Shown here in pieces: positions 1 through 64,000 of a stretch of 64,000 nucleotides of DNA. The stretch lies in assembly GCF_014174165.1 (NCBI RefSeq), contig NZ_JABEQN010000004.1, positions 124,001-188,000 on the forward strand. Reading direction: 5' to 3'. Numbering within the stretch: the first letter of the stretch is position 1; every line of letters begins with the position of its first letter. The translations under genes and the position numbers were made by a program. The stretch is from Gluconacetobacter dulcium (GTDB lineage Bacteria > Pseudomonadota > Alphaproteobacteria > Acetobacterales > Acetobacteraceae). The notes below the pieces were generated by a model, which searched no databases, was not told the DNA's origin, and worked only from the letters and a program-made list of their open reading frames with translations.

Positions 1-82
1 GGCCGATTATATAGCCGGGATGACGGATCGATTCGCGATGGAAGAACATCGACGGTTGACGGATCTGTCCGTGGCGGGCTGA
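1..82 (+). CDS. dgt: dGTP triphosphohydrolase, C-terminal end (partial)
   Basis: Only the last 26 codons are inside the window, read in frame from base 2 to the TGA at 80-82. The peptide contains DYIAGMTDRFAMEEH, which matches the C-terminal end of deoxyguanosine triphosphate triphosphohydrolases (HD-domain enzymes that convert dGTP to deoxyguanosine plus tripolyphosphate). A dgt gene directly before argS is a common alphaproteobacterial order, which supports the call. The catalytic HD region lies outside the window, so the enzyme cannot be judged intact. Confidence 0.7.
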   Translation, partial: ADYIAGMTDRFAMEEHRRLTDLSVAG

Positions 83-160
83 AACGCCCGACCAGTAACG
101 TTCATACGCGCTGGGCGGGCGATCCGTCCGCGCCGGTGTTTCAGTGGGAAGCCGCATCGC

Positions 161-1954
161 ATGTCCGACAGCCTGTTCGTTCGCTATCTCTCGCATGTGC
201 GCGATGCCCTGCGACGGATCGTTCCGGACCTGCCGGAGGAGGTGGCGGCGCGGGTGGAACTGACCCCGACGCGCGATCCGGCGCATGGCGACATGGCGAC
301 CAATGCCGCCCTGCTGGCCGCCAAGCCGGCGCGGCGCCGCCCGGCCGAGATCGCGGCCGAACTGGCGGCGGCGCTGGTGGAGGTGCCGGGCATCGCGAAG
401 GCGGAACCGGCCGGGCCTGGCTTCGTCAACCTGACGCTGGACGAATCGGTGCTGCGCGCGGTGGTGGGCGACGTGCTGCGGGCCGGCGAATCCTATGGCG
501 ACGCCACGCTGGGGCAGGGTGTCCGGGTGAATGTGGAATATGTCTCGGCCAACCCGACCGGGCCGATGCATGTGGGGCATTGCCGGGGCGCCGTCGTTGG
601 CGATGCGCTGGCCAATCTGCTGGCCAAGGCCGGCTATGCGGTCACCAAGGAATATTACATCAACGATGCCGGCGCTCAGGTGATCGCGCTGGCCTGGGCC
701 GCCTACTGGCGGTACCTGGAGGCCATCGGCACGACCATGGACCGCGAGGCGTTCGCCGCGCTGGTGCCCGGCGGCATCCAGTATGGCGGCGATTATCTGG
801 TGCCGGTGGGGCAGGCGCTGGCCGAGTTGCACGGCACCGGGCTGGCCGGGCCGGATGGCCAGCCGGCGGCGGCCGAGCTCTGGATGGACACGGTGAAGCC
901 CTTCGTGGTCGGCGCGATGATGGCGATGATCCGCGAGGACCTGGACGCGCTGGGCGTGCGGCATGATGTCTTTACCAGCGAGGCCGCGATCCTGGCCGGT
1001 GGCGTGACCGATCGGGCCATCGCGCGGCTGGATGCGCAGGGCCTGCTTTATGAAGGCGTGCTGGAGCCGCCGAAGGGCAAGCTGCCCGACGATTGGGAGG
1101 CCCGGCCGCAGACGCTGTTCCGCTCCACCGCGTTCGGCGACGACGTGGACCGGCCGTTGCGCAAGTCGGACGGGTCGAACACCTATTTCGCCAACGATAT
1201 CGGCTATCACGACGACAAGGTGCGTCGTGGCGCGGACCTGCTGATCGATGTCTGGGGCGCCGACCATGGCGGTTACGTCACCCGGATGAAGGCGGCGGTG
1301 CAGGCGCTGGCGGTTGGGGGCAAGGCGGTCGGGTTCGATGTGCTGCTGTGCCAGATCGTGCGGATCGTGCGCGACGGGCAGCCGGTGCGGATGTCCAAGC
1401 GGGCGGGTACCTTCGTCACGCTGCGCGACCTGATCGACGAGGTGGGGCGCGATGCCGTGCGCTTTACCATGCTGACGCGCAAGGCCGATGCCCAGATGGA
1501 GTTCGATCTGGACCAGGTGGTGGCGCAGACCCGCGATAATCCGGTGTTCTATGTGCAGTACGCCCATGCGCGCTGCCGTTCCGTGCTGCGGGCGGCGCAG
1601 GAGATGCTGGGGGAGGCGGCGATTACGCCAGTGGCGCTGGTCGAGGCGGACCTCGATGGAATCGGGTCGGATGCCGAAATGGCGCTGCTGCGGCGGATCG
1701 CCCAGTGGCCGCGCACGGTGGAAGGGGCCGCCCAGGCGCATGAGCCGCACCGGATTGCCTTCTATCTTGGCGAGTTGGCGGGCGATTTCCATACATTGTG
1801 GAATCGTGGCCGCGATGATGCGACACTGCGCTTTCTGCAGGAAGATGATCTGGTTGCCACCCGTGCGAAGCTGGCGATGGTCGAGGCTACGGCCACGGTC
1901 ATCCGTTCGGGTCTGGCGGTTCTGGGTGTTGAGCCGGTTGAGGAAATGCGATGA
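161..1954 (+). CDS. argS: Arginyl-tRNA synthetase
   Basis: A 597-residue class I aminoacyl-tRNA synthetase that charges tRNA-Arg in the cytoplasm. The HIGH signature appears as ANPTGPMHVGH at about residue 130, and the KMSKS-like loop as RMSKRAGTF near residue 412; the C-terminal DALR anticodon-binding region follows. Length fits the bacterial family (about 550-600). The ATG at 161 is preceded by GGGAAG at a reasonable distance. The stop overlaps the start of the next gene by 4 bases (ATGA), so it is probably co-transcribed with the SPOR protein and scpA/scpB downstream. Confidence 0.97.
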   Translation: MSDSLFVRYLSHVRDALRRIVPDLPEEVAARVELTPTRDPAHGDMATNAALLAAKPARRRPAEIAAELAAALVEVPGIAKAEPAGPGFVNLTLDESVLRAVVGDVLRAGESYGDATLGQGVRVNVEYVSANPTGPMHVGHCRGAVVGDALANLLAKAGYAVTKEYYINDAGAQVIALAWAAYWRYLEAIGTTMDREAFAALVPGGIQYGGDYLVPVGQALAELHGTGLAGPDGQPAAAELWMDTVKPFVVGAMMAMIREDLDALGVRHDVFTSEAAILAGGVTDRAIARLDAQGLLYEGVLEPPKGKLPDDWEARPQTLFRSTAFGDDVDRPLRKSDGSNTYFANDIGYHDDKVRRGADLLIDVWGADHGGYVTRMKAAVQALAVGGKAVGFDVLLCQIVRIVRDGQPVRMSKRAGTFVTLRDLIDEVGRDAVRFTMLTRKADAQMEFDLDQVVAQTRDNPVFYVQYAHARCRSVLRAAQEMLGEAAITPVALVEADLDGIGSDAEMALLRRIAQWPRTVEGAAQAHEPHRIAFYLGELAGDFHTLWNRGRDDATLRFLQEDDLVATRAKLAMVEATATVIRSGLAVLGVEPVEEMR

Positions 1955-2889
1955 GCGATACCGATCCCTCCGGCCGCGACCCTTATGAGGACCGCCTGAA
2001 CCGCGTGCGCGAGCGCATGAGCGCCGATTACGGCGATGAGGAAGCGCCGCCGCCACAGCGCAAGCGCCCGGCCCGCCGGGCCGGCGGATTGCTGGGCGCC
2101 GACCCCACGACGCGGCGGCTGGCCTATGGTGCGGCGGGGCTGGGTGGCTTGCTGGTGCTTGGCATCGGCGGCTGGGCGCTGCTGGGACACCAGCAGACGG
2201 GCATTCCCGTTCTTGGGCCGCCGCCCGGCCCGGTGCGGGTACGGCCGGTCGATCCGGGTGGCATGCAGGTTCTGGGAGCCGAGGCGCCAACTGGCGATGA
2301 TGGCGCGGTGGCGCGTCTGGCACCGGGGCCGGAACAGCCGCGCCCCGACCGTCTGGCCCAGCAATACGGCCAGCCGCCGGCCACGGATGCGGCAACGGCA
2401 ACGGCATCGACACCGGCCGCGACGCCGCCTGTTGCGGCATCCGTGCCGGCACCGGCCAGCGCGCCTGTGTCCGAGGCGCCGCTCGCGTCGCCTGCCGCCA
2501 GTCCCGCGCCGGCTGCCGCCGTTCCGGGCTCTGGTGCCGCGTTGCCGCCGCCGTCGGCGTCGCTGCCCGCCAAGCCTGCCGCATCCGCGCCGGTGGCCGC
2601 CAGTGCCGCGCCTGCGGTGGCGCCGGCCGCTCCGGTGGCGGGCGGGCGCTATGGCGTGCAGCTTGCGGCGCTGGATTCGCAGCAGGCGGCCGAGAAGGAG
2701 TGGGCGCGCCTGACGCAGCATTATCCGGAGCTGTTCGGGAGCCATACGCCGGTCATCGAGCGGACCGAACGCAATGGCGCCGTGTTCTTCCGGCTGCGCA
2801 CGCGCGGGTTTGCCAGCATCGCCCAGGCTACGTCGTTCTGCGAGCATGTGCGGCTGAACGGTCTGGCCTGCACCCTGGCCGGGTTCTAG
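1951..2889 (+). CDS. SPOR domain membrane protein
   Basis: A 312-residue bitopic inner-membrane protein. A charged cytoplasmic segment (1-50, rich in Arg/Lys/Glu) is followed by one membrane helix at about 53-75. A long Ala/Pro-rich periplasmic linker spans about 140-230, and a C-terminal SPOR domain about 230-312 begins GGRYGVQLAALDS. SPOR domains bind denuded septal peptidoglycan, so a role at the division site is likely. The position between argS and scpA is a recognised alphaproteobacterial arrangement. The low-complexity linker explains the Ala/Pro codon repetition at 2380-2640. Start overlaps argS by 4 bases. Confidence 0.9.
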   Translation: MSDTDPSGRDPYEDRLNRVRERMSADYGDEEAPPPQRKRPARRAGGLLGADPTTRRLAYGAAGLGGLLVLGIGGWALLGHQQTGIPVLGPPPGPVRVRPVDPGGMQVLGAEAPTGDDGAVARLAPGPEQPRPDRLAQQYGQPPATDAATATASTPAATPPVAASVPAPASAPVSEAPLASPAASPAPAAAVPGSGAALPPPSASLPAKPAASAPVAASAAPAVAPAAPVAGGRYGVQLAALDSQQAAEKEWARLTQHYPELFGSHTPVIERTERNGAVFFRLRTRGFASIAQATSFCEHVRLNGLACTLAGF

Positions 2890-2898
2890 GCCGGGCCA

Positions 2899-3813
2899 TT
2901 GGCGACCGCGCCCGTCGACAGTCTGCATGGGCCAGGGCAGGAGGGCCTGCCCGATGGGCTGACCGCGCCCATGCTGCATCTGGACGGGTTCGAGGGGCCG
3001 CTGGATCTGCTGCTGGAACTGGCGCGGGCGCAGAAGGTCGATCTGGCGCGGATTTCGATCCTGCAACTGGTCGAGCAATATCTGGCGATCGTTGAATCGG
3101 CCCGCCGCATCCGGCTGGAACTGGCGGCCGACTGGCTGGTGATGGCCGCATGGCTGGCCTGGCTGAAATCGCGCCTGCTGCTGCCGGCCGAGGACGGCGA
3201 GGATATCGACGCCGAGGAGGCGGCCGAACTGCTCCAGGCGCGGCTGGTCGAACTGGCGCGGATCGGGCAGGCGGCGGCGTGGTTGGGGGCGCGCCCCCAG
3301 TTGGGCCGCGACGTATTTGCCCGTGGCGAGCGCGAGGACCTGACGGAAATCGACCGTTCCGGGCTGGCGCTGGACCTGCCGCAATTGATGGGTGCCTATA
3401 TGGCCGCCATGCGGCGGGGGGCGCGCAAGCGGGTCTATCAGCCTCGGCGGATGCATTTCTGGACGGTGCAGGACGCGCTGGCCCGATTGCACCGCCTGCT
3501 GGGCGCCGACACCATCCCCGGTGGCGGGGCGTGGTGCGAGCTTGGGGCTTTCCTGCCCGAAGGGGGGCCGGCGATGGAGGGCGAGGATGACGAGGAACGC
3601 ATGCGGCAGCGCCGGGCGGCGATGGCCGGCACGCTGATCGCCGGGCTGGAACTGGCCCGCAACGGGACGATCGAACTGCGGCAGGATGAACAGTTCGGCC
3701 GGATCATGCTGCGCCCCAATGCCGGAGGGCAGGCGGTCGATGGTCCGGATGTGGGGCCGGATACGGGGCCGGATATGGCGCCGGAAATGGAGAGGATGGA
3801 CGCGGCGGAATGA
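2899..3813 (+). CDS. scpA: Segregation and condensation protein A
   Basis: ScpA is the kleisin subunit that bridges SMC heads and binds ScpB in the chromosome-condensing complex. The characteristic N-terminal segment LDGFEGPLDLLLELAR lies at about residues 26-41, and the conserved second block RRGARKRVYQPRR near residue 180. The frame opens with a TTG at 2899, 9 bases after the SPOR stop; an in-frame ATG about 70 bases later, just before the LDGFEG block, is an alternative that would remove about 23 poorly conserved residues. Overlaps scpB by ATGA. In many Alphaproteobacteria nagZ precedes this gene; here there is no room for it. Confidence 0.93.
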   Translation: MATAPVDSLHGPGQEGLPDGLTAPMLHLDGFEGPLDLLLELARAQKVDLARISILQLVEQYLAIVESARRIRLELAADWLVMAAWLAWLKSRLLLPAEDGEDIDAEEAAELLQARLVELARIGQAAAWLGARPQLGRDVFARGEREDLTEIDRSGLALDLPQLMGAYMAAMRRGARKRVYQPRRMHFWTVQDALARLHRLLGADTIPGGGAWCELGAFLPEGGPAMEGEDDEERMRQRRAAMAGTLIAGLELARNGTIELRQDEQFGRIMLRPNAGGQAVDGPDVGPDTGPDMAPEMERMDAAE

Positions 3814-4541
3814 CCGACGACAGTCAGCAGGCACCGTCCGCGCCGGTTTCCGGCGAGGAACCGGGTATTGCCGGGGCCGTGGGCAGCCCGGCTTCGGGAC
3901 ATTCCGAGGAGGCGGGGACGCCGGCCGTGCCGATGGCGATCCGGCTGATCGAGGCCATGATCTTTGCCAGCCCGGAGCCGGTATCCGAACGCGCGATCGC
4001 CGAATTGCTGGAGGGGCAGGGTCTGGTGCCGCCCGAGGCCGAGGATCTGGCGGCCTATGTGCGTGCCGTGATCGAGGGCGTCGTGAGGCAATATGAGGGA
4101 CGGGGCGTGGCGCCGGTCCAGGTGGCCGGTGGATGGCAGTTCAGGACCGTGGCCGACCTGGCGCCCCGCCTGACCCGCGTGTTGCAGCGCCCGCGCCGAC
4201 TGCCCCGTGCCACGCTGGAGAGCCTGGCGATCATCGCCTATCACCAGCCCTGCACCCGCGCGGAAATCGAGGACATTCGCGGCGTGTCGCTGAGCCAGCA
4301 GGTGCTGGACAATCTGCTGGAAGCCTCGCTGATCGTGCCGCGCGGGCGCAAGGAGGTTCCGGGGCGGCCGATCCTGTGGGGGACATCGGCCGATTTCCTG
4401 CGGCATTTCGGCCTGCGCGACCTGCGCGACCTGCCCCGGCGCGAGGAATTGCTGGTGGATGTGCCGGATAATCCCGTCCTGCGGGCCGCCGCTCCGGATG
4501 AGGCGAAGACGGAAGCGGTTTCCGCTCCGCCGGTGGCGTGA
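3810..4541 (+). CDS. scpB: Segregation and condensation protein B
   Basis: ScpB (243 residues) binds ScpA in the SMC-ScpAB condensin. After a low-complexity N-terminus (about 1-45), tandem winged-helix domains follow: LIEAMIFASPEPVSE at about 50-64 is the family's opening motif, and ESLAIIAYHQPCTRAEIEDIRGV at 138 onward is the diagnostic second block. The start overlaps the scpA stop (ATGA), implying coupled translation and matched stoichiometry. It is followed by 93 bases without a gene before tatB, where tatA would be expected in related genomes. Confidence 0.95.
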   Translation: MTDDSQQAPSAPVSGEEPGIAGAVGSPASGHSEEAGTPAVPMAIRLIEAMIFASPEPVSERAIAELLEGQGLVPPEAEDLAAYVRAVIEGVVRQYEGRGVAPVQVAGGWQFRTVADLAPRLTRVLQRPRRLPRATLESLAIIAYHQPCTRAEIEDIRGVSLSQQVLDNLLEASLIVPRGRKEVPGRPILWGTSADFLRHFGLRDLRDLPRREELLVDVPDNPVLRAAAPDEAKTEAVSAPPVA

Positions 4542-4634
4542 TAGGTGTCCTTCCTTTCCGCGCCTGTTTCGACGCGGTTCGCGCCCTGTCATGTCTGAGT
4601 TGGTCAATGTCCATATCTGAGCCACGGATCGGTC

Positions 4635-5234
4635 ATGTTTGATTTCGCATGGTCCGAGATGGCGCTGATCGGTGTCGTCGCCCTGTTGCTGATCGGGCCA
4701 AAGGACATGCCGGTGGCGATCCGCACCGTCACCGGTCTGATCAAGAAGGCCCGCAAGATGGCCTCGGAATTTCAGACCCATGTCGATGAGATGGTGCGCG
4801 AGGCCGACCTGACCGAGGCGCGGGATACGCTGAGCGGCATCCGGCGCTTCAATGTCCGCAACCAGATCATGCGGGCGATCGACGATGACGGAACGCTTCA
4901 GCGCACCTTCAACGAATCGCCGCTGGATACGCGGCCCGGAGCACCGCTGGTCCCGCCGCTGGGCGCGGCACCCGGTTACGATCCGGACGGGCAGCATCGT
5001 TATGGCTATGTGCCGCCGGCGCAGCCTCGGGACGATGCAGCCTTTCCGGCGGTCGTCGATGCCGGTCCTGCGCCCGCCCTGCTGCCGCCTGCCGTGGCGC
5101 GGCGGCTGGCGGCCGATCGGGCGCGGCTGCATCCGCCCGCTTTCCTGCCGCCGGTGCGGGTGATCCATGGGGCGCGGCGCGTGCCGGTGGATGCGCCCGG
5201 TGCGCGCACGGTGCACGCGGGAGAGCCGACGTGA
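4635..5234 (+). CDS. tatB: Sec-independent protein translocase TatB
   Basis: The N-terminal membrane anchor MFDFAWSEMALIGVVALLL followed by GPKDMPVAIRT and an amphipathic helix is the TatB pattern; TatA proteins usually start differently and are only 60-90 residues. At 199 residues with a Pro-rich tail it fits TatB, which with TatC recognises twin-arginine signal peptides. The stop overlaps the tatC ATG by one base. Several genes in the window encode likely Tat substrates (EfeB, cupin, MltB-like protein, amine dehydrogenase light chain). No separate tatA is visible here. Confidence 0.92.
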   Translation: MFDFAWSEMALIGVVALLLIGPKDMPVAIRTVTGLIKKARKMASEFQTHVDEMVREADLTEARDTLSGIRRFNVRNQIMRAIDDDGTLQRTFNESPLDTRPGAPLVPPLGAAPGYDPDGQHRYGYVPPAQPRDDAAFPAVVDAGPAPALLPPAVARRLAADRARLHPPAFLPPVRVIHGARRVPVDAPGARTVHAGEPT

Positions 5235-6076
5235 TGGACGAGTCCAAGCCGGGAGCGACGAACCTGAACGACGACAATCGGAGCCATGGCGATCCGATCA
5301 ACGACCAGCCGATGCCGCTGCTGGAACATCTGGTCGAATTGCGGCGCCGCCTGATCTGGTCGGCGGCGGCGTTCGGACTGTGTTTCCTGCTGTGCTACCA
5401 TTTCTCGGCGCGGATCTATCTGTTTCTCGCCCAGCCGCTGGGCGACGTGATGCGCGCACAGGGCGAGCAGCCGCATCTGATCTATACGGCGCTGTATGAA
5501 GCCTTCTTTACCTACATCAAGGTGGCGATCTTCGGCGCGGGGTTCCTGTCCTTTCCGATGGTGGCCATGCAGGCGTGGATGTTCGTGGCGCCGGGGCTGT
5601 ATCGCAGCGAGAAGCGGGCCTTTCTGCCGTTTCTGGTCGCGACCCCGATCATGTTCGTGATGGGGGCGGCGCTGGCCTATTATTTCGTCTTTCCCTTCGC
5701 CTGGAAATTCTTCCTGTCGTTCCAGACCGCCGACGGGCAGGACGGGCTGCAGATCCAGCTTCAGGCCAAGGTGTCGGAATATCTCGCGCTGGTCATGAAG
5801 CTGATCATGGCGTTCGGCGTGGCGTTTGAACTGCCGGTGGCGCTGACGCTGCTGGCGCGGGTGGGGATCGTGACCGCCGCCACGCTGAAACGCTTCCGGC
5901 GCTATGCCTATGTGGGGGCTTTCGTGATCGCGGCGATCCTGACGCCGCCGGATATCATCACCCAGACCGGTCTGGCGGTGCCGCTGATCGGGTTGTACGA
6001 AATTTCCATCATCTGTGCGCGCATGGTTCAACCCAAGCGCCCCGAGGACCCGGACCAGGAGAATTCCGATGCATGA
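5234..6076 (+). CDS. tatC: Sec-independent protein translocase TatC
   Basis: A 280-residue polytopic membrane protein with six predicted helices, the core receptor of the Tat system. Family marks include [14 protein letters not shown] near residue 30, the segment FEAFF-like [11 protein letters not shown] near 90, [12 protein letters not shown] near 117 and AAILTPPD near 235. The ATG at 5234 is preceded in frame by a GTG at 5231; ATG is preferred. Its end overlaps the serS start by 8 bases, so tatB-tatC-serS is one transcription unit. The C-terminal tail is short and charged. Confidence 0.96.
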
Positions 6077-7343
6077 CCTTCGCGCGCTCCGCGCCGATCC
6101 GGCCGCTTTTGACGCATCCCTGACGCGCCGGGGCGATGCCCCCGTTGCCGGTCATGTGGTGCGGCTGGACGAAGACCGGCGTGCCGCCGTCACGGCGTTG
6201 CAGGATCGGCAGGCCCGGCGCAAGACGCTGTCGAAGGAGATTGGAACCCTGCGGCGGACGGGAGCCGACAGCGCGGCGCTGGAGGCAGAGGCTGTTGCGC
6301 TGCGCGAGGAGATCGAGCGGCTTGAAGCGGTGGTCCGGGATTGCGATGCCGAAATCCGCGATCTGCTGGTGACGCTGCCCAACCGGCTGGATGAGGCCGT
6401 GCCCGATGGGGCGGACGAGGCCGCCAATGTGGTCGTGCATCAGGTCGGCGAGCGGCGGAACTTCGCCTTCGCCCCGCGCGAGCATTTCGCGCTGGGCGAG
6501 GCGCTGGGCATGATGGATTTCGAGACCGCGTCCAAATTGTCCGGTGCGCGCTTCGTGGTGCTGCGGGGGGCGCTGGCGCGGATGGAGCGGGCGCTGGGGC
6601 AGTTCATGCTCGACCTGCATGTGCAGGAGCATGGCTATACCGAGACGGCGGTGCCGGTGCTGGTCAATGAGGCCGCGATGTTCGGCACCGACAAGCTGCC
6701 GAAATTCGCCGACCAGTCCTTCCGCACCGAGGACGGGCGCTGGCTGGTGCCGACCGCCGAGGTGCCTCTGACGGCCAGCGTGGCGGGGGACATTCTGCCG
6801 GGGGCGGCCCTGCCGCGCCGGATGGTGGCGCTGTCCTCCTGTTTTCGCAGCGAGGCCGGGGCATCCGGCCGCGATACGCGGGGCATGCTGCGGCAGCACC
6901 AGTTCCAGAAGGTGGAGATGGTGTCTGTCACCCGGCCGGAAGACAGCGACGCGGAACTGGAGCGCATGACACGATGCGCCGAGACGGTGCTGGAGCGGCT
7001 GGGCATTCCCTATCGCCGCATGCTGCTGTGCGCCGGCGATACCGGTTTCGGTGCGGCGAAGACGTTCGACCTGGAAGCGTGGCTGCCGGGGCAGGATGCG
7101 TGGCGGGAGATTTCGTCGTGCTCCACCACGCGCGATTTCCAGGCGCGGCGGATGAATGCCCGTTTCCGGCCGGCCGAAGGGGCCGCGCCGGAGTTTGTCC
7201 ATACGCTCAACGGCTCCGGCCTGGCGGTCGGGCGCACGTTGATCGCGGTGATGGAGAATTACCAGAACGAGGACGGCAGCATCACGGTGCCGGAGGTGCT
7301 GCGGCCGTATATGGGTGGGCTTGCGGTGGTGGGAGTGCCCTGA
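6069..7343 (+). CDS. serS: Seryl-tRNA synthetase
   Basis: A 424-residue class II synthetase charging tRNA-Ser. It begins [15 protein letters not shown], the usual SerRS start, so the ATG at 6069 is chosen over upstream in-frame codons. Residues about 25-110 form the coiled-coil arm that contacts the tRNA long variable arm. Class II motif 2 is visible as [16 protein letters not shown] near residue 256, and motif 3 as [16 protein letters not shown] near 382. It overlaps tatC by 8 bases. The gene is convergent with the small lipoprotein gene, with only 14 bases between their stops. Confidence 0.97.
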
Positions 7344-7357
7344 CGCGCGCCGGGGCG

Positions 7358-7540
7358 TCAATATTCCCCGCCCAGATTGAGTTGCGGTCGGTTCGCGACA
7401 CCGGGTGACGGTGGATCGAACTGTCGGAATGCGTTTTTCGGCGGAGCGGGGCGCTGGGGTGGAGGGGCGTGCGCGCAGGAGGCGAGCAGCGTGACAAGGG
7501 CGATTCCGAACCATCGCGAAATCGCCTTTATCCCGTGCAT
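7358..7540 (-). CDS. Small lipoprotein, last gene of the efeB operon
   Basis: A 60-residue protein with a clear lipoprotein signal: basic n-region, hydrophobic WFGIALVTLLAS core, then the invariant Cys of the lipobox (LLASC at residues 18-22). The mature part is about 38 residues, Pro-rich and without a known fold. Its ATG directly follows the efeB TAA (no gap), so it is translated with efeB. Role unknown. The context (OprB porin, propeller, EfeB) suggests an envelope-anchored accessory of that system. I do not recognise a family. Confidence 0.7.
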   Translation of the reverse strand: MHGIKAISRWFGIALVTLLASCAHAPPPQRPAPPKNAFRQFDPPSPGVANRPQLNLGGEY

Positions 7541-8740
7541 TTACGCCTCCAGAAGCCGTTGGCCCACATAGTCGCCGGACGCGCGTCCGGGGCAGGCGAA
7601 CAGGCCGCCGCCGACATGGGTGGTGAACTGGTTCATCATATCGAATTTCGACATGCGTTCGAAGATTTTTGTGAAACCGGTACGCGGGTCCTGCTGATAG
7701 GCGAGGAACATCAATCCGGCGTCGAACTCGTTGCCCTGGCGCCACGGCGGCCATCGTTCGGCGACGTAGCTCAAACCGTTGTCATAGGCATAGGCGCGCC
7801 TCAGAATCTGGGCGCCCTCATTTTCCTCGGGAGCCGCGAGGCGCGCGTGGGCGCCCTGGGCCGTGACGGGGTTGCCGTCCTTGTCCATCTGCTTCAGCGT
7901 CAGGGGTTGGAACTCGCGGTGGCCGCCGATGGGCGCGCCGCTCTGTTTCTGGCGCCCCATGGTCTGTTCCTGGAACCCGACTTTCATCCTGTCCCAATGT
8001 TCCAGCGCCATGCGGATGATGCGCGCGACCAGATAGGTTCCGCCCTGCATCCAGGGCAGATCGTCCGGCGCGGCCCAGAGGACGCGATCGGCGACCTTGG
8101 GGTCGTCGATGTCGGGATTGATCGTTCCGTCCTTGAAGCCCATCAGGTTGCGCGGCGTTTTGCCCTTGCCGAAGCTCGGCATGAAGCCGGTCTGGGCCCA
8201 GCGGGGCGTTGCCGTGTCGTAGGCGAGCGCCGCGAGGACGCGTATGGCGTGAAACGCTGTCTGCGGATCGCCCGCGCAACTCTGGATGCACAGATCGCCG
8301 CCCGTATGGGCCGGGACGAGTTGATCTCCGTTGAAACGCGGAAGATCGGCCAAGGGCGCCGGACGCCGGGCGGCCAGATTGTAACGATCCTTGCCGTCCT
8401 TGAGGAACAGGCCGGGGCCGAAGCCGAAGGTCAGCGTCAGACCCTTCGCCGACAGCCCTTCCGCGTCTTGTGGATCGACGAAGCCGGGGACGGGCCGTCC
8501 GGCCATCAACGCATCGGCCGCCATGCTCCAGCGCCGCATCAGCGCGGCGACGTCCTGACGCTTTTCGGCGGTCAGGTCGAAGGCGATGAAATAGAGAAAG
8601 GGCTGTTGCGGCGTCGCGATCCCCGGTTGGTGCGGCACGGAAGGCGTTATGGCGAAAGCGGGTGACGAGGCGAGCAGGTGCGTGCCCGCAACGCCCAGCG
8701 CCGCACTGAGAACGGCGCGGCGCGGCAGTGAAATGATCAT
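7541..8740 (-). CDS. efeB: Tat-exported DyP-type heme peroxidase EfeB
   Basis: A 399-residue deferrochelatase/peroxidase of the DyP superfamily. The signal MIISLPRRAVLSAALG carries a twin arginine and ends at an AFA site. The DyP signature GFKDGT is at about residue 195 and supplies the catalytic Asp; a conserved His and Arg expected later are compatible with the C-terminal half. EfeB binds heme in the periplasm and has been reported to take part in iron acquisition. ATG at 8740 with GAGG just upstream is preferred to the TTG at 8755. The usual partners efeU and efeO are absent; instead a porin and a beta-propeller gene lie upstream. Confidence 0.9.
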   Translation of the reverse strand: MIISLPRRAVLSAALGVAGTHLLASSPAFAITPSVPHQPGIATPQQPFLYFIAFDLTAEKRQDVAALMRRWSMAADALMAGRPVPGFVDPQDAEGLSAKGLTLTFGFGPGLFLKDGKDRYNLAARRPAPLADLPRFNGDQLVPAHTGGDLCIQSCAGDPQTAFHAIRVLAALAYDTATPRWAQTGFMPSFGKGKTPRNLMGFKDGTINPDIDDPKVADRVLWAAPDDLPWMQGGTYLVARIIRMALEHWDRMKVGFQEQTMGRQKQSGAPIGGHREFQPLTLKQMDKDGNPVTAQGAHARLAAPEENEGAQILRRAYAYDNGLSYVAERWPPWRQGNEFDAGLMFLAYQQDPRTGFTKIFERMSKFDMMNQFTTHVGGGLFACPGRASGDYVGQRLLEA

Positions 8741-8751
8741 AGCCGGTCGCC

Positions 8752-9918
8752 TCAAGGCGCGCTCAGATTGAGCGTGTTCATATCATCCTCGACATAATAG
8801 AAACCTTTGTTGTCCGGTGTCATGGCCAGGCCGAAGAGATCGCCGTTGCCGGGCGGTTGCTGCGCCTGGTCGCTGTCCACCCATTGCGCGTAGATCTGTT
8901 TTTTGGCGTCCGGGTCGATTTCGACGACCTGCCCGTTGCGCCCGTTGGCGACCAGCAGGTGATGTCCGGGCACCCAGATCATCGCCAGGGGCCAGTTCAG
9001 CAATCCCCCCTTGGTAATGACCCGCCCCACCGCGTCGTTCTGGCGTGTGACCGGGTCCGTGCGGTTCACCGCATTGTCGATGGCGGTGACTTCCTCGTCA
9101 TACCCGTCGGTCACGTAAAGCGTGCCATCGGTGTCGAGGGCGAGGCCGGTCGGGCCAAAGAGAAAATTGTCGCGATCCGCGCGTCCGGCGAACCCGCTGG
9201 CGACGACCGTCTGCTTTTCGAGAACCGGCGGCTGACCAGATGGAATGCGCAGATTCATCCGCAGTACGGTCGCATTGTGCAGGATCGGCGGATAATGGGT
9301 GACGGGGTCGCGCACATCGGGCGCCGGCAGGCCGGCGGCGGCCATCGAGATGAACAGCACGGCGGAATCGCCGTTATCGATGCTGGCGATATCGCCCCAT
9401 GGGCCGGTGATGAGGGGTCCCTTCCATGCCTCGGTGAACGTGCCGTTGGCGTCGAAGACGAGCACGCAACCGTCGCCCTTCGTCCCGGTCGTGCCGTCCT
9501 TGCTCGGCGTGCTGCCGACAATGACCCACCCGGATTTCAGGATTGTCAACGCGGTCGTAAAGCCGATTCCTCCCGGGCAGGCGGCAAGGTTGGGTGGCAC
9601 GCTCGCAAAAAGCCGCGATGTCTTCGTCGCGGGCGAATAGACGACAAGCGTCGTGCCGGTCCCTTGAAGATTGGTGATGTTGTTGAAATTCGTGACCATC
9701 ACCTCGTCCTTGTGCAAGACACCCATGTCTTGCGGCACCAGGAAGACGGCGTAGGGGTTCAGGTCGCCATTGCCGGGGCTTGTGGAAGCGAGCATCATGT
9801 GGCGGTGGATCGTCTCCAGGAAGCCTTTGGGGGCCGCCGCGGCATGTTGGCTCCCGCAGGCCCAGGCGGCGCCGACAAAGGCAAGGGCGGAGAGAATGGA
9901 GCGCATCGTGGGTCTCAT
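8752..9918 (-). CDS. Exported NHL/SMP-30-like beta-propeller protein
   Basis: A 388-residue protein with a signal peptide (about 1-28, ending near AAAAP) and repeated propeller strands such as FGPTGLALDTDGTLYVTDG near residue 262 and FGLAMTPDNKGFYYVEDD near the C-terminus. No catalytic residues can be assigned, so binding or lactonase-like activity are both open. Its stop lies 11 bases before the efeB ATG and it follows the porin by about 120 bases, so it is the second gene of the porin-efeB operon. ATG at 9918 is chosen because it opens the signal peptide; TTG at 9951 and ATG at 9906 are alternatives. Confidence 0.75.
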   Translation of the reverse strand: MRPTMRSILSALAFVGAAWACGSQHAAAAPKGFLETIHRHMMLASTSPGNGDLNPYAVFLVPQDMGVLHKDEVMVTNFNNITNLQGTGTTLVVYSPATKTSRLFASVPPNLAACPGGIGFTTALTILKSGWVIVGSTPSKDGTTGTKGDGCVLVFDANGTFTEAWKGPLITGPWGDIASIDNGDSAVLFISMAAAGLPAPDVRDPVTHYPPILHNATVLRMNLRIPSGQPPVLEKQTVVASGFAGRADRDNFLFGPTGLALDTDGTLYVTDGYDEEVTAIDNAVNRTDPVTRQNDAVGRVITKGGLLNWPLAMIWVPGHHLLVANGRNGQVVEIDPDAKKQIYAQWVDSDQAQQPPGNGDLFGLAMTPDNKGFYYVEDDMNTLNLSAP

Positions 9919-10000
9919 GAGGTTTGCACCCGGAGCATTTCCACCGAACAACAGGTTCGATGGAAATTTTCTGGTTTGTTGTTTTTTACGAGCGGTTTAA

Positions 10001-10028
10001 CCTTTTCGAACGCACGCGTTCAAAAAGG
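10001..10028 (-). terminator. Strong hairpin just after the oprB gene
   Basis: A 12-bp stem (10001-10012 with 10017-10028, a single mismatch that becomes G-U in RNA) closes a 4-base loop. It starts 8 bases beyond the porin stop and lies before the propeller gene. On the minus strand no uninterrupted U-run follows, so it is more likely a partial terminator or an mRNA-stabilising 3' end that lets the porin be made in excess over the downstream genes. Confidence 0.55.
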
Positions 10029-10035
10029 ATATGCT

Positions 10036-11523
10036 CTAGAAAGCGATGTTCGAGCGGAGGCCGATGACCGCGATGTCCTTGATCCGCCGGTCGGGATGGA
10101 GCGGATTGGGCACGCCGCCCGAGGGGTTGAAGATGTACTGGAAATCGGGCTGCAATTGCAGCCAGCCCGTCATCTGGCATTGGTACATCAGTTCCATGTA
10201 GGATTCGCCGCCCTGCGCGGGGCTGTAGGCGCCGGTATATCTGCGAACGGCACGATCGTAATTCGCCAGCGCGCTGCTGACATGGGTGTACCCCATGGCG
10301 AGGCCGAGCGTATCGTCCTGCCGGTACGGCAGCGGGTCTTTGAAGGTGAAGCCGAAATTCATGCTGAAATCGATGGGAACACGATCGGCCTGGGGCGTGC
10401 CCATGGCGCGGCCAAAGACGTTGAATGTCCGGTTGGGATCGACATGGCTGCGCCAGAGCATCTGGTCCGCGACCGCATAGAAACTGAACGCGCCCCGATG
10501 GGTCAGGGCTGTGCCGTTACTGGCGGGCGAGGCCAGCGCATTGCCCGTATTGTCCCAATACTGGTCGGAAAATGGTTCCGAATCATACCATCCGCCAATA
10601 CGGTAGACGCGCGAAAGCGCCTCTACCTCATCGGGCGAGACCATGGCCCCCAGCCCCGGATAAACATATTGGAATTCCACGATCGCCATGACGCCTCGAT
10701 TGAGGACGAAACTGGTGCCCGACCGATTGCTCTGCTGGGCGTCGCCCGAGACGTTATAGGCCGGGCTGCCGCTGAAGATGCCAGCTTGCACGTAAAGCGG
10801 CGTCGTAAGCCAGTATTTGCCGCGCACGCCAAGCGCGGATAGCGGATAGGCTGGACCGCCGCCCGGCAGATCGGCGGAGGGGACCATCGGCCAGCCGAAC
10901 ATGGTGTTGGCGAACACAAGCGCGTTGCTGCTGACCATCCATTCCTGATCGAGACTCTGTTGGCCGATCTTGATGTCCAGCTTCTGCTGGTCGAGAAGCT
11001 TCTGATCGAACCAGAGTTCCCAAAGCCGCGTCGAACGGTCGGCTTCGATGCCGCTGATGGTCTGATAGGCGTCGAGATTGTCGGCGCTGAGGTTGCGGCC
11101 GTGGACCTGCTCCATGCTGACCTGGAATGTTCCGCCATACCAGCCGAAGGCGCGCTGGGTGTTCATCTGAAGTACTGCCACGGTCAGGCCGTCATAATCG
11201 GCACCGCGACGCATGCCGCCGGAAGGATTGCCGAACACCTCGGATGTTTCCTGGACGGCGAGTACGATACCGGCTTTTCCCAGTTCCGAGCGCAGGCCCC
11301 ACATGTTGCCGAGCAGATTCGCGCTGCGCTTCCAATTGTCGAGAAAACCGAAGACGCCGTTTGACGATTCGTCTCCGGCCGCCGCTGCGTTACCCATATT
11401 GACCATCGGCGCGACCGCGTGAGCGCTGGTGCCGGTAAGCAGAAACGTTACGATGAAGCCACATATTCGCCGGGAGTGAGGATTCTTCCCGCCTTTTTGT
11501 CTGATGCGCTCACGATAAGACAC
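10036..11523 (-). CDS. OprB-family carbohydrate-selective porin
   Basis: A 495-residue outer-membrane beta-barrel. After a signal peptide (hydrophobic CGFIVTFLLTG, cut near SAHA) the mature N-terminus has the OprB-type start with LGNMWGLRSELGKAGI. Later blocks typical of the family include KIGQQSLDQEWMVSSN, the GWPM segment, and a C-terminal strand ending in Phe (LRSNIAF). I start at the GTG at 11523 because the AT-rich promoter region and the Fur-box-like array lie just upstream; the frame itself opens at a TTG at 11583. First gene of the operon with the propeller, efeB and lipoprotein. The substrate is unknown and sugar transport should not be assumed. Confidence 0.85.
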   Translation of the reverse strand: MSYRERIRQKGGKNPHSRRICGFIVTFLLTGTSAHAVAPMVNMGNAAAAGDESSNGVFGFLDNWKRSANLLGNMWGLRSELGKAGIVLAVQETSEVFGNPSGGMRRGADYDGLTVAVLQMNTQRAFGWYGGTFQVSMEQVHGRNLSADNLDAYQTISGIEADRSTRLWELWFDQKLLDQQKLDIKIGQQSLDQEWMVSSNALVFANTMFGWPMVPSADLPGGGPAYPLSALGVRGKYWLTTPLYVQAGIFSGSPAYNVSGDAQQSNRSGTSFVLNRGVMAIVEFQYVYPGLGAMVSPDEVEALSRVYRIGGWYDSEPFSDQYWDNTGNALASPASNGTALTHRGAFSFYAVADQMLWRSHVDPNRTFNVFGRAMGTPQADRVPIDFSMNFGFTFKDPLPYRQDDTLGLAMGYTHVSSALANYDRAVRRYTGAYSPAQGGESYMELMYQCQMTGWLQLQPDFQYIFNPSGGVPNPLHPDRRIKDIAVIGLRSNIAF

Positions 11524-11551
11524 TTGTTTCGTTCCATGCAGATGCGACTTA

Positions 11552-11610
11552 ATATTAATTTCATGTGCGGCAATGTTTTGCAATAGATTTTCATAATCAT
11601 TCTCATTTTC
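11552..11610 (-). promoter_or_regulatory. Fur-box-like array and promoter of the oprB-efeB operon
   Basis: On the minus strand, bases 11610-11587 read as four tandem hexamers GAAAAT, GAGAAT, GATTAT, GAAAAT. The inner 15-mer TGAGAATGATTATGA (11605-11591) matches the 7-1-7 Fur consensus TGATAATnATTATCA at 12 of 14 defined positions. It is an isolated AT-rich island in very GC-rich DNA. A possible -10 (TAATAT, 11557-11552) follows 20 bases after TTGCAA. Iron regulation of an EfeB operon is biologically coherent. The responsible regulator could be Fur or another Fur-family protein. Confidence 0.7.
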
Positions 11611-11728
11611 AGGGAACGGAAACGGTCGGGTCGCGTTTCAAGGGATTCGGGTCTTGGAACGGGCGCGACCGCAGGCCAGGCGGTTCGGGACGATGGAGCC
11701 GGTCAGACGACGTCGTGTCGTTCGGCGA

Positions 11729-14218
11729 TCAGCGCGTCCGGAGGCTCTTGCCGCGCGGTCTGTCTGTCCGCTTGTAGGTGTTCGGACCAGGGGGGTGATC
11801 GCTGGATCTGCCGTCGCCGGATTGGCTGCGAGGTCCATGACCGGGGTGTTTCGATACCGGGCGTCCCCGCCCGGCTTCGTCCGCGCGGGCGCGGCTGCTC
11901 TGCTGGCGCAGAACGTCTTCGATCCAGTCGTTGAGGCGGGCGGTGGCGTCTTCGGCGTCTTCGCTCGCGCGGTAGGCGTCGGGGAAGCGCAGGGCCAGCC
12001 AGCGCCAGGCGACCAGGCGCTTGTGGCGTTTTTCCGCGCGTTCCAGCTCGACGCGATCGGCGCGTTCGGCGGGGGGGAGGCGGCCGGTGCCGGGGGGAAT
12101 GACCGGACGGTCGGCGGCGTGATCGGCGGCCCACTGGACGAGGCGCTGGATGCCGTTGTCGCGGTCGTCCACCGGGCACATCGCATAGACCCAGCGCTGG
12201 GCCAGCGTCAGGCCGGTGACACCTTCCAATGCGGTGGCGATGGCGAACGCCTGCTCCATGTTGGCCAGGCGGTAGTTCGGGTCGTCATGGCGCAGCACGG
12301 CGCGGCGGATGCGCGACAGCACGCCGAACAGGCTCTCGGACCCGATTTCGGCCGCGACCGCCTGGATGATGTCGGAATCGGGCTGGACCTGCGGGCGCAG
12401 GTCGGTCGGTTCGGCCGGTGGCGCGGCGAGCATGGTGCGCACGAACGCGGCGCTACCCGCGCCGGCCAGCACCGCCACGATGCCCTGTTCGTGCTTGCCG
12501 TAGCGGCCGGCGCGGCCGCCGATCTGCTTGACCTCCTGCGCGTTCAGGTCGCGGGTCTGGGTGCCGTCGAACTTGCGCAGGGCGGTGAAGATCACGCGCC
12601 GGATCGTCAGGTTCAGGCCCATGCCGATGGCGTCGGTGGCGATCAGGATATCGGCGGCGCCGTCGTTGAAGCGCTGGGCTTCGGCCCGGCGGACCTCGGG
12701 GCTGAGGGCGCCGTAGACCACGGCGACCTTGCGGCCGCGTGCGACCAGCAGGGCGCGCAGGTCCAGCACCTCGCGCCGTGAGAAGGCGATCAGCGCGTCA
12801 TGCGGTTTCAGGTCCTTGATCTGGACCGCCTCGCTGGCGGTGACCAGCGGGCCTTTGCGTTCCAGTCGGACTTCATCCAGCGGGTCGCCGCAGAGTTCGG
12901 CGATGCGGCGGACCATCGGCACGCAGTCAGGGGCGCCCAGTACGTAGAGGTGCCGCGCGGGGGCGCCCATGATCGCCGCCGTCCAGGCCGCGCCGCGATC
13001 GGGGTCCGACAGCATCTGGGCTTCGTCGATGATGGCGACGTCGACGGGGTTGTGCAGCGGGCACATCTCGACCGTGGCGGCAAGGTGGCGGCTGCCGGGG
13101 ACGTCGATCCGCTCTTCGCCCGTTGCCAGCGAGGTGGGGACGCCGCGCGCGGTCAGGGCTTCGCGGAATTCGTGGGCCAGCAGGCGCAAGGGGGCCAGGG
13201 CCATGCCGCTTTCGGCCCGTGCCAGGGCTTCCAGCGCCGTGTGGGACTTGCCGCTGTTGGTCGGGCCGGTGACCAGGGTGATCCGGCGCTTCAATGCGCG
13301 TGCGGTCTTGAAATGTGCGGCGTAGCGATCGAGTGCCGCGACGCGGGCGATGACGGCGTTGCCGACCTTGCGGGTGCCGGCGTCGGGAACCAGGGCGGGG
13401 GTGGTGGGGGCGCCGCCGCGCCATTCCGGCAGGTGCTTGCGCAGCGCCACCAGTTCCCTGGGGTCGAATTCCCAGTGCTCCGTGCCGTCCGGCTGCGGCA
13501 CGCGGCGGGCGACGGGCAGGCGGTTTTCGGCGATCCAGCGCAGGGCTTCCTTGCCCGAGCAGCGCAGCAGGCGGGGGACCTCGGAGAAGCCGACCAGGCT
13601 GGCTTCCCATTCCTGCAGCCGGCGTTCTTCCTCGGTGCGGCGGGTGCGGGCGGCCTGTTCGATGGCCTCCTGTTCCTGCCGCCTGATGTCGGCGTCGCGC
13701 CGCATGCCCTCGACGAAGCCCGAGCGCGGGTCCAGCGCGAAGGCTTCGGCCACCGCGCGCGACAGGGTTTCGGTCTCGGCGGGGGTCAGGACGCGGCCGG
13801 TGCCGTCGAACAGGTCGGCGCGGATGGTTTCGACCGCCGCCTCGGGGGTGGGGGCGGTGGCCCGCAGGCGCGCGCGGATGACGGCGGACAGCGCATCGAG
13901 CAGCCGGGCGTCATCGGGTTCGGGGTCCTCGATCGTGGCGGCGGCGGCTTCGGTATCCGCGCGGGTGACCCACACCTGGCCCGACCGGCGGGTGAGGTCC
14001 ATCAGGCGCGAGCCCCACGGCTTGCGGCGTACGGTACACAGCGCCGCGCGGAAAGTTGCATCGTCGACGCGATCCTGCCCCGGTGTCAGGGCACGGGCGA
14101 TCGTGCGTTCCAGTTTGGGCAGTTCGCGGGTTTCGACGGTCAGGCCGGTTTCGGCAATGGCGGCGGCGACGGCGCTGACGGCGGGGGAATTGGATGTCAT
14201 ATCCGGTTTGTGCGCCAT
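11729..14218 (-). CDS. SUV3-type superfamily 2 RNA helicase
   Basis: An 829-residue helicase resembling mitochondrial SUV3 and its alphaproteobacterial relatives. Walker A is GPTNSGKSHTAL near residue 313 and the motif II box is IIDEAQ near 384. The second RecA domain carries YGALSP and motif VI as KQIGGRAGRYG near 548, matching the SUV3 QIAGRAGR pattern. About 290 residues precede the helicase core and contain no domain I can name; the C-terminus is a basic, low-complexity tail. SUV3 proteins unwind RNA in degradosome-like complexes; here the role is inferred. It is divergent from the ferredoxin-NADP reductase gene. Confidence 0.85.
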   Translation of the reverse strand: MAHKPDMTSNSPAVSAVAAAIAETGLTVETRELPKLERTIARALTPGQDRVDDATFRAALCTVRRKPWGSRLMDLTRRSGQVWVTRADTEAAAATIEDPEPDDARLLDALSAVIRARLRATAPTPEAAVETIRADLFDGTGRVLTPAETETLSRAVAEAFALDPRSGFVEGMRRDADIRRQEQEAIEQAARTRRTEEERRLQEWEASLVGFSEVPRLLRCSGKEALRWIAENRLPVARRVPQPDGTEHWEFDPRELVALRKHLPEWRGGAPTTPALVPDAGTRKVGNAVIARVAALDRYAAHFKTARALKRRITLVTGPTNSGKSHTALEALARAESGMALAPLRLLAHEFREALTARGVPTSLATGEERIDVPGSRHLAATVEMCPLHNPVDVAIIDEAQMLSDPDRGAAWTAAIMGAPARHLYVLGAPDCVPMVRRIAELCGDPLDEVRLERKGPLVTASEAVQIKDLKPHDALIAFSRREVLDLRALLVARGRKVAVVYGALSPEVRRAEAQRFNDGAADILIATDAIGMGLNLTIRRVIFTALRKFDGTQTRDLNAQEVKQIGGRAGRYGKHEQGIVAVLAGAGSAAFVRTMLAAPPAEPTDLRPQVQPDSDIIQAVAAEIGSESLFGVLSRIRRAVLRHDDPNYRLANMEQAFAIATALEGVTGLTLAQRWVYAMCPVDDRDNGIQRLVQWAADHAADRPVIPPGTGRLPPAERADRVELERAEKRHKRLVAWRWLALRFPDAYRASEDAEDATARLNDWIEDVLRQQSSRARADEAGRGRPVSKHPGHGPRSQSGDGRSSDHPPGPNTYKRTDRPRGKSLRTR

Positions 14219-14401
14219 TGCGCGTCATCTCACAACGGTTGTGCGTGGGGCAGATCTGCCCGTGTCTCAACCCTCCGATCGCGGTTTTGTGCTGGCATCG
14301 GGGGCGTAGGGTGCTTAAACATCTCTCCCTCCTGCACGAACGGGGCGCATGCCGCGGGTCGTGGCCTATGAGTTCCTGTCATGACGGAGAGTTCTGATCT
14401 C

Positions 14402-15307
14402 ATGTCCGATACGTTGACCATGCCTGTTGGGACCACCCCTGTCGGGACCCTGCCTGCGGAGGCCGTGCCGAGCGGTCTGGAACCCGTTCCGGGTGAGGCT
14501 GGCGTGTATCATCTGGCCGAGCCGACCAAGACCTACGGCCATCTGAATGCCGAGACGGTCCTGACCGTTCATCACTGGACCGATCGTCTGTTCAGCTTCA
14601 CCACCACCCGCGATGCCGCGCTGCGGTTCGAGAACGGGCAGTTCGCGATGATCGGCATCGAGGTCGAGGGCAAGCCGCTGCTGCGCGCCTATTCGATCGC
14701 GAGCGCGAATTACGAGGAACAGCTCGAATTCCTCTCCATCGCCGTGCCCGACGGCCCGCTGACCTCGCGCCTGCGGCACGTCAAGCCGGGCGACAAGGTG
14801 CTGATCGGCCGCAAGCCCACCGGCACGCTGCTGCTGGACAATCTGCGCCCCGGCCGCAACCTGTATTTCCTCTCGACGGGTACCGGGCTGGCGCCGTTCA
14901 TGAGCCTGATCAAGGACCCGGCGGTTTATGAGCGGTTCGACAAGGTGATCCTGAGCCATACGGTGCGGATTTCGGGCGAACTGGCCTATGCCAACCATAT
15001 CCGCCACGAACTGCCGCAGCATGAATTCCTGGGCGAGGATGTGTCGGGCAAGCTGCTGTACTATCCGGCGGTGACGCGAGAGGAATTCGCGGTGACCGAC
15101 CGCATCACCAAGCTGATCGAGTCCGGCAAGATCTTCACCGATCTGAATATTCCGGAACTGGACCCCGAGCATGACCGCGTGATGATCTGCGGTTCGCCCG
15201 AAATGCTGGCCGACACCGAAGCACTGCTGGAATCCCGCGGCTTCGACGAGGGCAACAATTCGAAGCCCGGTGCCTATGTGGTCGAAAAGGCGTTCGCCGA
15301 ACGCTGA
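14402..15307 (+). CDS. fpr: Ferredoxin/flavodoxin-NADP+ reductase
   Basis: A 301-residue FAD enzyme moving electrons between NADPH and ferredoxin or flavodoxin. The FAD-binding motif RAYSIAS is present near residue 97, followed by SRLRHVKPGDKVLIG, the NADP-binding STGTGLAPF near 160, and ICGSPEML near 263. The ATG at 14402 has GGAGAG 12 bases upstream and is chosen over one 21 bases earlier; the first 30 residues are Pro/Thr-rich and longer than typical. It is followed 13 bases later by glutathione reductase, so both may supply redox defence from one transcript. Confidence 0.9.
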   Translation: MSDTLTMPVGTTPVGTLPAEAVPSGLEPVPGEAGVYHLAEPTKTYGHLNAETVLTVHHWTDRLFSFTTTRDAALRFENGQFAMIGIEVEGKPLLRAYSIASANYEEQLEFLSIAVPDGPLTSRLRHVKPGDKVLIGRKPTGTLLLDNLRPGRNLYFLSTGTGLAPFMSLIKDPAVYERFDKVILSHTVRISGELAYANHIRHELPQHEFLGEDVSGKLLYYPAVTREEFAVTDRITKLIESGKIFTDLNIPELDPEHDRVMICGSPEMLADTEALLESRGFDEGNNSKPGAYVVEKAFAER

Positions 15308-15320
15308 TCGGGAATCCGAC

Positions 15321-16718
15321 ATGACGTATGATTTCGACCTGTTCGTCATCGGTGCGGGGTCGGGCGGTGTGCGTTGCGCGCGCATCGCCGCCGCGCACGG
15401 TGCTCGCGTGGCCGTCGCCGAAAACCGGCATTGGGGCGGCACCTGCGTCAATCTGGGGTGCGTGCCCAAGAAGCTGATGGTGCAGGCCGCCGAATATGGC
15501 GATCTGGCCCGTGACAGCCATGGGTTTGGCTGGGAGGTCGCCCCCGGCCATCATGACTGGGCGGCGCTGATCGCCGCCAAGGACCATGAGATTACGCGCC
15601 TGAACGGCATCTATGTCTCGATGCTGGAAAAATCCGGGGTGAGGCTGTTTACCGGCACCGCCCGGTTCGAGGATGCGCATACCGTCGTGATCGGGCCGGG
15701 CGCGTTGGCGCCCGACGCGCCGGTGCGGCGCGTGACGGCGGCGCGGATCGTGATCGCGACCGGGTCGCGGCCGGATCTGCCCGAGATTCCGGGAATCGAG
15801 CATGCGATTTCCTCAGACCAGGCGTTTCATCTCGACGCGCGGCCGAAGCGGGTGTGCATGGTCGGCGGCGGTTATATCGGCGTGGAGTTCGCCGGTATCT
15901 TCCAGGGGCTGGGGTCGGAGGTCGATCTGGTCTATCGCCAGCATCTGCCGCTGCGCGGGTTCGACCATGATCTGCGCACGGCGCTGCACGAGGCCATTGA
16001 GAGCAGGGGTATCCGGCAGCATGCCGGGCGGTCGCCGGTTGCGATCCGTGCCCATGGCAGCCACTACACGGTCGAACTGGATAATGGCGCGAAGATCGAG
16101 ACCGATTGTGTGTTCTTCGCGACCGGGCGCAATCCGAATGTGGATGCGCTGGGGCTGAACCATGCCGGTGTGTCGGTGACGGCGGGTGGGCGGATCGTCG
16201 TCGATGCCATGGGCGAGACCAACGTGCCGGGCATCTTCGCCATCGGTGACGTGACGAACCGGATGAACCTGACGCCGGTTGCCATTGCCGAGGGCCATAG
16301 TCTGGCCGATCGTCTGTTCGGTCACGGACATCCGCGCGAATGGTCGCTGGAGACGACGCCCAAGGCCGTGTTCTTCTCGCCGCCGCTGGCCAGTGTCGGC
16401 CTGACCGAGAGCGAAGCCGCGCGCGAGGGCAATGTCGATATCTATCTGGCGCGCTTTACGCCGATGCGTCACACGCTCAGTGGCCGCACGCGCAAGACGG
16501 TAATGAAGCTGGTGGTGGATCAGGCGAGCCAGAAGGTCGTCGGTGCGCACATGCTGGGTGACGATGCGCCGGAGATGATGCAGGGGCTGGCCATTGCCGT
16601 GACGGCGGGGCTGACCAAGCAGGATTTTGACCGCACGGTCGGCATTCATCCGACCTCGGCCGAGGAGTTCGTGACCATGCGGACGCGCACGCGGGTCACG
16701 GAGCGGTCCAGCGACTGA
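15321..16718 (+). CDS. gor: Glutathione-disulfide reductase
   Basis: A 465-residue FAD/NADPH disulfide reductase that regenerates glutathione. The N-terminal Rossmann motif is VIGAGSGGVRCAR, and the redox-active disulfide is GGTCVNLGCVPKK near residue 43. The NADP domain opens VGGGYIGVEFAG near 179, and the C-terminal active-site base lies in GIHPTSAEEFVTMR. The ATG at 15321 gives the normal family start (MTYDFDLFVIG). Close spacing to fpr suggests co-expression. A rho-independent terminator follows. Confidence 0.95.
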   Translation: MTYDFDLFVIGAGSGGVRCARIAAAHGARVAVAENRHWGGTCVNLGCVPKKLMVQAAEYGDLARDSHGFGWEVAPGHHDWAALIAAKDHEITRLNGIYVSMLEKSGVRLFTGTARFEDAHTVVIGPGALAPDAPVRRVTAARIVIATGSRPDLPEIPGIEHAISSDQAFHLDARPKRVCMVGGGYIGVEFAGIFQGLGSEVDLVYRQHLPLRGFDHDLRTALHEAIESRGIRQHAGRSPVAIRAHGSHYTVELDNGAKIETDCVFFATGRNPNVDALGLNHAGVSVTAGGRIVVDAMGETNVPGIFAIGDVTNRMNLTPVAIAEGHSLADRLFGHGHPREWSLETTPKAVFFSPPLASVGLTESEAAREGNVDIYLARFTPMRHTLSGRTRKTVMKLVVDQASQKVVGAHMLGDDAPEMMQGLAIAVTAGLTKQDFDRTVGIHPTSAEEFVTMRTRTRVTERSSD

Positions 16719-16743
16719 ACTGTGCGATGTTGCCCGTTCCGGA

Positions 16744-16772
16744 CGCGCGCCGGATCGGGCAGCGCGCGTTTT
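16744..16772 (+). terminator. Terminator after gor
   Basis: A 7-bp all-G/C stem (16744-16750 with 16762-16768) and an 11-base loop are followed directly by TTTT. It lies 26 bases after the gor stop and before the convergent small exported protein. Overlapping alternative stems (TGCCCG with CGGGCA) would give a longer hairpin. Confidence 0.7.
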
Positions 16773-16785
16773 CCTGGCGGATGAC

Positions 16786-17148
16786 TTAGCGCGGCGTGAC
16801 CCAGCCATTGCCTGTGGCGTCGCCGAGCTGGCCCTGACCGTAGGGGCTGCTGCTCTGATAGGCGCTGCCGAAGCGTGACAGGTCGGTGCCGGTGACCGCG
16901 TCGCGATGCACGTTGGCTTCGTGATCCGGGTCCGGCCCATGCGTCATGTCCATCGACGGTGCGTCCTGATAGCCGGGCGGCAGGCTGCGACGGCCTTTGA
17001 CGGTCAGGTCTTCGCCGCGCTGGGCTTCGACCCCGTCCTGGTTCTGCGGATGCTGCTGCGTGTCGCCAGGTGCTGCGAGCGCGGGGACGGCAAGCAGGCA
17101 GAAGCCGGCCAGAAGCGGAAGCAGGCTGGTGCGGAATGTGGCCGGCAT
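16786..17148 (-). CDS. Small exported protein of unknown function
   Basis: About 120 residues starting MPATFRTSLLPLLAGF, a good Sec signal peptide ending near ALA|APG. The mature part is polar, rich in Asp, Gly, Gln and Ser, with no cysteine or recognisable domain; it looks disordered. The ATG at 17148 fits the signal peptide better than an upstream in-frame start at 17187. It stands alone, convergent with gor. I do not recognise a family; confidence that it is a real gene comes from the signal peptide and the sensible codon pattern. Confidence 0.6.
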   Translation of the reverse strand: MPATFRTSLLPLLAGFCLLAVPALAAPGDTQQHPQNQDGVEAQRGEDLTVKGRRSLPPGYQDAPSMDMTHGPDPDHEANVHRDAVTGTDLSRFGSAYQSSSPYGQGQLGDATGNGWVTPR

Positions 17149-17554
17149 GGGAAATCCTTCCATTTCATATGGGACACACCATGTCATGTGTGCCTTGGGC
17201 CGTTAAGACCCCTTCCATGCCGCAGGTGGGCGAGAGGGGGGCCTTGCGGGGCGATCCGTGGCATATGATAGCGACCTGTCCCTGTTCCAGCCGGTCTAGC
17301 CGATTGCGGCGGGCCGTTGCACGCCCGGAAAACATGGCAGGCAGGCGGGGAAAGCGGTGCATCGGTCATGCGGGCGTACGAATATGTCGTCCGGCGCCTG
17401 CGAGACGATGATCCTCTTTGCGTTGAGAGGCGATTTTCGACATAAAGGCTCCCCCGTTGCAAGGCCGGCCATCGGGGCGCGGGCTGGGGAAGATGGCGGC
17501 GCGCATCGCTGGGATGTCGCGACCGGACGATCAGAGGAATTTTAGGAACCGACC
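17149..17554. other. Gene-free stretch upstream of the DAHP synthase gene
   Basis: About 400 bases with no convincing coding frame. It must hold the promoter of the small exported protein (minus) and of the DAHP synthase (plus). The only element I can point to is the possible plus-strand promoter at 17418-17446. I see no tRNA, no leader peptide with repeated Phe/Tyr/Trp codons and no obvious attenuator. Confidence 0.5.
17418..17446 (+). promoter_or_regulatory. Possible promoter of the DAHP synthase gene
   Basis: TTGCGT (17418-17423), a 17-base spacer, then CATAAA (17441-17446), about 110 bases upstream of the ATG. Spacing is ideal but both boxes are only moderate matches to the sigma-70 consensus, so the call is tentative. 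Confidence 0.35.
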
Positions 17555-18970
17555 ATGAGTGCGACGCACAGCCACGACAAATCTTCCCGGCAGGCCTGGA
17601 CGCCGGAAAGCTGGCGGTCGTTTCCCATCCGTCAGGTTCCGTCATATCCCGACGCGACCGTGCTACAGGCGGTCGAGGACCGGCTGCGCCGATATCCGCC
17701 GCTGGTCTTTGCCGGCGAGGCGCGGCGCCTGAAGGCCAGCCTGGCCGCCGCATCGCAGGGCAAGGCCTTCGTGTTGCAGGGCGGCGCGTGCGCCGAGAGC
17801 TTCAGCGAGTTTACCGCCGATATCGTCCGCGACACGTTCCGCGTGCTGTTGCAGATGTCGGTGGTGCTGACCTTCGGTGCCAAGGTGCCGGTGGTGAAGA
17901 TCGGCCGCATGGCTGGCCAGTACGCCAAGCCCCGTTCGTCGGACAGCGAGACGGTGGATGGCGTGAGCCTGCCGTCCTATCGCGGTGACATCATCAACGG
18001 TGCGGCCTTCACGCCCGAGGCGCGGATTCCCGACCCGGTGCGGATGGAAACCGGCTATTTCCAGTCGGCCGGGGTGATGAACCTGCTGCGGGCATTTGCC
18101 GGCGGCGGCTATGCCAACCTGCATGAGGTGCATCGCTGGAACCTGGGCTTCGTCGAGCGTTCGCCGCTGGCCAAGCGTTATGGCGTGCTGGCCGAGCGGA
18201 TCGACGAGACGCTGGCTTTCATGGCCGCCTGTGGCGTGACCGGTGCCACCAGCCGGCAGTTGGACGAGACCGAGTTCTATACCTCGCACGAGGCGCTGCT
18301 GCTGCCTTATGAACAGGCTTTGACGCGCATCGATTCCACGACGGGGGAATGGTACGACTGCTCGGCCCATTTCGTCTGGATCGGTGATCGGACCCGCCAG
18401 CCGGATGGCGCGCATGTCGAGTTCCTGCGTGGCGTGCGCAACCCGATCGGCATCAAGGTGGGACCGACGACGACGATCGAGGATCTGGAGCGCCTGCTGG
18501 AGATCCTGAATCCGAAGGACGAGCCGGGCCGGATCTCGCTGATCTCGCGCATGGGGGCCGAGGGCGTGACGCGGCATCTGCCGGCGCTGCTGCGCAAGGT
18601 CGTGGCCTCGGGACGCACGGTCACATGGTTGTGCGATCCGATGCATGGCAACACGATCTCGACCGTCAACAAGATCAAGACCCGGTCGTTCGAAGCGATT
18701 TTGAGCGAGATTCGCGGGTTTTTCGACGTGTTTCAGGCGGAAAACGCGCACCCTGGCGGGGTGCATGTGGAGATGACCGGGCAGAACGTGACGGAGTGCG
18801 TGGGCGGTGCTCACCGCTTGACGGAAGCCGATCTTGGTGAACGGTATGAGACCTTCTGCGACCCGAGGCTGAATGCCGAGCAGTCGCTGGAGATGGCATT
18901 CCTGCTGGCCGAGGAACTGACGGCGCGCCTGCGTGGCGGGTCGGGCAAGACGGGCACGGAGGCCGCGTAA
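17555..18970 (+). CDS. Type II 3-deoxy-7-phosphoheptulonate (DAHP) synthase
   Basis: A 471-residue class II (plant-like) DAHP synthase, the first step of the shikimate pathway (phosphoenolpyruvate plus erythrose 4-phosphate). Family blocks seen are [15 protein letters not shown] near residue 69, [16 protein letters not shown] near 112, [11 protein letters not shown] near 355 and [20 protein letters not shown] near 393; the CAESF cysteine and the metal-binding His/Glu/Asp region are present. Length fits the family (about 450-480). No regulatory ACT domain is fused. It is 22 bases upstream of the nicotinate phosphoribosyltransferase-like gene. Confidence 0.95.
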
Positions 18971-18992
18971 CGGAAAAAACATCGGAGGAACG

Positions 18993-20174
18993 ATGTCGGC
19001 AGTCCAGTCACCTACGGCATTCGGTCCATCTCAGGCGCTCGATGATGCGACCATCCGGGCGCGGACCGATGCGTATTTCAACCGGACGCGCGACATCGTC
19101 ACCCGCTTCGGCGATCGGCGGGTGACCTATGCCCTGTTCGTCCGCCGGCCGGTCCTCTCCGCGACGCGGCTGATGACCGAATGGCTGGACAACGTGGCCC
19201 GCGTCAGGGGGATAACCCTGACGCATGAGGTGATGTTTGCCGAGGGCGCGTGGGTCGGGGCGGGGGAGCCGCTGGTTTACATCACCGGCTCGTTCGCGGC
19301 GCTGGCCGACCTGGAGACTCTGCTGTTGCAGAAGCTCGGGCCGCCCTGCGTGGCGGCGCTGAATGCCTACCAGATGGCGATGGCGCTGCCGAAGGTGCGC
19401 TTTCTCGCCATGGAGGCCCGGCATTGCGCCGGCTTCGAGATGCAGGAGCAGATGGCCTATGCGGCCTCGATCGGCAGTCTCGCGGCGCGGAGCGAGGGGG
19501 CGCTGGGTTTTGTCGGTGGTGCGAACGATGCCACGGCGGGCTTTTTCGGCCAGTCGGCCGGGCTGGGCACCATGCCGCATGCCCTGATCGGCTATGCGGG
19601 CTCGACGCTGCGCGCCGCCGAGATGTTCCATGAGGCGTTTCCCGAATCCGACCTCGTGGTGCTGACCGATTATTTCGGGCACGAGGTCACGGACGGGCTG
19701 GCGGTGTGCCGCGCCTTTCCCGAACTGGCGGCGGCGGGGCGGCTGGCGGTGCGGCTGGATACCCATGGCGGGCGGTTTCTGGAGGGGCTGGACCCCCAGA
19801 AATCCTATGCCGCGCTGGAGCGGAATACCCCCGGCACCATCCGGCGCTATCGGTCCGAGACCGAATTGCGGAATCTGGTCGGGACCGGTGTTTCGGCCGC
19901 CGCGATCTGGCGCATGCGCGAAGTATTGGACGAGGCCGGGTTCCCGAAGGTGCGGATTATCGTCTCGTCGGGGTTCAACGTCGAGAAATGCCTGGCGATG
20001 GCCGATGCGCATGCGCCGATCGACGTGGTGGGAACCGGCTCGTTCATTCCCGATCGCTGGTCGGAAACCTATGCGACCGCCGACATCGTGTCGTATGACG
20101 GCGAACCCCGCGTGAAGGTCGGCCGTGAGTTTCTGCTGCGTCGCGCGGGCGATCGGGCTGCCGCCGGCACTTGA
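18993..20174 (+). CDS. Nicotinate phosphoribosyltransferase-like protein
   Basis: A 393-residue type II phosphoribosyltransferase-fold protein. Features shared with NAPRTases include an early FNRTRDIV segment, ARHCAGFEMQEQMAYAAS near residue 138, RLDTHGGRFLEGL near 252 and the phosphate-binding IIVSSGFNVEKC region near 322. NAPRTase makes nicotinate mononucleotide for NAD salvage. It diverges from the E. coli PncB pattern, so a related activity is possible. ATG at 18993 has GGAGGA 6 bases upstream. It follows the DAHP synthase closely and is probably on its transcript. Confidence 0.8.
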   Translation: MSAVQSPTAFGPSQALDDATIRARTDAYFNRTRDIVTRFGDRRVTYALFVRRPVLSATRLMTEWLDNVARVRGITLTHEVMFAEGAWVGAGEPLVYITGSFAALADLETLLLQKLGPPCVAALNAYQMAMALPKVRFLAMEARHCAGFEMQEQMAYAASIGSLAARSEGALGFVGGANDATAGFFGQSAGLGTMPHALIGYAGSTLRAAEMFHEAFPESDLVVLTDYFGHEVTDGLAVCRAFPELAAAGRLAVRLDTHGGRFLEGLDPQKSYAALERNTPGTIRRYRSETELRNLVGTGVSAAAIWRMREVLDEAGFPKVRIIVSSGFNVEKCLAMADAHAPIDVVGTGSFIPDRWSETYATADIVSYDGEPRVKVGREFLLRRAGDRAAAGT

Positions 20175-20230
20175 TCCCATTCTGCCGTCGGGGCATGGCC
20201 CTGCGGGCATCATGACAGGGAATTGCGCAT

Positions 20231-20623
20231 TTGACCGATACTCCTCCCATTTCCGAATCCACGGCGGACGAGTCGGGCTGGCGCGTCCGGATCATGGATC
20301 TGTCGGGCGGCGCCGAAGAGGGAATCGTCGAGGAAATCGGCGGTTTCGTCGATCTGTCCCATGCCAATGCGTTTGCGCGGGCCTATGTGCGCGACAGCAT
20401 CGAGCGTTGCCGGGTGCCCGGTGCCGCGCCGCGCGAGGTGCTGCAATCGTGGCTGACGTTCGGCGAGGATGCCGAAATCCAGGACGCGGGTGACGAAGCC
20501 TGGCGTTCGGCGAACGAACTGGACGATTTCACGGCCAATCCCGCCACGTCGATGGAGCGGGACTGGCGGGCGCTGGACCCGCGCCGGCTGGTCGAGGATG
20601 ACGAGGACGATATCGAAGAATAA
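20231..20623 (+). CDS. Conserved acidic protein of unknown function
   Basis: A 130-residue soluble, strongly acidic protein (C-terminus VEDDEDDIEE) with no membrane segment, signal or cysteine motif. The likely start is the TTG at 20231, with AGGGA upstream; the first internal ATG would remove 21 residues. It lies between the nicotinate phosphoribosyltransferase-like gene (56 bases) and gltX (60 bases), all on the plus strand. I do not recognise a family; its compact helical pattern in the middle (HANAFARAYVRDSIERC) suggests a small folded protein. Confidence 0.6.
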   Translation: MTDTPPISESTADESGWRVRIMDLSGGAEEGIVEEIGGFVDLSHANAFARAYVRDSIERCRVPGAAPREVLQSWLTFGEDAEIQDAGDEAWRSANELDDFTANPATSMERDWRALDPRRLVEDDEDDIEE

Positions 20624-20683
20624 CGGCCGGGCCGGCGGGCGTTCCGGCTGGTCTTTCCGGCGCGTCCGACGCATATAGGCGGC

Positions 20684-22018
20684 ATGAAACTCCGCTTTGC
20701 GCCCAGCCCGACGGGCTTGATCCATGTCGGCAACGCCCGTCAGGCGATTGCCAACGCCCTGTATGCGCGCCGCCATGGCGCCACGTTCCAGCTCCGCATC
20801 GACGATACCGACCGCGAGCGTTCGCGCGAGGAGTATGCCGATGCGCTGCGCACCGACCTGACATGGCTCGGGATCGGCTGGGACGAGACGTTCCGCCAGT
20901 CGGATCGTCTGGACCGCTATGCGGCGGCGATCGAGACGCTGAAGGATAGCGGCCGCCTGTATCCGTGCTTCGAGAGCGAGCAGGAACTGGCCGCCAAGCG
21001 CGAGGCGCGCATCCGCATGCGCAAGCCGCCGGTCTATGACCGCGCCATGCTGCGCATGACGGCCGAGCAGCGCGCCCAGGCCGAGGCCAACGGCAAGGTG
21101 CCATACTGGCGCTTCCGTCTGTCCGACGGGATCGTGGCGTGGGACGACCTGGTCATGGGGCGTTCGCAGGTCAAGCTGCCCTCCATTTCCGATCCTGTGC
21201 TGGTGCGGGCCGACGGCACGGTGCTGTATACGCTGGCATCGGTGGTGGACGACCTGGAAACCGGGGTTACGCATATTCTGCGTGGCGAGGACCATCTGAC
21301 CAATACCGGCGTGCAGATCGACATTGCCGAGGCGCTGGGTGCGCGGCCGGGGCGCTTTACCTTCGCGCATCTGCCGCTGCTGCTGGACGAGGCGGGGGGA
21401 AAGCTGTCCAAGCGCTTCGACGGGCTGTCGCTGCGTGCCCTGCGGCAGGACGGGATCGATCCGGGGGCCGTCGTCTCGTATCTGGCGCGGCTGGGCAGTT
21501 CGGACGATCCGGCGCCATTGTCCTTCGCGGAACTGGCGGCCACCTATGATGTCCGCCGTGTCTCGCGTTCGGCCGCGCGGTTCGACATGCGGCAGTTGAT
21601 GGCGCTGAACCGCAAGGTGATGCACCAGAAGCCGTTCGCCGACATGCGCGACCTGCTGCCGGAAGGGGCGACCGAAGCGTTCTGGCTGGCCGTGCGCGGC
21701 AATGTCGACCTGCTGTCGGAACTGCGGCACTGGTGGGATGTGGTCGGCGGCACGATCGTGCCGCCGGTGCAGGACGAGGAGGAGGGCGGCTATCTGCTTC
21801 AGGCGCTGTCGCTTCTGCCGGACGATCCGTGGGATTCCGAGACCTGGAAGAGCTGGACCGATGCGATCCGTGCCGCGACGGGGCGTAGCGGCAAGGGGCT
21901 GTTCCACCCGCTGCGCGTCGCCTTGACGGGTGAGGAGAAGGGGCCGGAAATGCGCGACCTGCTGCCGTTGATGGGCCACGCGCGCGTGGCGGAACGGCTG
22001 CGTATTGCCGCACGCTGA
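20684..22018 (+). CDS. gltX: Glutamyl-tRNA synthetase
   Basis: A 444-residue class I synthetase. The start MKLRFAPSPTGLIHVGNAR holds the HIGH motif in the HVGN form, and KLSKRFDG near residue 240 is the KMSKS loop. The C-terminal part is the helical anticodon-binding domain. Alphaproteobacteria often carry two gltX copies, one acting on tRNA-Gln; which copy this is cannot be told from the window. An ATG sits directly at the family start. Confidence 0.95.
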   Translation: MKLRFAPSPTGLIHVGNARQAIANALYARRHGATFQLRIDDTDRERSREEYADALRTDLTWLGIGWDETFRQSDRLDRYAAAIETLKDSGRLYPCFESEQELAAKREARIRMRKPPVYDRAMLRMTAEQRAQAEANGKVPYWRFRLSDGIVAWDDLVMGRSQVKLPSISDPVLVRADGTVLYTLASVVDDLETGVTHILRGEDHLTNTGVQIDIAEALGARPGRFTFAHLPLLLDEAGGKLSKRFDGLSLRALRQDGIDPGAVVSYLARLGSSDDPAPLSFAELAATYDVRRVSRSAARFDMRQLMALNRKVMHQKPFADMRDLLPEGATEAFWLAVRGNVDLLSELRHWWDVVGGTIVPPVQDEEEGGYLLQALSLLPDDPWDSETWKSWTDAIRAATGRSGKGLFHPLRVALTGEEKGPEMRDLLPLMGHARVAERLRIAAR

Positions 22019-22159
22019 CGGCGGTTATCGGAAAAGTTCTAATCGAGACGCCATTTTGCGTTCCGGGGCGCTTTGACACAAGATGCTCGGCTTCCGGCAG
22101 CGATGCGCAACAGCGCGCTGCCCTCGGACAATGTGACCAGGCATCCCCGGAGGCGCGTG

Positions 22160-23044
22160 ATGACGACAGCAGCGACCACGACAGAAAAAGCGGGAACCGC
22201 AAATCGGAGCAGGCGGAGCCGCCGAAGGGAAGAGATCCTGCTTGCGCTCCTGAACAGGATCAGTGGCGATAAGGCGGAAGATCTGGTCGTACGCCTGCTG
22301 GAGGCGCCTGAGACGCTTGAAGCGGTCGCCCGCGAGATCGGGGCCAGTCCGTCGGTGGAGGCATTGCGCAAGCTGGGGACGACCCTCGATATCATGAAAT
22401 CAGGCCGCCTGGAGGCGGATTACGCTTATGTCGGCCTGCCCGATGAGGCGCGGGCGTGCGGATTTCGACAAGGATTCGAGACATTCATGCGGTCCCGCCT
22501 GGGCAAGCGGGCGGATAGTTTCGCATTGATGTTCGAGCACCTCGACCGTCATCGCGATCCGCTCATCATCGAGACGGGATGTCTGCGTGTGCCGAACAAT
22601 TGGGAAGGCGACGGGCAGAGCACGTTCCAGTTCGACTGGTACGCACGCGAAAAGAATGGCTCCGTCATCACGATCGATATCAATCCGGACAGCGTCGATA
22701 GCGCCCGGCGTGCCTGTAGCGGGGTGACGCAGACGATCCTGAATGATTCCGTCTCGGCGCTCGATATGTTGAGCGCGCGCATGACGGGGCCGGCGGCGCT
22801 GATTTATCTCGACAGCTTCGATCTCGATATGAAAGACCCCATGCCCAGCGCCGTGCATCATGCGCTGGAAATCATGGCTGTGCGTTCGCTCATCGGGCCG
22901 GGGACGCTGATCTGCGTGGATGATTTCAATGTTCCACCGCTCGGGCCGGGTGGAAAAGGGCTGATTGTGGATCAGTTCCTGCACAACATCCGTGCCGAGG
23001 TGCTGTATTCCGGCTATCAGAAGCTCTGGCGGATGCCAGGTTAA
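22160..23044 (+). CDS. Class I SAM-dependent methyltransferase-like protein
   Basis: A 294-residue protein. Residues 1-30 are basic and polar, and 30-100 form a helical segment of unknown role. The C-terminal two-thirds look like a Rossmann methyltransferase of the Methyltransf_24 type: LIIETGCLRVPNN near residue 136 as a degenerate motif I, SVITIDINPDSVDSARRA near 166 as the acidic loop, and YLDSFDLDMKDP near 212. The ATG at 22160 has GGAGG upstream. The glycine-rich SAM loop is weak, so activity is uncertain. It is convergent with trmJ. Confidence 0.6.
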   Translation: MTTAATTTEKAGTANRSRRSRRREEILLALLNRISGDKAEDLVVRLLEAPETLEAVAREIGASPSVEALRKLGTTLDIMKSGRLEADYAYVGLPDEARACGFRQGFETFMRSRLGKRADSFALMFEHLDRHRDPLIIETGCLRVPNNWEGDGQSTFQFDWYAREKNGSVITIDINPDSVDSARRACSGVTQTILNDSVSALDMLSARMTGPAALIYLDSFDLDMKDPMPSAVHHALEIMAVRSLIGPGTLICVDDFNVPPLGPGGKGLIVDQFLHNIRAEVLYSGYQKLWRMPG

Positions 23045-23064
23045 AGGCGCGGGGCCGGCGTGCT

Positions 23065-23853
23065 TCAGCCTTCGCCGCCGGTTCCTCGCGCCTTGCGGCC
23101 ACGGGCCAGTTCGGTCACCACGCCGTGCAGGGTGCGGAGTTCCTGTTCCGTGACTTCGCCACGGGTGAAGAAATGGCGCAGGTTGCGGACCATGCCGGGG
23201 CGCTTCTGCTCGTTGCGCAGGAAACCGCATTCATCGAGCTGGCCGACGAGATTGCGCATGAAATTGTCCAGTTCGCCCTTGGTGGCGACGTGGGTTTCGT
23301 TGGTCATCAACGTGCGCGGCGGGGTGGTGTCTTCGGCCATCCACCATTCATAGGCCATGATCATGACCGCCTGCGCCAGGTTCAGCGACATGAAGGCCGG
23401 GTTCAGCGGGTAGCGGATCAGCGCGTCGGCGCGGGCCATGTCCTCGTTGTCCAGCCCGGCGCGCTCGGGGCCGAACATCAGGCCGGTGCGCAGGCCACGG
23501 CTGCTCATCTGCCGCAGTTCGGCGGCGCCGCCTCGGGCGGTGAGCACCGTCTTGACGATGTGGCGCGGGCGGGGGCAGGTCGCGAGGACGTGGTGCAGGT
23601 CGGCCACCGCGTCATCGACGGTTTCATGCACCGTCGCGGCGTCGAGAATCCGGTCGGCGCCGGAGGCCGCGCGCCAGGCGCGTTCCAGCGGCCAGCCGTC
23701 GCGCGGGGCGACCAGCCGCAGGTGGAACAGGCCGCCATTGGCCATGGCGCGTGCCGTGGTGCCGATATTTTCGGCCATCTGCGGGCGCACCAGGATCACG
23801 ACCGGGCTGTTGCCGATCGGGCCGATATCCGCCCCGCCGTCGCGGCCGGTCAT
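23065..23853 (-). CDS. trmJ: tRNA/rRNA methyltransferase, TrmJ family (SPOUT)
   Basis: A 262-residue SpoU/TrmH-fold enzyme that 2'-O-methylates the tRNA anticodon loop (position 32) in its best studied relatives. The start contains PVVILVRPQMAENIGTTARAMANGG, the opening SPOUT motif; GLMFGPERAGLDNED near residue 126 and YPLNPAFMSLNLAQAVMIM near 148 are motifs 2 and 3. A C-terminal helical extension of about 90 residues fits TrmJ. It overlaps the cysS stop by 4 bases (ATGA) and so is the second gene of a cysS-trmJ operon. Confidence 0.9.
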   Translation of the reverse strand: MTGRDGGADIGPIGNSPVVILVRPQMAENIGTTARAMANGGLFHLRLVAPRDGWPLERAWRAASGADRILDAATVHETVDDAVADLHHVLATCPRPRHIVKTVLTARGGAAELRQMSSRGLRTGLMFGPERAGLDNEDMARADALIRYPLNPAFMSLNLAQAVMIMAYEWWMAEDTTPPRTLMTNETHVATKGELDNFMRNLVGQLDECGFLRNEQKRPGMVRNLRHFFTRGEVTEQELRTLHGVVTELARGRKARGTGGEG

Positions 23854-25211
23854 GCGCGCCTCCAGGTGGTGCCGGTGGGGCCGTCTTCCAGCAGGATGCC
23901 GCGTGTGGCGAGGTCGTCGCGGATGGCATCGGCCCGCGCGAAGTCGCGGGATTTGCGGGCGGCGAGACGTTCGGCGATCAGGGTTTCGATTTCGGCCTCG
24001 TCGACGCTGGCGCCGGCGCGGAACCAGGCATCGGCCGACTGGCCCAGCAGGCCCAGCAGGCGGCCGGATGCGCGCAGGCCGCGTGCGGCGTCGCGGTCGC
24101 CGGCCAGGGCGCGATCGGCGAGGGCGTGCATCTCGGCCAGGGCGCGCGGTGTGTTGAGATCGTCGCACATCGCGGCCAGGACCTCGGCCGGGACCGGATC
24201 GGTTTCGTCGGGCGGGAGGTCGCCGATGGCGCGGTAGAAGCGGTTCAGCGTCTGTTTTGCCTCGTCCAGCCCGGTGCGGGTGAAGTTCAGCACCGAATGG
24301 TACTGGGCATGCAGCAGCAGGAGGCGCAGCGCCTCGGCGGGGGTGTCGGACAGGATGTCGCGGATGGTCAGGAAGTTGCCCAGCGATTTGGACATCTTCT
24401 CGCCATTCACCAGCAGCATCGCGTTATGCACCCAGTGGTTCGCGAAGCGGCTGTGCGGGAAGCAGCACTGGCTTTGTGCCCGTTCGTTTTCGTGGTGCGG
24501 GAACAGCAGGTCGCTGCCGCCGCCGTGGATGTCGAAGCTCTCGCCCAGATAGCGGTGCGACATGGCCGAGCATTCGATATGCCAGCCCGGCCGGCCCCGA
24601 CCCCACGGGCTTTCCCAGCCCGGCAGGCCGGGTTCGGAGGGCTTCCACAGCACGAAATCGCCGGCGTCGCGCTTGTAGGGCGCGACCTCGACCCTGGCGC
24701 CGGCCAGCAGGTCATCGGGCGAGCGGCCGGAAAGGGCACCGTAACCGGGGAAGCGGGCGACGGCGAACAGGACGTGGCCCTGGGCCTCGTAGGCGTGGCC
24801 GCCGGCGATCAGGCGCTCGATCAGCGCGATCATTTCGGCGATGTGATGGGTGGCGCGGGGTTCCACGTCGGGCGGCAGCACGCCGACGGCGGCCAGGTCG
24901 GCGTGGAAATCGCGGATCGTGCGGGCGGTCAGGTTGTCGATCGTCTCGCCGTTCGCATGGGCGCGGGCGTTGATCTTGTCGTCGACGTCGGTGATGTTGC
25001 GGACGTAGGTGACGCGCGGATACAGGTGGCGCAGCAGGCGCACCAGGATGTCGGCGGTGATCATGGCCCGCAGGTTGCCGATATGCGCCAGGTCATAGAC
25101 CGTGGGGCCGCAGTAATAGACCCGCACATTCTCCGGATCGAGAGGCGCGAAGGGAACCGTCGTGCGGCTGCTGCTGTCGTGCAGGGTCAGTTGCGGCGTG
25201 GTGTCGGACAT
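23850..25211 (-). CDS. cysS: Cysteinyl-tRNA synthetase
   Basis: A 453-residue class I synthetase. YYCGPTVYDLAHIGN near residue 33 has the zinc-ligand Cys and the HIGH box, and KMSKSLGNFLTIRD near 265 the KMSKS loop. The distal zinc ligands occur around the HIECSAMSHRYLG region. The start is the ATG at 25211 (MSDTTPQLTLHDS). Divergent from the MATE pump gene with 124 bases between; trmJ is translationally coupled downstream. Confidence 0.96.
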   Translation of the reverse strand: MSDTTPQLTLHDSSSRTTVPFAPLDPENVRVYYCGPTVYDLAHIGNLRAMITADILVRLLRHLYPRVTYVRNITDVDDKINARAHANGETIDNLTARTIRDFHADLAAVGVLPPDVEPRATHHIAEMIALIERLIAGGHAYEAQGHVLFAVARFPGYGALSGRSPDDLLAGARVEVAPYKRDAGDFVLWKPSEPGLPGWESPWGRGRPGWHIECSAMSHRYLGESFDIHGGGSDLLFPHHENERAQSQCCFPHSRFANHWVHNAMLLVNGEKMSKSLGNFLTIRDILSDTPAEALRLLLLHAQYHSVLNFTRTGLDEAKQTLNRFYRAIGDLPPDETDPVPAEVLAAMCDDLNTPRALAEMHALADRALAGDRDAARGLRASGRLLGLLGQSADAWFRAGASVDEAEIETLIAERLAARKSRDFARADAIRDDLATRGILLEDGPTGTTWRRA

Positions 25212-25335
25212 GATGGCGCCTAGATGCGACAGGGACGGGGCGGACGCAACACCCTTATGCAGGGCGGCCGCCGAATAGCGGAATGCGGCGTGCGGCATCT
25301 GGTCTTTCGGGGGCCGATCTGCTCTGGATGCGCCC

Positions 25336-26739
25336 ATGTCGGACCCAGCCTTGCCCCAATCGGAACTTCGTCTTCTGCTGCGTGTCGCGGCCCCGATCGC
25401 CCTGGCGCAGATCGCGCAGATGGCCATGGGCGTGACCGACAGCGTGTTGCTGGGCGGGCTGGGAGCGGATGCCCTGGCCATCGGCGGGCTGTCCACCACG
25501 CTGTTCTTTACCGTTCTCGCGGTCTTGCAGGCGATGCTGGGGGCGGGCGGGGTGCTGATTGCCCAGGCGCGCGGGCGGGGGGACAGCGACAGGATCGCCC
25601 CGATCCATGCCATGCTGCTGGTGATGGCGCTGCTGCTGTGCCTGCCGTGTCTGGCGATTCTGGACCAGGCGGGCACGCTGCTGCGGCTGATGCATCAGCC
25701 CGAATCCTTTGTCGGCCCGGTGTCGTCCTTTACCCATATCCTGATGTGGGGCGTGCCGCCCGCGCTGATCGGGACCGGGGTGGTGGAGGTGGTGCTGCCG
25801 GCGCTGGATGCGCAGGGGCTGCTGCTGCGGGTGATGCCGGTGGTGGCGGTGGTGAACGGCGTGCTGAACGCGGCGCTGATCCACGGGCTGTTCGGCCTGC
25901 CGGCGCTGGGGTTGCAGGGATCGGCCCTGGCGACCGCGCTGACCATGTGGGGGAGCGCGCTGGTGCTGCTGGCGATGGTGCATTCCCGGCCGCATCTGCG
26001 CCTGCTGCTGTGGCCGTTGCGGCCGTTTGCGGCCGACATGCTGGTGCTGTTGCGGCTGGGGTTGCCGATGTTCGCGGCGGCCGGAGCCGAGATCATGCTG
26101 TTCGAGGTCACGGGGCTGCAGGCGGCGACATTGGGGCCGCGCGCGCTGGCGGCGTTCCAGATCGTGTTGAGCGTGACCGCGACCACCTACATGGTGACCA
26201 TGGCGCTGGGGCAGGCGGCGAATGTGCGGGCGGCCTACTGGACCGGAGCGGGGCAGCCCGAGCGGGTGCGCCGCGCGGCGCGGGTGGCGGTGGGCACCGC
26301 GATCACCGGCATGGGAGTGGTGGGGTGCCTGATCTATCTGTTGCGTGCCCGGATCGTGGCTTTCTATCTGGACCCGTCGGTGCCGGCCAATGCGGAAAGC
26401 GCGCGGATCGCCACGGCGGCGCTGCTGGTGGCGGCGATCTTTCAGATGGCCGACGGCACCCAGGCGGTGCTGGTGGGCGTGCTGCGCGGGCGGGGCGATG
26501 CCATGGTGCCGATGGTACTGGCCATCGCCGGCTACTGGGGCGTGGGCTTTCCGCTGGCCAACTGGCTGGCCTTCCGGTGCGGGTTTGGCGTGGTGGGGCT
26601 ATGGGGCGGCGTGGCGACGGCGCTGGTGGTCGTGGCGCTGATGCTGGGGGCGCGGGTTGTCTATACGCTGGGCAGGGAACGGGCGGCCGTGACGCCGCCC
26701 GAGGCCGATATCAGCGGGATTCCACGCCGATCTGCTTGA
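25336..26739 (+). CDS. MATE-family multidrug/cation efflux transporter
   Basis: A 467-residue polytopic membrane protein with about 12 helices in two homologous halves (MatE repeats near 20-180 and 245-405). APIALAQIAQMAMGVTDSVLLG near residue 15 is the typical opening helix. NorM-like proteins export cationic drugs or metabolites using Na+ or H+. No regulator is adjacent. The last 29 bases overlap the end of prfC on the other strand. Confidence 0.88.
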   Translation: MSDPALPQSELRLLLRVAAPIALAQIAQMAMGVTDSVLLGGLGADALAIGGLSTTLFFTVLAVLQAMLGAGGVLIAQARGRGDSDRIAPIHAMLLVMALLLCLPCLAILDQAGTLLRLMHQPESFVGPVSSFTHILMWGVPPALIGTGVVEVVLPALDAQGLLLRVMPVVAVVNGVLNAALIHGLFGLPALGLQGSALATALTMWGSALVLLAMVHSRPHLRLLLWPLRPFAADMLVLLRLGLPMFAAAGAEIMLFEVTGLQAATLGPRALAAFQIVLSVTATTYMVTMALGQAANVRAAYWTGAGQPERVRRAARVAVGTAITGMGVVGCLIYLLRARIVAFYLDPSVPANAESARIATAALLVAAIFQMADGTQAVLVGVLRGRGDAMVPMVLAIAGYWGVGFPLANWLAFRCGFGVVGLWGGVATALVVVALMLGARVVYTLGRERAAVTPPEADISGIPRRSA

Positions 26740-28282
26740 TGTCGTGGAAGGTCAGGTCGGGGTTCATCTCGGCCGTGCGGCGCATCATGAAGGCCGAGCC
26801 CGCGAGGAACACCGGGTCGCCGTCCAGATCGTCGGCCATCGCCGAGCGGTTGGCCATGGCGAACAGTTCCAGCTTCGTCTTGTCGCCCACCACCCAGCGC
26901 GCGAGGTTGTAGGGGGTGGATTCGAAGCCGATGCTCACCCCGTATTCGCCGCTGAGGCGGGCCTGAAGCACGTCGAGCTGGAGCGTGCCGACCACGCCGA
27001 CGATCGGCGGCGCGCCGTCCTGCGGGCGGAAAAGCTGGACCACGCCTTCCTCGGCCAGTTCGGTGAGGGCCTGGCGCAGCTTCTTGGCCTTCATCGCGTC
27101 GTCCAGACGGACGCGGCGGAGGATTTCCGGCGCGAAATGCGGGACGCCGGTGAAGCGCAGGTCCTCGCCCGCGGTGAGCGTGTCGCCGATGCGCAGCGTG
27201 CCGTGGTTGGGGATGCCTACCACGTCGCCGGCGAAGGCTTCCTCGGCCAACTGGCGGTCGCGGGCGAAGAAGAACTGGGGCGTGTGCAGGGCGAACTGCT
27301 TGCCGGTGCGGGTGTGCTTCAGCCGCATGCCGCGCTCCAGCCGGCCCGAGCAGATCCGCGCGAAGGCCATGCGGTCGCGGTGGTTGGGGTCCATGTTGGC
27401 CTGGATCTTGAAGACCAGGGCGGTCAGGCCGGTTTCGTCCGCGCGGACGGTGCGGGTTTCGGTCGCCTGGTCGCGCGGTGGTGGGCCGAAGGCCACCAGC
27501 GCGTCCAGCAGATCGGTTACGCCGATTTCCTTCATCGCGCTGCCGAAGAAGACGGGCGTGAGGTGGCCGGCATTGAAGCTTTCGCGGTCGAAGGTCGGGA
27601 GCGCGGCCTCGGCCAGTTCCAGTTCCTCGGCCAGTTGCACCATGCGCGGGTCGGACTGCTCCAGCGGGGGCGAGACATGAAGCTGGCGCTCGCGGAGGTC
27701 GTAGGTGCCGGCGAACTGCGCGGCGCGGCCGACCGGCCAGGTGGCCGGCGCGGTGTCCAGCGCCAGGGCGGAAGAGATTTCGTCCAGCAGCGTGAACGGG
27801 TCCTGCGCCTCGCGGTCCATCTTGTTGATGAAGGTGACGATGGGGATATCGCGCAGGCGGCAGATCTCGAACAGCTTGCGGGTCCGGTCCTCGATGCCCT
27901 TGGCGGCGTCGATCACCATCACCGCCGAGTCCACGGCCGTCAGCGTGCGGTAGGTATCTTCCGAGAAATCTTCATGGCCCGGCGTGTCGAGCAGGTTGAA
28001 GATGCAGCCGCCATATTCGAACGTCATGACCGAGGTGACGACGGAAATACCGCGATCGCGCTCGATGCCCATCCAGTCCGACCGCGTGCGGCGGCGTTCG
28101 CCCTTGGCCCGCACGTTGCCCGCCATCTGGATCGCGCCGCCAGCCCGCAGGATGCGTTCGGTCAGCGTGGTCTTGCCCGCGTCGGGGTGCGAAATGATGG
28201 CGAAGGTGCGCCGCCGGGCGATTTCGCGGGCGATGGTCGGGGCGAGGTCGGTGGAGGGCTCGGCGTTCACGGCAAAATCCAT
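26711..28282 (-). CDS. prfC: Peptide chain release factor 3
   Basis: A 523-residue translational GTPase that recycles RF1/RF2 after termination. G1 is SHPDAGKTTLTE near residue 36, the switch regions lie around GIERDRGISVVTS, G3 is DTPGHEDFSEDTYRTL near 98 and G4 is NKMD near 153. Its C-terminal domains match RF3 rather than EF-G. Length is normal (about 525). The gene ends inside the MATE gene on the opposite strand, with no terminator between. Confidence 0.95.
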   Translation of the reverse strand: MDFAVNAEPSTDLAPTIAREIARRRTFAIISHPDAGKTTLTERILRAGGAIQMAGNVRAKGERRRTRSDWMGIERDRGISVVTSVMTFEYGGCIFNLLDTPGHEDFSEDTYRTLTAVDSAVMVIDAAKGIEDRTRKLFEICRLRDIPIVTFINKMDREAQDPFTLLDEISSALALDTAPATWPVGRAAQFAGTYDLRERQLHVSPPLEQSDPRMVQLAEELELAEAALPTFDRESFNAGHLTPVFFGSAMKEIGVTDLLDALVAFGPPPRDQATETRTVRADETGLTALVFKIQANMDPNHRDRMAFARICSGRLERGMRLKHTRTGKQFALHTPQFFFARDRQLAEEAFAGDVVGIPNHGTLRIGDTLTAGEDLRFTGVPHFAPEILRRVRLDDAMKAKKLRQALTELAEEGVVQLFRPQDGAPPIVGVVGTLQLDVLQARLSGEYGVSIGFESTPYNLARWVVGDKTKLELFAMANRSAMADDLDGDPVFLAGSAFMMRRTAEMNPDLTFHDIKQIGVESR

Positions 28283-28322
28283 GCGGGCTGATGGTTCGGG
28301 CGGCTGGTCCCAGAAACACAGA

Positions 28323-28355
28323 CGCCGGGCGCAGGGGATTCCCCCGCGCCCGGCG
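28323..28355 (-). terminator. Terminator after rpsD
   Basis: A 10-bp G/C stem (28323-28332 with 28346-28355), extended inside by GGGG/CCCC, is followed on the minus strand by a T-rich run (TCTGTGTTTCTG). It lies 26 bases after the rpsD stop and before prfC on the same strand, so it separates the two units. Confidence 0.7.
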
Positions 28356-28381
28356 CTGCGGTCGTTGGTCTGGAGACCGGA

Positions 28382-28999
28382 TCAGCGCGAGTAGAACTCG
28401 ATGACCAGGTTCGGTTCCATCTGCACAGGGTAGGGAACGTCCGACAGCTTCGGCGCGCGCACGAAGCGGCCCTTCATCTGGCGGTGATCGACTTCCACAT
28501 ATTCCGGCACGTCACGCTCGCCGCTCTGCGCCGCGTCGAGGACGATGGCGAGCTGCTTGGACTTCTCGCGGACCTCGATCACGTCGCCATCGCGCACCAG
28601 GAAGGACGGGATGTTGACCTTGCGGCCGTTGACCGTGACGTGGCCGTGGCTGACGAACTGGCGGGCGGCGAACGGCGTCATCGCGAACTTCAGGCGATAG
28701 ACGACCGCGTCCAGCCGGCGCTCCAGCAGGTCGATCAGGTTCTCGGAGGTGTCGCCCTTGCGGCGCACGGCCTCGTCGTAATACTTGCGGAACTGCTTCT
28801 CGCTGATGTTGCCGTAATAGCCCTTCAGCTTCTGCTTCGCCATCAGCTGGACCGAGAAGTCCGACGGCTTCTGCTTGCGGCGCTGGCCGTGCTGGCCGGG
28901 GCCGTATTCCCGCTTGTTGACCGGCGACTTCGCGCGGCCCCACAGGTTGACGCCAAGGCGGCGATTGATTTTGTACTTGCTCTCAAGGCGCTTGCTCAT
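28382..28999 (-). CDS. rpsD: 30S ribosomal protein S4
   Basis: A 205-residue S4, a primary 16S rRNA binding protein that nucleates 30S assembly. The start [21 protein letters not shown], the S4 RNA-binding domain ([13 protein letters not shown] near residue 95; [20 protein letters not shown] near 117) and the terminal IEFYSR are all typical. It is transcribed alone, far from the alpha operon where S4 sits in Escherichia coli. A consensus promoter and a long structured leader lie upstream, and a terminator downstream, suggesting its own control. Confidence 0.97.
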
Positions 29000-29064
29000 C
29001 GCGCGCGGTCTTTCATAGTCGATGGACGGCATCGTGGCCCGAAGGCCGGTTGCCGCCCTGTATT

Positions 29065-29150
29065 GCACCGGTAGGCCCTGTTCCGCATGAACAGGGCGGG
29101 CGCGAACCGCATTACCGGTGCCGGGGAGCAATCACCCGATCAGGCACCGG
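29065..29150 (-). promoter_or_regulatory. Structured rpsD leader with mutually exclusive stems
   Basis: Plus-strand coordinates: a perfect 9-bp hairpin (29075-29083 with 29089-29097, 5-base loop) is enclosed by a second perfect 9-bp inverted repeat (29065-29073 with 29113-29121). The upstream arm of that outer stem (29115-29122) is also perfectly complementary over 8 bp to 29143-29150. So two large stems compete for one strand, the architecture expected of a protein- or ligand-controlled leader. The outer stem ends 65 bases before the rpsD ATG and the element lies downstream of the predicted promoter. S4 self-control is an inference. Confidence 0.55.
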
Positions 29151-29183
29151 CCGGTCCGTCCACGTTCCCGGCAGTGGAGGCGG

Positions 29184-29213
29184 CCTATAGGCGGTTCGGC
29201 CCCGGCCTGTCAA
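29184..29213 (-). promoter_or_regulatory. rpsD promoter (sigma-70 type)
   Basis: On the minus strand a perfect -35 box TTGACA (29213-29208) is followed after 18 bases by TATAGG (29189-29184). It is the best sigma-70 match I found in the window, and would start a leader of roughly 180 bases before the rpsD ATG. Confidence 0.7.
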
Positions 29214-29248
29214 CCGGATGAGATGGTGGTGGTGGGCCGGGGATTGGG

Positions 29249-29788
29249 TCAGGATGCGGAGCGGACAAGATTTTCCGAACGGTAGAAGCGCGCGATTGCG
29301 CCCGGCGTGGACAGGCTGATCTTGGGCAGGCTGATCCGGTTGAATCGTTCCCTGTACTTCCGGCGGTTCTTTCGGGTCGCGACCGCGATGTGATGGATCA
29401 TGTCCCATTTGACGCTGTCCTGAGCCCCGTCCAGTCCGCCATGGCGTTCATGCTCGAACCATGAGCGACGGAAATAGCGCAGGAGGCTTGTCGCGGTAGA
29501 CGTGTCGAGCAGGATGAAGCCCGTCGCGCGTGCCAGCCTTTGCAGCAGGAACCGGGAATAATTGCCGTCCATGACCCAATGCTGGCCCGAAATGGCGGCA
29601 TCGTGGAGGATCATGAAGTCTTCATCCGCCCTTGGTACCCAATCCGTCCCCGGCAGGTGGGACAATTGATCCAGATGAATGGGTGGCAGGCCGCGTGCCC
29701 GCCCGATTGCGCTGGCCAGGGTCGATTTTCCGCTATTCGATGGGCCCATGATGCAGATTCGCGGGCCGAGCTCGGCAAGGGTCGTCAT
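29249..29788 (-). CDS. P-loop NTPase, adenylate kinase / FlaR-like
   Basis: About 179 residues from the ATG at 29788 (a further in-frame start lies at 29824). Walker A is CIMGPSNSGKST near residue 13; the next segment PPIHLDQLSHLPG and the later WVMDGNYSRFL resemble small nucleoside-kinase-like ATPases annotated as DNA topology modulation or FlaR proteins. A lid-like basic segment and a C-terminal helix follow. The true substrate is unknown. It stands alone, in the region between the rpsD promoter and the HdeD-like gene. Confidence 0.7.
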   Translation of the reverse strand: MTTLAELGPRICIMGPSNSGKSTLASAIGRARGLPPIHLDQLSHLPGTDWVPRADEDFMILHDAAISGQHWVMDGNYSRFLLQRLARATGFILLDTSTATSLLRYFRRSWFEHERHGGLDGAQDSVKWDMIHHIAVATRKNRRKYRERFNRISLPKISLSTPGAIARFYRSENLVRSAS

Positions 29789-29916
29789 CGGGGCTCGCAG
29801 GATGAGGGCGGTCACGCGCCGCATGGCGGGAGGGATGAAAAAAAGCCGGTGTAGTACGCCGTAAAGTCCGTATAATCCACAATATCGACTGTTCCAGGTA
29901 ATATTGAGGAGAAGCC

Positions 29917-30462
29917 ATGGCCACCCCGTTTACGCAGCGCTGGCAACTATTCGTCCTGCTGGGTCTGCTGTCCGTCGCGCTGGGCATTGTTGCCTGGATC
30001 GATGCGATTTCCGTTACCCTCGCCAGTACCGTCATCATCGGCATCGTGCTGGTGATCGCGGGTGGGGCGCAGTTGTTCCATGCTTTCGCGGTGCGCGACT
30101 GGGGTGGCTTCATGCTGTCGCTGCTGGGCGGCGCGCTCTACGTCGCTGGTGGTATTTCGCTGATGTACGAGCCGGTCACGGGGTCGATTGTGCTGACGCT
30201 GTTCATTGCCGCGTGCCTGATCGTATCGGGAACCATGCGCATGCTGATCGCGGCGCGCCACCGGGAACTGAACGGCTGGTGGATCATTCTGGGCGCCGGG
30301 TTGATCAGCCTGCTGGTCGGCGTGTGCCTGTATATGACGCTGCCCTGGTCGGGGTTGTGGCTGATCGGCACCTTCATCGCGGTGGAACTGATCGCCGCCG
30401 GCGTGGGCTGGGTGCAGTTCGGCCTTGCGCTGCGTCAGGCGAACACTCTGACCGGTCCCTGA
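29917..30462 (+). CDS. HdeD-family membrane protein (DUF308)
   Basis: A 181-residue integral membrane protein with six hydrophobic helices and few loops. The pattern (LGLLSVALGIVAWID near residue 15; GIVLVIAGGAQLFHAF near 41; GALYVAGGISLMY near 71) matches HdeD/DUF308 proteins, which are linked to acid resistance in enterobacteria. That would suit an acid-producing host, but is inference. GAGGAGAA precedes the ATG, and a TATAAT (29871-29876) about 40 bases upstream could be its -10 box; no good -35 box is visible. Confidence 0.8.
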   Translation: MATPFTQRWQLFVLLGLLSVALGIVAWIDAISVTLASTVIIGIVLVIAGGAQLFHAFAVRDWGGFMLSLLGGALYVAGGISLMYEPVTGSIVLTLFIAACLIVSGTMRMLIAARHRELNGWWIILGAGLISLLVGVCLYMTLPWSGLWLIGTFIAVELIAAGVGWVQFGLALRQANTLTGP

Positions 30463-30511
30463 CGCTGGGAACCATCCAGAAGACGGACGCGGGGGGCATG
30501 GCCCCCCGTTT

Positions 30512-31225
30512 TCATGTCCGGGGCAGGTGCAGGCGGGTGCGCAGGTCCGCGGCCGTCAGGTCGGCCTCGAACCCGTCGGAGCCGGGCTGGAACAGGCGGG
30601 CGGCCGCCAGCGGGCCGACCGCGACCGGGTCGAACCCGGCCTCGGCAATCAGGGTGCCGACCGTGCGCATGGCCGCCGGGTCGTCGCCGGCATAGGGAAT
30701 GCCCAGCAATGGCGGTGGGCGGTGGGCCTCGGCGCGGATGGTCGACATATCTTCGGAATTGAAGGCGCGGACGATGTGCGCGCCGGGGAAAAAGGACTGG
30801 GTGGTGATGCCCGCGCCTTGCTCGCGCGCCGTGCTGGCGATTTCGCCATCGCGCCACGGATAGGGATTGCAGGCGTCGATCACGATCTTCCCGGCCAGCA
30901 GGTCGCGCAGGCTGGCGCCCAGGCTGGGAAGCGCGCCGTAGGGAACGGCGAGCAGGACGACATCACCGAACCGGGCGGCATCCTGCGGTGTGCCGGCCTG
31001 CGCGTTCTGGCCCAGCGCCTCGGCCGCCGCGCGGGCCGAGGCGATATCGTTGGCCGAGAGCATGACCGGATGACCGGCGCGTAGCCACAGGCCGGCCAGC
31101 GTGCTGCCGACATGACCGGCCCCGATGGTGCCGATGCGCAGCGATTGCGCCGCCAGGACGCGGCGGGCGGGCAGCAGGGCGCATAGTCCGGCCAGGAGCG
31201 TGCGGCGGTGCATGCTGTGCGTCAT
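30512..31225 (-). CDS. Exported NADP-binding (F420 oxidoreductase-like) Rossmann protein
   Basis: About 237 residues. The N-terminus MHRRTLLAGLCALLPARRVLA looks like a Tat signal peptide. The mature part opens with LRIGTIGAGHVGSTLAGLW, a Rossmann dinucleotide motif of the F420-dependent NADP oxidoreductase-like family (PF03807), and continues with VVLLAVPYGA and VIDACNPYP. A NADP-binding fold behind an export signal is unusual because free NADP(H) is cytoplasmic. The ATG at 31225 overlaps the cupin stop (ATGA), so the two are co-translated. Confidence 0.7.
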   Translation of the reverse strand: MTHSMHRRTLLAGLCALLPARRVLAAQSLRIGTIGAGHVGSTLAGLWLRAGHPVMLSANDIASARAAAEALGQNAQAGTPQDAARFGDVVLLAVPYGALPSLGASLRDLLAGKIVIDACNPYPWRDGEIASTAREQGAGITTQSFFPGAHIVRAFNSEDMSTIRAEAHRPPPLLGIPYAGDDPAAMRTVGTLIAEAGFDPVAVGPLAAARLFQPGSDGFEADLTAADLRTRLHLPRT

Positions 31226-31818
31226 GCCTGGTGCCACAGGGCGGTCAGCGGGCCGCCGGCGCCTTTTGCCGGGTCGCTGGCGGGGAAGGGGACGTGGTTC
31301 ATCCGTGCGATCTCCTCGGCCGAGAGCGCGTTGCGGCGCAGGTCGAAATGCTGGTCGGGCGGGTAGGCGCCGACGACCAGAAAATCGTCATCCGAGCCCA
31401 GGTTGCGGTGGCCGGTGCCGGCGGGCAGCAGCACGACATCACCCGCCCGGACATCGACGACCCGGCCGCCGGGGCCGCCGAGCATCAGCCGGGCCGAGCC
31501 GGACGCGACCCCCAGCACCTCGTGCGCCGTGGAATGGAAATGGTGGAAATCATAGACCCCCCAGCGCCATTGGGGTGGCCAGCCATTGGCGGTGAACAGG
31601 TCTTCGAACGCCGAAGCCGGGTCGTGGCCCGGCAGGGCCAGCACGTTGCGGTAATAGAGGACCGGCAGGTGGTCGTTGTTGGGCACCCAGTCGTTGCGCG
31701 GCAGCATGAAGGACTCGACGTCATGGTCGCGTGCGCCGGCGGCATGCACCTCCGCCCCGGCCAGCGAGAGGCCGAGACCGGCGAGGAAGGTCTGGAAAGC
31801 GCGTCGCGAGACGGTCAT
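31222..31818 (-). CDS. Tat-exported cupin protein
   Basis: A 198-residue protein. MTVSRRAFQTFLAGLGLSLAG is a twin-arginine signal. The mature part holds a cupin: DFHHFHSTAHEVLGVASG near residue 90 supplies the His/Glu metal-ligand motif and VRAGDVVLLPAGTGHRNLG near 121 is cupin motif 2. It resembles YjlB-type cupins. GGAGGATA lies just upstream of the ATG. It is the first gene of a pair with the exported Rossmann protein. Substrate unknown; the metal-ligand set suggests a metal-dependent enzyme or sensor. Confidence 0.75.
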   Translation of the reverse strand: MTVSRRAFQTFLAGLGLSLAGAEVHAAGARDHDVESFMLPRNDWVPNNDHLPVLYYRNVLALPGHDPASAFEDLFTANGWPPQWRWGVYDFHHFHSTAHEVLGVASGSARLMLGGPGGRVVDVRAGDVVLLPAGTGHRNLGSDDDFLVVGAYPPDQHFDLRRNALSAEEIARMNHVPFPASDPAKGAGGPLTALWHQA

Positions 31819-31967
31819 GTCCGGTATCCTCCAGCGGTTGGTGGAGGCGTTACTATGTCTCGTTCGTGAAACGGGCGACCAGTGAAAAGCAGTTTAAGAG
31901 GCGGTGCGCGGAGCCGCTCTGGAACCGTGCGTCGGGTCGCCGCCAGCGCGCATTTTCGGTCAGGCTT

Positions 31968-32900
31968 TCAGCGCAGGGGGAGGGGGATGTGATTGACGGT
32001 GAGGATGCCGCCAGACCATTCGACATCCCAGGACGTATCGGTGGCATCGGTATGATGCCCGACCAGATTGGCGATGATCAGGGCGGCGGCCGGCCGGGTC
32101 TGGCCTGCGGCGCGCAGGACTTCGATCAGTTCGGGCAGGTTGCGCATGCTCATATGGCCGCGGGCGGAGGCCGCGTCGGGGTTGCCGGTCAGCTCCGCCG
32201 AGCCGCTGCCTGCAAGCTGCATGTCGCCACGGCGCGCCTGCAACGTCCGGATCGTGACCGGCACGGCGACGCTGTGGGCCGGGCGGCCGGCGGTCGCGGC
32301 CAGCAGGGGGCCGAGTGCCTGGGCCGGCACCGTGAAATCCGATTGGGCGTCCTGCGGCAGCAGGGATGCCAGTACGGTGTCGCCGTTCATGCCCGCGCCG
32401 TGCAGGTCCAGCGAAACGGCGATGGGCTGCGTGCCGCTGCCGCCGGACAGATGCAGGTGCAGGGCGGCGAAGCGGATCTGTTTCGCGCCGGTATGGGCGA
32501 CCGGTGCGGACCACGAAATGTCATATGCCCTGCCGGCCGCCAGTCCGGACAGGATCGGCTGGAGGGTCGAGAGGAAATAATCCGCCGTGCAGCCGGCATC
32601 ATGATGGTTGACCAGCGCCCCCAGCAGCACGACCGACGCGGCGTCGAGGATATCGTGCATGTCGTTGGCGCTGCCGCCGGCTCCGGTGACCGTGACCGAT
32701 GCGGCGTGCAGCGAAGGGGCGCCCGCGCCCGGTGAGAAATGCAGCCCGTAATTGTGGGCGGTGGCTCCGGCCGCCGAGGTGGACAGGCTTCCGGCCGTGC
32801 CGATGGCGCAGGCGGGCGGCAGCGGGGCGGCGCGTGCGGTGCCGGCCATGGCGAGAACGGTGCCGACGAGAAGCGGCAGAACGGGAATGCGCGTGATCAT
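31968..32900 (-). CDS. Exported protein, possibly DUF2125-like
   Basis: A 310-residue protein with a good signal peptide (MITRIPVLPLLVGTVLAMAG, cut near ARAA). The mature part is beta-rich with alternating hydrophobic residues and ends with a block containing WDVEWSGGILTVNHIPL. That ending and the size suggest the alphaproteobacterial DUF2125 group, but I cannot confirm it by eye. Two cysteines in the mature N-terminal half (CAIG and AGCTAD) may form a disulfide. It is divergent from the SBF-like transporter. Confidence 0.55.
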   Translation of the reverse strand: MITRIPVLPLLVGTVLAMAGTARAAPLPPACAIGTAGSLSTSAAGATAHNYGLHFSPGAGAPSLHAASVTVTGAGGSANDMHDILDAASVVLLGALVNHHDAGCTADYFLSTLQPILSGLAAGRAYDISWSAPVAHTGAKQIRFAALHLHLSGGSGTQPIAVSLDLHGAGMNGDTVLASLLPQDAQSDFTVPAQALGPLLAATAGRPAHSVAVPVTIRTLQARRGDMQLAGSGSAELTGNPDAASARGHMSMRNLPELIEVLRAAGQTRPAAALIIANLVGHHTDATDTSWDVEWSGGILTVNHIPLPLR

Positions 32901-33003
32901 CGACTTGCCCCGGCAATTACGATCCTATACCGCCCTTCCTTGGCACGGGATCGTGACCGAGGCGAGGCACGCTGCGATATTCCGGCGGAGATCGCGCCGG
33001 TCC

Positions 33004-34041
33004 ATGGTGCGGACCGCCGACTCGACTTTAAAATCCAGTGTATCCACCGCCAGCGGACTGTTTCTGATGCTCAAGCCCGATCCGTTCCTGATCAGCCTCG
33101 TCTGCACCGTGATCCTCGCCACGGTCCTGCCCTGTCGTGGCGCCGCCGTGCCGGTCTTTCAGGATCTGGCGATCGCGGTCATCGCCGTGATGTTCTTCAT
33201 GCAGGGCGCGCGTCTGTCGCGCGAGGCCGTGGTGGGGGGCTTGGTGAACTGGCGGCTGCATCTGGCCATCCTGCTGTGTACCTTCGCGCTGTTTCCGCTG
33301 CTGGGGCTGGGCCTGCACGCGCTGTTTCCGAACATGCTGCATCCGTCGGTCTGGCTGGGCATCCTGTTCCTGTGCTGCCTGCCGTCCACGGTGCAGTCCT
33401 CGATCGCGTTCACCTCGATCGCGCGCGGCAATGTGCCGGCCGCCGTCTGCGCCGCGACCACGTCCAACATCCTGGGCATTTTCATCACCCCGATCCTGAC
33501 CGGGCTGGTGCTGGCGCGCCACGGCACGGCTTCGGGGCAGGGGGGCGTTGTCGCCATCATGCTGCAATTGCTGCTGCCCTTCGTGCTGGGGCAGGTGCTG
33601 CAACCGTGGCTGGGTAAATGGGCGCATCGCAACAAGCGCCTGTTGTCCATGACCGATCGCGGGTCGATCCTGATCGTGGTCTATACCGCGTTCAGCGAGG
33701 CCGTGGTGCAGGGATTGTGGCACCAGATGCCGCTCTCGCAGATCGGGCTGATCATGCTGGCGGACAGTATCCTGCTCGCCCTCGTGCTGCTGATCACCAT
33801 GTCGGGCAGCCGGGTTCTGGGCTTTCCGCGGGAAGACGAGATCGCGATCGTGTTCTGCGGGTCGAAGAAGACCCTGGCATCGGGCGTGCCGATGGCGAAC
33901 GTGCTGTTTCCCGCCGCGACCGTGGGGCTGGTGGTGCTGCCGCTGATGATCTTCCACCAGATCCAGCTCTTTGTCTGCGCGGTGCTGGCCCGGCGTTATG
34001 CCGATGCCTGGGAGCGCCGGCAGGAATCCGAGGCGCTCTAG
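33004..34041 (+). CDS. SBF-like (bile acid:sodium symporter superfamily) transporter
   Basis: About 345 residues with ten predicted membrane helices. PDPFLISLVCTVILATVLP near residue 24 and FMQGARLSREAVVGGL near 64 are the usual opening of YfeH/PF13593 proteins. The core motifs CCLPSTVQSSIAFTSIARGN near 126 and VFCGSKKTLASGVPMANVLF near 285 match the sodium-binding crossover regions of this superfamily. The ATG at 33004 has GGAGA upstream; one at 33067 is an alternative. The substrate is unknown (organic anions in relatives). No partner gene is adjacent. Confidence 0.85.
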   Translation: MVRTADSTLKSSVSTASGLFLMLKPDPFLISLVCTVILATVLPCRGAAVPVFQDLAIAVIAVMFFMQGARLSREAVVGGLVNWRLHLAILLCTFALFPLLGLGLHALFPNMLHPSVWLGILFLCCLPSTVQSSIAFTSIARGNVPAAVCAATTSNILGIFITPILTGLVLARHGTASGQGGVVAIMLQLLLPFVLGQVLQPWLGKWAHRNKRLLSMTDRGSILIVVYTAFSEAVVQGLWHQMPLSQIGLIMLADSILLALVLLITMSGSRVLGFPREDEIAIVFCGSKKTLASGVPMANVLFPAATVGLVVLPLMIFHQIQLFVCAVLARRYADAWERRQESEAL

Positions 34042-34181
34042 AAAAGCGTCCTGACGCCTCGGAGCGTGTCCTAAAGCCGGGTTGGTGGCGGAGTGACCGC
34101 GATTGGCTGTGCATTGGGGGTCGGGGCGGGGCTCCGGGGCCGCATCAAGGCGGCTCCGATGCCTGGAAAGCACGGCCAGAC

Positions 34182-34199
34182 GCGCGGCTGACGCCGCGC
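34182..34199. terminator. Hairpin between convergent genes
   Basis: A perfect 7-bp stem (34182-34188 with 34193-34199) and a TGAC loop lie in the 196-base gap between the SBF-like transporter and the alpha/beta hydrolase gene. There is no T-run on either side, so it may only slow transcription. The rest of the gap shows nothing I recognise. Confidence 0.35.
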
Positions 34200-34237
34200 C
34201 TCGGCTTACCATCGGCGCTTTTGGAAGACGCGCGACT

Positions 34238-35035
34238 TCAGGGCTTCAGGAAGGCCGATAGCGCGGCCAGCAGGTCCTTGGGGGCTTCCTCGGGGATGTA
34301 GTAGCCGGATGCGATTTCGGCTTCGACCAGCGGGCCGGTGGCGTAGGGGCGCCAGAGATCGGCGGGATTGTACCATCCGCCCAGTCGGCCTTCGCGCGAC
34401 CAGGCGACCAGCAGCGGACAGGCGATGCGCAGGTCGCCCGGATAGGGCGGGATACGGTTATGGCCGTTCGCCCCCGGCGTTTCGCCCGCCGGCATGGTTT
34501 GCAGGTAGTCGGCCACCGCCGGGCGGCTGAACGGTGCCGTGGAATGCGGGGCGGGGCGGGTCCATTCCTCGGGCACCGCCATCGTCGCCGATTCGGGCTT
34601 CGGATGAAGCTGGGCGAACCAGCAACTACTGTAACGCGACAGTTCGAAGGCGAGGTCGGCGCGCCCGTAATGGCCGGGCGAGGGGATACATTCGATCGCG
34701 GCCATGCGGGTGACCCGCTCCGGCGCCAGCCACGCGGCGTAGGCGGCGATATGGCCGCCCGTGCCGTGCCCGGCCACGGCCAGGTGCTCATGCCCCAGAT
34801 CGTGCGCCAGGCGCAGCAGCTCCTCCGCCTGGCGCCGGAAATCCAGGTCGCGCGGCAGGTCCGGGCACAGCACGGTGTAGGTGTCGGCCAGGTCTGGCGC
34901 GATGGCGTGCCAGGCCGCGTGGCTTTGCATCTGGCCATGCAGCAGGACCAGCAGCGTGCCTTGCCCCCCAAGCCTGGCCCGGCGCGGGCTGTTGCCCCAC
35001 GCCACTTCCGTCAATTCGAGTTTGCCGAAGAACAT
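34238..35035 (-). CDS. Alpha/beta-hydrolase fold protein with glycine at the nucleophile
   Basis: A 265-residue protein with the alpha/beta-hydrolase layout: oxyanion region LLVLLHGQMQSHAAW near residue 26, strand-turn-helix elbow VAGHGTGGHIAAY near 90, and a late acid/His region. In active members the elbow is GHSxGG or GHDxGG; here the central residue is Gly (codon at 34763-34765), so the usual Ser/Asp/Cys nucleophile is missing. It otherwise resembles haloacetate dehalogenase-like proteins. The start is the ATG at 35035. It is divergent from the PLP decarboxylase, with about 125 bases between. Confidence 0.8.
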   Translation of the reverse strand: MFFGKLELTEVAWGNSPRRARLGGQGTLLVLLHGQMQSHAAWHAIAPDLADTYTVLCPDLPRDLDFRRQAEELLRLAHDLGHEHLAVAGHGTGGHIAAYAAWLAPERVTRMAAIECIPSPGHYGRADLAFELSRYSSCWFAQLHPKPESATMAVPEEWTRPAPHSTAPFSRPAVADYLQTMPAGETPGANGHNRIPPYPGDLRIACPLLVAWSREGRLGGWYNPADLWRPYATGPLVEAEIASGYYIPEEAPKDLLAALSAFLKP

Positions 35036-35159
35036 GCAGGTTCCATTGAAGACTTGATGCGCCCGATGGCGCACATATAGGCACGCATTGAATGATTGGA
35101 CAGAGCCGCGCGACTGGCCAGCCCGCCGGTCGCCGGCAGAAAAGGAAACGGATGCGCCC

Positions 35160-36599
35160 ATGACCGGCCTGGACCCCGACAATTGGGACGATCTGCGTCG
35201 TCTCGGCCATCGGATGATCGACGATATGGTCGACCGGTTGGCGACCTTGCGCGATGGGCCGGTCTGGCGCCCGATGCCCGCTGCGGTGCGCGCGGCCCTG
35301 CATGAGCCCCTGCCGACCGGCCCGACCGCGCCGGAGAAGCTGTATGAGCATTTTCGCGAGCGAATCGTGCCCTATGCCACAGGCAACACGCATCCGGGAT
35401 TCATGGGGTGGGTGCATGGGGGCGGCACGGGTGTGGGCATGCTGGCCGAGCTGCTGGCGGGTGGGCTGAACGCCAATTGCGGCGGGCGCGACCATGCGCC
35501 GGTCGAAATCGAGCGGGCGGTCATCGGCTGGGCGGCCCGGATCATGGGCTTTCCCGACGAGACCACCGGATTGCTGGTCACCGGGTCGTCGATGGCGAAC
35601 ATGATCGCGGTCGTGACCGCCAGCCGGGCCGTGCCTGATGGATTGGCGCTGCGCCGGGAGGGGGTGGGCGGGCGCAGGCTGGTCGGCTATGCCGCCGCCA
35701 CCGCCCATGGCTGCATCGCCCGCGCGTTCGACCTGACCGGGCTGGGCACCGATGCGCTGCGCGTCTTGCCGGTGGATGCCGATCACCGCATGGATCTGGC
35801 GGCGTTGCGGGCCGCGATTGCCGCCGACCGCGCGGCGGGGCTGGAGCCGTTTATCGTGATCGGCACCGCCGGTACGGTCGATACCGGCGCGATCGACGAT
35901 CTGGACGGGATTGCGGATATCGCGGCACGGGAGGGGCTGTGGTTCCATGTGGATGGGGCATTCGGTGCGCTGGCCATGCTCTCGCCCGCTCTTCGTTCGT
36001 CGTTGCGGGGGCTGGAGCGGGCCGACAGTCTGGCGTTCGATTTCCATAAATGGGCGCAGGTTCCCTATGACGCCGGGTGCATTCTGGTCCGTACGCCGGG
36101 CCGGCAGGCGGCGGCGTTCGCGCAGTCCCTGGCCTATCTGTCGCGCGAGGATCGGGGGCTGGCGGGTAATGCGCCCTGGTTCTGTGATCTGGGGCCGGAC
36201 CTGTCACGCGGTTTTCGCGCGCTCAAGGTATGGATGACGCTGGGCACCTACGGCACCGACCGGATGGGGCTGATGGTCGATGAATGTTGCGCGGTGGCCG
36301 GGCATCTGGCCCGGCGGGTGGACGCGGAACCGCTGCTGGAGCGTCTGGCCCCGGTGGGGCTGAATATCGTCTGTTTCCGCGTGCGCGTGCCCGGCGTGGA
36401 TCTGGATTGGCTGAATGGCGAACTGGTGAAGGATCTGCACGAATCGGGTGCCGCCGCGCCGTCGACGACGACGGTGGCGGGTGTTCGGGCGATTCGGGCA
36501 GCCATCGTCAATCATCGCACGGTGGCGGCGGATGCCGATGCGATGATTGACGCGCTGTTGCGGTTGCTGGCGGAGCGGCTGGAGGCCGTCGCCGGATAG
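35160..36599 (+). CDS. Group II PLP-dependent amino-acid decarboxylase
   Basis: A 479-residue member of the aromatic-L-amino-acid / glutamate decarboxylase family. ATGNTHPGFMGWVHGGGTG near residue 75 matches the substrate-side block (NTHPxFxGW), HVDGAFGALAML near 262 supplies the PLP-contacting Asp, and FDFHKWAQVPYDAG near 296 contains the PLP Lys. The substrate may be an aromatic amino acid but cannot be fixed. The product would be an amine, which could link it to the amine dehydrogenase at 56-59 kb. ATG at 35160 gives the normal family start. Confidence 0.88.
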   Translation: MTGLDPDNWDDLRRLGHRMIDDMVDRLATLRDGPVWRPMPAAVRAALHEPLPTGPTAPEKLYEHFRERIVPYATGNTHPGFMGWVHGGGTGVGMLAELLAGGLNANCGGRDHAPVEIERAVIGWAARIMGFPDETTGLLVTGSSMANMIAVVTASRAVPDGLALRREGVGGRRLVGYAAATAHGCIARAFDLTGLGTDALRVLPVDADHRMDLAALRAAIAADRAAGLEPFIVIGTAGTVDTGAIDDLDGIADIAAREGLWFHVDGAFGALAMLSPALRSSLRGLERADSLAFDFHKWAQVPYDAGCILVRTPGRQAAAFAQSLAYLSREDRGLAGNAPWFCDLGPDLSRGFRALKVWMTLGTYGTDRMGLMVDECCAVAGHLARRVDAEPLLERLAPVGLNIVCFRVRVPGVDLDWLNGELVKDLHESGAAAPSTTTVAGVRAIRAAIVNHRTVAADADAMIDALLRLLAERLEAVAG

Positions 36600-36613
36600 G
36601 GCGCGGGAGCGGA

Positions 36614-36658
36614 GCGGGTGACGTGGGGTGGCCGGGTGCGCGCTGGGCCGTCGCCCGC
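36614..36658. terminator. Possible terminator between convergent genes
   Basis: A 10-bp stem with one G-U pair (36614-36623 with 36649-36658) lies between the decarboxylase and the amino-acid permease, which end facing each other. The loop is long and the T-run poor, so this is weakly supported. Confidence 0.3.
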
Positions 36659-36678
36659 GCGCTTGTTCCGTCAGTTTC

Positions 36679-38217
36679 TCAGATGATGGCCTTGCCGTCT
36701 TCCCGGCCGAGGCGCGAGTGGGAATGGCCGTAGAATGCGTAGCTGAGGATGCCCAGCGCCACATAGGTGCCCAGCAGGATCATCGGTAGCGGATTGCCGT
36801 TGAACAGGGCGCGGACCATGTCGATGAACAGGGGGCCGGCCATGATCAGGCAGAACACGATGCCCAGCGCCGGTGCCACGCCGATCCAGACTCCGGCGAT
36901 CCGGATGCCGCCCAGCGGCACGCTGAAGGGGCGCGGCAGGTCTGGCCGGGCGTTGCGCTGCCAGATGACCGTGAAGCAGACGATGCCGAAGGCGGCCGCC
37001 GTGCCCAGGCTGACCAGGTCGCTGATGATGTCGATCGGCAGGGTTGCCGTGGCGACGGCGACGATCGCGCCCAGCACGATGGTGCCGACCCACGGCGTGC
37101 GGAAGGTGGGATGCAGGCGGCAGAAGATCGGCGGCAGCAGCCCGTCCCGGGCGATGGTGAAGAAGACGCGGGTCTGGCCGTAGAGCAGGCCGAGGATGAC
37201 CGAGCAGAGGCCGACCACGGCGCCGACCTTGATGAGCAGCGCCAGCCAGGGCTGGCCGATCGCGTCGACCGCGATCGCCAGCGGGTCGGCCACGCCCAGT
37301 TGGCGGAAGGGAACGACCCCGATCAGCACCGTGGCGACGCACATATAGACCAGCGTGCAGAACACCAGCGAACCGATGATGCCCAGCGGCACGTCGCGCC
37401 GTGGGTTGCGGGCCTCGGCCGACGCGGTCGATACGGTCTCGAACCCTACATAGGCGAAGAAGATGACCGAGGCGGCGCGAAAGATGCCGGGCACCCCGAA
37501 ATGAAACCCGCCCTCGCTGGGCGGGATGAAGGGCAGCAGGTTCTGCGGATGGATGTAGCGGATGCCGAAGACAAGGAAGAGCATCAGCACGCCGACTTTG
37601 ACGAACACGATCAGCGTGTTGATCCGCGCCGATTCCTCGATGCCGAGAACCAGCAGGCCGGTGACCACCGCCACCGACAGAGCGCCCACCAGATCGAGCC
37701 GGGGGGCGACCAGAAGGCTGGCGCCATGGGCCGTGGGCAGGGTCTGGACCAGGGTTGTGCTCAGGAAGCCGGGCACCTGGACGCCCAGATCGTGCAGCAG
37801 GCTAGTGGCGTAGCCGGAAAACCCGGCCGCCACGCCGGCGCAGGACACGCCATATTCCAGCAGCAGCAGCCACCCGACCGCCCAGGCGGCTCCTTCGCCC
37901 ATCGAGACGTAGGCATAGCTGTAGGCCGAGCCGGAGACGGGCATCGTCGAGGCCAGTTCGCCGTAGGACAATGCCGTGAACAGGCAGGCCAGGCCGGCGA
38001 CCAGGAAGGACAGCAGGATGGCCGGCCCCGCGTAATTGGCGGCGGCGGTGCCGGTCATGACGTAAATGCCGGCGCCGATGGTGGAGCCGATCCCCAGCAT
38101 CATCAACTGAACAGGGCCGAGCGTGCGCCGCAATCCGTGGTTCTGGCTCTCGGCTTCGATCTGCTGGATGGTTTTTCGGAGCCGTAGGCGACTGGTAGAA
38201 GCTGGAGGGAGAGGCAT
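36679..38217 (-). CDS. APC-family amino acid permease
   Basis: A 512-residue transporter with about 12-14 helices. The first membrane motif MMLGIGSTIGAGIYVMTG near residue 41 is the unwound-helix substrate site of the amino acid/polyamine/organocation family, and FFAYVGFETVSTASAEARNPRRD near 255 is the conserved consensus amphipathic region. It most resembles YfnA/CAT-type transporters. The ATG at 38217 is preferred over one at 38292, because a possible promoter (TTGCAA at 38255-38260, TATGAT at 38230-38235 on the minus strand) would lie inside the longer version, making the transcript almost leaderless. Confidence 0.88.
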   Translation of the reverse strand: MPLPPASTSRLRLRKTIQQIEAESQNHGLRRTLGPVQLMMLGIGSTIGAGIYVMTGTAAANYAGPAILLSFLVAGLACLFTALSYGELASTMPVSGSAYSYAYVSMGEGAAWAVGWLLLLEYGVSCAGVAAGFSGYATSLLHDLGVQVPGFLSTTLVQTLPTAHGASLLVAPRLDLVGALSVAVVTGLLVLGIEESARINTLIVFVKVGVLMLFLVFGIRYIHPQNLLPFIPPSEGGFHFGVPGIFRAASVIFFAYVGFETVSTASAEARNPRRDVPLGIIGSLVFCTLVYMCVATVLIGVVPFRQLGVADPLAIAVDAIGQPWLALLIKVGAVVGLCSVILGLLYGQTRVFFTIARDGLLPPIFCRLHPTFRTPWVGTIVLGAIVAVATATLPIDIISDLVSLGTAAAFGIVCFTVIWQRNARPDLPRPFSVPLGGIRIAGVWIGVAPALGIVFCLIMAGPLFIDMVRALFNGNPLPMILLGTYVALGILSYAFYGHSHSRLGREDGKAII

Positions 38218-38392
38218 AAATTTCACAATATCATAACGGGGAATGCCTGTATCGTTGCAAAAGGGGTTCGTGCGCAAGGCCGCAGACGGCACGGCGCGCC
38301 GTGGCCTGACGGGATGTGAACAGGCGCTTTCGACGCTGTTTGAAAGGCGGGTCCGTCGGGCGATCTCTGGGCGCGCTGTCCGCTTGGCGTGC

Positions 38393-39184
38393 TCAGTGGC
38401 GGTGGTCGCCGAGGATGGCTGCCACGGTCGGCTCGATCATGCGCGCGATATCCTGCTGTGCGGCCGCGGTGGGGTGGAGCGGCGGGTCGGGCGGGGTCAG
38501 ATGCGGGTCCAGGAAACGTGTCCGGTCGGGCGCGCCGTTGGCCTCCACGGCGCTGCCGACATCGAGCAGGTGCAGCCATGGGCGGCTCTGGCGGATGTCG
38601 GCCTCCAGCATGCCGTTCAACTGTCGTGTGTTCGCGCTGATCCAGGGCGAACGGATCGAGGGCAGGACTTTCAGCAGCAGGACCTGCGTGGTGGGGAAGC
38701 GGGCGTGGATCGTATCGACGATGCGCGTGATGCCCGGATAGGTGTGGGCCGCGTCGATATGGACATGGCCGAAATTATTGGCGCCGATCATGAGGATGAA
38801 CAGGCGGGGGGGCTTGCGGAAATCCAGTTCGCCATGCGCCAGGCGCCACAGGACGTGGCAGGTGCTGTCGCCCTTGAAGCCAAGATTGATGGCGTGCCGG
38901 TCACCATAATAATGCTGCCAGACCGGGGCGAAGTCGCGCCAGGGTTCCGGGCCGTTGCGCTCCCAGTTCTGGGTGATCGAATCGCCCAGCCAGACGACAT
39001 CGAACTGGCCGTTGGCGATTTCGGCCTGTTTGTCGGCAAAGCGATGGTGCCACCACGGGGTGTCCATGCGCGAGACCTGCTCGACGGCCAGATTGGCGGT
39101 CGCGGCGGGTGCGATGGCGGGGGCGGAGAGGGCGAGCAGCGTGGTGATCGCCAGCACGGGGCGAAAGCGGGTGGAACGGGTCAT
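38393..39184 (-). CDS. Exported SGNH/GDSL-type hydrolase
   Basis: A 263-residue protein with a signal peptide (to about residue 28). Block I is VVWLGDSITQNWER near residue 63 with the catalytic Ser; block III is MIGANNFGHV with the Asn; block V is DPHLTPPDPPLHPTAAA near 229 with Asp and His. So all SGNH residues are visible. Family members are periplasmic esterases, including acetylesterases and PAF-acetylhydrolase-like proteins. The substrate is unknown. It lies downstream of uppP on the same strand, separated by a terminator-like repeat. Confidence 0.85.
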   Translation of the reverse strand: MTRSTRFRPVLAITTLLALSAPAIAPAATANLAVEQVSRMDTPWWHHRFADKQAEIANGQFDVVWLGDSITQNWERNGPEPWRDFAPVWQHYYGDRHAINLGFKGDSTCHVLWRLAHGELDFRKPPRLFILMIGANNFGHVHIDAAHTYPGITRIVDTIHARFPTTQVLLLKVLPSIRSPWISANTRQLNGMLEADIRQSRPWLHLLDVGSAVEANGAPDRTRFLDPHLTPPDPPLHPTAAAQQDIARMIEPTVAAILGDHRH

Positions 39185-39220
39185 GATATCCGGAATTTCT
39201 GGTGGCTCGTGGGCGCTGTT

Positions 39221-39271
39221 TGAAAAGTCGGCCTGCCGCGTGAGCGTGGCGGATCGTCGGCAGGTGACTTT
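39221..39271 (-). terminator. Palindromic element / terminator after uppP
   Basis: A near-perfect inverted repeat of about 14 bp (39224-39238 with 39258-39271, one small bulge) is followed on the minus strand by TTTTCAAACAGC. It starts 13 bases after the uppP stop. The flank GCTGTTTGAAA recurs in other gaps (38335-38345; a variant on the other strand at 52981-52991), so it may belong to a repeat family as well as ending uppP transcripts. Confidence 0.55.
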
Positions 39272-39283
39272 GCAGGCAGGGCC

Positions 39284-40141
39284 TCAGTGGCCGAGGACGA
39301 TATAGGCGGCGGCGCCGGCGATGATGCAGTAATAGCCGAACGGGCGGAGCGCCCATTGCTCGTGCTTGCGGAAATAGCGCATCAGGAAGGCGGTGCTGGC
39401 CAGCGCGGTGATGGCCGCCACCACGGCGGCGACCGTGGCCAGTTGCATCTGCCCGGGGGCGAGGGTGACGTGGCGCATATGCGCGGCCTCGCGGACCGCG
39501 GCGCCGATGATGACCGGCTGGGCCATCAGGAAGGAGAAATGCGCGGCGCCCTCGTGATTGAGCTTGCGGAACAGGCCGCCGACCATCGTGGCCCCCGAGC
39601 GCGAGATGCCGGGGAAAAAGGCGAGGCACTGCCACAGGCCGATGATCAGGGCGTCGGCATAGGTAAGCGAGGCGATGGGGCGCCCGAGCTGGATGGCGCG
39701 GTTGCCGCGCAGCCGGTCGGCGAACAGCAGCAGGAAGCCGTTGATGACGAGGAAGATCGAGGCATAGCGGGCGCTGCCGAACAAGGCTCGCAGCCAATGT
39801 TCCAGCAGGCCGCCGATCAGGACGGCGGGAATGGTGGCCACCGCCAGCAGGGCCAGGATGTGGATGCTCTCCGCCTGTCGCTGGCTGCCGTGGCGGCCGG
39901 AAAGGCCCCGGAAGATGGCGATCCAGTCGCTGCGGAAGAAATACAGCAGGGCGACCGCCGTCCCCAGATGCAGCATGACCAGGAAGGGGAGGAAGATCTC
40001 GCCTTGGGGATCGAACACCCAGCCGAGCAGGGCCGGGACAATGACGGCGTGGCCCAGGCTGCTGACCGGGAAGAGTTCGGTCGCGCCCTGGAGGATCGCG
40101 ATCATGATGGCTTGGAAAACTGTCATTGTCCGGCTGTCCAT
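39284..40141 (-). CDS. uppP: Undecaprenyl-diphosphatase UppP (BacA)
   Basis: A 285-residue membrane phosphatase that recycles the undecaprenyl carrier for peptidoglycan and polysaccharide synthesis. ILQGATELFPVSSLGHAVI near residue 17 corresponds to the (E/Q)GxTE...SS.GH signature, and FFPGISRSGATMVGGLF near 170 to the PGxSRSG motif. About eight membrane helices. A TTG start at 40141 is used by the frame (MDSRTMTVFQ); an ATG five codons later (MTVFQAIM) is a plausible alternative. Confidence 0.93.
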   Translation of the reverse strand: MDSRTMTVFQAIMIAILQGATELFPVSSLGHAVIVPALLGWVFDPQGEIFLPFLVMLHLGTAVALLYFFRSDWIAIFRGLSGRHGSQRQAESIHILALLAVATIPAVLIGGLLEHWLRALFGSARYASIFLVINGFLLLFADRLRGNRAIQLGRPIASLTYADALIIGLWQCLAFFPGISRSGATMVGGLFRKLNHEGAAHFSFLMAQPVIIGAAVREAAHMRHVTLAPGQMQLATVAAVVAAITALASTAFLMRYFRKHEQWALRPFGYYCIIAGAAAYIVLGH

Positions 40142-40242
40142 GGCGATTTAGACTGGCGTGGTGCCCATTTTTCACCAGCTCGGCAAGCACTTGCCTGAGA
40201 GTATGGCGAATTGCGGGCCGCAGGGAATGAGGAGAGAGGCAT

Positions 40243-40710
40243 TTGGTGCGTGAAAAAGGAAGCGCGGTTGTCTTCAGCAGCCTGGTCCTGCTGGTGGCGG
40301 TCGTATTCTACGTCTACGCCCGCGCCTCGCAGACCGATCTGAGCGGTGACCGCTATCCGCTGACGGCGCGGTTCATGTCCGCCAACGGCCTGCATGTGGG
40401 GGCGGATGTCCAACTGGCTGGCGTGCCCGTGGGGCGCGTGACCGATATCGTGCTGGACCCGGTGATGGCGGTGGCGAATGTGCGCTTCACGGTGGATCGG
40501 GCGTTGTCTCTGCCGAACGACAGCGCGGTGGTGATCGGCAGTGCGACGATGACCAGCGACGATTCGCTGATGATCCAGCCGGGGAAGGCAAAGGATCGGC
40601 TGGCAGCCGGCGCGGTGATCACCAACGCGCAGGAGGCCGTCAGCCTGGAGCAGCAGGTCAGTAATTACATCTTCGGGAATGGTGGCCTGCCCTCCGATTC
40701 GACGCCGTAG
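40243..40710 (+). CDS. mlaD: MlaD-family lipid-transport protein (orphan)
   Basis: A 155-residue protein: one N-terminal membrane anchor (VVFSSLVLLVAVVFYVYA) and an MCE/MlaD domain with RFMSANGLHVGADVQLAGVPVGRV near residue 44 and SLPNDSAVVIGSATMTSDD near 87. MlaD hexamers bridge lipids between inner and outer membrane, working with the MlaFE ABC transporter. No mlaE, mlaF, mlaB or mlaC is adjacent, so its partners are elsewhere. The start is TTG at 40243 or GTG at 40246, after GGAGAGAGG. It converges on the ATP-grasp gene. Confidence 0.85.
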   Translation: MVREKGSAVVFSSLVLLVAVVFYVYARASQTDLSGDRYPLTARFMSANGLHVGADVQLAGVPVGRVTDIVLDPVMAVANVRFTVDRALSLPNDSAVVIGSATMTSDDSLMIQPGKAKDRLAAGAVITNAQEAVSLEQQVSNYIFGNGGLPSDSTP

Positions 40711-40749
40711 CCCGCGCCGGATTGTCGGGGGGCGCCACGGAACCGGCTC

Positions 40750-41847
40750 TCAGTCGTTAAGCGGATAGGAAGCCAGAAGTTTCTTCTGGAGGCGCCAGTA
40801 ACGCAGCATCGTGAAGGCGCCGGATGACTGCCAGCCGGCCTTCTTCTTCTTGGCGCCGATGCGGAACGTTTCGCGGTAATGCATGAACTGTGCGGCATAG
40901 GCCTCACGCAGGGTGGTGCGGGAGTCCCAGATATGGGTGGCTTCCGACCCCACGCCGTTGATTTCGATGATTTCGAACCCCCGGCCGAGTCGCAGGGCGG
41001 CGATCGAATCGAACTTCAAATCGATTCGGCCGAAATGGAAATCGGGGATGTCGCGCATGATGCGGTCGATCTGTTCCGTCAGGGCCGGCGTGATGTCGTC
41101 GGCGCCGTTGCGGAAGATCGAGCCCTTGCAGTGGTTGCCGGCGAAGACCAGGCGCATCGTCTCTCCCGCCGGCAGAACGTCGTGAACCCGCGCGCCGAGC
41201 CGGGGCAGGTAGAGATGCGGCACCAGGCGGGTGCGGGCGTCGGCGTCGATCAGCTCGCGGACGGTCGAGCGGCCGTCACCGACCAGGATTGGGGCTTCCT
41301 TGTAGGTGAGCGATGTGATCCGGCCCCGTTCTTCGTCGGGATGGCGAATGTAGAAGATCCCGGCCTCGTGCTCGAAGGGGATGAGACGCTGCATGACCAG
41401 CCGGATGTCCGGCGGAAACAGCGCCACGGCGGCGGCCAGTTCCGCAGGGGTGGTGACGAGCTTCACGCCCGTGCCGTTGCAGCCGATATCGGGCTTTACG
41501 ACGACCGGCAGCGTCAGTCCGGCGCGGGCCAGGGCCGCTGTCGCGGCGGCGGCGTCGTCGGCCGATCCGGTGGTGACGGTGGTGTAGGGGGCGATCCACT
41601 GGCGTGCGGCATCGCCGGCCATATCCAGGATGTCGGTCTTGCTCTCTCCGCACAGGCCGCCGGTTTCGATCCGTGGGTTGGCGGCGGTGGGCAGGCTGAG
41701 GTCGCCATGGCGCAGGCCCATCAGAATCCAGTACAGCACGATGGGTGTGTAGAAGGCCCAGCCCGGCCAGAATTCGAACATCGACAGTGGGGACGGTGGC
41801 CGGGATGCGCCTGCCTTGGAGGGGGCGGCGGCGGTGGCATGGGTCAT
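40750..41847 (-). CDS. Membrane-linked ATP-grasp enzyme
   Basis: About 365 residues. An N-terminal low-complexity stretch is followed by one membrane-like helix near residue 27 (FWPGWAFYTPIVLYWILMG), then an ATP-grasp fold: VVVKPDIGCNGTGVKLV near 118 is the ATP-binding Lys/Gly loop, and FEIIEINGVGSEATHI near 300 the metal-binding Glu/Asn pair. It resembles D-Ala-D-Ala ligase/RimK relatives, but the acceptor cannot be predicted. The ATG overlaps the DedA stop (ATGA), so both are made together. A carboxylate-amine ligation near the membrane is inference. Confidence 0.75.
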   Translation of the reverse strand: MTHATAAAPSKAGASRPPSPLSMFEFWPGWAFYTPIVLYWILMGLRHGDLSLPTAANPRIETGGLCGESKTDILDMAGDAARQWIAPYTTVTTGSADDAAAATAALARAGLTLPVVVKPDIGCNGTGVKLVTTPAELAAAVALFPPDIRLVMQRLIPFEHEAGIFYIRHPDEERGRITSLTYKEAPILVGDGRSTVRELIDADARTRLVPHLYLPRLGARVHDVLPAGETMRLVFAGNHCKGSIFRNGADDITPALTEQIDRIMRDIPDFHFGRIDLKFDSIAALRLGRGFEIIEINGVGSEATHIWDSRTTLREAYAAQFMHYRETFRIGAKKKKAGWQSSGAFTMLRYWRLQKKLLASYPLND

Positions 41848-42419
41848 CGGGAGGGACTCCGCACATTGGCCACGATCCGGCCGACGAGAAGAATGGTCAG
41901 GGCGAAGCCTCCCATTCCGGCCCATTTCCATGCACCCAGATGGGTGATCAGGAAATGGCCGACCTGTAGCGATACCGCGAAGAGCAGCGTTGTCCAGATC
42001 AGGGTTGCCAGGATCGCCGCCAGCGCGAAGCGCCGCACCGATGCGTTGAAGAACCCGCAGGCGGTATAGAGCGGCAGGCGCGCGCCGGGGATGAAGCGGC
42101 TGATGAACACGATACGGAACACGTTGCGGCCGAACCAGTTTCCGCCGTTTTCATCCTGGGGAACCTTGACCCAGCGCCGGGCCGCGGGCCACAGGGCCGC
42201 CAGCCTGCCCAGGCCGTACAGGCCCAGATCGCCGGCCACGATCCCGACATAAAGTGCGAGTAAGGCAACGGGCAGGGCGACCTGGCCGGTCTGGACCTCC
42301 ATCGCCGTCAGGATGGTCGCGGCGTCTTCGAGGATGAAGGTGCCGATAATGATGACCAGTGCCTGGACGACAGGCGCTGCCCCGGCTTTGGCGAACAGGG
42401 CGGAGAGTGAGGGAAACAT
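41844..42419 (-). CDS. DedA-family (VTT domain) membrane protein
   Basis: A 191-residue polytopic protein. FISRFIPGARLPLYTACGFF near residue 108 is the diagnostic DedA motif (F/YxxRxxPGxR), and membrane-embedded acidic residues (FILEDAATIL near 29) are the usual second feature. DedA proteins are linked to lipid-carrier transport, membrane potential and drug tolerance; some flip undecaprenyl phosphate. Translationally coupled to the ATP-grasp gene downstream. It is divergent from the MltB-like gene across a 228-base gap in which I see no clear promoter. Confidence 0.85.
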   Translation of the reverse strand: MFPSLSALFAKAGAAPVVQALVIIIGTFILEDAATILTAMEVQTGQVALPVALLALYVGIVAGDLGLYGLGRLAALWPAARRWVKVPQDENGGNWFGRNVFRIVFISRFIPGARLPLYTACGFFNASVRRFALAAILATLIWTTLLFAVSLQVGHFLITHLGAWKWAGMGGFALTILLVGRIVANVRSPSR

Positions 42420-42647
42420 GACCGGGTTGCCGCCGTTCAGTCCTGGGACGGCAGAAAAAATCGGCTCGGAATCCTCACGTCGTGAACCTCTTGCCCATGG
42501 AACCCGTTCGACGCGGCGGCCGGACGAACCGGCCGGGGCGGTGCCCAGGCTGCGGACCTTGTGGCACGCTTCGCGATCACCGCCAAATCGCCTGCCGCCA
42601 GCGGCGAGGATTGAAAGCCACCGGCCGGTTGTGGCACAGCTTCCGTC

Positions 42648-43616
42648 ATGATCGGACGCCGTGATTTCCTGCTGTCGGCCTCGGCCGCTTTCGCCGCCGT
42701 GCCCGCCGCGCGGGCGGCGACGCAATCCTATGCCGCGTTTCTGGCCGGTGTGCGGGCCGAGGCGGTGGGACATGGCCTGTCGGCCACGATCATCGACCGC
42801 GCGCTGGCGCTGCATGCGCCGAATGCACGGGTGCTGGAACTGGATCGCCACCAGCCCGAATTTACCCTGACCTGGGCGCAATACTGCCAGAAGGTGCTGA
42901 CACCGAAGAAGCTTGCCGACGGGCGCGCGGCGGCGGCCAGCCGCGCCGCGTTGCTGGCGGAGGTCAGCGGGCATTTCAATGTCGACCGCCAGCCGCTGGT
43001 AGGGATCTGGGGGCTGGAATCGGCCTATGGCACGCGGATGGGGTCGTTCCATGTCGCGGATGCGCTGGCCACGCTGGCCTATGACGGGCGGCGGGCGTCG
43101 TTCTTCCGGGGCGAACTGATGAATGCGCTGCGGATTCTCGACCATGGGGATGTCGCACCCGATTCGATGCTGGGCAGCTATGCCGGCGCGATGGGGCAGC
43201 CCCAGTTCATGCCCAGCGCCTATCTGCGGTATGCCGTCGATTTTACCGGCAACGGCCGCCGGGACATCTGGAACAGCGAACCCGACGTGATGGCCTCGAT
43301 CGCCAATTATCTGGCCCGGTGCGGCTGGGTGGCCGGCGAGCCCTGGGGGCAGGAGATCACGGTGCCGGCGACGCTGGCGCAAGCCGAACTGGGGCGCGGC
43401 AATGTCCGTACCCTGGAGGACTGGATGGGGCAGGGCGTGCGCCGGGCGGATGGGCGGGCGTTTTCGCGCGCCGATATTCGCGGGGCGGTGATCCGCCCGG
43501 ATGGGCCGGGGGGGGAAGCCTTCATGGTCTATCGCAACTTCTCCGTCATCCGGCGCTATAATCCTTCGGATTTCTACGCGCTGGCCGTCGGGCTGCTGGG
43601 GCGCGACGTGACGTGA
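42648..43616 (+). CDS. Lytic murein transglycosylase, MltB family
   Basis: A 322-residue exported enzyme that cleaves peptidoglycan to 1,6-anhydro muropeptides. MIGRRDFLLSASAAFAAVP is a twin-arginine signal. IWGLESAYGTRMG near residue 123 carries the catalytic Glu of the MltB fold, and GSYAGAMGQPQFMPSAYLRYAVDFTGNGRRDIW near 181 is the family's calcium/substrate region (given as landmarks GAMGQPQFMPS and DFTGNG). There is no C-terminal peptidoglycan-binding domain. The stop overlaps the rlpA GTG (GTGA), starting a long envelope operon. Confidence 0.92.
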   Translation: MIGRRDFLLSASAAFAAVPAARAATQSYAAFLAGVRAEAVGHGLSATIIDRALALHAPNARVLELDRHQPEFTLTWAQYCQKVLTPKKLADGRAAAASRAALLAEVSGHFNVDRQPLVGIWGLESAYGTRMGSFHVADALATLAYDGRRASFFRGELMNALRILDHGDVAPDSMLGSYAGAMGQPQFMPSAYLRYAVDFTGNGRRDIWNSEPDVMASIANYLARCGWVAGEPWGQEITVPATLAQAELGRGNVRTLEDWMGQGVRRADGRAFSRADIRGAVIRPDGPGGEAFMVYRNFSVIRRYNPSDFYALAVGLLGRDVT

Positions 43617-44485
43617 CGCGCGCGTGCCGTACCCTGCCCGCGACGCTGGCCGTGCTGGGGCTGGCGAGCTGTCATCGGGCCGAACCGCCGCTGCCGCCCG
43701 CGCACCCGCATTACGTGGTGGGCGCGCCCTATGAGATGGGCGGGGTGTGGCAATATCCGCGCGAGGATTTCGGCTATCGCCAGACCGGGCTGGCGGTAGC
43801 CGACCCCGACCAGACGCCGTACATCACCGCCGACGGCGAGCAGTACGATCCGCAATCCCTGACCGGCCGCCATGCCACCCTGCAACTGCCGGCGATCGTG
43901 ACCGTGCGCAATATGGAGAACGGGCGGGAACTGACCATCCGCCTGAACGATCGTGGCCCGGAGGAACGCGGACGGCTGGTCGGCCTGACGCCCCGCGTCG
44001 CGGCCCTGCTGGGGATTGGTGCCAATCCGGTGCAGGTCGAGATCATCGGGCACGAGGCCGAGAACGAGCAACTGGCCGAGGCGTTGCCGGGCGGCCAGCA
44101 TCTGGATGTCTCGGCCGCGCCGGTTGACCAGATTCGCGCGGAATCGCTCGATCGTCCGGGAAGTGGCGGGACGGTCGTCTCGGCGCCCGCTGGTGCGGTC
44201 GGGACCACCGATGTCTCGGCCCTGATGCGCGACCTGCCGCCTGACGTGCGGCAGGGATATGTTCAGGGCGGCATGTTGTGGGTCGATGCGGGAACGTTTT
44301 CCACCCAGCGTTACGCTCACGTCGCCGCCGCGCGGACCGGTGGGCGGGTGATCCCGGTGCAGGAGCGCGGGCGGGCACTCTGGAGGGTCCATGTGGGGCC
44401 ATTCACGAATGTCGCCGGGGCGGACAGGGCGCTGGACCAGCTTTTGGGCGACGGAATGACCGGCGCCCGGATCGTCGTCGAATAA
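43613..44485 (+). CDS. rlpA: RlpA-like septal lytic transglycosylase with SPOR domain
   Basis: A 290-residue protein with a lipoprotein-like start (VLGLASCHRAE, Cys near residue 20), a double-psi beta-barrel at about 55-145 and a C-terminal SPOR-like domain at about 210-290. The likely catalytic residues are seen: Glu in ADGEQYD, His in GRHATLQLP and Asp in RLNDRGP. The usual ASWYG block is altered (GLAVADPD). RlpA cleaves naked septal glycans. GTG start overlaps mltB; dacC follows 2 bases after its stop. Confidence 0.82.
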   Translation: MTRACRTLPATLAVLGLASCHRAEPPLPPAHPHYVVGAPYEMGGVWQYPREDFGYRQTGLAVADPDQTPYITADGEQYDPQSLTGRHATLQLPAIVTVRNMENGRELTIRLNDRGPEERGRLVGLTPRVAALLGIGANPVQVEIIGHEAENEQLAEALPGGQHLDVSAAPVDQIRAESLDRPGSGGTVVSAPAGAVGTTDVSALMRDLPPDVRQGYVQGGMLWVDAGTFSTQRYAHVAAARTGGRVIPVQERGRALWRVHVGPFTNVAGADRALDQLLGDGMTGARIVVE

Positions 44486-44487
44486 GG

Positions 44488-45744
44488 ATGAACGTGCAAA
44501 CCCGAAGGTTTCTTCTGGCCGGGACGGCCTCGTTGGCCGCTACCGGTTCTCTGGCGGCCGCCGCGCCGCGCCGGCATCATCCGCATGGCGCCGCCGGTGC
44601 CCCGTCCGCCGCGCAATCGGACGATGAATCCGGCCCGGATCAGGCCACGGCCCCCGCCGGGCCGCCGGCTGCCAGCCTGATCGGGCCGGTCGATACCCTC
44701 GCCCGCTGGGCCTGCATCGTCGATGTCACGACCGGTACGGTGCTGCTGGAGAAGGCGGCCGACGAACGCATGCCGCCGTCGTCGCTGACCAAGATGATGA
44801 CGGCCTATATCGTCTTCGGCATGCTGAAATCGGGCCGGCTGAAGCTGGATCAGGCGCTCCCGGTCAGCGAGAAGGCCTGGCGCATGCAGGGTTCGAAGAT
44901 GTTCGTGCCCCTCGGTGAGAGCATTCCGGTGCAGGATCTGATCCAGGGCATGGTCATCCAGTCCGGCAACGATGCGTGCATCGTGCTGGCGGAAGGTATT
45001 TCCGGCTCCGAGGAACAGTTCGTCGCCCTGATGAACGAAACCGCGGGCAAGATCGGGCTGACCAATTCGCACTTCATGAATGCGACCGGCTGGCCGGCCG
45101 ACAACCACTATATGTCCGCCCGCGACGTGGCGACCGTGGCGGTGCGGCTGATCCGCGATTTTCCGGAATATTATCACTTCTTCTCGGAGAAGGATTTCCG
45201 CTTCAACAAGATATCGCAGGGCAACCGCAACGTACTGGTGGACAAGGGGCTGGCCGACGGGCTGAAGACCGGCCACACCGATGCCGGCGGGTTCGGGCTG
45301 TGTGCCAGCGCCGATCGGGGGGGCAACCGCGTGGTGCTGGCGCTGAACGGCATGCCGTCGAGCAATGCGCGCGCCCATGAGGGCGAGCGGCTGCTGGAAT
45401 GGGCGTTCGCGAATTTCGAGAATGCGACGCTGTTCCGTCGGGGTGACGTGGTGGAGCAGGCAGCCGTCTGGCTGGGCACCCAGCCGACCGTGCCGCTGGT
45501 CGCGACCCGCGATGTGGTGATGACGCTGCCGCATGGGTGGCGCACCCGGGTGCATATCGGGGTGGATTATCAGGCGCCCGTCGCGGCGCCGGTGGCGGCG
45601 GGGCAGGTGCTGGGTGACCTGGTGCTGACGAATCCCGGCCTGCCGGACATCAGGATGCAGCTCGTGGCTGGGCAGGCCGTGCCGAGGCTGGGTCTGCTGG
45701 CGCGTGCCTCGACGGTGCTGGGCCAGAAACTGGGCCGGCACTGA
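44488..45744 (+). CDS. dacC: D-alanyl-D-alanine carboxypeptidase (PBP5/6-like)
   Basis: A 418-residue penicillin-binding protein that trims the terminal D-Ala from pentapeptides. Signal peptide about 1-26 (contains TRRFLLAGTASLA), then a low-complexity spacer. The serine-protease S11 motifs are all present: SSLTKMM near residue 97 (SxxK), QSGNDACI near 159 (SxN) and LKTGHTDAG near 262 (KTG). The C-terminal beta domain is followed by a short amphipathic end. It lies between rlpA and tmk with a 2-base and a 5-base gap. Confidence 0.93.
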   Translation: MNVQTRRFLLAGTASLAATGSLAAAAPRRHHPHGAAGAPSAAQSDDESGPDQATAPAGPPAASLIGPVDTLARWACIVDVTTGTVLLEKAADERMPPSSLTKMMTAYIVFGMLKSGRLKLDQALPVSEKAWRMQGSKMFVPLGESIPVQDLIQGMVIQSGNDACIVLAEGISGSEEQFVALMNETAGKIGLTNSHFMNATGWPADNHYMSARDVATVAVRLIRDFPEYYHFFSEKDFRFNKISQGNRNVLVDKGLADGLKTGHTDAGGFGLCASADRGGNRVVLALNGMPSSNARAHEGERLLEWAFANFENATLFRRGDVVEQAAVWLGTQPTVPLVATRDVVMTLPHGWRTRVHIGVDYQAPVAAPVAAGQVLGDLVLTNPGLPDIRMQLVAGQAVPRLGLLARASTVLGQKLGRH

Positions 45745-45749
45745 GCGCG

Positions 45750-46385
45750 GTGCCGGGCCTGTTCATTACGTTCGAGGGCGGCGAAGGGGCCGGGAAATCC
45801 ACCCAGGTCGGGCTGCTGGAGGCGCATCTGCGGGCCGGTGGCCATGATGTGGTGCGCACGCGCGAGCCGGGTGGCACGCCGGGGGCCGAGGCGTTGCGCG
45901 ACTTCCTGCTGTTCGGCGGCCATGACCTGTCGCTGCGCGCCGAGATTCTGGCCCATTTCGCGGCGCGATGCGACCATGTGGACCGGCTGATCCGGCCGGC
46001 GCTGGCGCGTGGCGCGGTGGTGATCTGCGACCGGTTCGCGGATTCGACCATGGCTTATCAGGGATACGGGACCGGGCAGGGCGACCCGGCGACGATCGGG
46101 CTGATCGAGGTGCTGACCGGGCAGGTCGGGCTGACGCCGGACCTGACGCTGGTGCTGACGCTGAAGCGCGCGCGGGCCTTGCAGCGCCTGCATGCGCGGG
46201 GCGGCCGGGCTGACCGCTATGAAGCGGCGGATGAGGCGTTCCATGCCCGCGTGGCCGAGGGGTTTGCGGCGATCGCCGAGGCGCGGCCGGGGCGTTGCGT
46301 GTGCCTGGCCGCCGACCGGCCGGCGGAGGCGATCGCGGAAGAGGTTGCCCGACTGGTCGATGCGCGGCTGACGGGAGCCGCCTGA
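45750..46385 (+). CDS. tmk: Thymidylate kinase
   Basis: A 211-residue kinase making dTDP from dTMP. The P-loop FEGGEGAGKSTQ is at residue 8, REPGGTPGAEALRDFLL near 35 contacts the substrate, and VICDRFADSTMAYQG near 91 holds the DR(Y/F) motif. The start is GTG at 45750, five bases after the dacC stop. holB begins directly after its TGA. The tmk-holB-metG order is widely conserved in Alphaproteobacteria. Confidence 0.95.
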   Translation: MPGLFITFEGGEGAGKSTQVGLLEAHLRAGGHDVVRTREPGGTPGAEALRDFLLFGGHDLSLRAEILAHFAARCDHVDRLIRPALARGAVVICDRFADSTMAYQGYGTGQGDPATIGLIEVLTGQVGLTPDLTLVLTLKRARALQRLHARGGRADRYEAADEAFHARVAEGFAAIAEARPGRCVCLAADRPAEAIAEEVARLVDARLTGAA

Positions 46386-47363
46386 ATGGCGGGCATTGCG
46401 CCACGGGACGGCCCGGAGCCGGTGGGGCATGACGATGCCCGCCGCGCGTTCGAGGAGGCATGGGGTGCCGGGCGGCTGCATCATGCCTGGCTGCTGACCG
46501 GCCCGGAAGGGATCGGCAAGGCGAGCTTCGCCTTCTGGATGGCGCGGGTGTTGCTGAAGGCGACGGCGGCGGACAGCACCGCCGCGCGGCGGATCGCGGC
46601 CGGCAGTCATGCCGACCTGCTCTATATCGCCCGTGGCATGGACGAGAAGCGCCAGCGGATGCGCGCCGAGATCGTGGCGGACGATGTGCGGCCGATCGGC
46701 CAGTTTCTGCACCGCACGGCCGCCGAGGACGGATGGCGCGTGGTGATCGTGGATGGCGCGGATTTCATGAATCGCAGCGCGGCCAATGCGATCCTGAAAA
46801 TTCTCGAAGAGCCGCCGCCCCGCGCGATCCTGATCCTGACCTGCGCGGCGCCGGGCCGCCTGTTGCCGACCATCCGCAGCCGGTGCCGCACGCTGCGGCT
46901 GGAACCGTTGCAGCCGGAACGGATGCACGAGGTTCTGGCCCGCGTGGCGGCGGAGAGTGCGCCCGAAGAGATCGCGCGGGTGGCGCCGCTGGCCCATGGG
47001 TCGCCCGGTCGTGCCCTGGCGCTGCTGGCGGGAGACGGTGCCGTGCTGGGCGGGCTGGTGGCGCGCGTGCTCGAAACGCCGCCGGATGAAGGGGCGATGT
47101 ACGAGATCGCCGAGAGCGTACTGAAGCGGGAAAATGGCTTTCCGGTCTTCTTCGATCTGTTGTGTGATGCCATATCGAAGCATGCGCGCGCCCTTGCCTT
47201 GCGCGAGGGGCGCGGCGGAGAACACGCGGACGGATCGCTGTCGGCGCGCCGCATGGCGGAGTTGTGGCGTCGGCTGACCGACCTTCGGGTCGAGACGGAA
47301 CGGTTCAATCTGGATAAACAACAGGCCCTGCTGAGTGGCCTGACTTTGGTGAGTGGAAGATGA
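46386..47363 (+). CDS. holB: DNA polymerase III delta' subunit
   Basis: A 325-residue AAA+-type clamp-loader subunit. The degenerate P-loop LTGPEGIGKASFAFWMA near residue 37 and the SANAILKILEEPPPRAILILT-type block near 135 (landmarks NAILKILEEPPP and RSRCRTL) identify delta'. The zinc-finger cysteines found in some delta' proteins are not evident. It abuts tmk with no gap and overlaps metG by 4 bases. Confidence 0.92.
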   Translation: MAGIAPRDGPEPVGHDDARRAFEEAWGAGRLHHAWLLTGPEGIGKASFAFWMARVLLKATAADSTAARRIAAGSHADLLYIARGMDEKRQRMRAEIVADDVRPIGQFLHRTAAEDGWRVVIVDGADFMNRSAANAILKILEEPPPRAILILTCAAPGRLLPTIRSRCRTLRLEPLQPERMHEVLARVAAESAPEEIARVAPLAHGSPGRALALLAGDGAVLGGLVARVLETPPDEGAMYEIAESVLKRENGFPVFFDLLCDAISKHARALALREGRGGEHADGSLSARRMAELWRRLTDLRVETERFNLDKQQALLSGLTLVSGR

Positions 47364-48898
47364 CAGGGCGCTATTACGTCACGACACCGATCTATTATGT
47401 GAACGGGGCGCCGCATATCGGTCATGCCTATACCTCCGTCGCCGCCGACATCATGGCGCGCTTCAAGCGGCTGGCGGGCGATGATGTCTTCTTCCTGACC
47501 GGGACCGACGAGCATGGGCAGAAGGTGGAGCAGGCGGCGCAGGCCGCCGGCGTGGCGCCGATCGCTTTTGCCGATCAGGTTTCGGCCGATTTCCGCGCGA
47601 TGTACGACGTGATGAATGTCTCGTACGATGATTTCATCCGCACGACGGAGCCCCGGCATATCGCCGGCGCCCAGGCATTGTGGGAGCGGATCGAGGCGAA
47701 CGGGCATATCTATCTGGGCGCTTACGAAGGCTGGTACGCGCTGCGCGACGAGAGCTTCTATAACGAGGATGAACTGGTCACCCGCCCGGACGGCACGAAG
47801 GTGGCGCCGACGGGGGCGCCGGTCGAATGGGTGCGCGAGCCGTCCTACTTCTTCAAACTCTCGGAATTCGCCGATCGGCTGCTCGAACTGTACGAGACCC
47901 GGCCCGGCTTCATCGAACCCGCGTCGCGGCGCAATGAGGTGGCCAGTTTCGTGCGGCAGGGGCTGCGTGACCTGTCCATCAGCCGCACCAGCTTCCGCTG
48001 GGGCATTCCGGTGCCCGGCGATCCGGACCATGTGATGTATGTGTGGGTGGATGCGCTGGCTAACTACCTGTCGGCCATCGGCTTCCCCGATGTCGACAAT
48101 CCCCGCGCCGGGTTCTGGCCCGCCAACCTGCATCTGGTCGGCAAGGATATCGTCCGCTTCCACGCGGTCTACTGGCCGGCGCTGCTGATGGCCGCCGGGC
48201 TGGACCTGCCGGATTGCGTGTTCTCGCATGGTTGGTGGACCATCGAGGGCGAGAAGATGAGCAAGTCGCTGGGCAACGTCGTGGACCCGCGCGACCTGGT
48301 TGCGCAGTTCGGCGTTGACCCGGTGCGATTCTTCCTGATGCGCGAAATGCCGTTCGGCGGCGATAGCGACCTCAGCCGGCGGGCCATCATCAACCGGCTG
48401 AATGTCGAACTGGCGAACGATCTGGGCAATCTGGCCCAGCGGACCCTGACGCAGGTGGCGCGCAATTGCGGCGGCGTGCTGCCCGCGCAGGGCGTGCGGA
48501 CCGAGGCCGATGATGCGTTGCTGGCGCAGGCGGTACTGCTGCCCACGCTGATGCACGGCCATATCGACCGCCACGCCTTGACCGACGCGCTGGAGGATGT
48601 GTGGCGGGTAATCCGGGCCTGCAACGCCTATATCGACCATCAGGCCCCCTGGGCGCTGCGCAAGACCGACCCGGAGCGGATGGCGGTGGTGCTGCGTGTG
48701 CTGGTGGATGTGCTGCGCGTGATCGGCACCATGCTCCAGCCTTACATGCCCGGCAGCATGGGCGCGATGCTGACCCAGTTGGGCGCGGCGGAGGACGAGC
48801 GCGATTTCGCGTCTCTGGACCGGCCGCTGCCCGAGGGCCGTGTTCTTCCGGCGCCGCAGGGGGTTTTCCCGCGTTATGTGGAGGACGCGGCGCAATGA
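47360..48898 (+). CDS. metG: Methionyl-tRNA synthetase
   Basis: A 512-residue class I synthetase. YYVTTPIYYVNGAPHIGHAYT at residue 5 onward contains the HIGH box (landmark APHIGHAY), and EGEKMSKSLGNVVDP near 296 the KMSKS loop. It lacks the C-terminal EMAP-like dimerisation domain, and the family zinc-knob cysteines are not visible, as in other short alphaproteobacterial enzymes. Overlaps holB and tatD by 4 bases on each side, so it sits in the middle of one long operon. Confidence 0.96.
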   Translation: MTGRYYVTTPIYYVNGAPHIGHAYTSVAADIMARFKRLAGDDVFFLTGTDEHGQKVEQAAQAAGVAPIAFADQVSADFRAMYDVMNVSYDDFIRTTEPRHIAGAQALWERIEANGHIYLGAYEGWYALRDESFYNEDELVTRPDGTKVAPTGAPVEWVREPSYFFKLSEFADRLLELYETRPGFIEPASRRNEVASFVRQGLRDLSISRTSFRWGIPVPGDPDHVMYVWVDALANYLSAIGFPDVDNPRAGFWPANLHLVGKDIVRFHAVYWPALLMAAGLDLPDCVFSHGWWTIEGEKMSKSLGNVVDPRDLVAQFGVDPVRFFLMREMPFGGDSDLSRRAIINRLNVELANDLGNLAQRTLTQVARNCGGVLPAQGVRTEADDALLAQAVLLPTLMHGHIDRHALTDALEDVWRVIRACNAYIDHQAPWALRKTDPERMAVVLRVLVDVLRVIGTMLQPYMPGSMGAMLTQLGAAEDERDFASLDRPLPEGRVLPAPQGVFPRYVEDAAQ

Positions 48899-49698
48899 AC
48901 GGGGCCGCGACCGGGCTGATCGATTCGCACTGTCATCTCGACCATTTCACCGATGATGAAATCCCGGACCTGCTGGACCGGGCGCGTGCGGCCGGGGTGG
49001 AGGGGATGGTGACGATCGGCACCCGCCTGTCGCGGGCGCAGCAGCAGAAGGATCTGACCCGCTTCGACCGGCCGGACGTGCGGGTGTGGTGCACGGTCGG
49101 CACCCATCCCGACCATGTCGAGGAATGCGATGTGACCGACGCCGACGGCATCGTCGCGCTGGCCGACGATCCGCGCGTGGTCGGGATCGGAGAGAGCGGG
49201 CTGGATTATTTCCATGGCGCCGAAGCCGTGCGTCCGTTGCAGCAGGCGCGCTTCCGCGCGCATATCGCGGCGGCGCGGCGGATGGACCTGCCGCTGGTGA
49301 TCCATGCGCGCGAGGCGGATGAGGACGTTGCGGCGATCCTGCGTGAGGAGGTGGAAGCGCATGGGCGGTTCCGTTTCCTGCTGCATTGCTTCTCTTCCGG
49401 CCCCGATCTGGCGCGGGTGGCGCTGGAACTGGGCGGGTATATCAGTTTCTCGGGAATCCTGACCTTTCCGCGCTCCGACGTGCTGCGGGCGATTGCGCGC
49501 GATATTCCCAAGGACCGGCTGCTGGTCGAAACCGACTCGCCTTACCTGGCGCCGGTGCCGCGTCGCGGCAAGCGTAACGAACCGGCTCTGGTCGCCCATA
49601 CCGCGCTGCGCCTGGCCGAAGAACATGGCCTGGCGCCCGAGCAACTGGCGGATGTGACCACGGAAAATTTCCACCGCCTGTTCAGCCGGGCGGCCTGA
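48895..49698 (+). CDS. tatD: TatD-family metal-dependent hydrolase
   Basis: A 267-residue TIM-barrel amidohydrolase. DSHCHLDHF near residue 10 is the HxH metal site; GIGESGLDYF near 98 has the bridging Glu; VIHAREADED near 136 and LLHCFSSG near 160 hold metal-binding His; ETDSPYLAPVPRRGKRNEP near 211 is the signature. TatD proteins are 3'-5' DNases or D-aminoacyl-tRNA deacylases; despite the name they are not needed for Tat transport. Overlaps the metG stop (ATGA); the next gene follows after 3 bases. Confidence 0.95.
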   Translation: MNGAATGLIDSHCHLDHFTDDEIPDLLDRARAAGVEGMVTIGTRLSRAQQQKDLTRFDRPDVRVWCTVGTHPDHVEECDVTDADGIVALADDPRVVGIGESGLDYFHGAEAVRPLQQARFRAHIAAARRMDLPLVIHAREADEDVAAILREEVEAHGRFRFLLHCFSSGPDLARVALELGGYISFSGILTFPRSDVLRAIARDIPKDRLLVETDSPYLAPVPRRGKRNEPALVAHTALRLAEEHGLAPEQLADVTTENFHRLFSRAA

Positions 49699-49701
49699 GC
49701 G

Positions 49702-50505
49702 ATGGAACTGGTCGTCCTGGGATGTGGCGGGTCTGCCGGCGTGCCGATGATCGGCGGGCCGGATGGCCGGGGCGACTGGGGGCTATGCGATCCTTCGGAA
49801 CCGCGCAATGTACGCAGTCGGGCGTCGGTCCTGCTGCGGGGTGATGACGGGCGGGCGGTGCTGATCGATACCGGCCCCGACCTGCGCGCGCAGTTGCTGG
49901 CGCAGGGCATCGACCGGTTCGATGCGATTCTCTACACCCATGCCCATTCCGACCATATCGCGGGGCTGGACGAGGTCCGGGCGATCAACTGGGCGATCGG
50001 CCGTCCTTTGCCGGTCATGGCCACGCCGTCCGTGCTGGCGGAGCTGGAAACGCGGTTTGCGTACGCTTTCCGTCCTTGGGTGCCGCCCGGTTTCTATCGG
50101 CCGGTCGTGGTGTCGCGGGAGGTGCATGCCGGCCAGACATACGACGTTGCGGGGCTGAGTCTGACATTGTTCGAGCAGATTCATGGCCGCACGCTCTCCT
50201 TGGGTGTGCGGTGCGGGACGATCGCCTATTCCACCGACGTGGCGGACCTGTCCGAAGAGGCGTTTGCCGTTCTGGAGGGAGTCGAGACCTGGCTGGTGGA
50301 TTGTTACCAGCGATCGGGCCCGCACAATGCCCATGCCTGGCTGGACCAGGTGCTGGCGTGGCGCGAGCGCGTGGCGCCGCGCCGGATGATCCTGACGCAT
50401 ATGGGTACCGACATGGATTGGGCCTGGATGCGCGACAACCTGCCGGAGGGGGTGGAGGCGGCTTTCGACGGTCTGCGGGTGCCTTTTTCGCAGAGCCGTG
50501 CGTAG
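49702..50505 (+). CDS. MBL-fold metallohydrolase, PhnP-like
   Basis: A 267-residue metallo-beta-lactamase-fold protein. VVLGCGGSAGVPMIGG at the start and YTHAHSDHIAGLDEVRAIN near residue 79 (HxHxDH metal site) match the PhnP/YcbX-type phosphodiesterase group that follows tatD in many Alphaproteobacteria. A later TSD-like block (STDVADLSEEAF) and the final THMGTDMDW provide remaining metal ligands. Substrate is probably a cyclic phosphodiester, by family only. Last gene of the mltB-rlpA-dacC-tmk-holB-metG-tatD operon. Confidence 0.88.
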   Translation: MELVVLGCGGSAGVPMIGGPDGRGDWGLCDPSEPRNVRSRASVLLRGDDGRAVLIDTGPDLRAQLLAQGIDRFDAILYTHAHSDHIAGLDEVRAINWAIGRPLPVMATPSVLAELETRFAYAFRPWVPPGFYRPVVVSREVHAGQTYDVAGLSLTLFEQIHGRTLSLGVRCGTIAYSTDVADLSEEAFAVLEGVETWLVDCYQRSGPHNAHAWLDQVLAWRERVAPRRMILTHMGTDMDWAWMRDNLPEGVEAAFDGLRVPFSQSRA

Positions 50506-50878
50506 CCGCAACGCGTCGGATCGTTTCGAAAAACTCTTGCTGTCCGGATGCGTGTTTACGCAGCGCGCGCGATTTAGGTTGAATCCCGAATGCGGGGAGC
50601 GATAGCCTCGGCGATGACGGCCCGGGATTTCGCAGCGCGATACATGACTGCGATTCCACCATTGCCAGTCGCCCTTGTCTGGGGCGGCAGCGTGCCTATC
50701 TGCCTGTAAATGGGCAAGACAGCAAGGGGGATTGTGTATTGACCACCCGATTGCAGACCGAACGGAACTGACGGTTCTTCCCGCTCCGGGGGCGGCTCCC
50801 CGGAGGCAATGCCTATCCATGGTGCATGGCGTCCAGACGCAATGACGGGTTCTGGCGCCGGTTCGGAGACTCCCCAGG
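50506..50878. other. Gene-free leader region of the prkA operon
   Basis: 373 bases without a convincing gene. It includes a perfect 8-bp hairpin at 50784-50805 and a weak sigma-70-like pair TTGTCT (50675-50680) and TATCTG (50697-50702) with a 16-base spacer. I looked for sigma-54, heat-shock and EcfG-type promoters and found no convincing match. The prkA ATG at 50879 has only a weak ribosome binding site (CCCAGG), so the leader may matter for control. Confidence 0.5.
50784..50805 (+). promoter_or_regulatory. Hairpin in the prkA leader
   Basis: A perfect 8-bp stem (50784-50791 with 50798-50805) with a 6-base GCGGCT loop, 74 bases before the prkA ATG. No T-run follows, so it is more likely a leader structure than a terminator. 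Confidence 0.4.
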
Positions 50879-52825
50879 ATGGTTTCTGATTTCAACGTGT
50901 TTTCTCTGGCGACTGCGATGCGCGATCAGCGTCGCGAAATCGAGATGAGCCTGTCTGACTATCTTGAAGCCTGCCGCACCGATCCGTCCTGCTACGCAAC
51001 CGCGGCGGAGCGGATGCTGAAGGCGATCGGCGAACCCAGGAGCGTCGATACCTCGCGCGATCCACGCCTGTCGCGCATCTTCATGAACCGTACCCTGCGG
51101 ATCTATCCGGCCTTCTCGGATTTCTACGGCATGGAGGAGACGATCGAGCAGATCGTGGGCTTCTTCCGCCATGCGGCGCAGGGATTGGAGGAGCGCAAGC
51201 AGATTCTGTATCTGCTCGGCCCCGTCGGAGGTGGCAAATCGTCCCTGGGCGAGCGGCTGAAGGCCCTGATGGAGAAGGAGCCGATCTATGTGCTGAAGGC
51301 CGGGCGGCATGTCAGCCCCGTCTTCGAAAGCCCGCTGGGCCTGTTCGACCCCGACCGCATGGGCGCGGCGCTGGAGGAACAATATGGCATTCCCCGCCGG
51401 CTGCTGGGCGGTGTCGCCAGCCCGTGGGCGCTGAAGCGACTGGAGGAGTTCGACGGCGACCTGTCGCGCTTTTCCGTCATCAAGGTTCATCCATCACGCC
51501 TGCGCCAGATCGCGATCGCGAAGACCGAACCCGGCGACGACAACAATCAGGACGTGTCGGCGCTGGTGGGCAAGGTCGATATCCGGCAGCTCGAACATTT
51601 CAGCCAGAACGATCCCGATGCCTACAGCTTCTCGGGCGGGTTGAACCGCGCGAACCAGGGGCTGCTGGAGTTCGTCGAGATGTTCAAGGCGCCGATCAAG
51701 ATGCTGCACCCGCTGCTGACGGCGACGCAGGAGGGCAATTACGTCGGCACCGAGAATATCGGCAGCATTCCCTTTACCGGCGTGATCCTGGCCCATTCGA
51801 ACGAAGCGGAGTGGCAGACCTTCCGCAACAACCGCACCAACGAGGCCTTTCTGGACCGTGTCTGCGTCATCAAGGTGCCTTATTGCCTGCGGGTAGCGGA
51901 GGAGACGAAGATTTACGAGAAGCTGGTGCAGTCCTCCAGCCTGGCGAATGCGCCCTGCGCGCCCAACACATTGGAAATGCTGGCGCGTTTCGCGGTCCTG
52001 TCGCGCCTGAAGCCTCATCCGAACTCCACCCAGTTCGCCAAGATGCGGGTCTATGACGGCGAGAACATCCGCGAGACCGACCCCAAGGCACGCACGATGC
52101 AGGAATATCGCGATGCCGCCGGGGTGGATGAGGGGATGGATGGCGTGTCCACGCGCTTCGCCTACAAGGTGCTGTCCGCGACCTTCAACCATGATTCGGC
52201 CGAGATTTCCGCCGATCCGGTGCATCTGATGTATGTGCTGGAACAGGCGGTGCGGCGCGAGCAGTTTCCGGCGGATATCGAGGCGCATTATCTGGCGACC
52301 CTGAAATCGGAACTGGCGGGGCGGTATGCCGAATTCCTGGGTCACGAGATCCAGAAGGCCTATCTGGAGAGCTATAACGATTACGGCCAGAACCTGTTCG
52401 ACCGCTATCTGGATTACGCCGATGCCTGGATCGAGGATCAGGATTTCAAGGACCCCGATACCGGACAGATGCTCAATCGCGAGTTGCTGAACGCGGAACT
52501 GACCAAGATCGAGAAGCCCGCTGGGATCGCGAACCCCAAGGATTTCCGGAACGAGGTGGTGAAGTTCTCGCTGCGCGCGCGGGCCGGCAATGGCGGGCGC
52601 AACCCGTCCTGGACCTCCTACGAGAAGATCCGCGACGTGATCGAGAAACGGATGTTCAGCCAGGTCGAGGATCTGCTGCCGGTGATCAGTTTCGGCTCCA
52701 AGAAGGACGGCGAGACCGAGCGCAAGCATGACGAGTTCGTCGAGCGGATGGTCTCGCGCGGTTATACGGAACGTCAGGTCCGCCGGCTCGTTGAATGGTA
52801 CATGCGGGTGAAGCAATCCGCCTGA
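50879..52825 (+). CDS. prkA: PrkA-type AAA+ serine protein kinase (YeaG)
   Basis: A 648-residue PrkA/YeaG protein: an AAA+ domain with LLGPVGGGKSSLGERLK near residue 118 as Walker A, followed by the C-terminal region annotated as kinase-like. Blocks HPLLTATQEGNYVGTEN near 278 and ILAHSNEAEW near 302 are highly conserved in the family. In enterobacteria YeaG acts in nitrogen and stationary-phase stress; in Bacillus PrkA influences sporulation. First gene of prkA-yeaH-spoVR, with 191 bases of hairpin-rich DNA before yeaH. Confidence 0.93.
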   Translation: MVSDFNVFSLATAMRDQRREIEMSLSDYLEACRTDPSCYATAAERMLKAIGEPRSVDTSRDPRLSRIFMNRTLRIYPAFSDFYGMEETIEQIVGFFRHAAQGLEERKQILYLLGPVGGGKSSLGERLKALMEKEPIYVLKAGRHVSPVFESPLGLFDPDRMGAALEEQYGIPRRLLGGVASPWALKRLEEFDGDLSRFSVIKVHPSRLRQIAIAKTEPGDDNNQDVSALVGKVDIRQLEHFSQNDPDAYSFSGGLNRANQGLLEFVEMFKAPIKMLHPLLTATQEGNYVGTENIGSIPFTGVILAHSNEAEWQTFRNNRTNEAFLDRVCVIKVPYCLRVAEETKIYEKLVQSSSLANAPCAPNTLEMLARFAVLSRLKPHPNSTQFAKMRVYDGENIRETDPKARTMQEYRDAAGVDEGMDGVSTRFAYKVLSATFNHDSAEISADPVHLMYVLEQAVRREQFPADIEAHYLATLKSELAGRYAEFLGHEIQKAYLESYNDYGQNLFDRYLDYADAWIEDQDFKDPDTGQMLNRELLNAELTKIEKPAGIANPKDFRNEVVKFSLRARAGNGGRNPSWTSYEKIRDVIEKRMFSQVEDLLPVISFGSKKDGETERKHDEFVERMVSRGYTERQVRRLVEWYMRVKQSA

Positions 52826-52862
52826 GGCGCTGTTGCCAGGGTGCCGCTGACGGCTGGTTCTG

Positions 52863-52905
52863 CGCGCGGTTTCCATACCGCGCGGCGACCGGCCGGCAAG
52901 GCCGG
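52863..52905 (+). repeat. Tandem hairpins between prkA and yeaH
   Basis: Two perfect hairpins in tandem: an 8-bp stem (52863-52870 with 52877-52884, loop TTCCAT) and a 6-bp stem (52889-52894 with 52900-52905, loop GGCAA). The whole 191-base gap is flanked by an imperfect inverted repeat (GAGGCGCTGTT at about 52824 and its near-complement ending at 52995). It looks like a mobile or REP-type intergenic element inside the operon, or a processing/attenuation site. Confidence 0.5.
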
Positions 52906-53016
52906 CTCCGCTGCGAGGTGCGACAGCCCGCGCGGGTTCGGCCGCAGGTGGCCCGCTATCGACGCAGCATCAGCATTATTTTCGAAACAGCCTCTGAACG
53001 GGAATGGTGCCGGCCA

Positions 53017-54324
53017 GTGGATATCATTGACAGACGTCCCAATCCCCATGGGAAAAATCTCGAGAACCGGCGGCGGGTGCTGCAACGCGCCCGCTCGGCC
53101 GTGCAGACAGCCGTGCGGGATGCGGTGGCGCGCGGCAAGATCCGGGAAGTGGGGCAGGGCAATGCGATTTCGGTCCCGGCGGATGCGCTGCACGAACCTT
53201 CGCTGCATCGCGTCTTCTCCGAGGGCACGCGCGAGATCGTGCTGACCGGAAACCGCGAATTTTCGCGCGGCGACCGGCTGCAACGTCCTCCGGGCGGCGG
53301 TGGCGGCCAGGGGTCTGGGGCCGGGCAGGCTGGCGAGCAGGGGGGCGGTGAGGATTCCTTCCGCTTCGTGCTGAGCAGGGACGAGTTCCTCGATCTGTTT
53401 TTCGACGATCTGGAATTGCCCGACCTGCTCAAGCGCGAGATCTCGACCACCGAAAACGGCGTGCCTGCCCGTTCGGGCCTCAGTAATGAAGGCGCGCCGT
53501 CGCATCTGGATCTGGGGCGTACGATGCGGCGCTCGATCGCGCGGCGCCTGGGGCTGGGGCGGCCCAAGCCGGCCGAGTTGCTGGAGGTGGAGGAACGGAT
53601 CGCGGCGCTGGAAGCCCTGCGTCCGGCTTCGCCCGAGGAACTGGAGGAGCTTGAGGGCCTGCGCGAGCGGCGCGGGATGCTGCGGCAGCGGCTGGCGCGG
53701 ATTCCGTGGGTCGATCCGGTCGATCTGCGGTTCCGGCGCTACACCATCATGCCGCAGCCGGCGACGCGGGCGGTGATGTTCTGCATCATGGACGTTTCGG
53801 GCTCGATGACCGAACGGATGAAGGATCTGGCGAAGCAGTTCTTCCTGCTGCTGCATGTGTTTCTGGAGCGGCGGTACAAGAAGGTCGAAATCGTCTTCAT
53901 CCGCCATGCCGAGAGTGCCGAGGAGGTGGATGAGGATACGTTCTTCCACGATCCGCGCACCGGCGGCACCATCGTCTCGTCGGCGCTGGAACTGATGCGC
54001 ACCATCCAGCGGGAGCGTTTTCCGTCAGCGAACTGGAACATCTATGTCGCCCAGGCGTCCGACGGCGACAATGCGTCGTCCGATACCACGCGGACGGCCA
54101 GCCTGCTGCGGGACGATATCCTGCCGGCGGTGCAGTATTATGCCTATATCGAAATTACGGGTTCGGGGGCGGTGATCCGTGGCGAGACCGACCTGTGGCG
54201 CAGTTATCGCGCCATCGCCGATGAGAACGATCATCTCGCGATCCGCCAGGTGGGCGACCGCAAGGAGATTTTCCCGGTTTTCCGCGACCTGTTTTCCCGT
54301 CAGCGCGATACGGCGGAGGCTTGA
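53017..54324 (+). CDS. yeaH: YeaH/DUF444 von Willebrand A-like protein
   Basis: A 435-residue protein of the YeaH/YhbH family, partner of PrkA. The GTG at 53017 gives the typical opening VDIIDRRPNPHGKN; the frame is open 74 codons further upstream, but that part has no family similarity and overlaps the hairpins. A Gly-rich linker (about 90-110) precedes a metal-ion-dependent adhesion-type motif, MDVSGSMTERMKD near residue 258 (DxSxS). Overlaps spoVR by one base. Confidence 0.9.
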   Translation: MDIIDRRPNPHGKNLENRRRVLQRARSAVQTAVRDAVARGKIREVGQGNAISVPADALHEPSLHRVFSEGTREIVLTGNREFSRGDRLQRPPGGGGGQGSGAGQAGEQGGGEDSFRFVLSRDEFLDLFFDDLELPDLLKREISTTENGVPARSGLSNEGAPSHLDLGRTMRRSIARRLGLGRPKPAELLEVEERIAALEALRPASPEELEELEGLRERRGMLRQRLARIPWVDPVDLRFRRYTIMPQPATRAVMFCIMDVSGSMTERMKDLAKQFFLLLHVFLERRYKKVEIVFIRHAESAEEVDEDTFFHDPRTGGTIVSSALELMRTIQRERFPSANWNIYVAQASDGDNASSDTTRTASLLRDDILPAVQYYAYIEITGSGAVIRGETDLWRSYRAIADENDHLAIRQVGDRKEIFPVFRDLFSRQRDTAEA

Positions 54325-55883
54325 TGGATCAGATCATATCAGGAGGCGGCACGCCGGCGCGGTCCGGGGGGCTGCTTTATTCGGGCAATGACTGGAATTT
54401 CCAGACCATCCGCGATTGCTACGACGCGATCGAGGAGATCGCGCATGGCGAACTGGGGTTGGAAACCTATACCAACCGCGTGGAAATCATCACGTCCGAG
54501 CAGATGCTGGATGTCTACACCGCGCACGGCATGCCGGTGGGCTACAAGCACTGGTCGTTCGGCAAGCGCTTCATCGGGCACGAGAATGCCTATCGGCGCG
54601 GGCTGATGGGGCTGGCCTATGAGGTCGTCATCAATTCCGATCCCTGCATCAGCTACCTGATGGAGGAGAATTCGGCGACGATGCAGGCGCTGGTGATCGC
54701 GCATGCGGCGTTCGGCCATAATCATTTTTTCCGCAATAACAGGCTGTTCCGGGAATGGACGGACCCGTCCGACATTCTGGATTATCTGGAATTCGCGCGT
54801 GGCTACATCGCCCGCTGCGAGGAGCGGCACGGCCAGCGGGCGGTGGAGCGGGTGCTGGATGCCGCCCACGCCTTGCAGAACCAGGGGGTCAATCGCCATT
54901 CCGGCGCCCGCAAGCTCGACCTGAAGGCCGAGCAGCAGCGCGCGAAAGAGCGACGGGCTTATGAGGACAGCATCTTCAACGATCTGTGGCGGACGCTTCC
55001 CACCGAGGCCGGTGGCGCCGACGGGGCGGCCGAAGGAGGGGATGCGCGTCGCCTGCTGGGGCTGCCCGAGGAAAATCTGCTCTATTTCCTGGAAAAGAAT
55101 GCGCCGCGCCTGGCCCCGTGGGAGCGGGAGATCATCCGTATCGTGCGGATGATCGCGCAATATTTCTATCCGCAGCCCCAGGTGAAGATGATGAACGAGG
55201 GCTGCGCGACCTGGGTGCATGTCTACATCATGCGGCGGTTGCACGAACTGGGGCGGATCGACGATGCGGCCTATCTGGAGGTTATCCATTCGACGTCGAA
55301 CGTGATCAACCAGCCGGGTTTCGACATGGGGGGAGGGGCGTCTTTCAACCCCTATGCGCTGGGTTATGCGATGATGACCGATATCGTGCGCATCTGCACC
55401 GAGCCGACCGCCGAGGACCGGGCATGGTTCCCCGACATCGCGGGCAATGGGGATGCGATCGGCACGCTGCGGCATGCCTGGGCGGAATATCGGGATGAGA
55501 GCTTCATCCAGCAATTTCTCTCGCCCAGGGTGATCCGCGATTTCCGCATGTTCCGTCTCAGCGATGACACCGCCCAGCCTTATCTGCTGGTCGATGCCAT
55601 TCATGACGAGGCCGGGTATCGGGAAATCCGCCGCAGTCTGGCGCGCGTCTACGATCCCGGCACGTTCTATACCGAGATCGAGATCGTCGACGTGGACCTG
55701 CTGGGCGACCGTACCCTGAAGCTGGAGCATCGCACCCGGGCCGGCCAGTTGCTTCAGGCCCGCGATGCGCGCCAGACGCTCGATTACCTCGCCGCGCTGT
55801 GGGGGTATGGTGTGGTGCTGAATGAGGTGGATGACCAGACGGGGGCGGTCCTTGCGACCCATACCGCCGGGCCGGCCCAATAG
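54324..55883 (+). CDS. SpoVR-family protein (YcgB)
   Basis: A 519-residue SpoVR/YcgB protein. Family blocks include GMPVGYKHWSFGKRF near residue 71, YEVVINSDPCISYLMEEN near 95, AHAAFGHNHFFRNN near 130 and NEGCATWVHVYIMRRLHELG near 292. The function is not firmly known; in Bacillus it affects the spore cortex and in Gram-negatives it is co-expressed with yeaGH under stress. The host is not expected to sporulate, so a stress role is likely. Third gene of the operon, with a strong terminator behind it. Confidence 0.92.
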   Translation: MDQIISGGGTPARSGGLLYSGNDWNFQTIRDCYDAIEEIAHGELGLETYTNRVEIITSEQMLDVYTAHGMPVGYKHWSFGKRFIGHENAYRRGLMGLAYEVVINSDPCISYLMEENSATMQALVIAHAAFGHNHFFRNNRLFREWTDPSDILDYLEFARGYIARCEERHGQRAVERVLDAAHALQNQGVNRHSGARKLDLKAEQQRAKERRAYEDSIFNDLWRTLPTEAGGADGAAEGGDARRLLGLPEENLLYFLEKNAPRLAPWEREIIRIVRMIAQYFYPQPQVKMMNEGCATWVHVYIMRRLHELGRIDDAAYLEVIHSTSNVINQPGFDMGGGASFNPYALGYAMMTDIVRICTEPTAEDRAWFPDIAGNGDAIGTLRHAWAEYRDESFIQQFLSPRVIRDFRMFRLSDDTAQPYLLVDAIHDEAGYREIRRSLARVYDPGTFYTEIEIVDVDLLGDRTLKLEHRTRAGQLLQARDARQTLDYLAALWGYGVVLNEVDDQTGAVLATHTAGPAQ

Positions 55884-55897
55884 CGGGGCATGGAAAG

Positions 55898-55931
55898 ACA
55901 CGCGCCGATAATGACGCGGGCGCGTGTTTTT
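55898..55931 (+). terminator. Rho-independent terminator after spoVR
   Basis: A perfect 9-bp stem (55898-55906 with 55919-55927) with a 12-base loop runs directly into TTTTT (55927-55931), and the A-tract at 55894-55896 could extend the stem. It lies 15 bases after the spoVR stop. It isolates the amine dehydrogenase operon from the prkA operon. Confidence 0.85.
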
Positions 55932-56195
55932 GTTCGAAAACATACAAATATGTCCGTTTTCCCGTGAAACGCATACGAATGTTTCATTGGTGTCAGAAAA
56001 ACTGAAATGCACTTGCGGTTTTTCGAAAGGGGAAGACTAGCCCTCCAGGCGAAAAATTTGTATCGAAAGAACATCAAATCAGGCGGCAAGCGCGCTCCGC
56101 TTCCGTGCTTCCGAAACGCGATTCGGAGGATGGTGTGGCGAACAACAGGGTTGGCGGGATGAAGATGATATTTCCTTCGTGGGTCCGACGGTCGC
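55932..56195 (+). promoter_or_regulatory. AT-richer control region of the amine dehydrogenase operon
   Basis: 264 bases without a gene, clearly more AT-rich than their surroundings. It holds a short palindrome (ACATA-CAAA-TATGT, 55940-55953), a related CATACGAATG copy about 30 bases on, and the motif TCGAAA repeated near 55934, 56025 and 56064. No clean -35/-10 pair is evident. These are candidate operator sites. No regulator gene is adjacent. Confidence 0.4.
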
Positions 56196-57407
56196 ATGTT
56201 GGCTGAGCGGCGGTGTCGCGTTGCGCGGCGGATTGCGCGCTCCCTGCTGGCCGCCACCGTTTTGACGGCGGTCTCGACGTTTACGCCGGCGCATGCCGCC
56301 GAACCGATCCTGCAGACGGAGGAGAGTGACGTCGTCACCCTGCCGCCCGGCGGCCCGCATCGGGTCCTGGTCGAGGATGGAGTCTATCGCCACAGCAAGG
56401 ACGGGCGGGTCTATGTCGTGGACCTCGATACCGGCCGGCTGCTGGGAATGGTGCAGGCGGCCTATAATGCCAACATGGTGGCCGACCCGGCGGGCAAGGC
56501 GTTCTATGTTGCCGAGACGACGTGGGAACGTGGCAATCGCGGCAAGCGTCACGACATGCTGGCGGCCTATGATCCGCGTACGCTGGAGATGGTCGCGGAT
56601 ATCGATCTGCCGGGGCGCGCGCTGATCACGCCGAAGAAGCCGGACATGGCGATCGGTGCGGATGGACATTATGTCTATGTCTACGATTCCAGCCCGACCA
56701 ATGCGGTCCATGTCTATGACACCGCCCTGAAATCGGTCGTGCGGACGGTGGACGTGCCGGGGTGCGGGCTGGTTTATCCATGGGGCAATACCGGATTTTC
56801 GTCGATCTGCGGTGATGGGTCTCTGGCGAACGTGCAGATGGACGCGAAGGGCAAGCCGACCCTGACGCGGACTCCGCCGTTTTTCGTGCCCGATCGCGAT
56901 CCGGTCTTCGAACATAGTCCGGAGGTCGGGGCCAATGGCCATGTCTGGTTCATTTCCTACAGTGGCCTGATCTACGAGACGACTCTGGGTACGCAATCCA
57001 GCGTGGCCAAACCCTGGTCGATCCAGGAAGCCGCCGGCCTGAAGGCGGCATCGGATGCCCGTGCCCCGTTCGAGGTGACGTGGCGGCCGGGCGGATGGCA
57101 GCTCGCGGCGCTGCGGGCGCGCGATTCGCATCTGTTCGTGCTGATGCACAAGGGGACTTTCTGGACGCACAAGGAAGCCGGGTCCGAATTGTGGGAGCTG
57201 GATCTGAAGACGCACCGGCTGGTGCGGCGTATCCCGCTGGCAGCCCACAGCATGATGGTCGGCGTGACCCAGGATGCGCAGTCGCGCATCATGCTGACGG
57301 ACGAGGCCGGCGATCTGGTGGTGCTGGACGGTGCCGATGGCAAGCCCGTGCGCAAGATCGGGGCATTGGGCGATGCGCTGATCTTTACGGCTGCCCCCGG
57401 AGAATGA
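56196..57407 (+). CDS. mauB: Amine dehydrogenase heavy (beta-propeller) chain
   Basis: A 403-residue periplasmic subunit of the methylamine/aralkylamine dehydrogenase family. Signal peptide about 1-34, ending THA-type PAHA. Landmarks are RVYVVDLDTGRLLGMVQ near residue 70, DPRTLEMVADIDLPGRA near 126, PWGNTGFSSICGDGSL near 193 and VWFISYSGLIYETTLG near 249, all as in MauB/AauB. The heavy chain holds the light chain that carries the TTQ cofactor. Whether the natural amine is aliphatic or aromatic cannot be told. First gene of the operon. Confidence 0.9.
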   Translation: MLAERRCRVARRIARSLLAATVLTAVSTFTPAHAAEPILQTEESDVVTLPPGGPHRVLVEDGVYRHSKDGRVYVVDLDTGRLLGMVQAAYNANMVADPAGKAFYVAETTWERGNRGKRHDMLAAYDPRTLEMVADIDLPGRALITPKKPDMAIGADGHYVYVYDSSPTNAVHVYDTALKSVVRTVDVPGCGLVYPWGNTGFSSICGDGSLANVQMDAKGKPTLTRTPPFFVPDRDPVFEHSPEVGANGHVWFISYSGLIYETTLGTQSSVAKPWSIQEAAGLKAASDARAPFEVTWRPGGWQLAALRARDSHLFVLMHKGTFWTHKEAGSELWELDLKTHRLVRRIPLAAHSMMVGVTQDAQSRIMLTDEAGDLVVLDGADGKPVRKIGALGDALIFTAAPGE

Positions 57408-57431
57408 GGCCCCGCGTGACGGAGAAACGAT

Positions 57432-58004
57432 ATGCCCAATCCTGAAAACAGGGGGGCCGTCGGCGTGGCGCGGAACGGCCTCGACACGATGGCCGAACGG
57501 CTTGCCCGCTATCTCGCCGGCCGGTCCTCCCGCCGGAGCGCGCTTGCCCGGCTGGGTGGGTGGGCCGCCGCGATTCCGGCTTTTCCTCTGCTGCCGGTCT
57601 GGCGGCGCGATGCCCGCGCGGCGGCTCCCGCCGCGCCGTCGCCCTTCGCGGCGAAGGCGCAGGTGAAGGACGACACGAAGTGCGATTACTGGCGCTATTG
57701 CGCCATCGACGGCAATTTGTGCACCACCTGCGGCGGCGGGGTTCATAGCTGCCCACCGGGAACGCATCCGTCGCCGACCTCGTGGATCGGGACGTGTTTC
57801 AACCCGCAGGACCGCCGCTCGTACCTGATCGCCTATCGCGATTGCTGCGGGCAGGATGCCTGCAACGAACAGAACTGCCTGGGCATGGATGGTGATCTGC
57901 CGACTTATCGTCCGCAGGCCAATAACGACATCATCTGGTGTTTCGGTACCGGTTCGTTGCTTTATAATTGTTCGACTGCCGTAATTGTGGGAACTGCCGA
58001 ATGA
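57432..58004 (+). CDS. mauA: Amine dehydrogenase light chain (TTQ subunit)
   Basis: A 190-residue precursor. A long N-terminal targeting region with RSSRRSALARLGGWAA looks twin-arginine-like. The mature domain begins at CDYWRYCAIDGNLC near residue 84 and has 12 cysteines, the number that makes six disulfides in MauA. Both tryptophans that become tryptophan tryptophylquinone can be placed: one in SPTSWIGTC, the other in NNDIIWCFG. The catalytic-base Asp segment SYHDCC appears as AYRDCC. Follows mauB by 24 bases and overlaps the cytochrome gene (ATGA). Confidence 0.92.
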   Translation: MPNPENRGAVGVARNGLDTMAERLARYLAGRSSRRSALARLGGWAAAIPAFPLLPVWRRDARAAAPAAPSPFAAKAQVKDDTKCDYWRYCAIDGNLCTTCGGGVHSCPPGTHPSPTSWIGTCFNPQDRRSYLIAYRDCCGQDACNEQNCLGMDGDLPTYRPQANNDIIWCFGTGSLLYNCSTAVIVGTAE

Positions 58005-58456
58005 AGAAGATTCTTACCCTGGCCCTGTTTCTGGGCGCCGCGAGCCCGGCTTTCGCCGCGCCGGATGGCCAGGCGCTGTACGGTGCCAATTGCGGCATCT
58101 GCCACCAGGGGGGCGGAGTCGGTGCGCCGGGCCAGTTTCCGCCGCTTGCGAATCGGATCGACAAGATCGTTTCGACGCCCGAAGGCAAGAAATACGTGAC
58201 CGAAGTGCTGATGAACGGTCTGGCCGGTTCGATCGACGCCGCTGGTGCGACCTATGTCGGTTTCATGCCCAGCTTCAAAAGCCTGTCCGATGACGATGTC
58301 GCCGCGATTCTGACCTATCTGTCGTCGCTGGGCGGCACCAAGCCCGCGCCGGTTGTTTCCGCAGCCGATGTGGCGGCCGCGCGTGCGGCGCCGATGTCTT
58401 CGTCCGCCGTTGCGGCGGCGCGGAAAGACCTCAACGCGGCGCATCCGCTGCCGTAA
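58001..58456 (+). CDS. Exported monoheme cytochrome c
   Basis: A 151-residue class I cytochrome c with a signal peptide (MKKILTLALFLGAASPAFA). CGICH near residue 33 binds heme and the Met in YVGFMPSFKSLSD near 88 is the probable sixth ligand. The Ala-rich tail (about 110-151) lacks a domain. Translationally coupled to mauA, so it is a likely direct electron acceptor, taking the place usually filled by amicyanin (mauC). Confidence 0.88.
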   Translation: MKKILTLALFLGAASPAFAAPDGQALYGANCGICHQGGGVGAPGQFPPLANRIDKIVSTPEGKKYVTEVLMNGLAGSIDAAGATYVGFMPSFKSLSDDDVAAILTYLSSLGGTKPAPVVSAADVAAARAAPMSSSAVAAARKDLNAAHPLP

Positions 58457-58610
58457 GACACTGACCGGACATGCGCGTCGGCTACGATTCGACGCGCATG
58501 TCCCGCGCCGCGATGTTGGCGGCGATGAGGGCCGCACGACTCCGATGCCTGAAAATACATGCCGGGCTTTTCGCTGCGAGGCACGCTTGTCTGGCAGGCT
58601 GCGGGTTCAA

Positions 58611-59084
58611 ATGATCTCCGGGCTACGCGGGCGTCTTGCCCGCCTCACGGGGGCGGCTCTGATGATTGCCGCCCTGGTTGGCCCCGTGCTGTCGGGCCGG
58701 GCCGCGCTGGCGCTGGACCAGGTGCGTACCACCTATCTGGAAAAATGCGGCGGTTGCCACGGGATCGAGGGGCTGTCGGGGCAGACCTATATTCCGACCC
58801 TGCGGGACCGAATCGGCACGTTGAGCTGCACACCGGAGGGACGGGCGTATCTGCTCACGGTGCCCGGCGTTTCGATGTCGCTGATCCGCGATGACGCGCT
58901 GATGGCGCAGGTGATGAATTTCGTCCTGTTCGACCTCGGTGGCCGCAGCACGCCGGCTGGCACGCGGCCTTTCACGGCGGAGGAGGTCCGCACCCAGCGC
59001 GGCCACCCGTTGAGCACCACCGATCTGCCGGCGGTGCGGGCCGGGGTGTGGGCGCGGGCGGTCGCCTGCGCCAACCACCGGTAA
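58611..59084 (+). CDS. Second exported cytochrome c-like protein
   Basis: About 157 residues from the ATG at 58611: n-region MISGLRGRLARLTG, a hydrophobic signal, then LEKCGGCHGIEGLSG with one CxxCH near residue 43. Methionines that could be axial ligands follow (VSMSLIRDDALMAQVMNF). It has a single heme site and is far too short to be the diheme MauG. An ATG at 58545 could start a longer form. It is 154 bases after the first cytochrome on the same strand, so it probably belongs to the amine dehydrogenase operon as a second electron carrier. Confidence 0.75.
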   Translation: MISGLRGRLARLTGAALMIAALVGPVLSGRAALALDQVRTTYLEKCGGCHGIEGLSGQTYIPTLRDRIGTLSCTPEGRAYLLTVPGVSMSLIRDDALMAQVMNFVLFDLGGRSTPAGTRPFTAEEVRTQRGHPLSTTDLPAVRAGVWARAVACANHR

Positions 59085-59102
59085 CGGGCGGCTGCATGGC
59101 CG

Positions 59103-59699
59103 TCAGGGCAGGCGACGCGCCAGATCGGCGGCGGCGATGGCGAAAGCCTGGTAGAAATCATCATGCACGGCGACCGTGCCGCCGGAGAGGCGGATGAAGC
59201 CCTCGGTCATGCCGTTCTGCACCATGCCATCCGAATGGGCGAGAATGCCGTCCGCGTCTTCCATCGCCCCCGATCCGACCGGCGCATCCGGGGTGATGCG
59301 CGGGCGCAGGGTGTCGTTCCATGCCGCGATTCGGTAGGCGGCGACTTTCTCGGGATAAGGGCGGCCGTCGGTGGTGTAGCCGGCGAGGGGCTTGCCCTGT
59401 GCCATCATGTAGCCGATTTCCACCGCTGTCCCTGGGTCCATGTCCGCGGCCCGGCGGAAGGGGTCGAGGCAGAAGATGCCGCCGGCGCAACGATCCATCA
59501 GGGCGCGGTCGGCGGTTACGATCTTGAGGATCGTGTCCAGCCCCGGCGGTAGCGATTCGATGCCGGCCTGGCCGTCAAAAGGGGCGAGGCCCTCCAGCCC
59601 AGCCTCCCGGCATAGCGCGCGCAACCGGTCGAAAATGGCGACCGCGCCGGGGCGGAAGACCAGATCGCCGGCCAGATAGACGGTTCTGTTCGCTGTCAT
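59103..59699 (-). CDS. Nucleoside 2-deoxyribosyltransferase
   Basis: A 198-residue enzyme that swaps bases on 2'-deoxynucleosides. The N-terminal RTVYLAGDLVFRPGA (landmark VYLAGD), the central DPFRRAADMDPGTAVEIGYM with the nucleophilic Glu (PGTAVEIG near residue 92) and the C-terminal SGGTVAVHDDF agree with this family. The start is the ATG at 59699 (MTANRTVYLAG). Divergent from guaB with 117 bases between, so both concern purine/nucleoside metabolism side by side. Confidence 0.82.
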   Translation of the reverse strand: MTANRTVYLAGDLVFRPGAVAIFDRLRALCREAGLEGLAPFDGQAGIESLPPGLDTILKIVTADRALMDRCAGGIFCLDPFRRAADMDPGTAVEIGYMMAQGKPLAGYTTDGRPYPEKVAAYRIAAWNDTLRPRITPDAPVGSGAMEDADGILAHSDGMVQNGMTEGFIRLSGGTVAVHDDFYQAFAIAAADLARRLP

Positions 59700-59721
59700 G
59701 CCGCTTCTGCTCTCCTTTTTC

Positions 59722-59750
59722 TTGCCACGATCCGATTCGCATCTTATGTG
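59722..59750 (+). promoter_or_regulatory. Possible guaB promoter
   Basis: TTGCCA (59722-59727), a 17-base spacer and TATGTG (59745-59750), about 67 bases before the guaB ATG. The -35 box is good and the spacing ideal; the -10 box is moderate. A GAGG ribosome binding site follows at 59803-59806. Confidence 0.45.
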
Positions 59751-59804
59751 GAAGCGCCAACGGTCGGGTACCCGAGGCTCTGGGACCCCTGCAACGGTAG
59801 ATGA

Positions 59805-61319
<1,515 letters not shown>

Positions 61320-61357
61320 CCCAACCCTGATCGCCATCTCCGACTGACAGGACGATT

Positions 61358-62650
61358 ATGACGCCCAGCGCGCGGCTTGCTGCCGCCATTGATCTGCTGT
61401 CGGAGATGGAGGCGACGCCGCGTCGTCCCGCCGACGCCGTTGCCAACGCCTTCTTTCGCGAGCGCCGCTATATCGGCGGTGGGGACCGCCGCGCGGTGTC
61501 CGAGCGGGTCTGGACCGTGCTGCGGCACTGGCGCCATCTCGGCTGGTGGTTGGAGCAGGCGGGCGTGCCGGCCACGCCCCGCACGCGCCTGATCGCCGCG
61601 ATGCAATTGCTGCCCCGGCCGGGTGAGGCGCCGGGGGTTCTGTTTGCGGGCGACCGGTACGGACCCGCGCCGCTGACAGCGGGCGAGCAGGAACTGGCGG
61701 CGCGACTGCGCGGCCAGGCGCTGGCCGATCCCGCAATGCCGCAGGCGGTCCGGCTGGAAGTGCCGGACTGGCTGCTGCCCCGGCTGGCGGAAACCTTCGG
61801 TACCGCGCTGGAGGCCGAGGTTTCCGCCCTGGCGGGCGAGGCAACGCTGGATCTGAGGGTCAATCTGCTGAAGACGACGCGCCAGGAAGCGGCGCGCCTG
61901 CTGGCGGAAGGGGGTATCCACGCCGAGGAAACGACCCTCTCTCCATGGGGGTTGCGCGTACCGGGGCGGCAGCCGGTAACGGCGACGGCGGCCTTCAAGG
62001 CGGGTCTGGTGGAAATTCAGGACGAAGGAAGTCAGATCGTCGTGGCGGCGGTCGATGCGCGGCCGGGCATGCGCGTGCTGGATTACTGCGCGGGTGCCGC
62101 CGGCAAGACGCTGGGCATGGCCATGACCATGGAGAATCGCGGCCACATCGTGGCGTGCGATGTCTCCGAGCCCAGGCTGGAGGGGGCGGTGCGCCGGTTG
62201 CGCCGGGCAGGGGTACATAATGCGGAACGGCATCTGCTGGTGCCGGGCGATCGCTGGGCACGGCGGCGGGCCGGCAGTTTCGATCGGGTGCTGGTCGATG
62301 CGCCCTGCACCGGAACCGGCACCTGGCGCCGTAATCCGGACGCGCGGCTGCGCCTGACGGAACGGGATCTGGAAGAACTGACGGCCAAGCAGGCCGAGAT
62401 CCTCTCGACCGCCGCCACGCTGGTCCGGCCGGGCGGGAGGCTGATCTACGCCACCTGTTCGGTACTGCGCGAGGAAAATCAGGACCGGATCGCGTCGTTT
62501 CTGGCGTCGTCGCCGCAGTTTCGGCGTGCCGGACCCGAACCCGGCTGTGGCCTGCCCCCCGATCTGGCGCAGGACGGGATGATCGCGCTGTCGCCCCTGC
62601 GCCACGGCACGGACGGCTTTTTCGCGGCCATTCTGGAACGGGTCGCCTGA
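61358..62650 (+). CDS. rsmB: 16S rRNA m5C methyltransferase, RsmB/NOP family
   Basis: A 430-residue RNA 5-cytosine methyltransferase. An N-terminal helical (NusB-like) region spans about 1-150. The catalytic domain has VLDYCAGAAGKTLGMAM near residue 239 (SAM loop), VDAPCTGTGTWRRNPD near 315 with one catalytic Cys and IYATCSVLREENQD near 366 with the second. RsmB modifies C967 of 16S rRNA in Escherichia coli; the exact site here is inferred. It follows guaB on the same strand. Confidence 0.92.
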   Translation: MTPSARLAAAIDLLSEMEATPRRPADAVANAFFRERRYIGGGDRRAVSERVWTVLRHWRHLGWWLEQAGVPATPRTRLIAAMQLLPRPGEAPGVLFAGDRYGPAPLTAGEQELAARLRGQALADPAMPQAVRLEVPDWLLPRLAETFGTALEAEVSALAGEATLDLRVNLLKTTRQEAARLLAEGGIHAEETTLSPWGLRVPGRQPVTATAAFKAGLVEIQDEGSQIVVAAVDARPGMRVLDYCAGAAGKTLGMAMTMENRGHIVACDVSEPRLEGAVRRLRRAGVHNAERHLLVPGDRWARRRAGSFDRVLVDAPCTGTGTWRRNPDARLRLTERDLEELTAKQAEILSTAATLVRPGGRLIYATCSVLREENQDRIASFLASSPQFRRAGPEPGCGLPPDLAQDGMIALSPLRHGTDGFFAAILERVA

Positions 62651-62749
62651 ATTTCGGCGCCGCGTCCATGCGGCGTTCTATCCTGCTCACGCAGCACGAC
62701 ATATTCTGGTACCCTGCGGTTCTTCGAACCAATAGTCCGGGATAGGTGT

Positions 62750-64000
62750 ATGCAGGAAAATCTGGCCATCGGGATCTTGTGCGTTCTGGGCGGTGGTATT
62801 GGTGCCCAGTGGATTGCGTGGCGGTTTCGCCTGCCTGCTATCGTCCTGCTGTTCACTCTGGGGCTGATCTATGGTCCCGGACTGAACCTGCTGCATCCGT
62901 CGGAGACGATCGGGCGCTATTTCCATCCGATGGTCTCCCTGGCCGTTGCCTTCATCGTGTTCGAGGGCGGGCTGGGGCTGGATTTCCGCCAGTGGCGCGC
63001 CGCGGGCGAGGGGGTGCTTCGCCTGACGGTGGTGGCGCTGCCAATCAATCTGGTCCTGGGGAGTCTGGCGGCCCATTTTGTCGGGCATCTCCATTGGGGC
63101 GCGTCCTGGCTGTTCGGCGCCATCATCGTGGTCACCGGGCCTACCGTGGTCCTGCCGCTGCTGCGCCATACCAAGCTGCGCCCCCGCGTGGCGGCCTTCC
63201 TGCGGTGGGAGGCGATCCTGAACGACCCGGTCGGGGCCATTCTGGCGACGTTTGTGCTGGAGTTCCTGATGATTCAGGGCAACCGGCATTCCGGAATGTT
63301 CGTTGCGGAAATCATACCGCACCTGCTGTTCGCCACCATGATGGGGCTGTGTTGCGGCGTCTTTCCGGCGGTGCTGGTGCGGTTTATGTCCCGGCGTGAC
63401 CTGATCCCGGAAATTCTGCGGATTCCCATCATCCTGACCCTGGCGATGAGCGTGTTCGCCATCTGCAACTTCTTCATGGAAGGTGCGGGGCTGATGGCGG
63501 CTACCGTCTTCGGCATGGCGCTGGCGAACCTGCATGTGCTGGGCATGAGCGAATTGCGGCGCATCAAGGAATCGCTGGGCGTGCTGGTCGTGTCCTGCCT
63601 GTTCGTCATGCTGACGGCCGACCTGCATCGCGAGGTGCTGGCCCGCCTGTCGCTGCCGATCGTGGCCATGACCCTGACGGTATTGTTCGTGGTGCGGCCG
63701 GTCGGCATCCTGCTGTCCACCATGCGTTCGGGTCTGACGTGGCAGGAACGGCTGTTCGTCGGGTGGATCGCGCCGCGCGGTATCGTCGCCGCCGCCGTGG
63801 CGGGAGCCGCCGGCCTGCAACTGCGCGATGCCGGTTATCCCAGCGCGGACCTGGTGATGCCCGGTGTGTTCGCCCTGATCGCAACGACCATGATCCTGCA
63901 TGGTTTTTCCCTGCGCCCGATTGCCCGTGCCCTGCGTCTGACCCTGTCGGACGATCCCACGCTGGCGATCGTGGGCGCGAGTGCCTGGTCCACCGACCTG
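62750..64000 (+). CDS. NhaP-type Na+/H+ antiporter, cut by the window end
   Basis: 417 residues are in the window and the frame stays open to the edge. About 12-13 membrane helices of the CPA1 type: PAIVLLFTLGLIYGPGLN near residue 28, FIVFEGGLGLDF near 69 and LRWEAILNDPVGAILATF near 154, the last with the ion-binding acidic pair (NDP). The final residues after the last helix (TLAIVGAS) look like the start of a cytosolic TrkA/RCK-like domain, so the gene probably runs on for some 150 residues or more. A role in pH or sodium homeostasis is inferred. Confidence 0.88.
   Translation, partial: MQENLAIGILCVLGGGIGAQWIAWRFRLPAIVLLFTLGLIYGPGLNLLHPSETIGRYFHPMVSLAVAFIVFEGGLGLDFRQWRAAGEGVLRLTVVALPINLVLGSLAAHFVGHLHWGASWLFGAIIVVTGPTVVLPLLRHTKLRPRVAAFLRWEAILNDPVGAILATFVLEFLMIQGNRHSGMFVAEIIPHLLFATMMGLCCGVFPAVLVRFMSRRDLIPEILRIPIILTLAMSVFAICNFFMEGAGLMAATVFGMALANLHVLGMSELRRIKESLGVLVVSCLFVMLTADLHREVLARLSLPIVAMTLTVLFVVRPVGILLSTMRSGLTWQERLFVGWIAPRGIVAAAVAGAAGLQLRDAGYPSADLVMPGVFALIATTMILHGFSLRPIARALRLTLSDDPTLAIVGASAWSTDL

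What the first reader, a model, noticed from the sequence alone, without database searches (positions are those of the whole stretch)
7358..11610. Fur-box operon pairing an OprB porin, a beta-propeller and a DyP peroxidase EfeB without EfeU/EfeO
Four export-directed genes are packed on one strand: porin, propeller, EfeB, small lipoprotein. In known EfeUOB systems EfeB works with a permease and EfeO, both absent here. A striking tandem-hexamer Fur-box array lies right at the porin promoter. This suggests an iron-responsive outer-membrane/periplasmic route in which heme or a ferric chelate passes the porin, is bound by the propeller and is processed by EfeB. The family assignments are firm; the joint function is inference.
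Basis: partly seen in the sequence, partly recalled or inferred. Interest (0 to 1): 0.75.

Follow-up and report, generated by a model that had tools for sequence, protein, structure and literature searches.

The report
Fur-box porin, propeller, DyP iron cassette
Acetic-acid bacteria and some relatives carry a small set of genes, probably switched on by iron shortage, that joins an outer-membrane pore, a propeller-shaped protein and a heme peroxidase; it looks like an iron-uptake system that does without the usual partners of that peroxidase.

Summary
On the minus strand lie an OprB porin, a secreted beta-propeller, a Tat-type DyP peroxidase and a 60-aa lipoprotein-like ORF, with two overlapping Fur-box-like sites ahead of the porin. 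Porin, propeller and DyP are a conserved unit: of 82 non-redundant loci the DyP directly follows the propeller in 74 (3 more are cut by contig ends), the porin directly precedes it in 63, and EfeO/EfeU were found in none. Of 299 genomes of the bacterial family, 58 carry this DyP type, all 58 with the propeller. Fur-box-like sites recur upstream in held-out loci (18 of 26 above the 95th percentile of controls). In 13 of 82 loci FbpA/HitA-type ferric transporter genes lie alongside, in six arrangements. The window genome lacks EfeU (FTR1) and EfeO (M75). The DyPs form one clade marked by an ERWPPW hairpin (83 of 83; 0 of 9 other DyPs). Best reading: a Fur-regulated iron-acquisition module that works like EfeUOB, with the propeller in EfeO's place and FbpABC or another carrier in EfeU's. 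Heme as cargo is unsupported. No description was found in ten paper searches. No experiment supports it yet.

The parts
11586..11610 (-). two overlapping Fur-box-like 19-mers (11592-11610 and 11586-11604), four GATAAT-like hexamers
   Evidence: 15/19 and 14/19 to the classical consensus on the coding strand, best in the window, 0 of 2000 shuffles; scores above the 99th percentile of 1406 control regions with a motif trained on other loci
10036..11583 (-). OprB-family porin (likely real start GTG at 11523)
   Evidence: Pfam PF04966 293 bits; directly upstream of the propeller in 63 of 82 loci
9998..10031 (-). inverted repeat / hairpin between porin and propeller genes
   Evidence: folding only, function untested
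8752..9951 (-). secreted NHL/SMP-30-like beta-propeller (likely real start ATG at 9918), proposed periplasmic partner of the DyP
   Evidence: alignment of 34 sequences, 66% mean column identity; model pLDDT 86.7; Foldseek; Pfam NHL in 28 and SGL in 16 of 34
8830..8865 (-). propeller residues 363-374, conserved loop partly modelled with low confidence; candidate ligand or partner site
   Evidence: invariant residues A363 Q364 P366 G368 G370 D371 L372 F373 G374; pLDDT under 50 at 363-369; role inferred
7541..8740 (-). DyP-type peroxidase of an EfeB-sister clade, Tat-type signal (LPRRAVLS)
   Evidence: Pfam DyP N and C; TIGR01412 366.9 bits, below its 428 cut-off; clade support 97/98
7742..7759 (-). 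ERWPPW hairpin (DyP residues 328-333), signature of cassette DyPs
   Evidence: in 83 of 83 cassette DyPs, 0 of 7 other DyPs and not in the two other DyP loci of this genome; between strands 313-328 and 334-349 of the model
7358..7540 (-). 60-aa ORF with lipobox-like LASC, lineage-specific
   Evidence: starts at the DyP stop; a relative only in G. diazotrophicus loci among L012-L089; no Pfam or NCBIfam match

Best explanation
This is a conserved, Fur-repressed iron-acquisition module that works like EfeUOB but is built from other parts. SHOWN HERE: porin, propeller and DyP are a conserved unit; the propeller-DyP pair is its most constant core; Fur-box-like sites lie upstream; EfeU and EfeO genes are not beside it; ferric ABC transporter (FbpABC-type) genes are beside it in a minority of loci. 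INFERRED: iron shortage lifts Fur repression. The OprB-type porin lets small iron species (Fe2+, or ferric chelates of small sugar acids or phenols) into the periplasm. The Tat-exported DyP uses peroxide to oxidise Fe2+ to Fe3+, or to oxidise the chelator, and so delivers Fe3+. The propeller is its dedicated periplasmic partner in EfeO's place: it binds the iron species or hands it on, perhaps docking on the ERWPPW hairpin. Fe3+ then enters by FbpABC where that is present. In the window organism, in which FTR1 and that FbpA were not found, the inner-membrane carrier is unknown; FeoB is present but, by established knowledge, carries Fe2+.
For: Linkage in 82 loci. Co-occurrence: 58 of 58 genomes with this DyP type have the propeller, among 299. 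Fur-box-like sites in held-out loci, 18 of 26 above the 95th and 13 of 26 above the 99th percentile of 1406 controls, and in the window. FbpABC genes in 13 of 82 loci, six arrangements; their binding protein is closest to ferric-binding HitA (3e-76), SfuA and FbpA. Bacterioferritin in L072 and L087, cupredoxin in L074 and L077. The cassette DyP is related to EfeB, an iron-uptake protein. Published: matched partner specificity of FepA/FepB and EfeO/EfeB (PMC3577903, passages); an OprB-domain porin needed for normal iron content in Synechocystis (PMC8707739, passages); G. diazotrophicus Fur complements an E. coli fur mutant (PMC9368920, abstract).
Against: No transcript, Fur-binding, uptake or enzyme data. 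69 of 82 loci have no linked FbpABC within the stretch held. The window genome lacks FTR1, M75 and any match to the linked FbpA (the last without positive control), so no ferric carrier is identified there. 8 of 26 held-out upstream regions lack the motif. FTR1 presence is not lower among cassette genomes beyond chance (18 of 58 against 95 of 241, p 0.29). The G. diazotrophicus iron RNA-seq main text parts read do not name these genes. OprB is best known as a sugar porin. The propeller's ligand is unknown.
Confidence: 0.5

Rival explanations
1. Heme-iron route: heme enters, the propeller binds it and the DyP removes its iron (deferrochelation) in the periplasm.
For: E. coli EfeB and S. aureus FepB bind heme and drive heme-iron use with their partner (PMC3577903, passages). 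Periplasmic iron release from heme would still suit a linked FbpABC.
Against: In those tests heme entered through a dedicated outer-membrane receptor, HasR. I noticed no heme receptor or heme ABC transporter in the neighbourhoods read (read by eye, not searched with models). OprB-type pores are known for small sugars (recalled).
Confidence: 0.15
2. Fur-regulated peroxide or phenolic defence: the DyP protects the envelope from peroxide or plant phenols when iron is scarce; porin and propeller bring in or bind the organic substrate.
For: The DyP keeps the GFKDG motif and a conserved H and RR in the C-terminal half (catalytic roles recalled). Peroxide defence and iron are often co-regulated (recalled). 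69 of 82 loci have no linked FbpABC.
Against: Near-constant pairing with one propeller family and, in 63 of 82, one porin is odd for a scavenger; six arrangements with ferric transporter genes.
Confidence: 0.15
3. Oxidative use of a small organic ligand (sugar acid lactone or phenol) with Fur control only secondary: OprB imports it, the SMP-30-like propeller hydrolyses it, the DyP oxidises it.
For: OprB is a carbohydrate-porin family; 16 of 34 propellers hit the SMP-30/gluconolactonase Pfam model and Foldseek lists lactonases; many hosts are acetic-acid bacteria.
Against: Fur-box-like sites across clades, neighbouring ferric transporter, bacterioferritin and cupredoxin genes; no catabolic gene recurs beside the cassette in the clustering across different lineages.
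Confidence: 0.1

Closest known systems
EfeUOB / FepABC / YwbLMN siderophore-independent iron transporters
   Same: An exported (Tat-type) DyP of the EfeB superfamily with a dedicated periplasmic partner, Fur-box-like control, iron context
   Different: No EfeU (FTR1) or EfeO (M75) in the window genome and none near 82 loci; partner is a beta-propeller; an OprB porin is added; the DyP is a separate clade with an ERWPPW hairpin
FbpABC / HitABC / SfuABC ferric iron ABC transporters
   Same: Genes of this type lie beside the cassette in 13 of 82 loci and could take EfeU's part
   Different: Not found in the window genome (no positive control); by themselves not known to need a DyP, propeller or porin (recalled)
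OprB carbohydrate-selective porins, incl. SLH/OprB iron porins of cyanobacteria (Slr1908)
   Same: OprB Pfam family; Slr1908 shows that an OprB-domain porin can matter for iron (PMC8707739, passages)
   Different: Closest solved relative is Porin B 4gey at 3e-23; conserved operon with propeller and DyP; substrate untested
NHL / SMP-30 / lactonase beta-propellers
   Same: Fold: Foldseek probability 1.00, TMq up to 0.56 in the 50 rows shown; NHL in 28 and SGL in 16 of 34 homologues
   Different: 10-18% identity in the rows shown; sequence matches to solved chains cover only one repeat-like stretch; function unassigned

Membership tests
EfeUOB iron transporter | EfeU: FTR1-family permease | tested here: not met
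   no PF03239 match in the window genome; search rang in 4 of 14 control genomes; no EfeU match in 82 loci
EfeUOB iron transporter | EfeO/EfeM: M75 domain protein | tested here: not met
   no PF09375 match in the window genome; search rang in 4 of 14 control genomes; no EfeO match in 82 loci
EfeUOB iron transporter | EfeB: NCBI equivalog TIGR01412 | tested here: inconclusive
   window DyP 366.9 bits, below the 428 cut-off; cassette relatives L090 465 and L058 452 pass
EfeUOB iron transporter | Fur control and iron response | tested here: inconclusive
   Fur-box-like site in the window and in relatives; binding and expression not testable here
OprB porin | PF04966 above its curated cut-off | tested here: met
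   293.2 bits against 22.9
OprB porin | selectivity for small carbohydrates | not testable with these tools
   needs conductance or uptake assays
DyP-type peroxidase | DyP N and C domains, GXXDG motif | tested here: met
   PF04261 112 bits, PF20628 146 bits; GFKDG
DyP-type peroxidase | heme binding and peroxidase activity | not testable with these tools
   needs purified protein
SMP-30 / gluconolactonase propellers | PF08450 match | tested here: inconclusive
   16 of 34 homologues at E up to 0.01, but not the window protein

The most novel reading that the evidence does not exclude
A so far undescribed type of Fur-controlled iron importer found in alpha-, beta- and gammaproteobacteria: an OprB-type porin as outer-membrane entry, and an EfeB-sister DyP that docks through its WPPW hairpin on a dedicated beta-propeller standing in for EfeO. 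The Fe3+ it delivers goes to FbpABC or to a still unknown carrier instead of EfeU.
Probability: 0.4. Interest if true: 0.75.

Novelty: new variant of a known kind. Interest (0 to 1): 0.6.

Why it matters
What EfeB-type DyP peroxidases do in iron uptake is unsettled (peroxidase/iron oxidation or heme deferrochelation are both reported; PMC9174327, passages). A natural system that keeps the peroxidase but changes its partner, adds an outer-membrane pore and in several lineages adds a ferric ABC transporter is a test bed: it argues for delivery of Fe3+, names a new partner protein, and suggests how siderophore-independent iron crosses the outer membrane in acetic-acid and soil bacteria. It also suggests that some 'carbohydrate porins' and 'hypothetical' propellers in these genomes are misnamed iron genes.

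Tried and rejected
Anti-phage defence: no PADLOC model matches porin, propeller or DyP. Tat linkage: tatC/serS matches lie beside the cassette only in the window (1 of 82), so this is the insertion site, not a conserved link. SUV3-like helicase upstream: likewise 1 of 82. Lipoprotein-like ORF as a fourth core gene: rejected, relatives only in G. diazotrophicus among L012-L089. Plain replacement of EfeU: FTR1 presence does not differ significantly between cassette and other genomes. Plain mismatch counting against the E. coli Fur consensus and a first leave-clade-out motif separated poorly, partly because control regions overlapped the site itself; redone without overlap. Limits: the motif was seeded with the classical consensus, and the control ORFs (200 aa or more, both strands) include spurious ones. 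The FbpABC label rests on solved relatives and on the record's annotation; NCBIfam gave only sub-threshold hits, the best to aminoethylphosphonate transporters. One search used the window, L042-L091 and L094-L133; L092 and L093 were left out beforehand, L087 was dropped as a fragment, and the short-flank loci L012-L041 were not counted. The sigma-70 scan gave nothing above its shuffles at the porin. The hairpin was tested only by folding. The Solirubrobacterales record L081 gives the same match pattern as L101 from a window-family genome, so its label, and perhaps those of other odd-phylum MAGs (L071, L084), may be binning errors. (solitary distant propellers L092, L129) showed no neighbouring gene that I could tie to a function.
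Full report
WHAT IS THERE. On the minus strand of the window lie, in transcription order, an OprB-family porin (ORF 10036-11583), a secreted beta-propeller (8752-9951), a DyP-type peroxidase (7541-8740) and a 60-aa lipoprotein-like ORF (7358-7540). Propeller and DyP are 11 nt apart and the last ORF starts right after the DyP stop; porin and propeller are separated by about 117 nt (to the likely ATG) holding a hairpin.

WHOLE GENOME. The assembly (4.41 Mb, 76 contigs) has three DyP genes, eight OprB-like matches including this porin and one such propeller. It has no FTR1/EfeU, no M75/EfeO and no Cupredoxin_1, each with control genomes ringing, and no match to the linked FbpA (no positive control); it has a FeoB match.

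A CONSERVED CASSETTE. One scan of named genomes with the propeller gave 48 loci: Acetobacteraceae (Bombella, Parasaccharibacter, Asaia, Gluconacetobacter, Neokomagataea, Saccharibacter, Endobacter, Acidisphaera), Acidocella, Dyella, Rhodanobacter, Novosphingobium and MAGs of several labels. One search took the window, L042-L091 and L094-L133 (91 in all), dropped L087 as a fragment, and dereplicated to 82. In these the DyP directly follows the propeller in 74, is absent in 4 (L073, L074, L104, L129), cut by a contig end in 3, and in 1 (L066) the DyP match is broken into pieces further off. The porin directly precedes the propeller in 63, lies elsewhere nearby in 6, is absent in 11 and cut off in 2. 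EfeO or EfeU (E. coli queries) match none. For L104 the same genome has the DyP on another contig. L129 holds a divergent (37-40%) solitary propeller. No other gene cluster recurs beyond related genera in the named loci (after the three cassette genes the widest cluster is in 7 of 48), so the linkage is not a by-product of general synteny.

CO-OCCURRENCE. Among 299 genomes of the family, 62 have a propeller match. 58 have a DyP at 52% or more identity to the window's, and all 58 are among the 62. The four propeller-only genomes are G091 (divergent), G094 and G191 (partial matches) and G128 (contig ends behind the propeller). Five further genomes have a DyP of 42-45%; in all five an FTR1 match lies 2-3 kb away on the same contig, and none has a propeller match. 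FTR1 as such is found in 18 of 58 cassette genomes and 95 of 241 others (p 0.29): no exclusion at that level. Only 2 of the 6 other same-genus genomes listed have the propeller. Phylum-wide it is rare: 4 of 398 genomes have strong matches, two of them in the window's own family, the window genome included; 5 others match weakly over a short stretch.

THE DyP IS A SEPARATE CLADE. It matches NCBI's EfeB model at 366.9 bits, below the cut-off of 428, while cassette relatives L090 (465) and L058 (452) and an E. coli EfeB (618) pass. In a tree of 34 cassette DyPs and 7 others (five beside EfeU and EfeO genes, one beside efeU, one beside neither), the cassette DyPs are one side of a branch with support 97/98 (seven outgroups are few, one on a long branch). 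All 83 cassette DyPs examined (72 distinct at under 95% over the core; one a fragment) carry ERWPPW; none of the seven others does, nor do the two other DyP loci of this genome. In the model (pLDDT 84.2, lower at this place) the motif lies between two long strands, as an elongated hairpin.

THE PROPELLER. 34 sequences share 66% mean column identity. The model matches NHL, Drp35, lactonase and designed Pizza propellers at 10-18% identity; Pfam gives NHL in 28 and SMP-30/gluconolactonase in 16 of 34. The loop at 363-374 is conserved yet partly modelled with low confidence, a candidate ligand or partner site (inference). Distant solitary relatives exist (L092 34%, L129).

REGULATION. A 19-bp motif seeded with the classical Fur consensus and refined on 42 non-redundant porin upstream regions converged on GCGAATGATAATCATTCGC. 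In 26 held-out regions, 18 exceed the 95th and 13 the 99th percentile of 1406 control regions that do not overlap the site; the window, not used in training, scores 18.4 against a 99th percentile of 13.8. The training loci give 39 and 37 of 42. Eight held-out loci lack it; in three of them (L107, L114, L115) the porin stands behind the DyP.

LINK TO FERRIC IRON. In 13 of 82 loci FbpABC-type genes lie within the stretch held, in six arrangements read: Fbp-porin-propeller-DyP, Fbp-propeller-DyP-porin, Fbp-propeller-DyP, porin-propeller-DyP-Fbp, propeller-DyP-Fbp, and divergent. In Paraburkholderia largidicola the record reads carbohydrate porin, hypothetical protein, efeB, iron ABC substrate-binding protein, permease, ATP-binding protein. 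That binding protein's best solved relatives are ferric-binding HitA (3e-76), SfuA, YfuA and FbpA, with NNYYW aligned (iron role of the tyrosines recalled). Bacterioferritin lies beside the cassette in L072 and L087, a cupredoxin in L074 and L077. Against this, 69 of 82 loci show no such transporter.

MECHANISM. Best reading: Fur de-represses the operon in iron shortage; small iron species pass the porin; the Tat-exported DyP oxidises Fe2+ or the chelator; the propeller, in EfeO's place, binds or relays the product; FbpABC or another carrier imports it. Linkage, co-occurrence, operator conservation and the ferric-transporter neighbours are shown; every transport and chemical step is inferred. 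EfeB's own role is reported both as peroxidase and as heme deferrochelatase (PMC9174327 and PMC3577903, passages), and FepA/FepB and EfeO/EfeB worked only as matched pairs, which fits a dedicated partner. An OprB-domain porin matters for iron in Synechocystis (PMC8707739, passages). Heme remains possible for the DyP, but nothing found here points to it.

IN PRINT? Ten full-text searches of the open PubMed Central library listed no title or abstract start that describes this cassette; beyond listings I opened four papers. Of the G. diazotrophicus iron RNA-seq paper (PMC9368920) I read the abstract, part 1 of Results, part 1 of section 3.2, section 3.3 and the legends, and searched its main text: porin, DyP, OprB, efeB and deferrochelatase do not occur. 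Subscription papers and supplements were out of reach, so absence from print is not proven.

VERDICT. A real, conserved and, as far as searched, undescribed variant on the EfeB theme; an iron role is likely, the mechanism open.

Noticed in passing
window 4635-7343 (+): tatB, tatC and serS lie convergent to the cassette; tatC/serS matches are near the cassette only here (1 of 82 loci).
   Followed up: yes
window 11729-14218 (-): SUV3-like helicase (Pfam) directly upstream of the Fur box; near the cassette only here (1 of 82).
   Followed up: yes
L042, L055, L069 (Bombella, Parasaccharibacter) about 6773-8272: A tandem second porin (65-66% to the window's) just upstream of the cassette porin.
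   Followed up: no
L092 7001-7936 and L129 8001-9149: Solitary distant propellers (34-40%) without DyP or porin beside them: possible outgroup for the propeller's original role.
   Followed up: partly
window 9998-10031: Strong hairpin between porin and propeller genes, perhaps setting different expression of porin and downstream genes.
   Followed up: partly
window 42345-42363: The only other place in the window with 14/19 to the classical Fur consensus.
   Followed up: no
   Followed up: partly
L084 7509-9910: Upstream of the porin-less cassette of an Oligoflexia MAG lies an ApbE-like gene (my reading of the sequence) and a putative exported protein without Pfam match.
   Followed up: no
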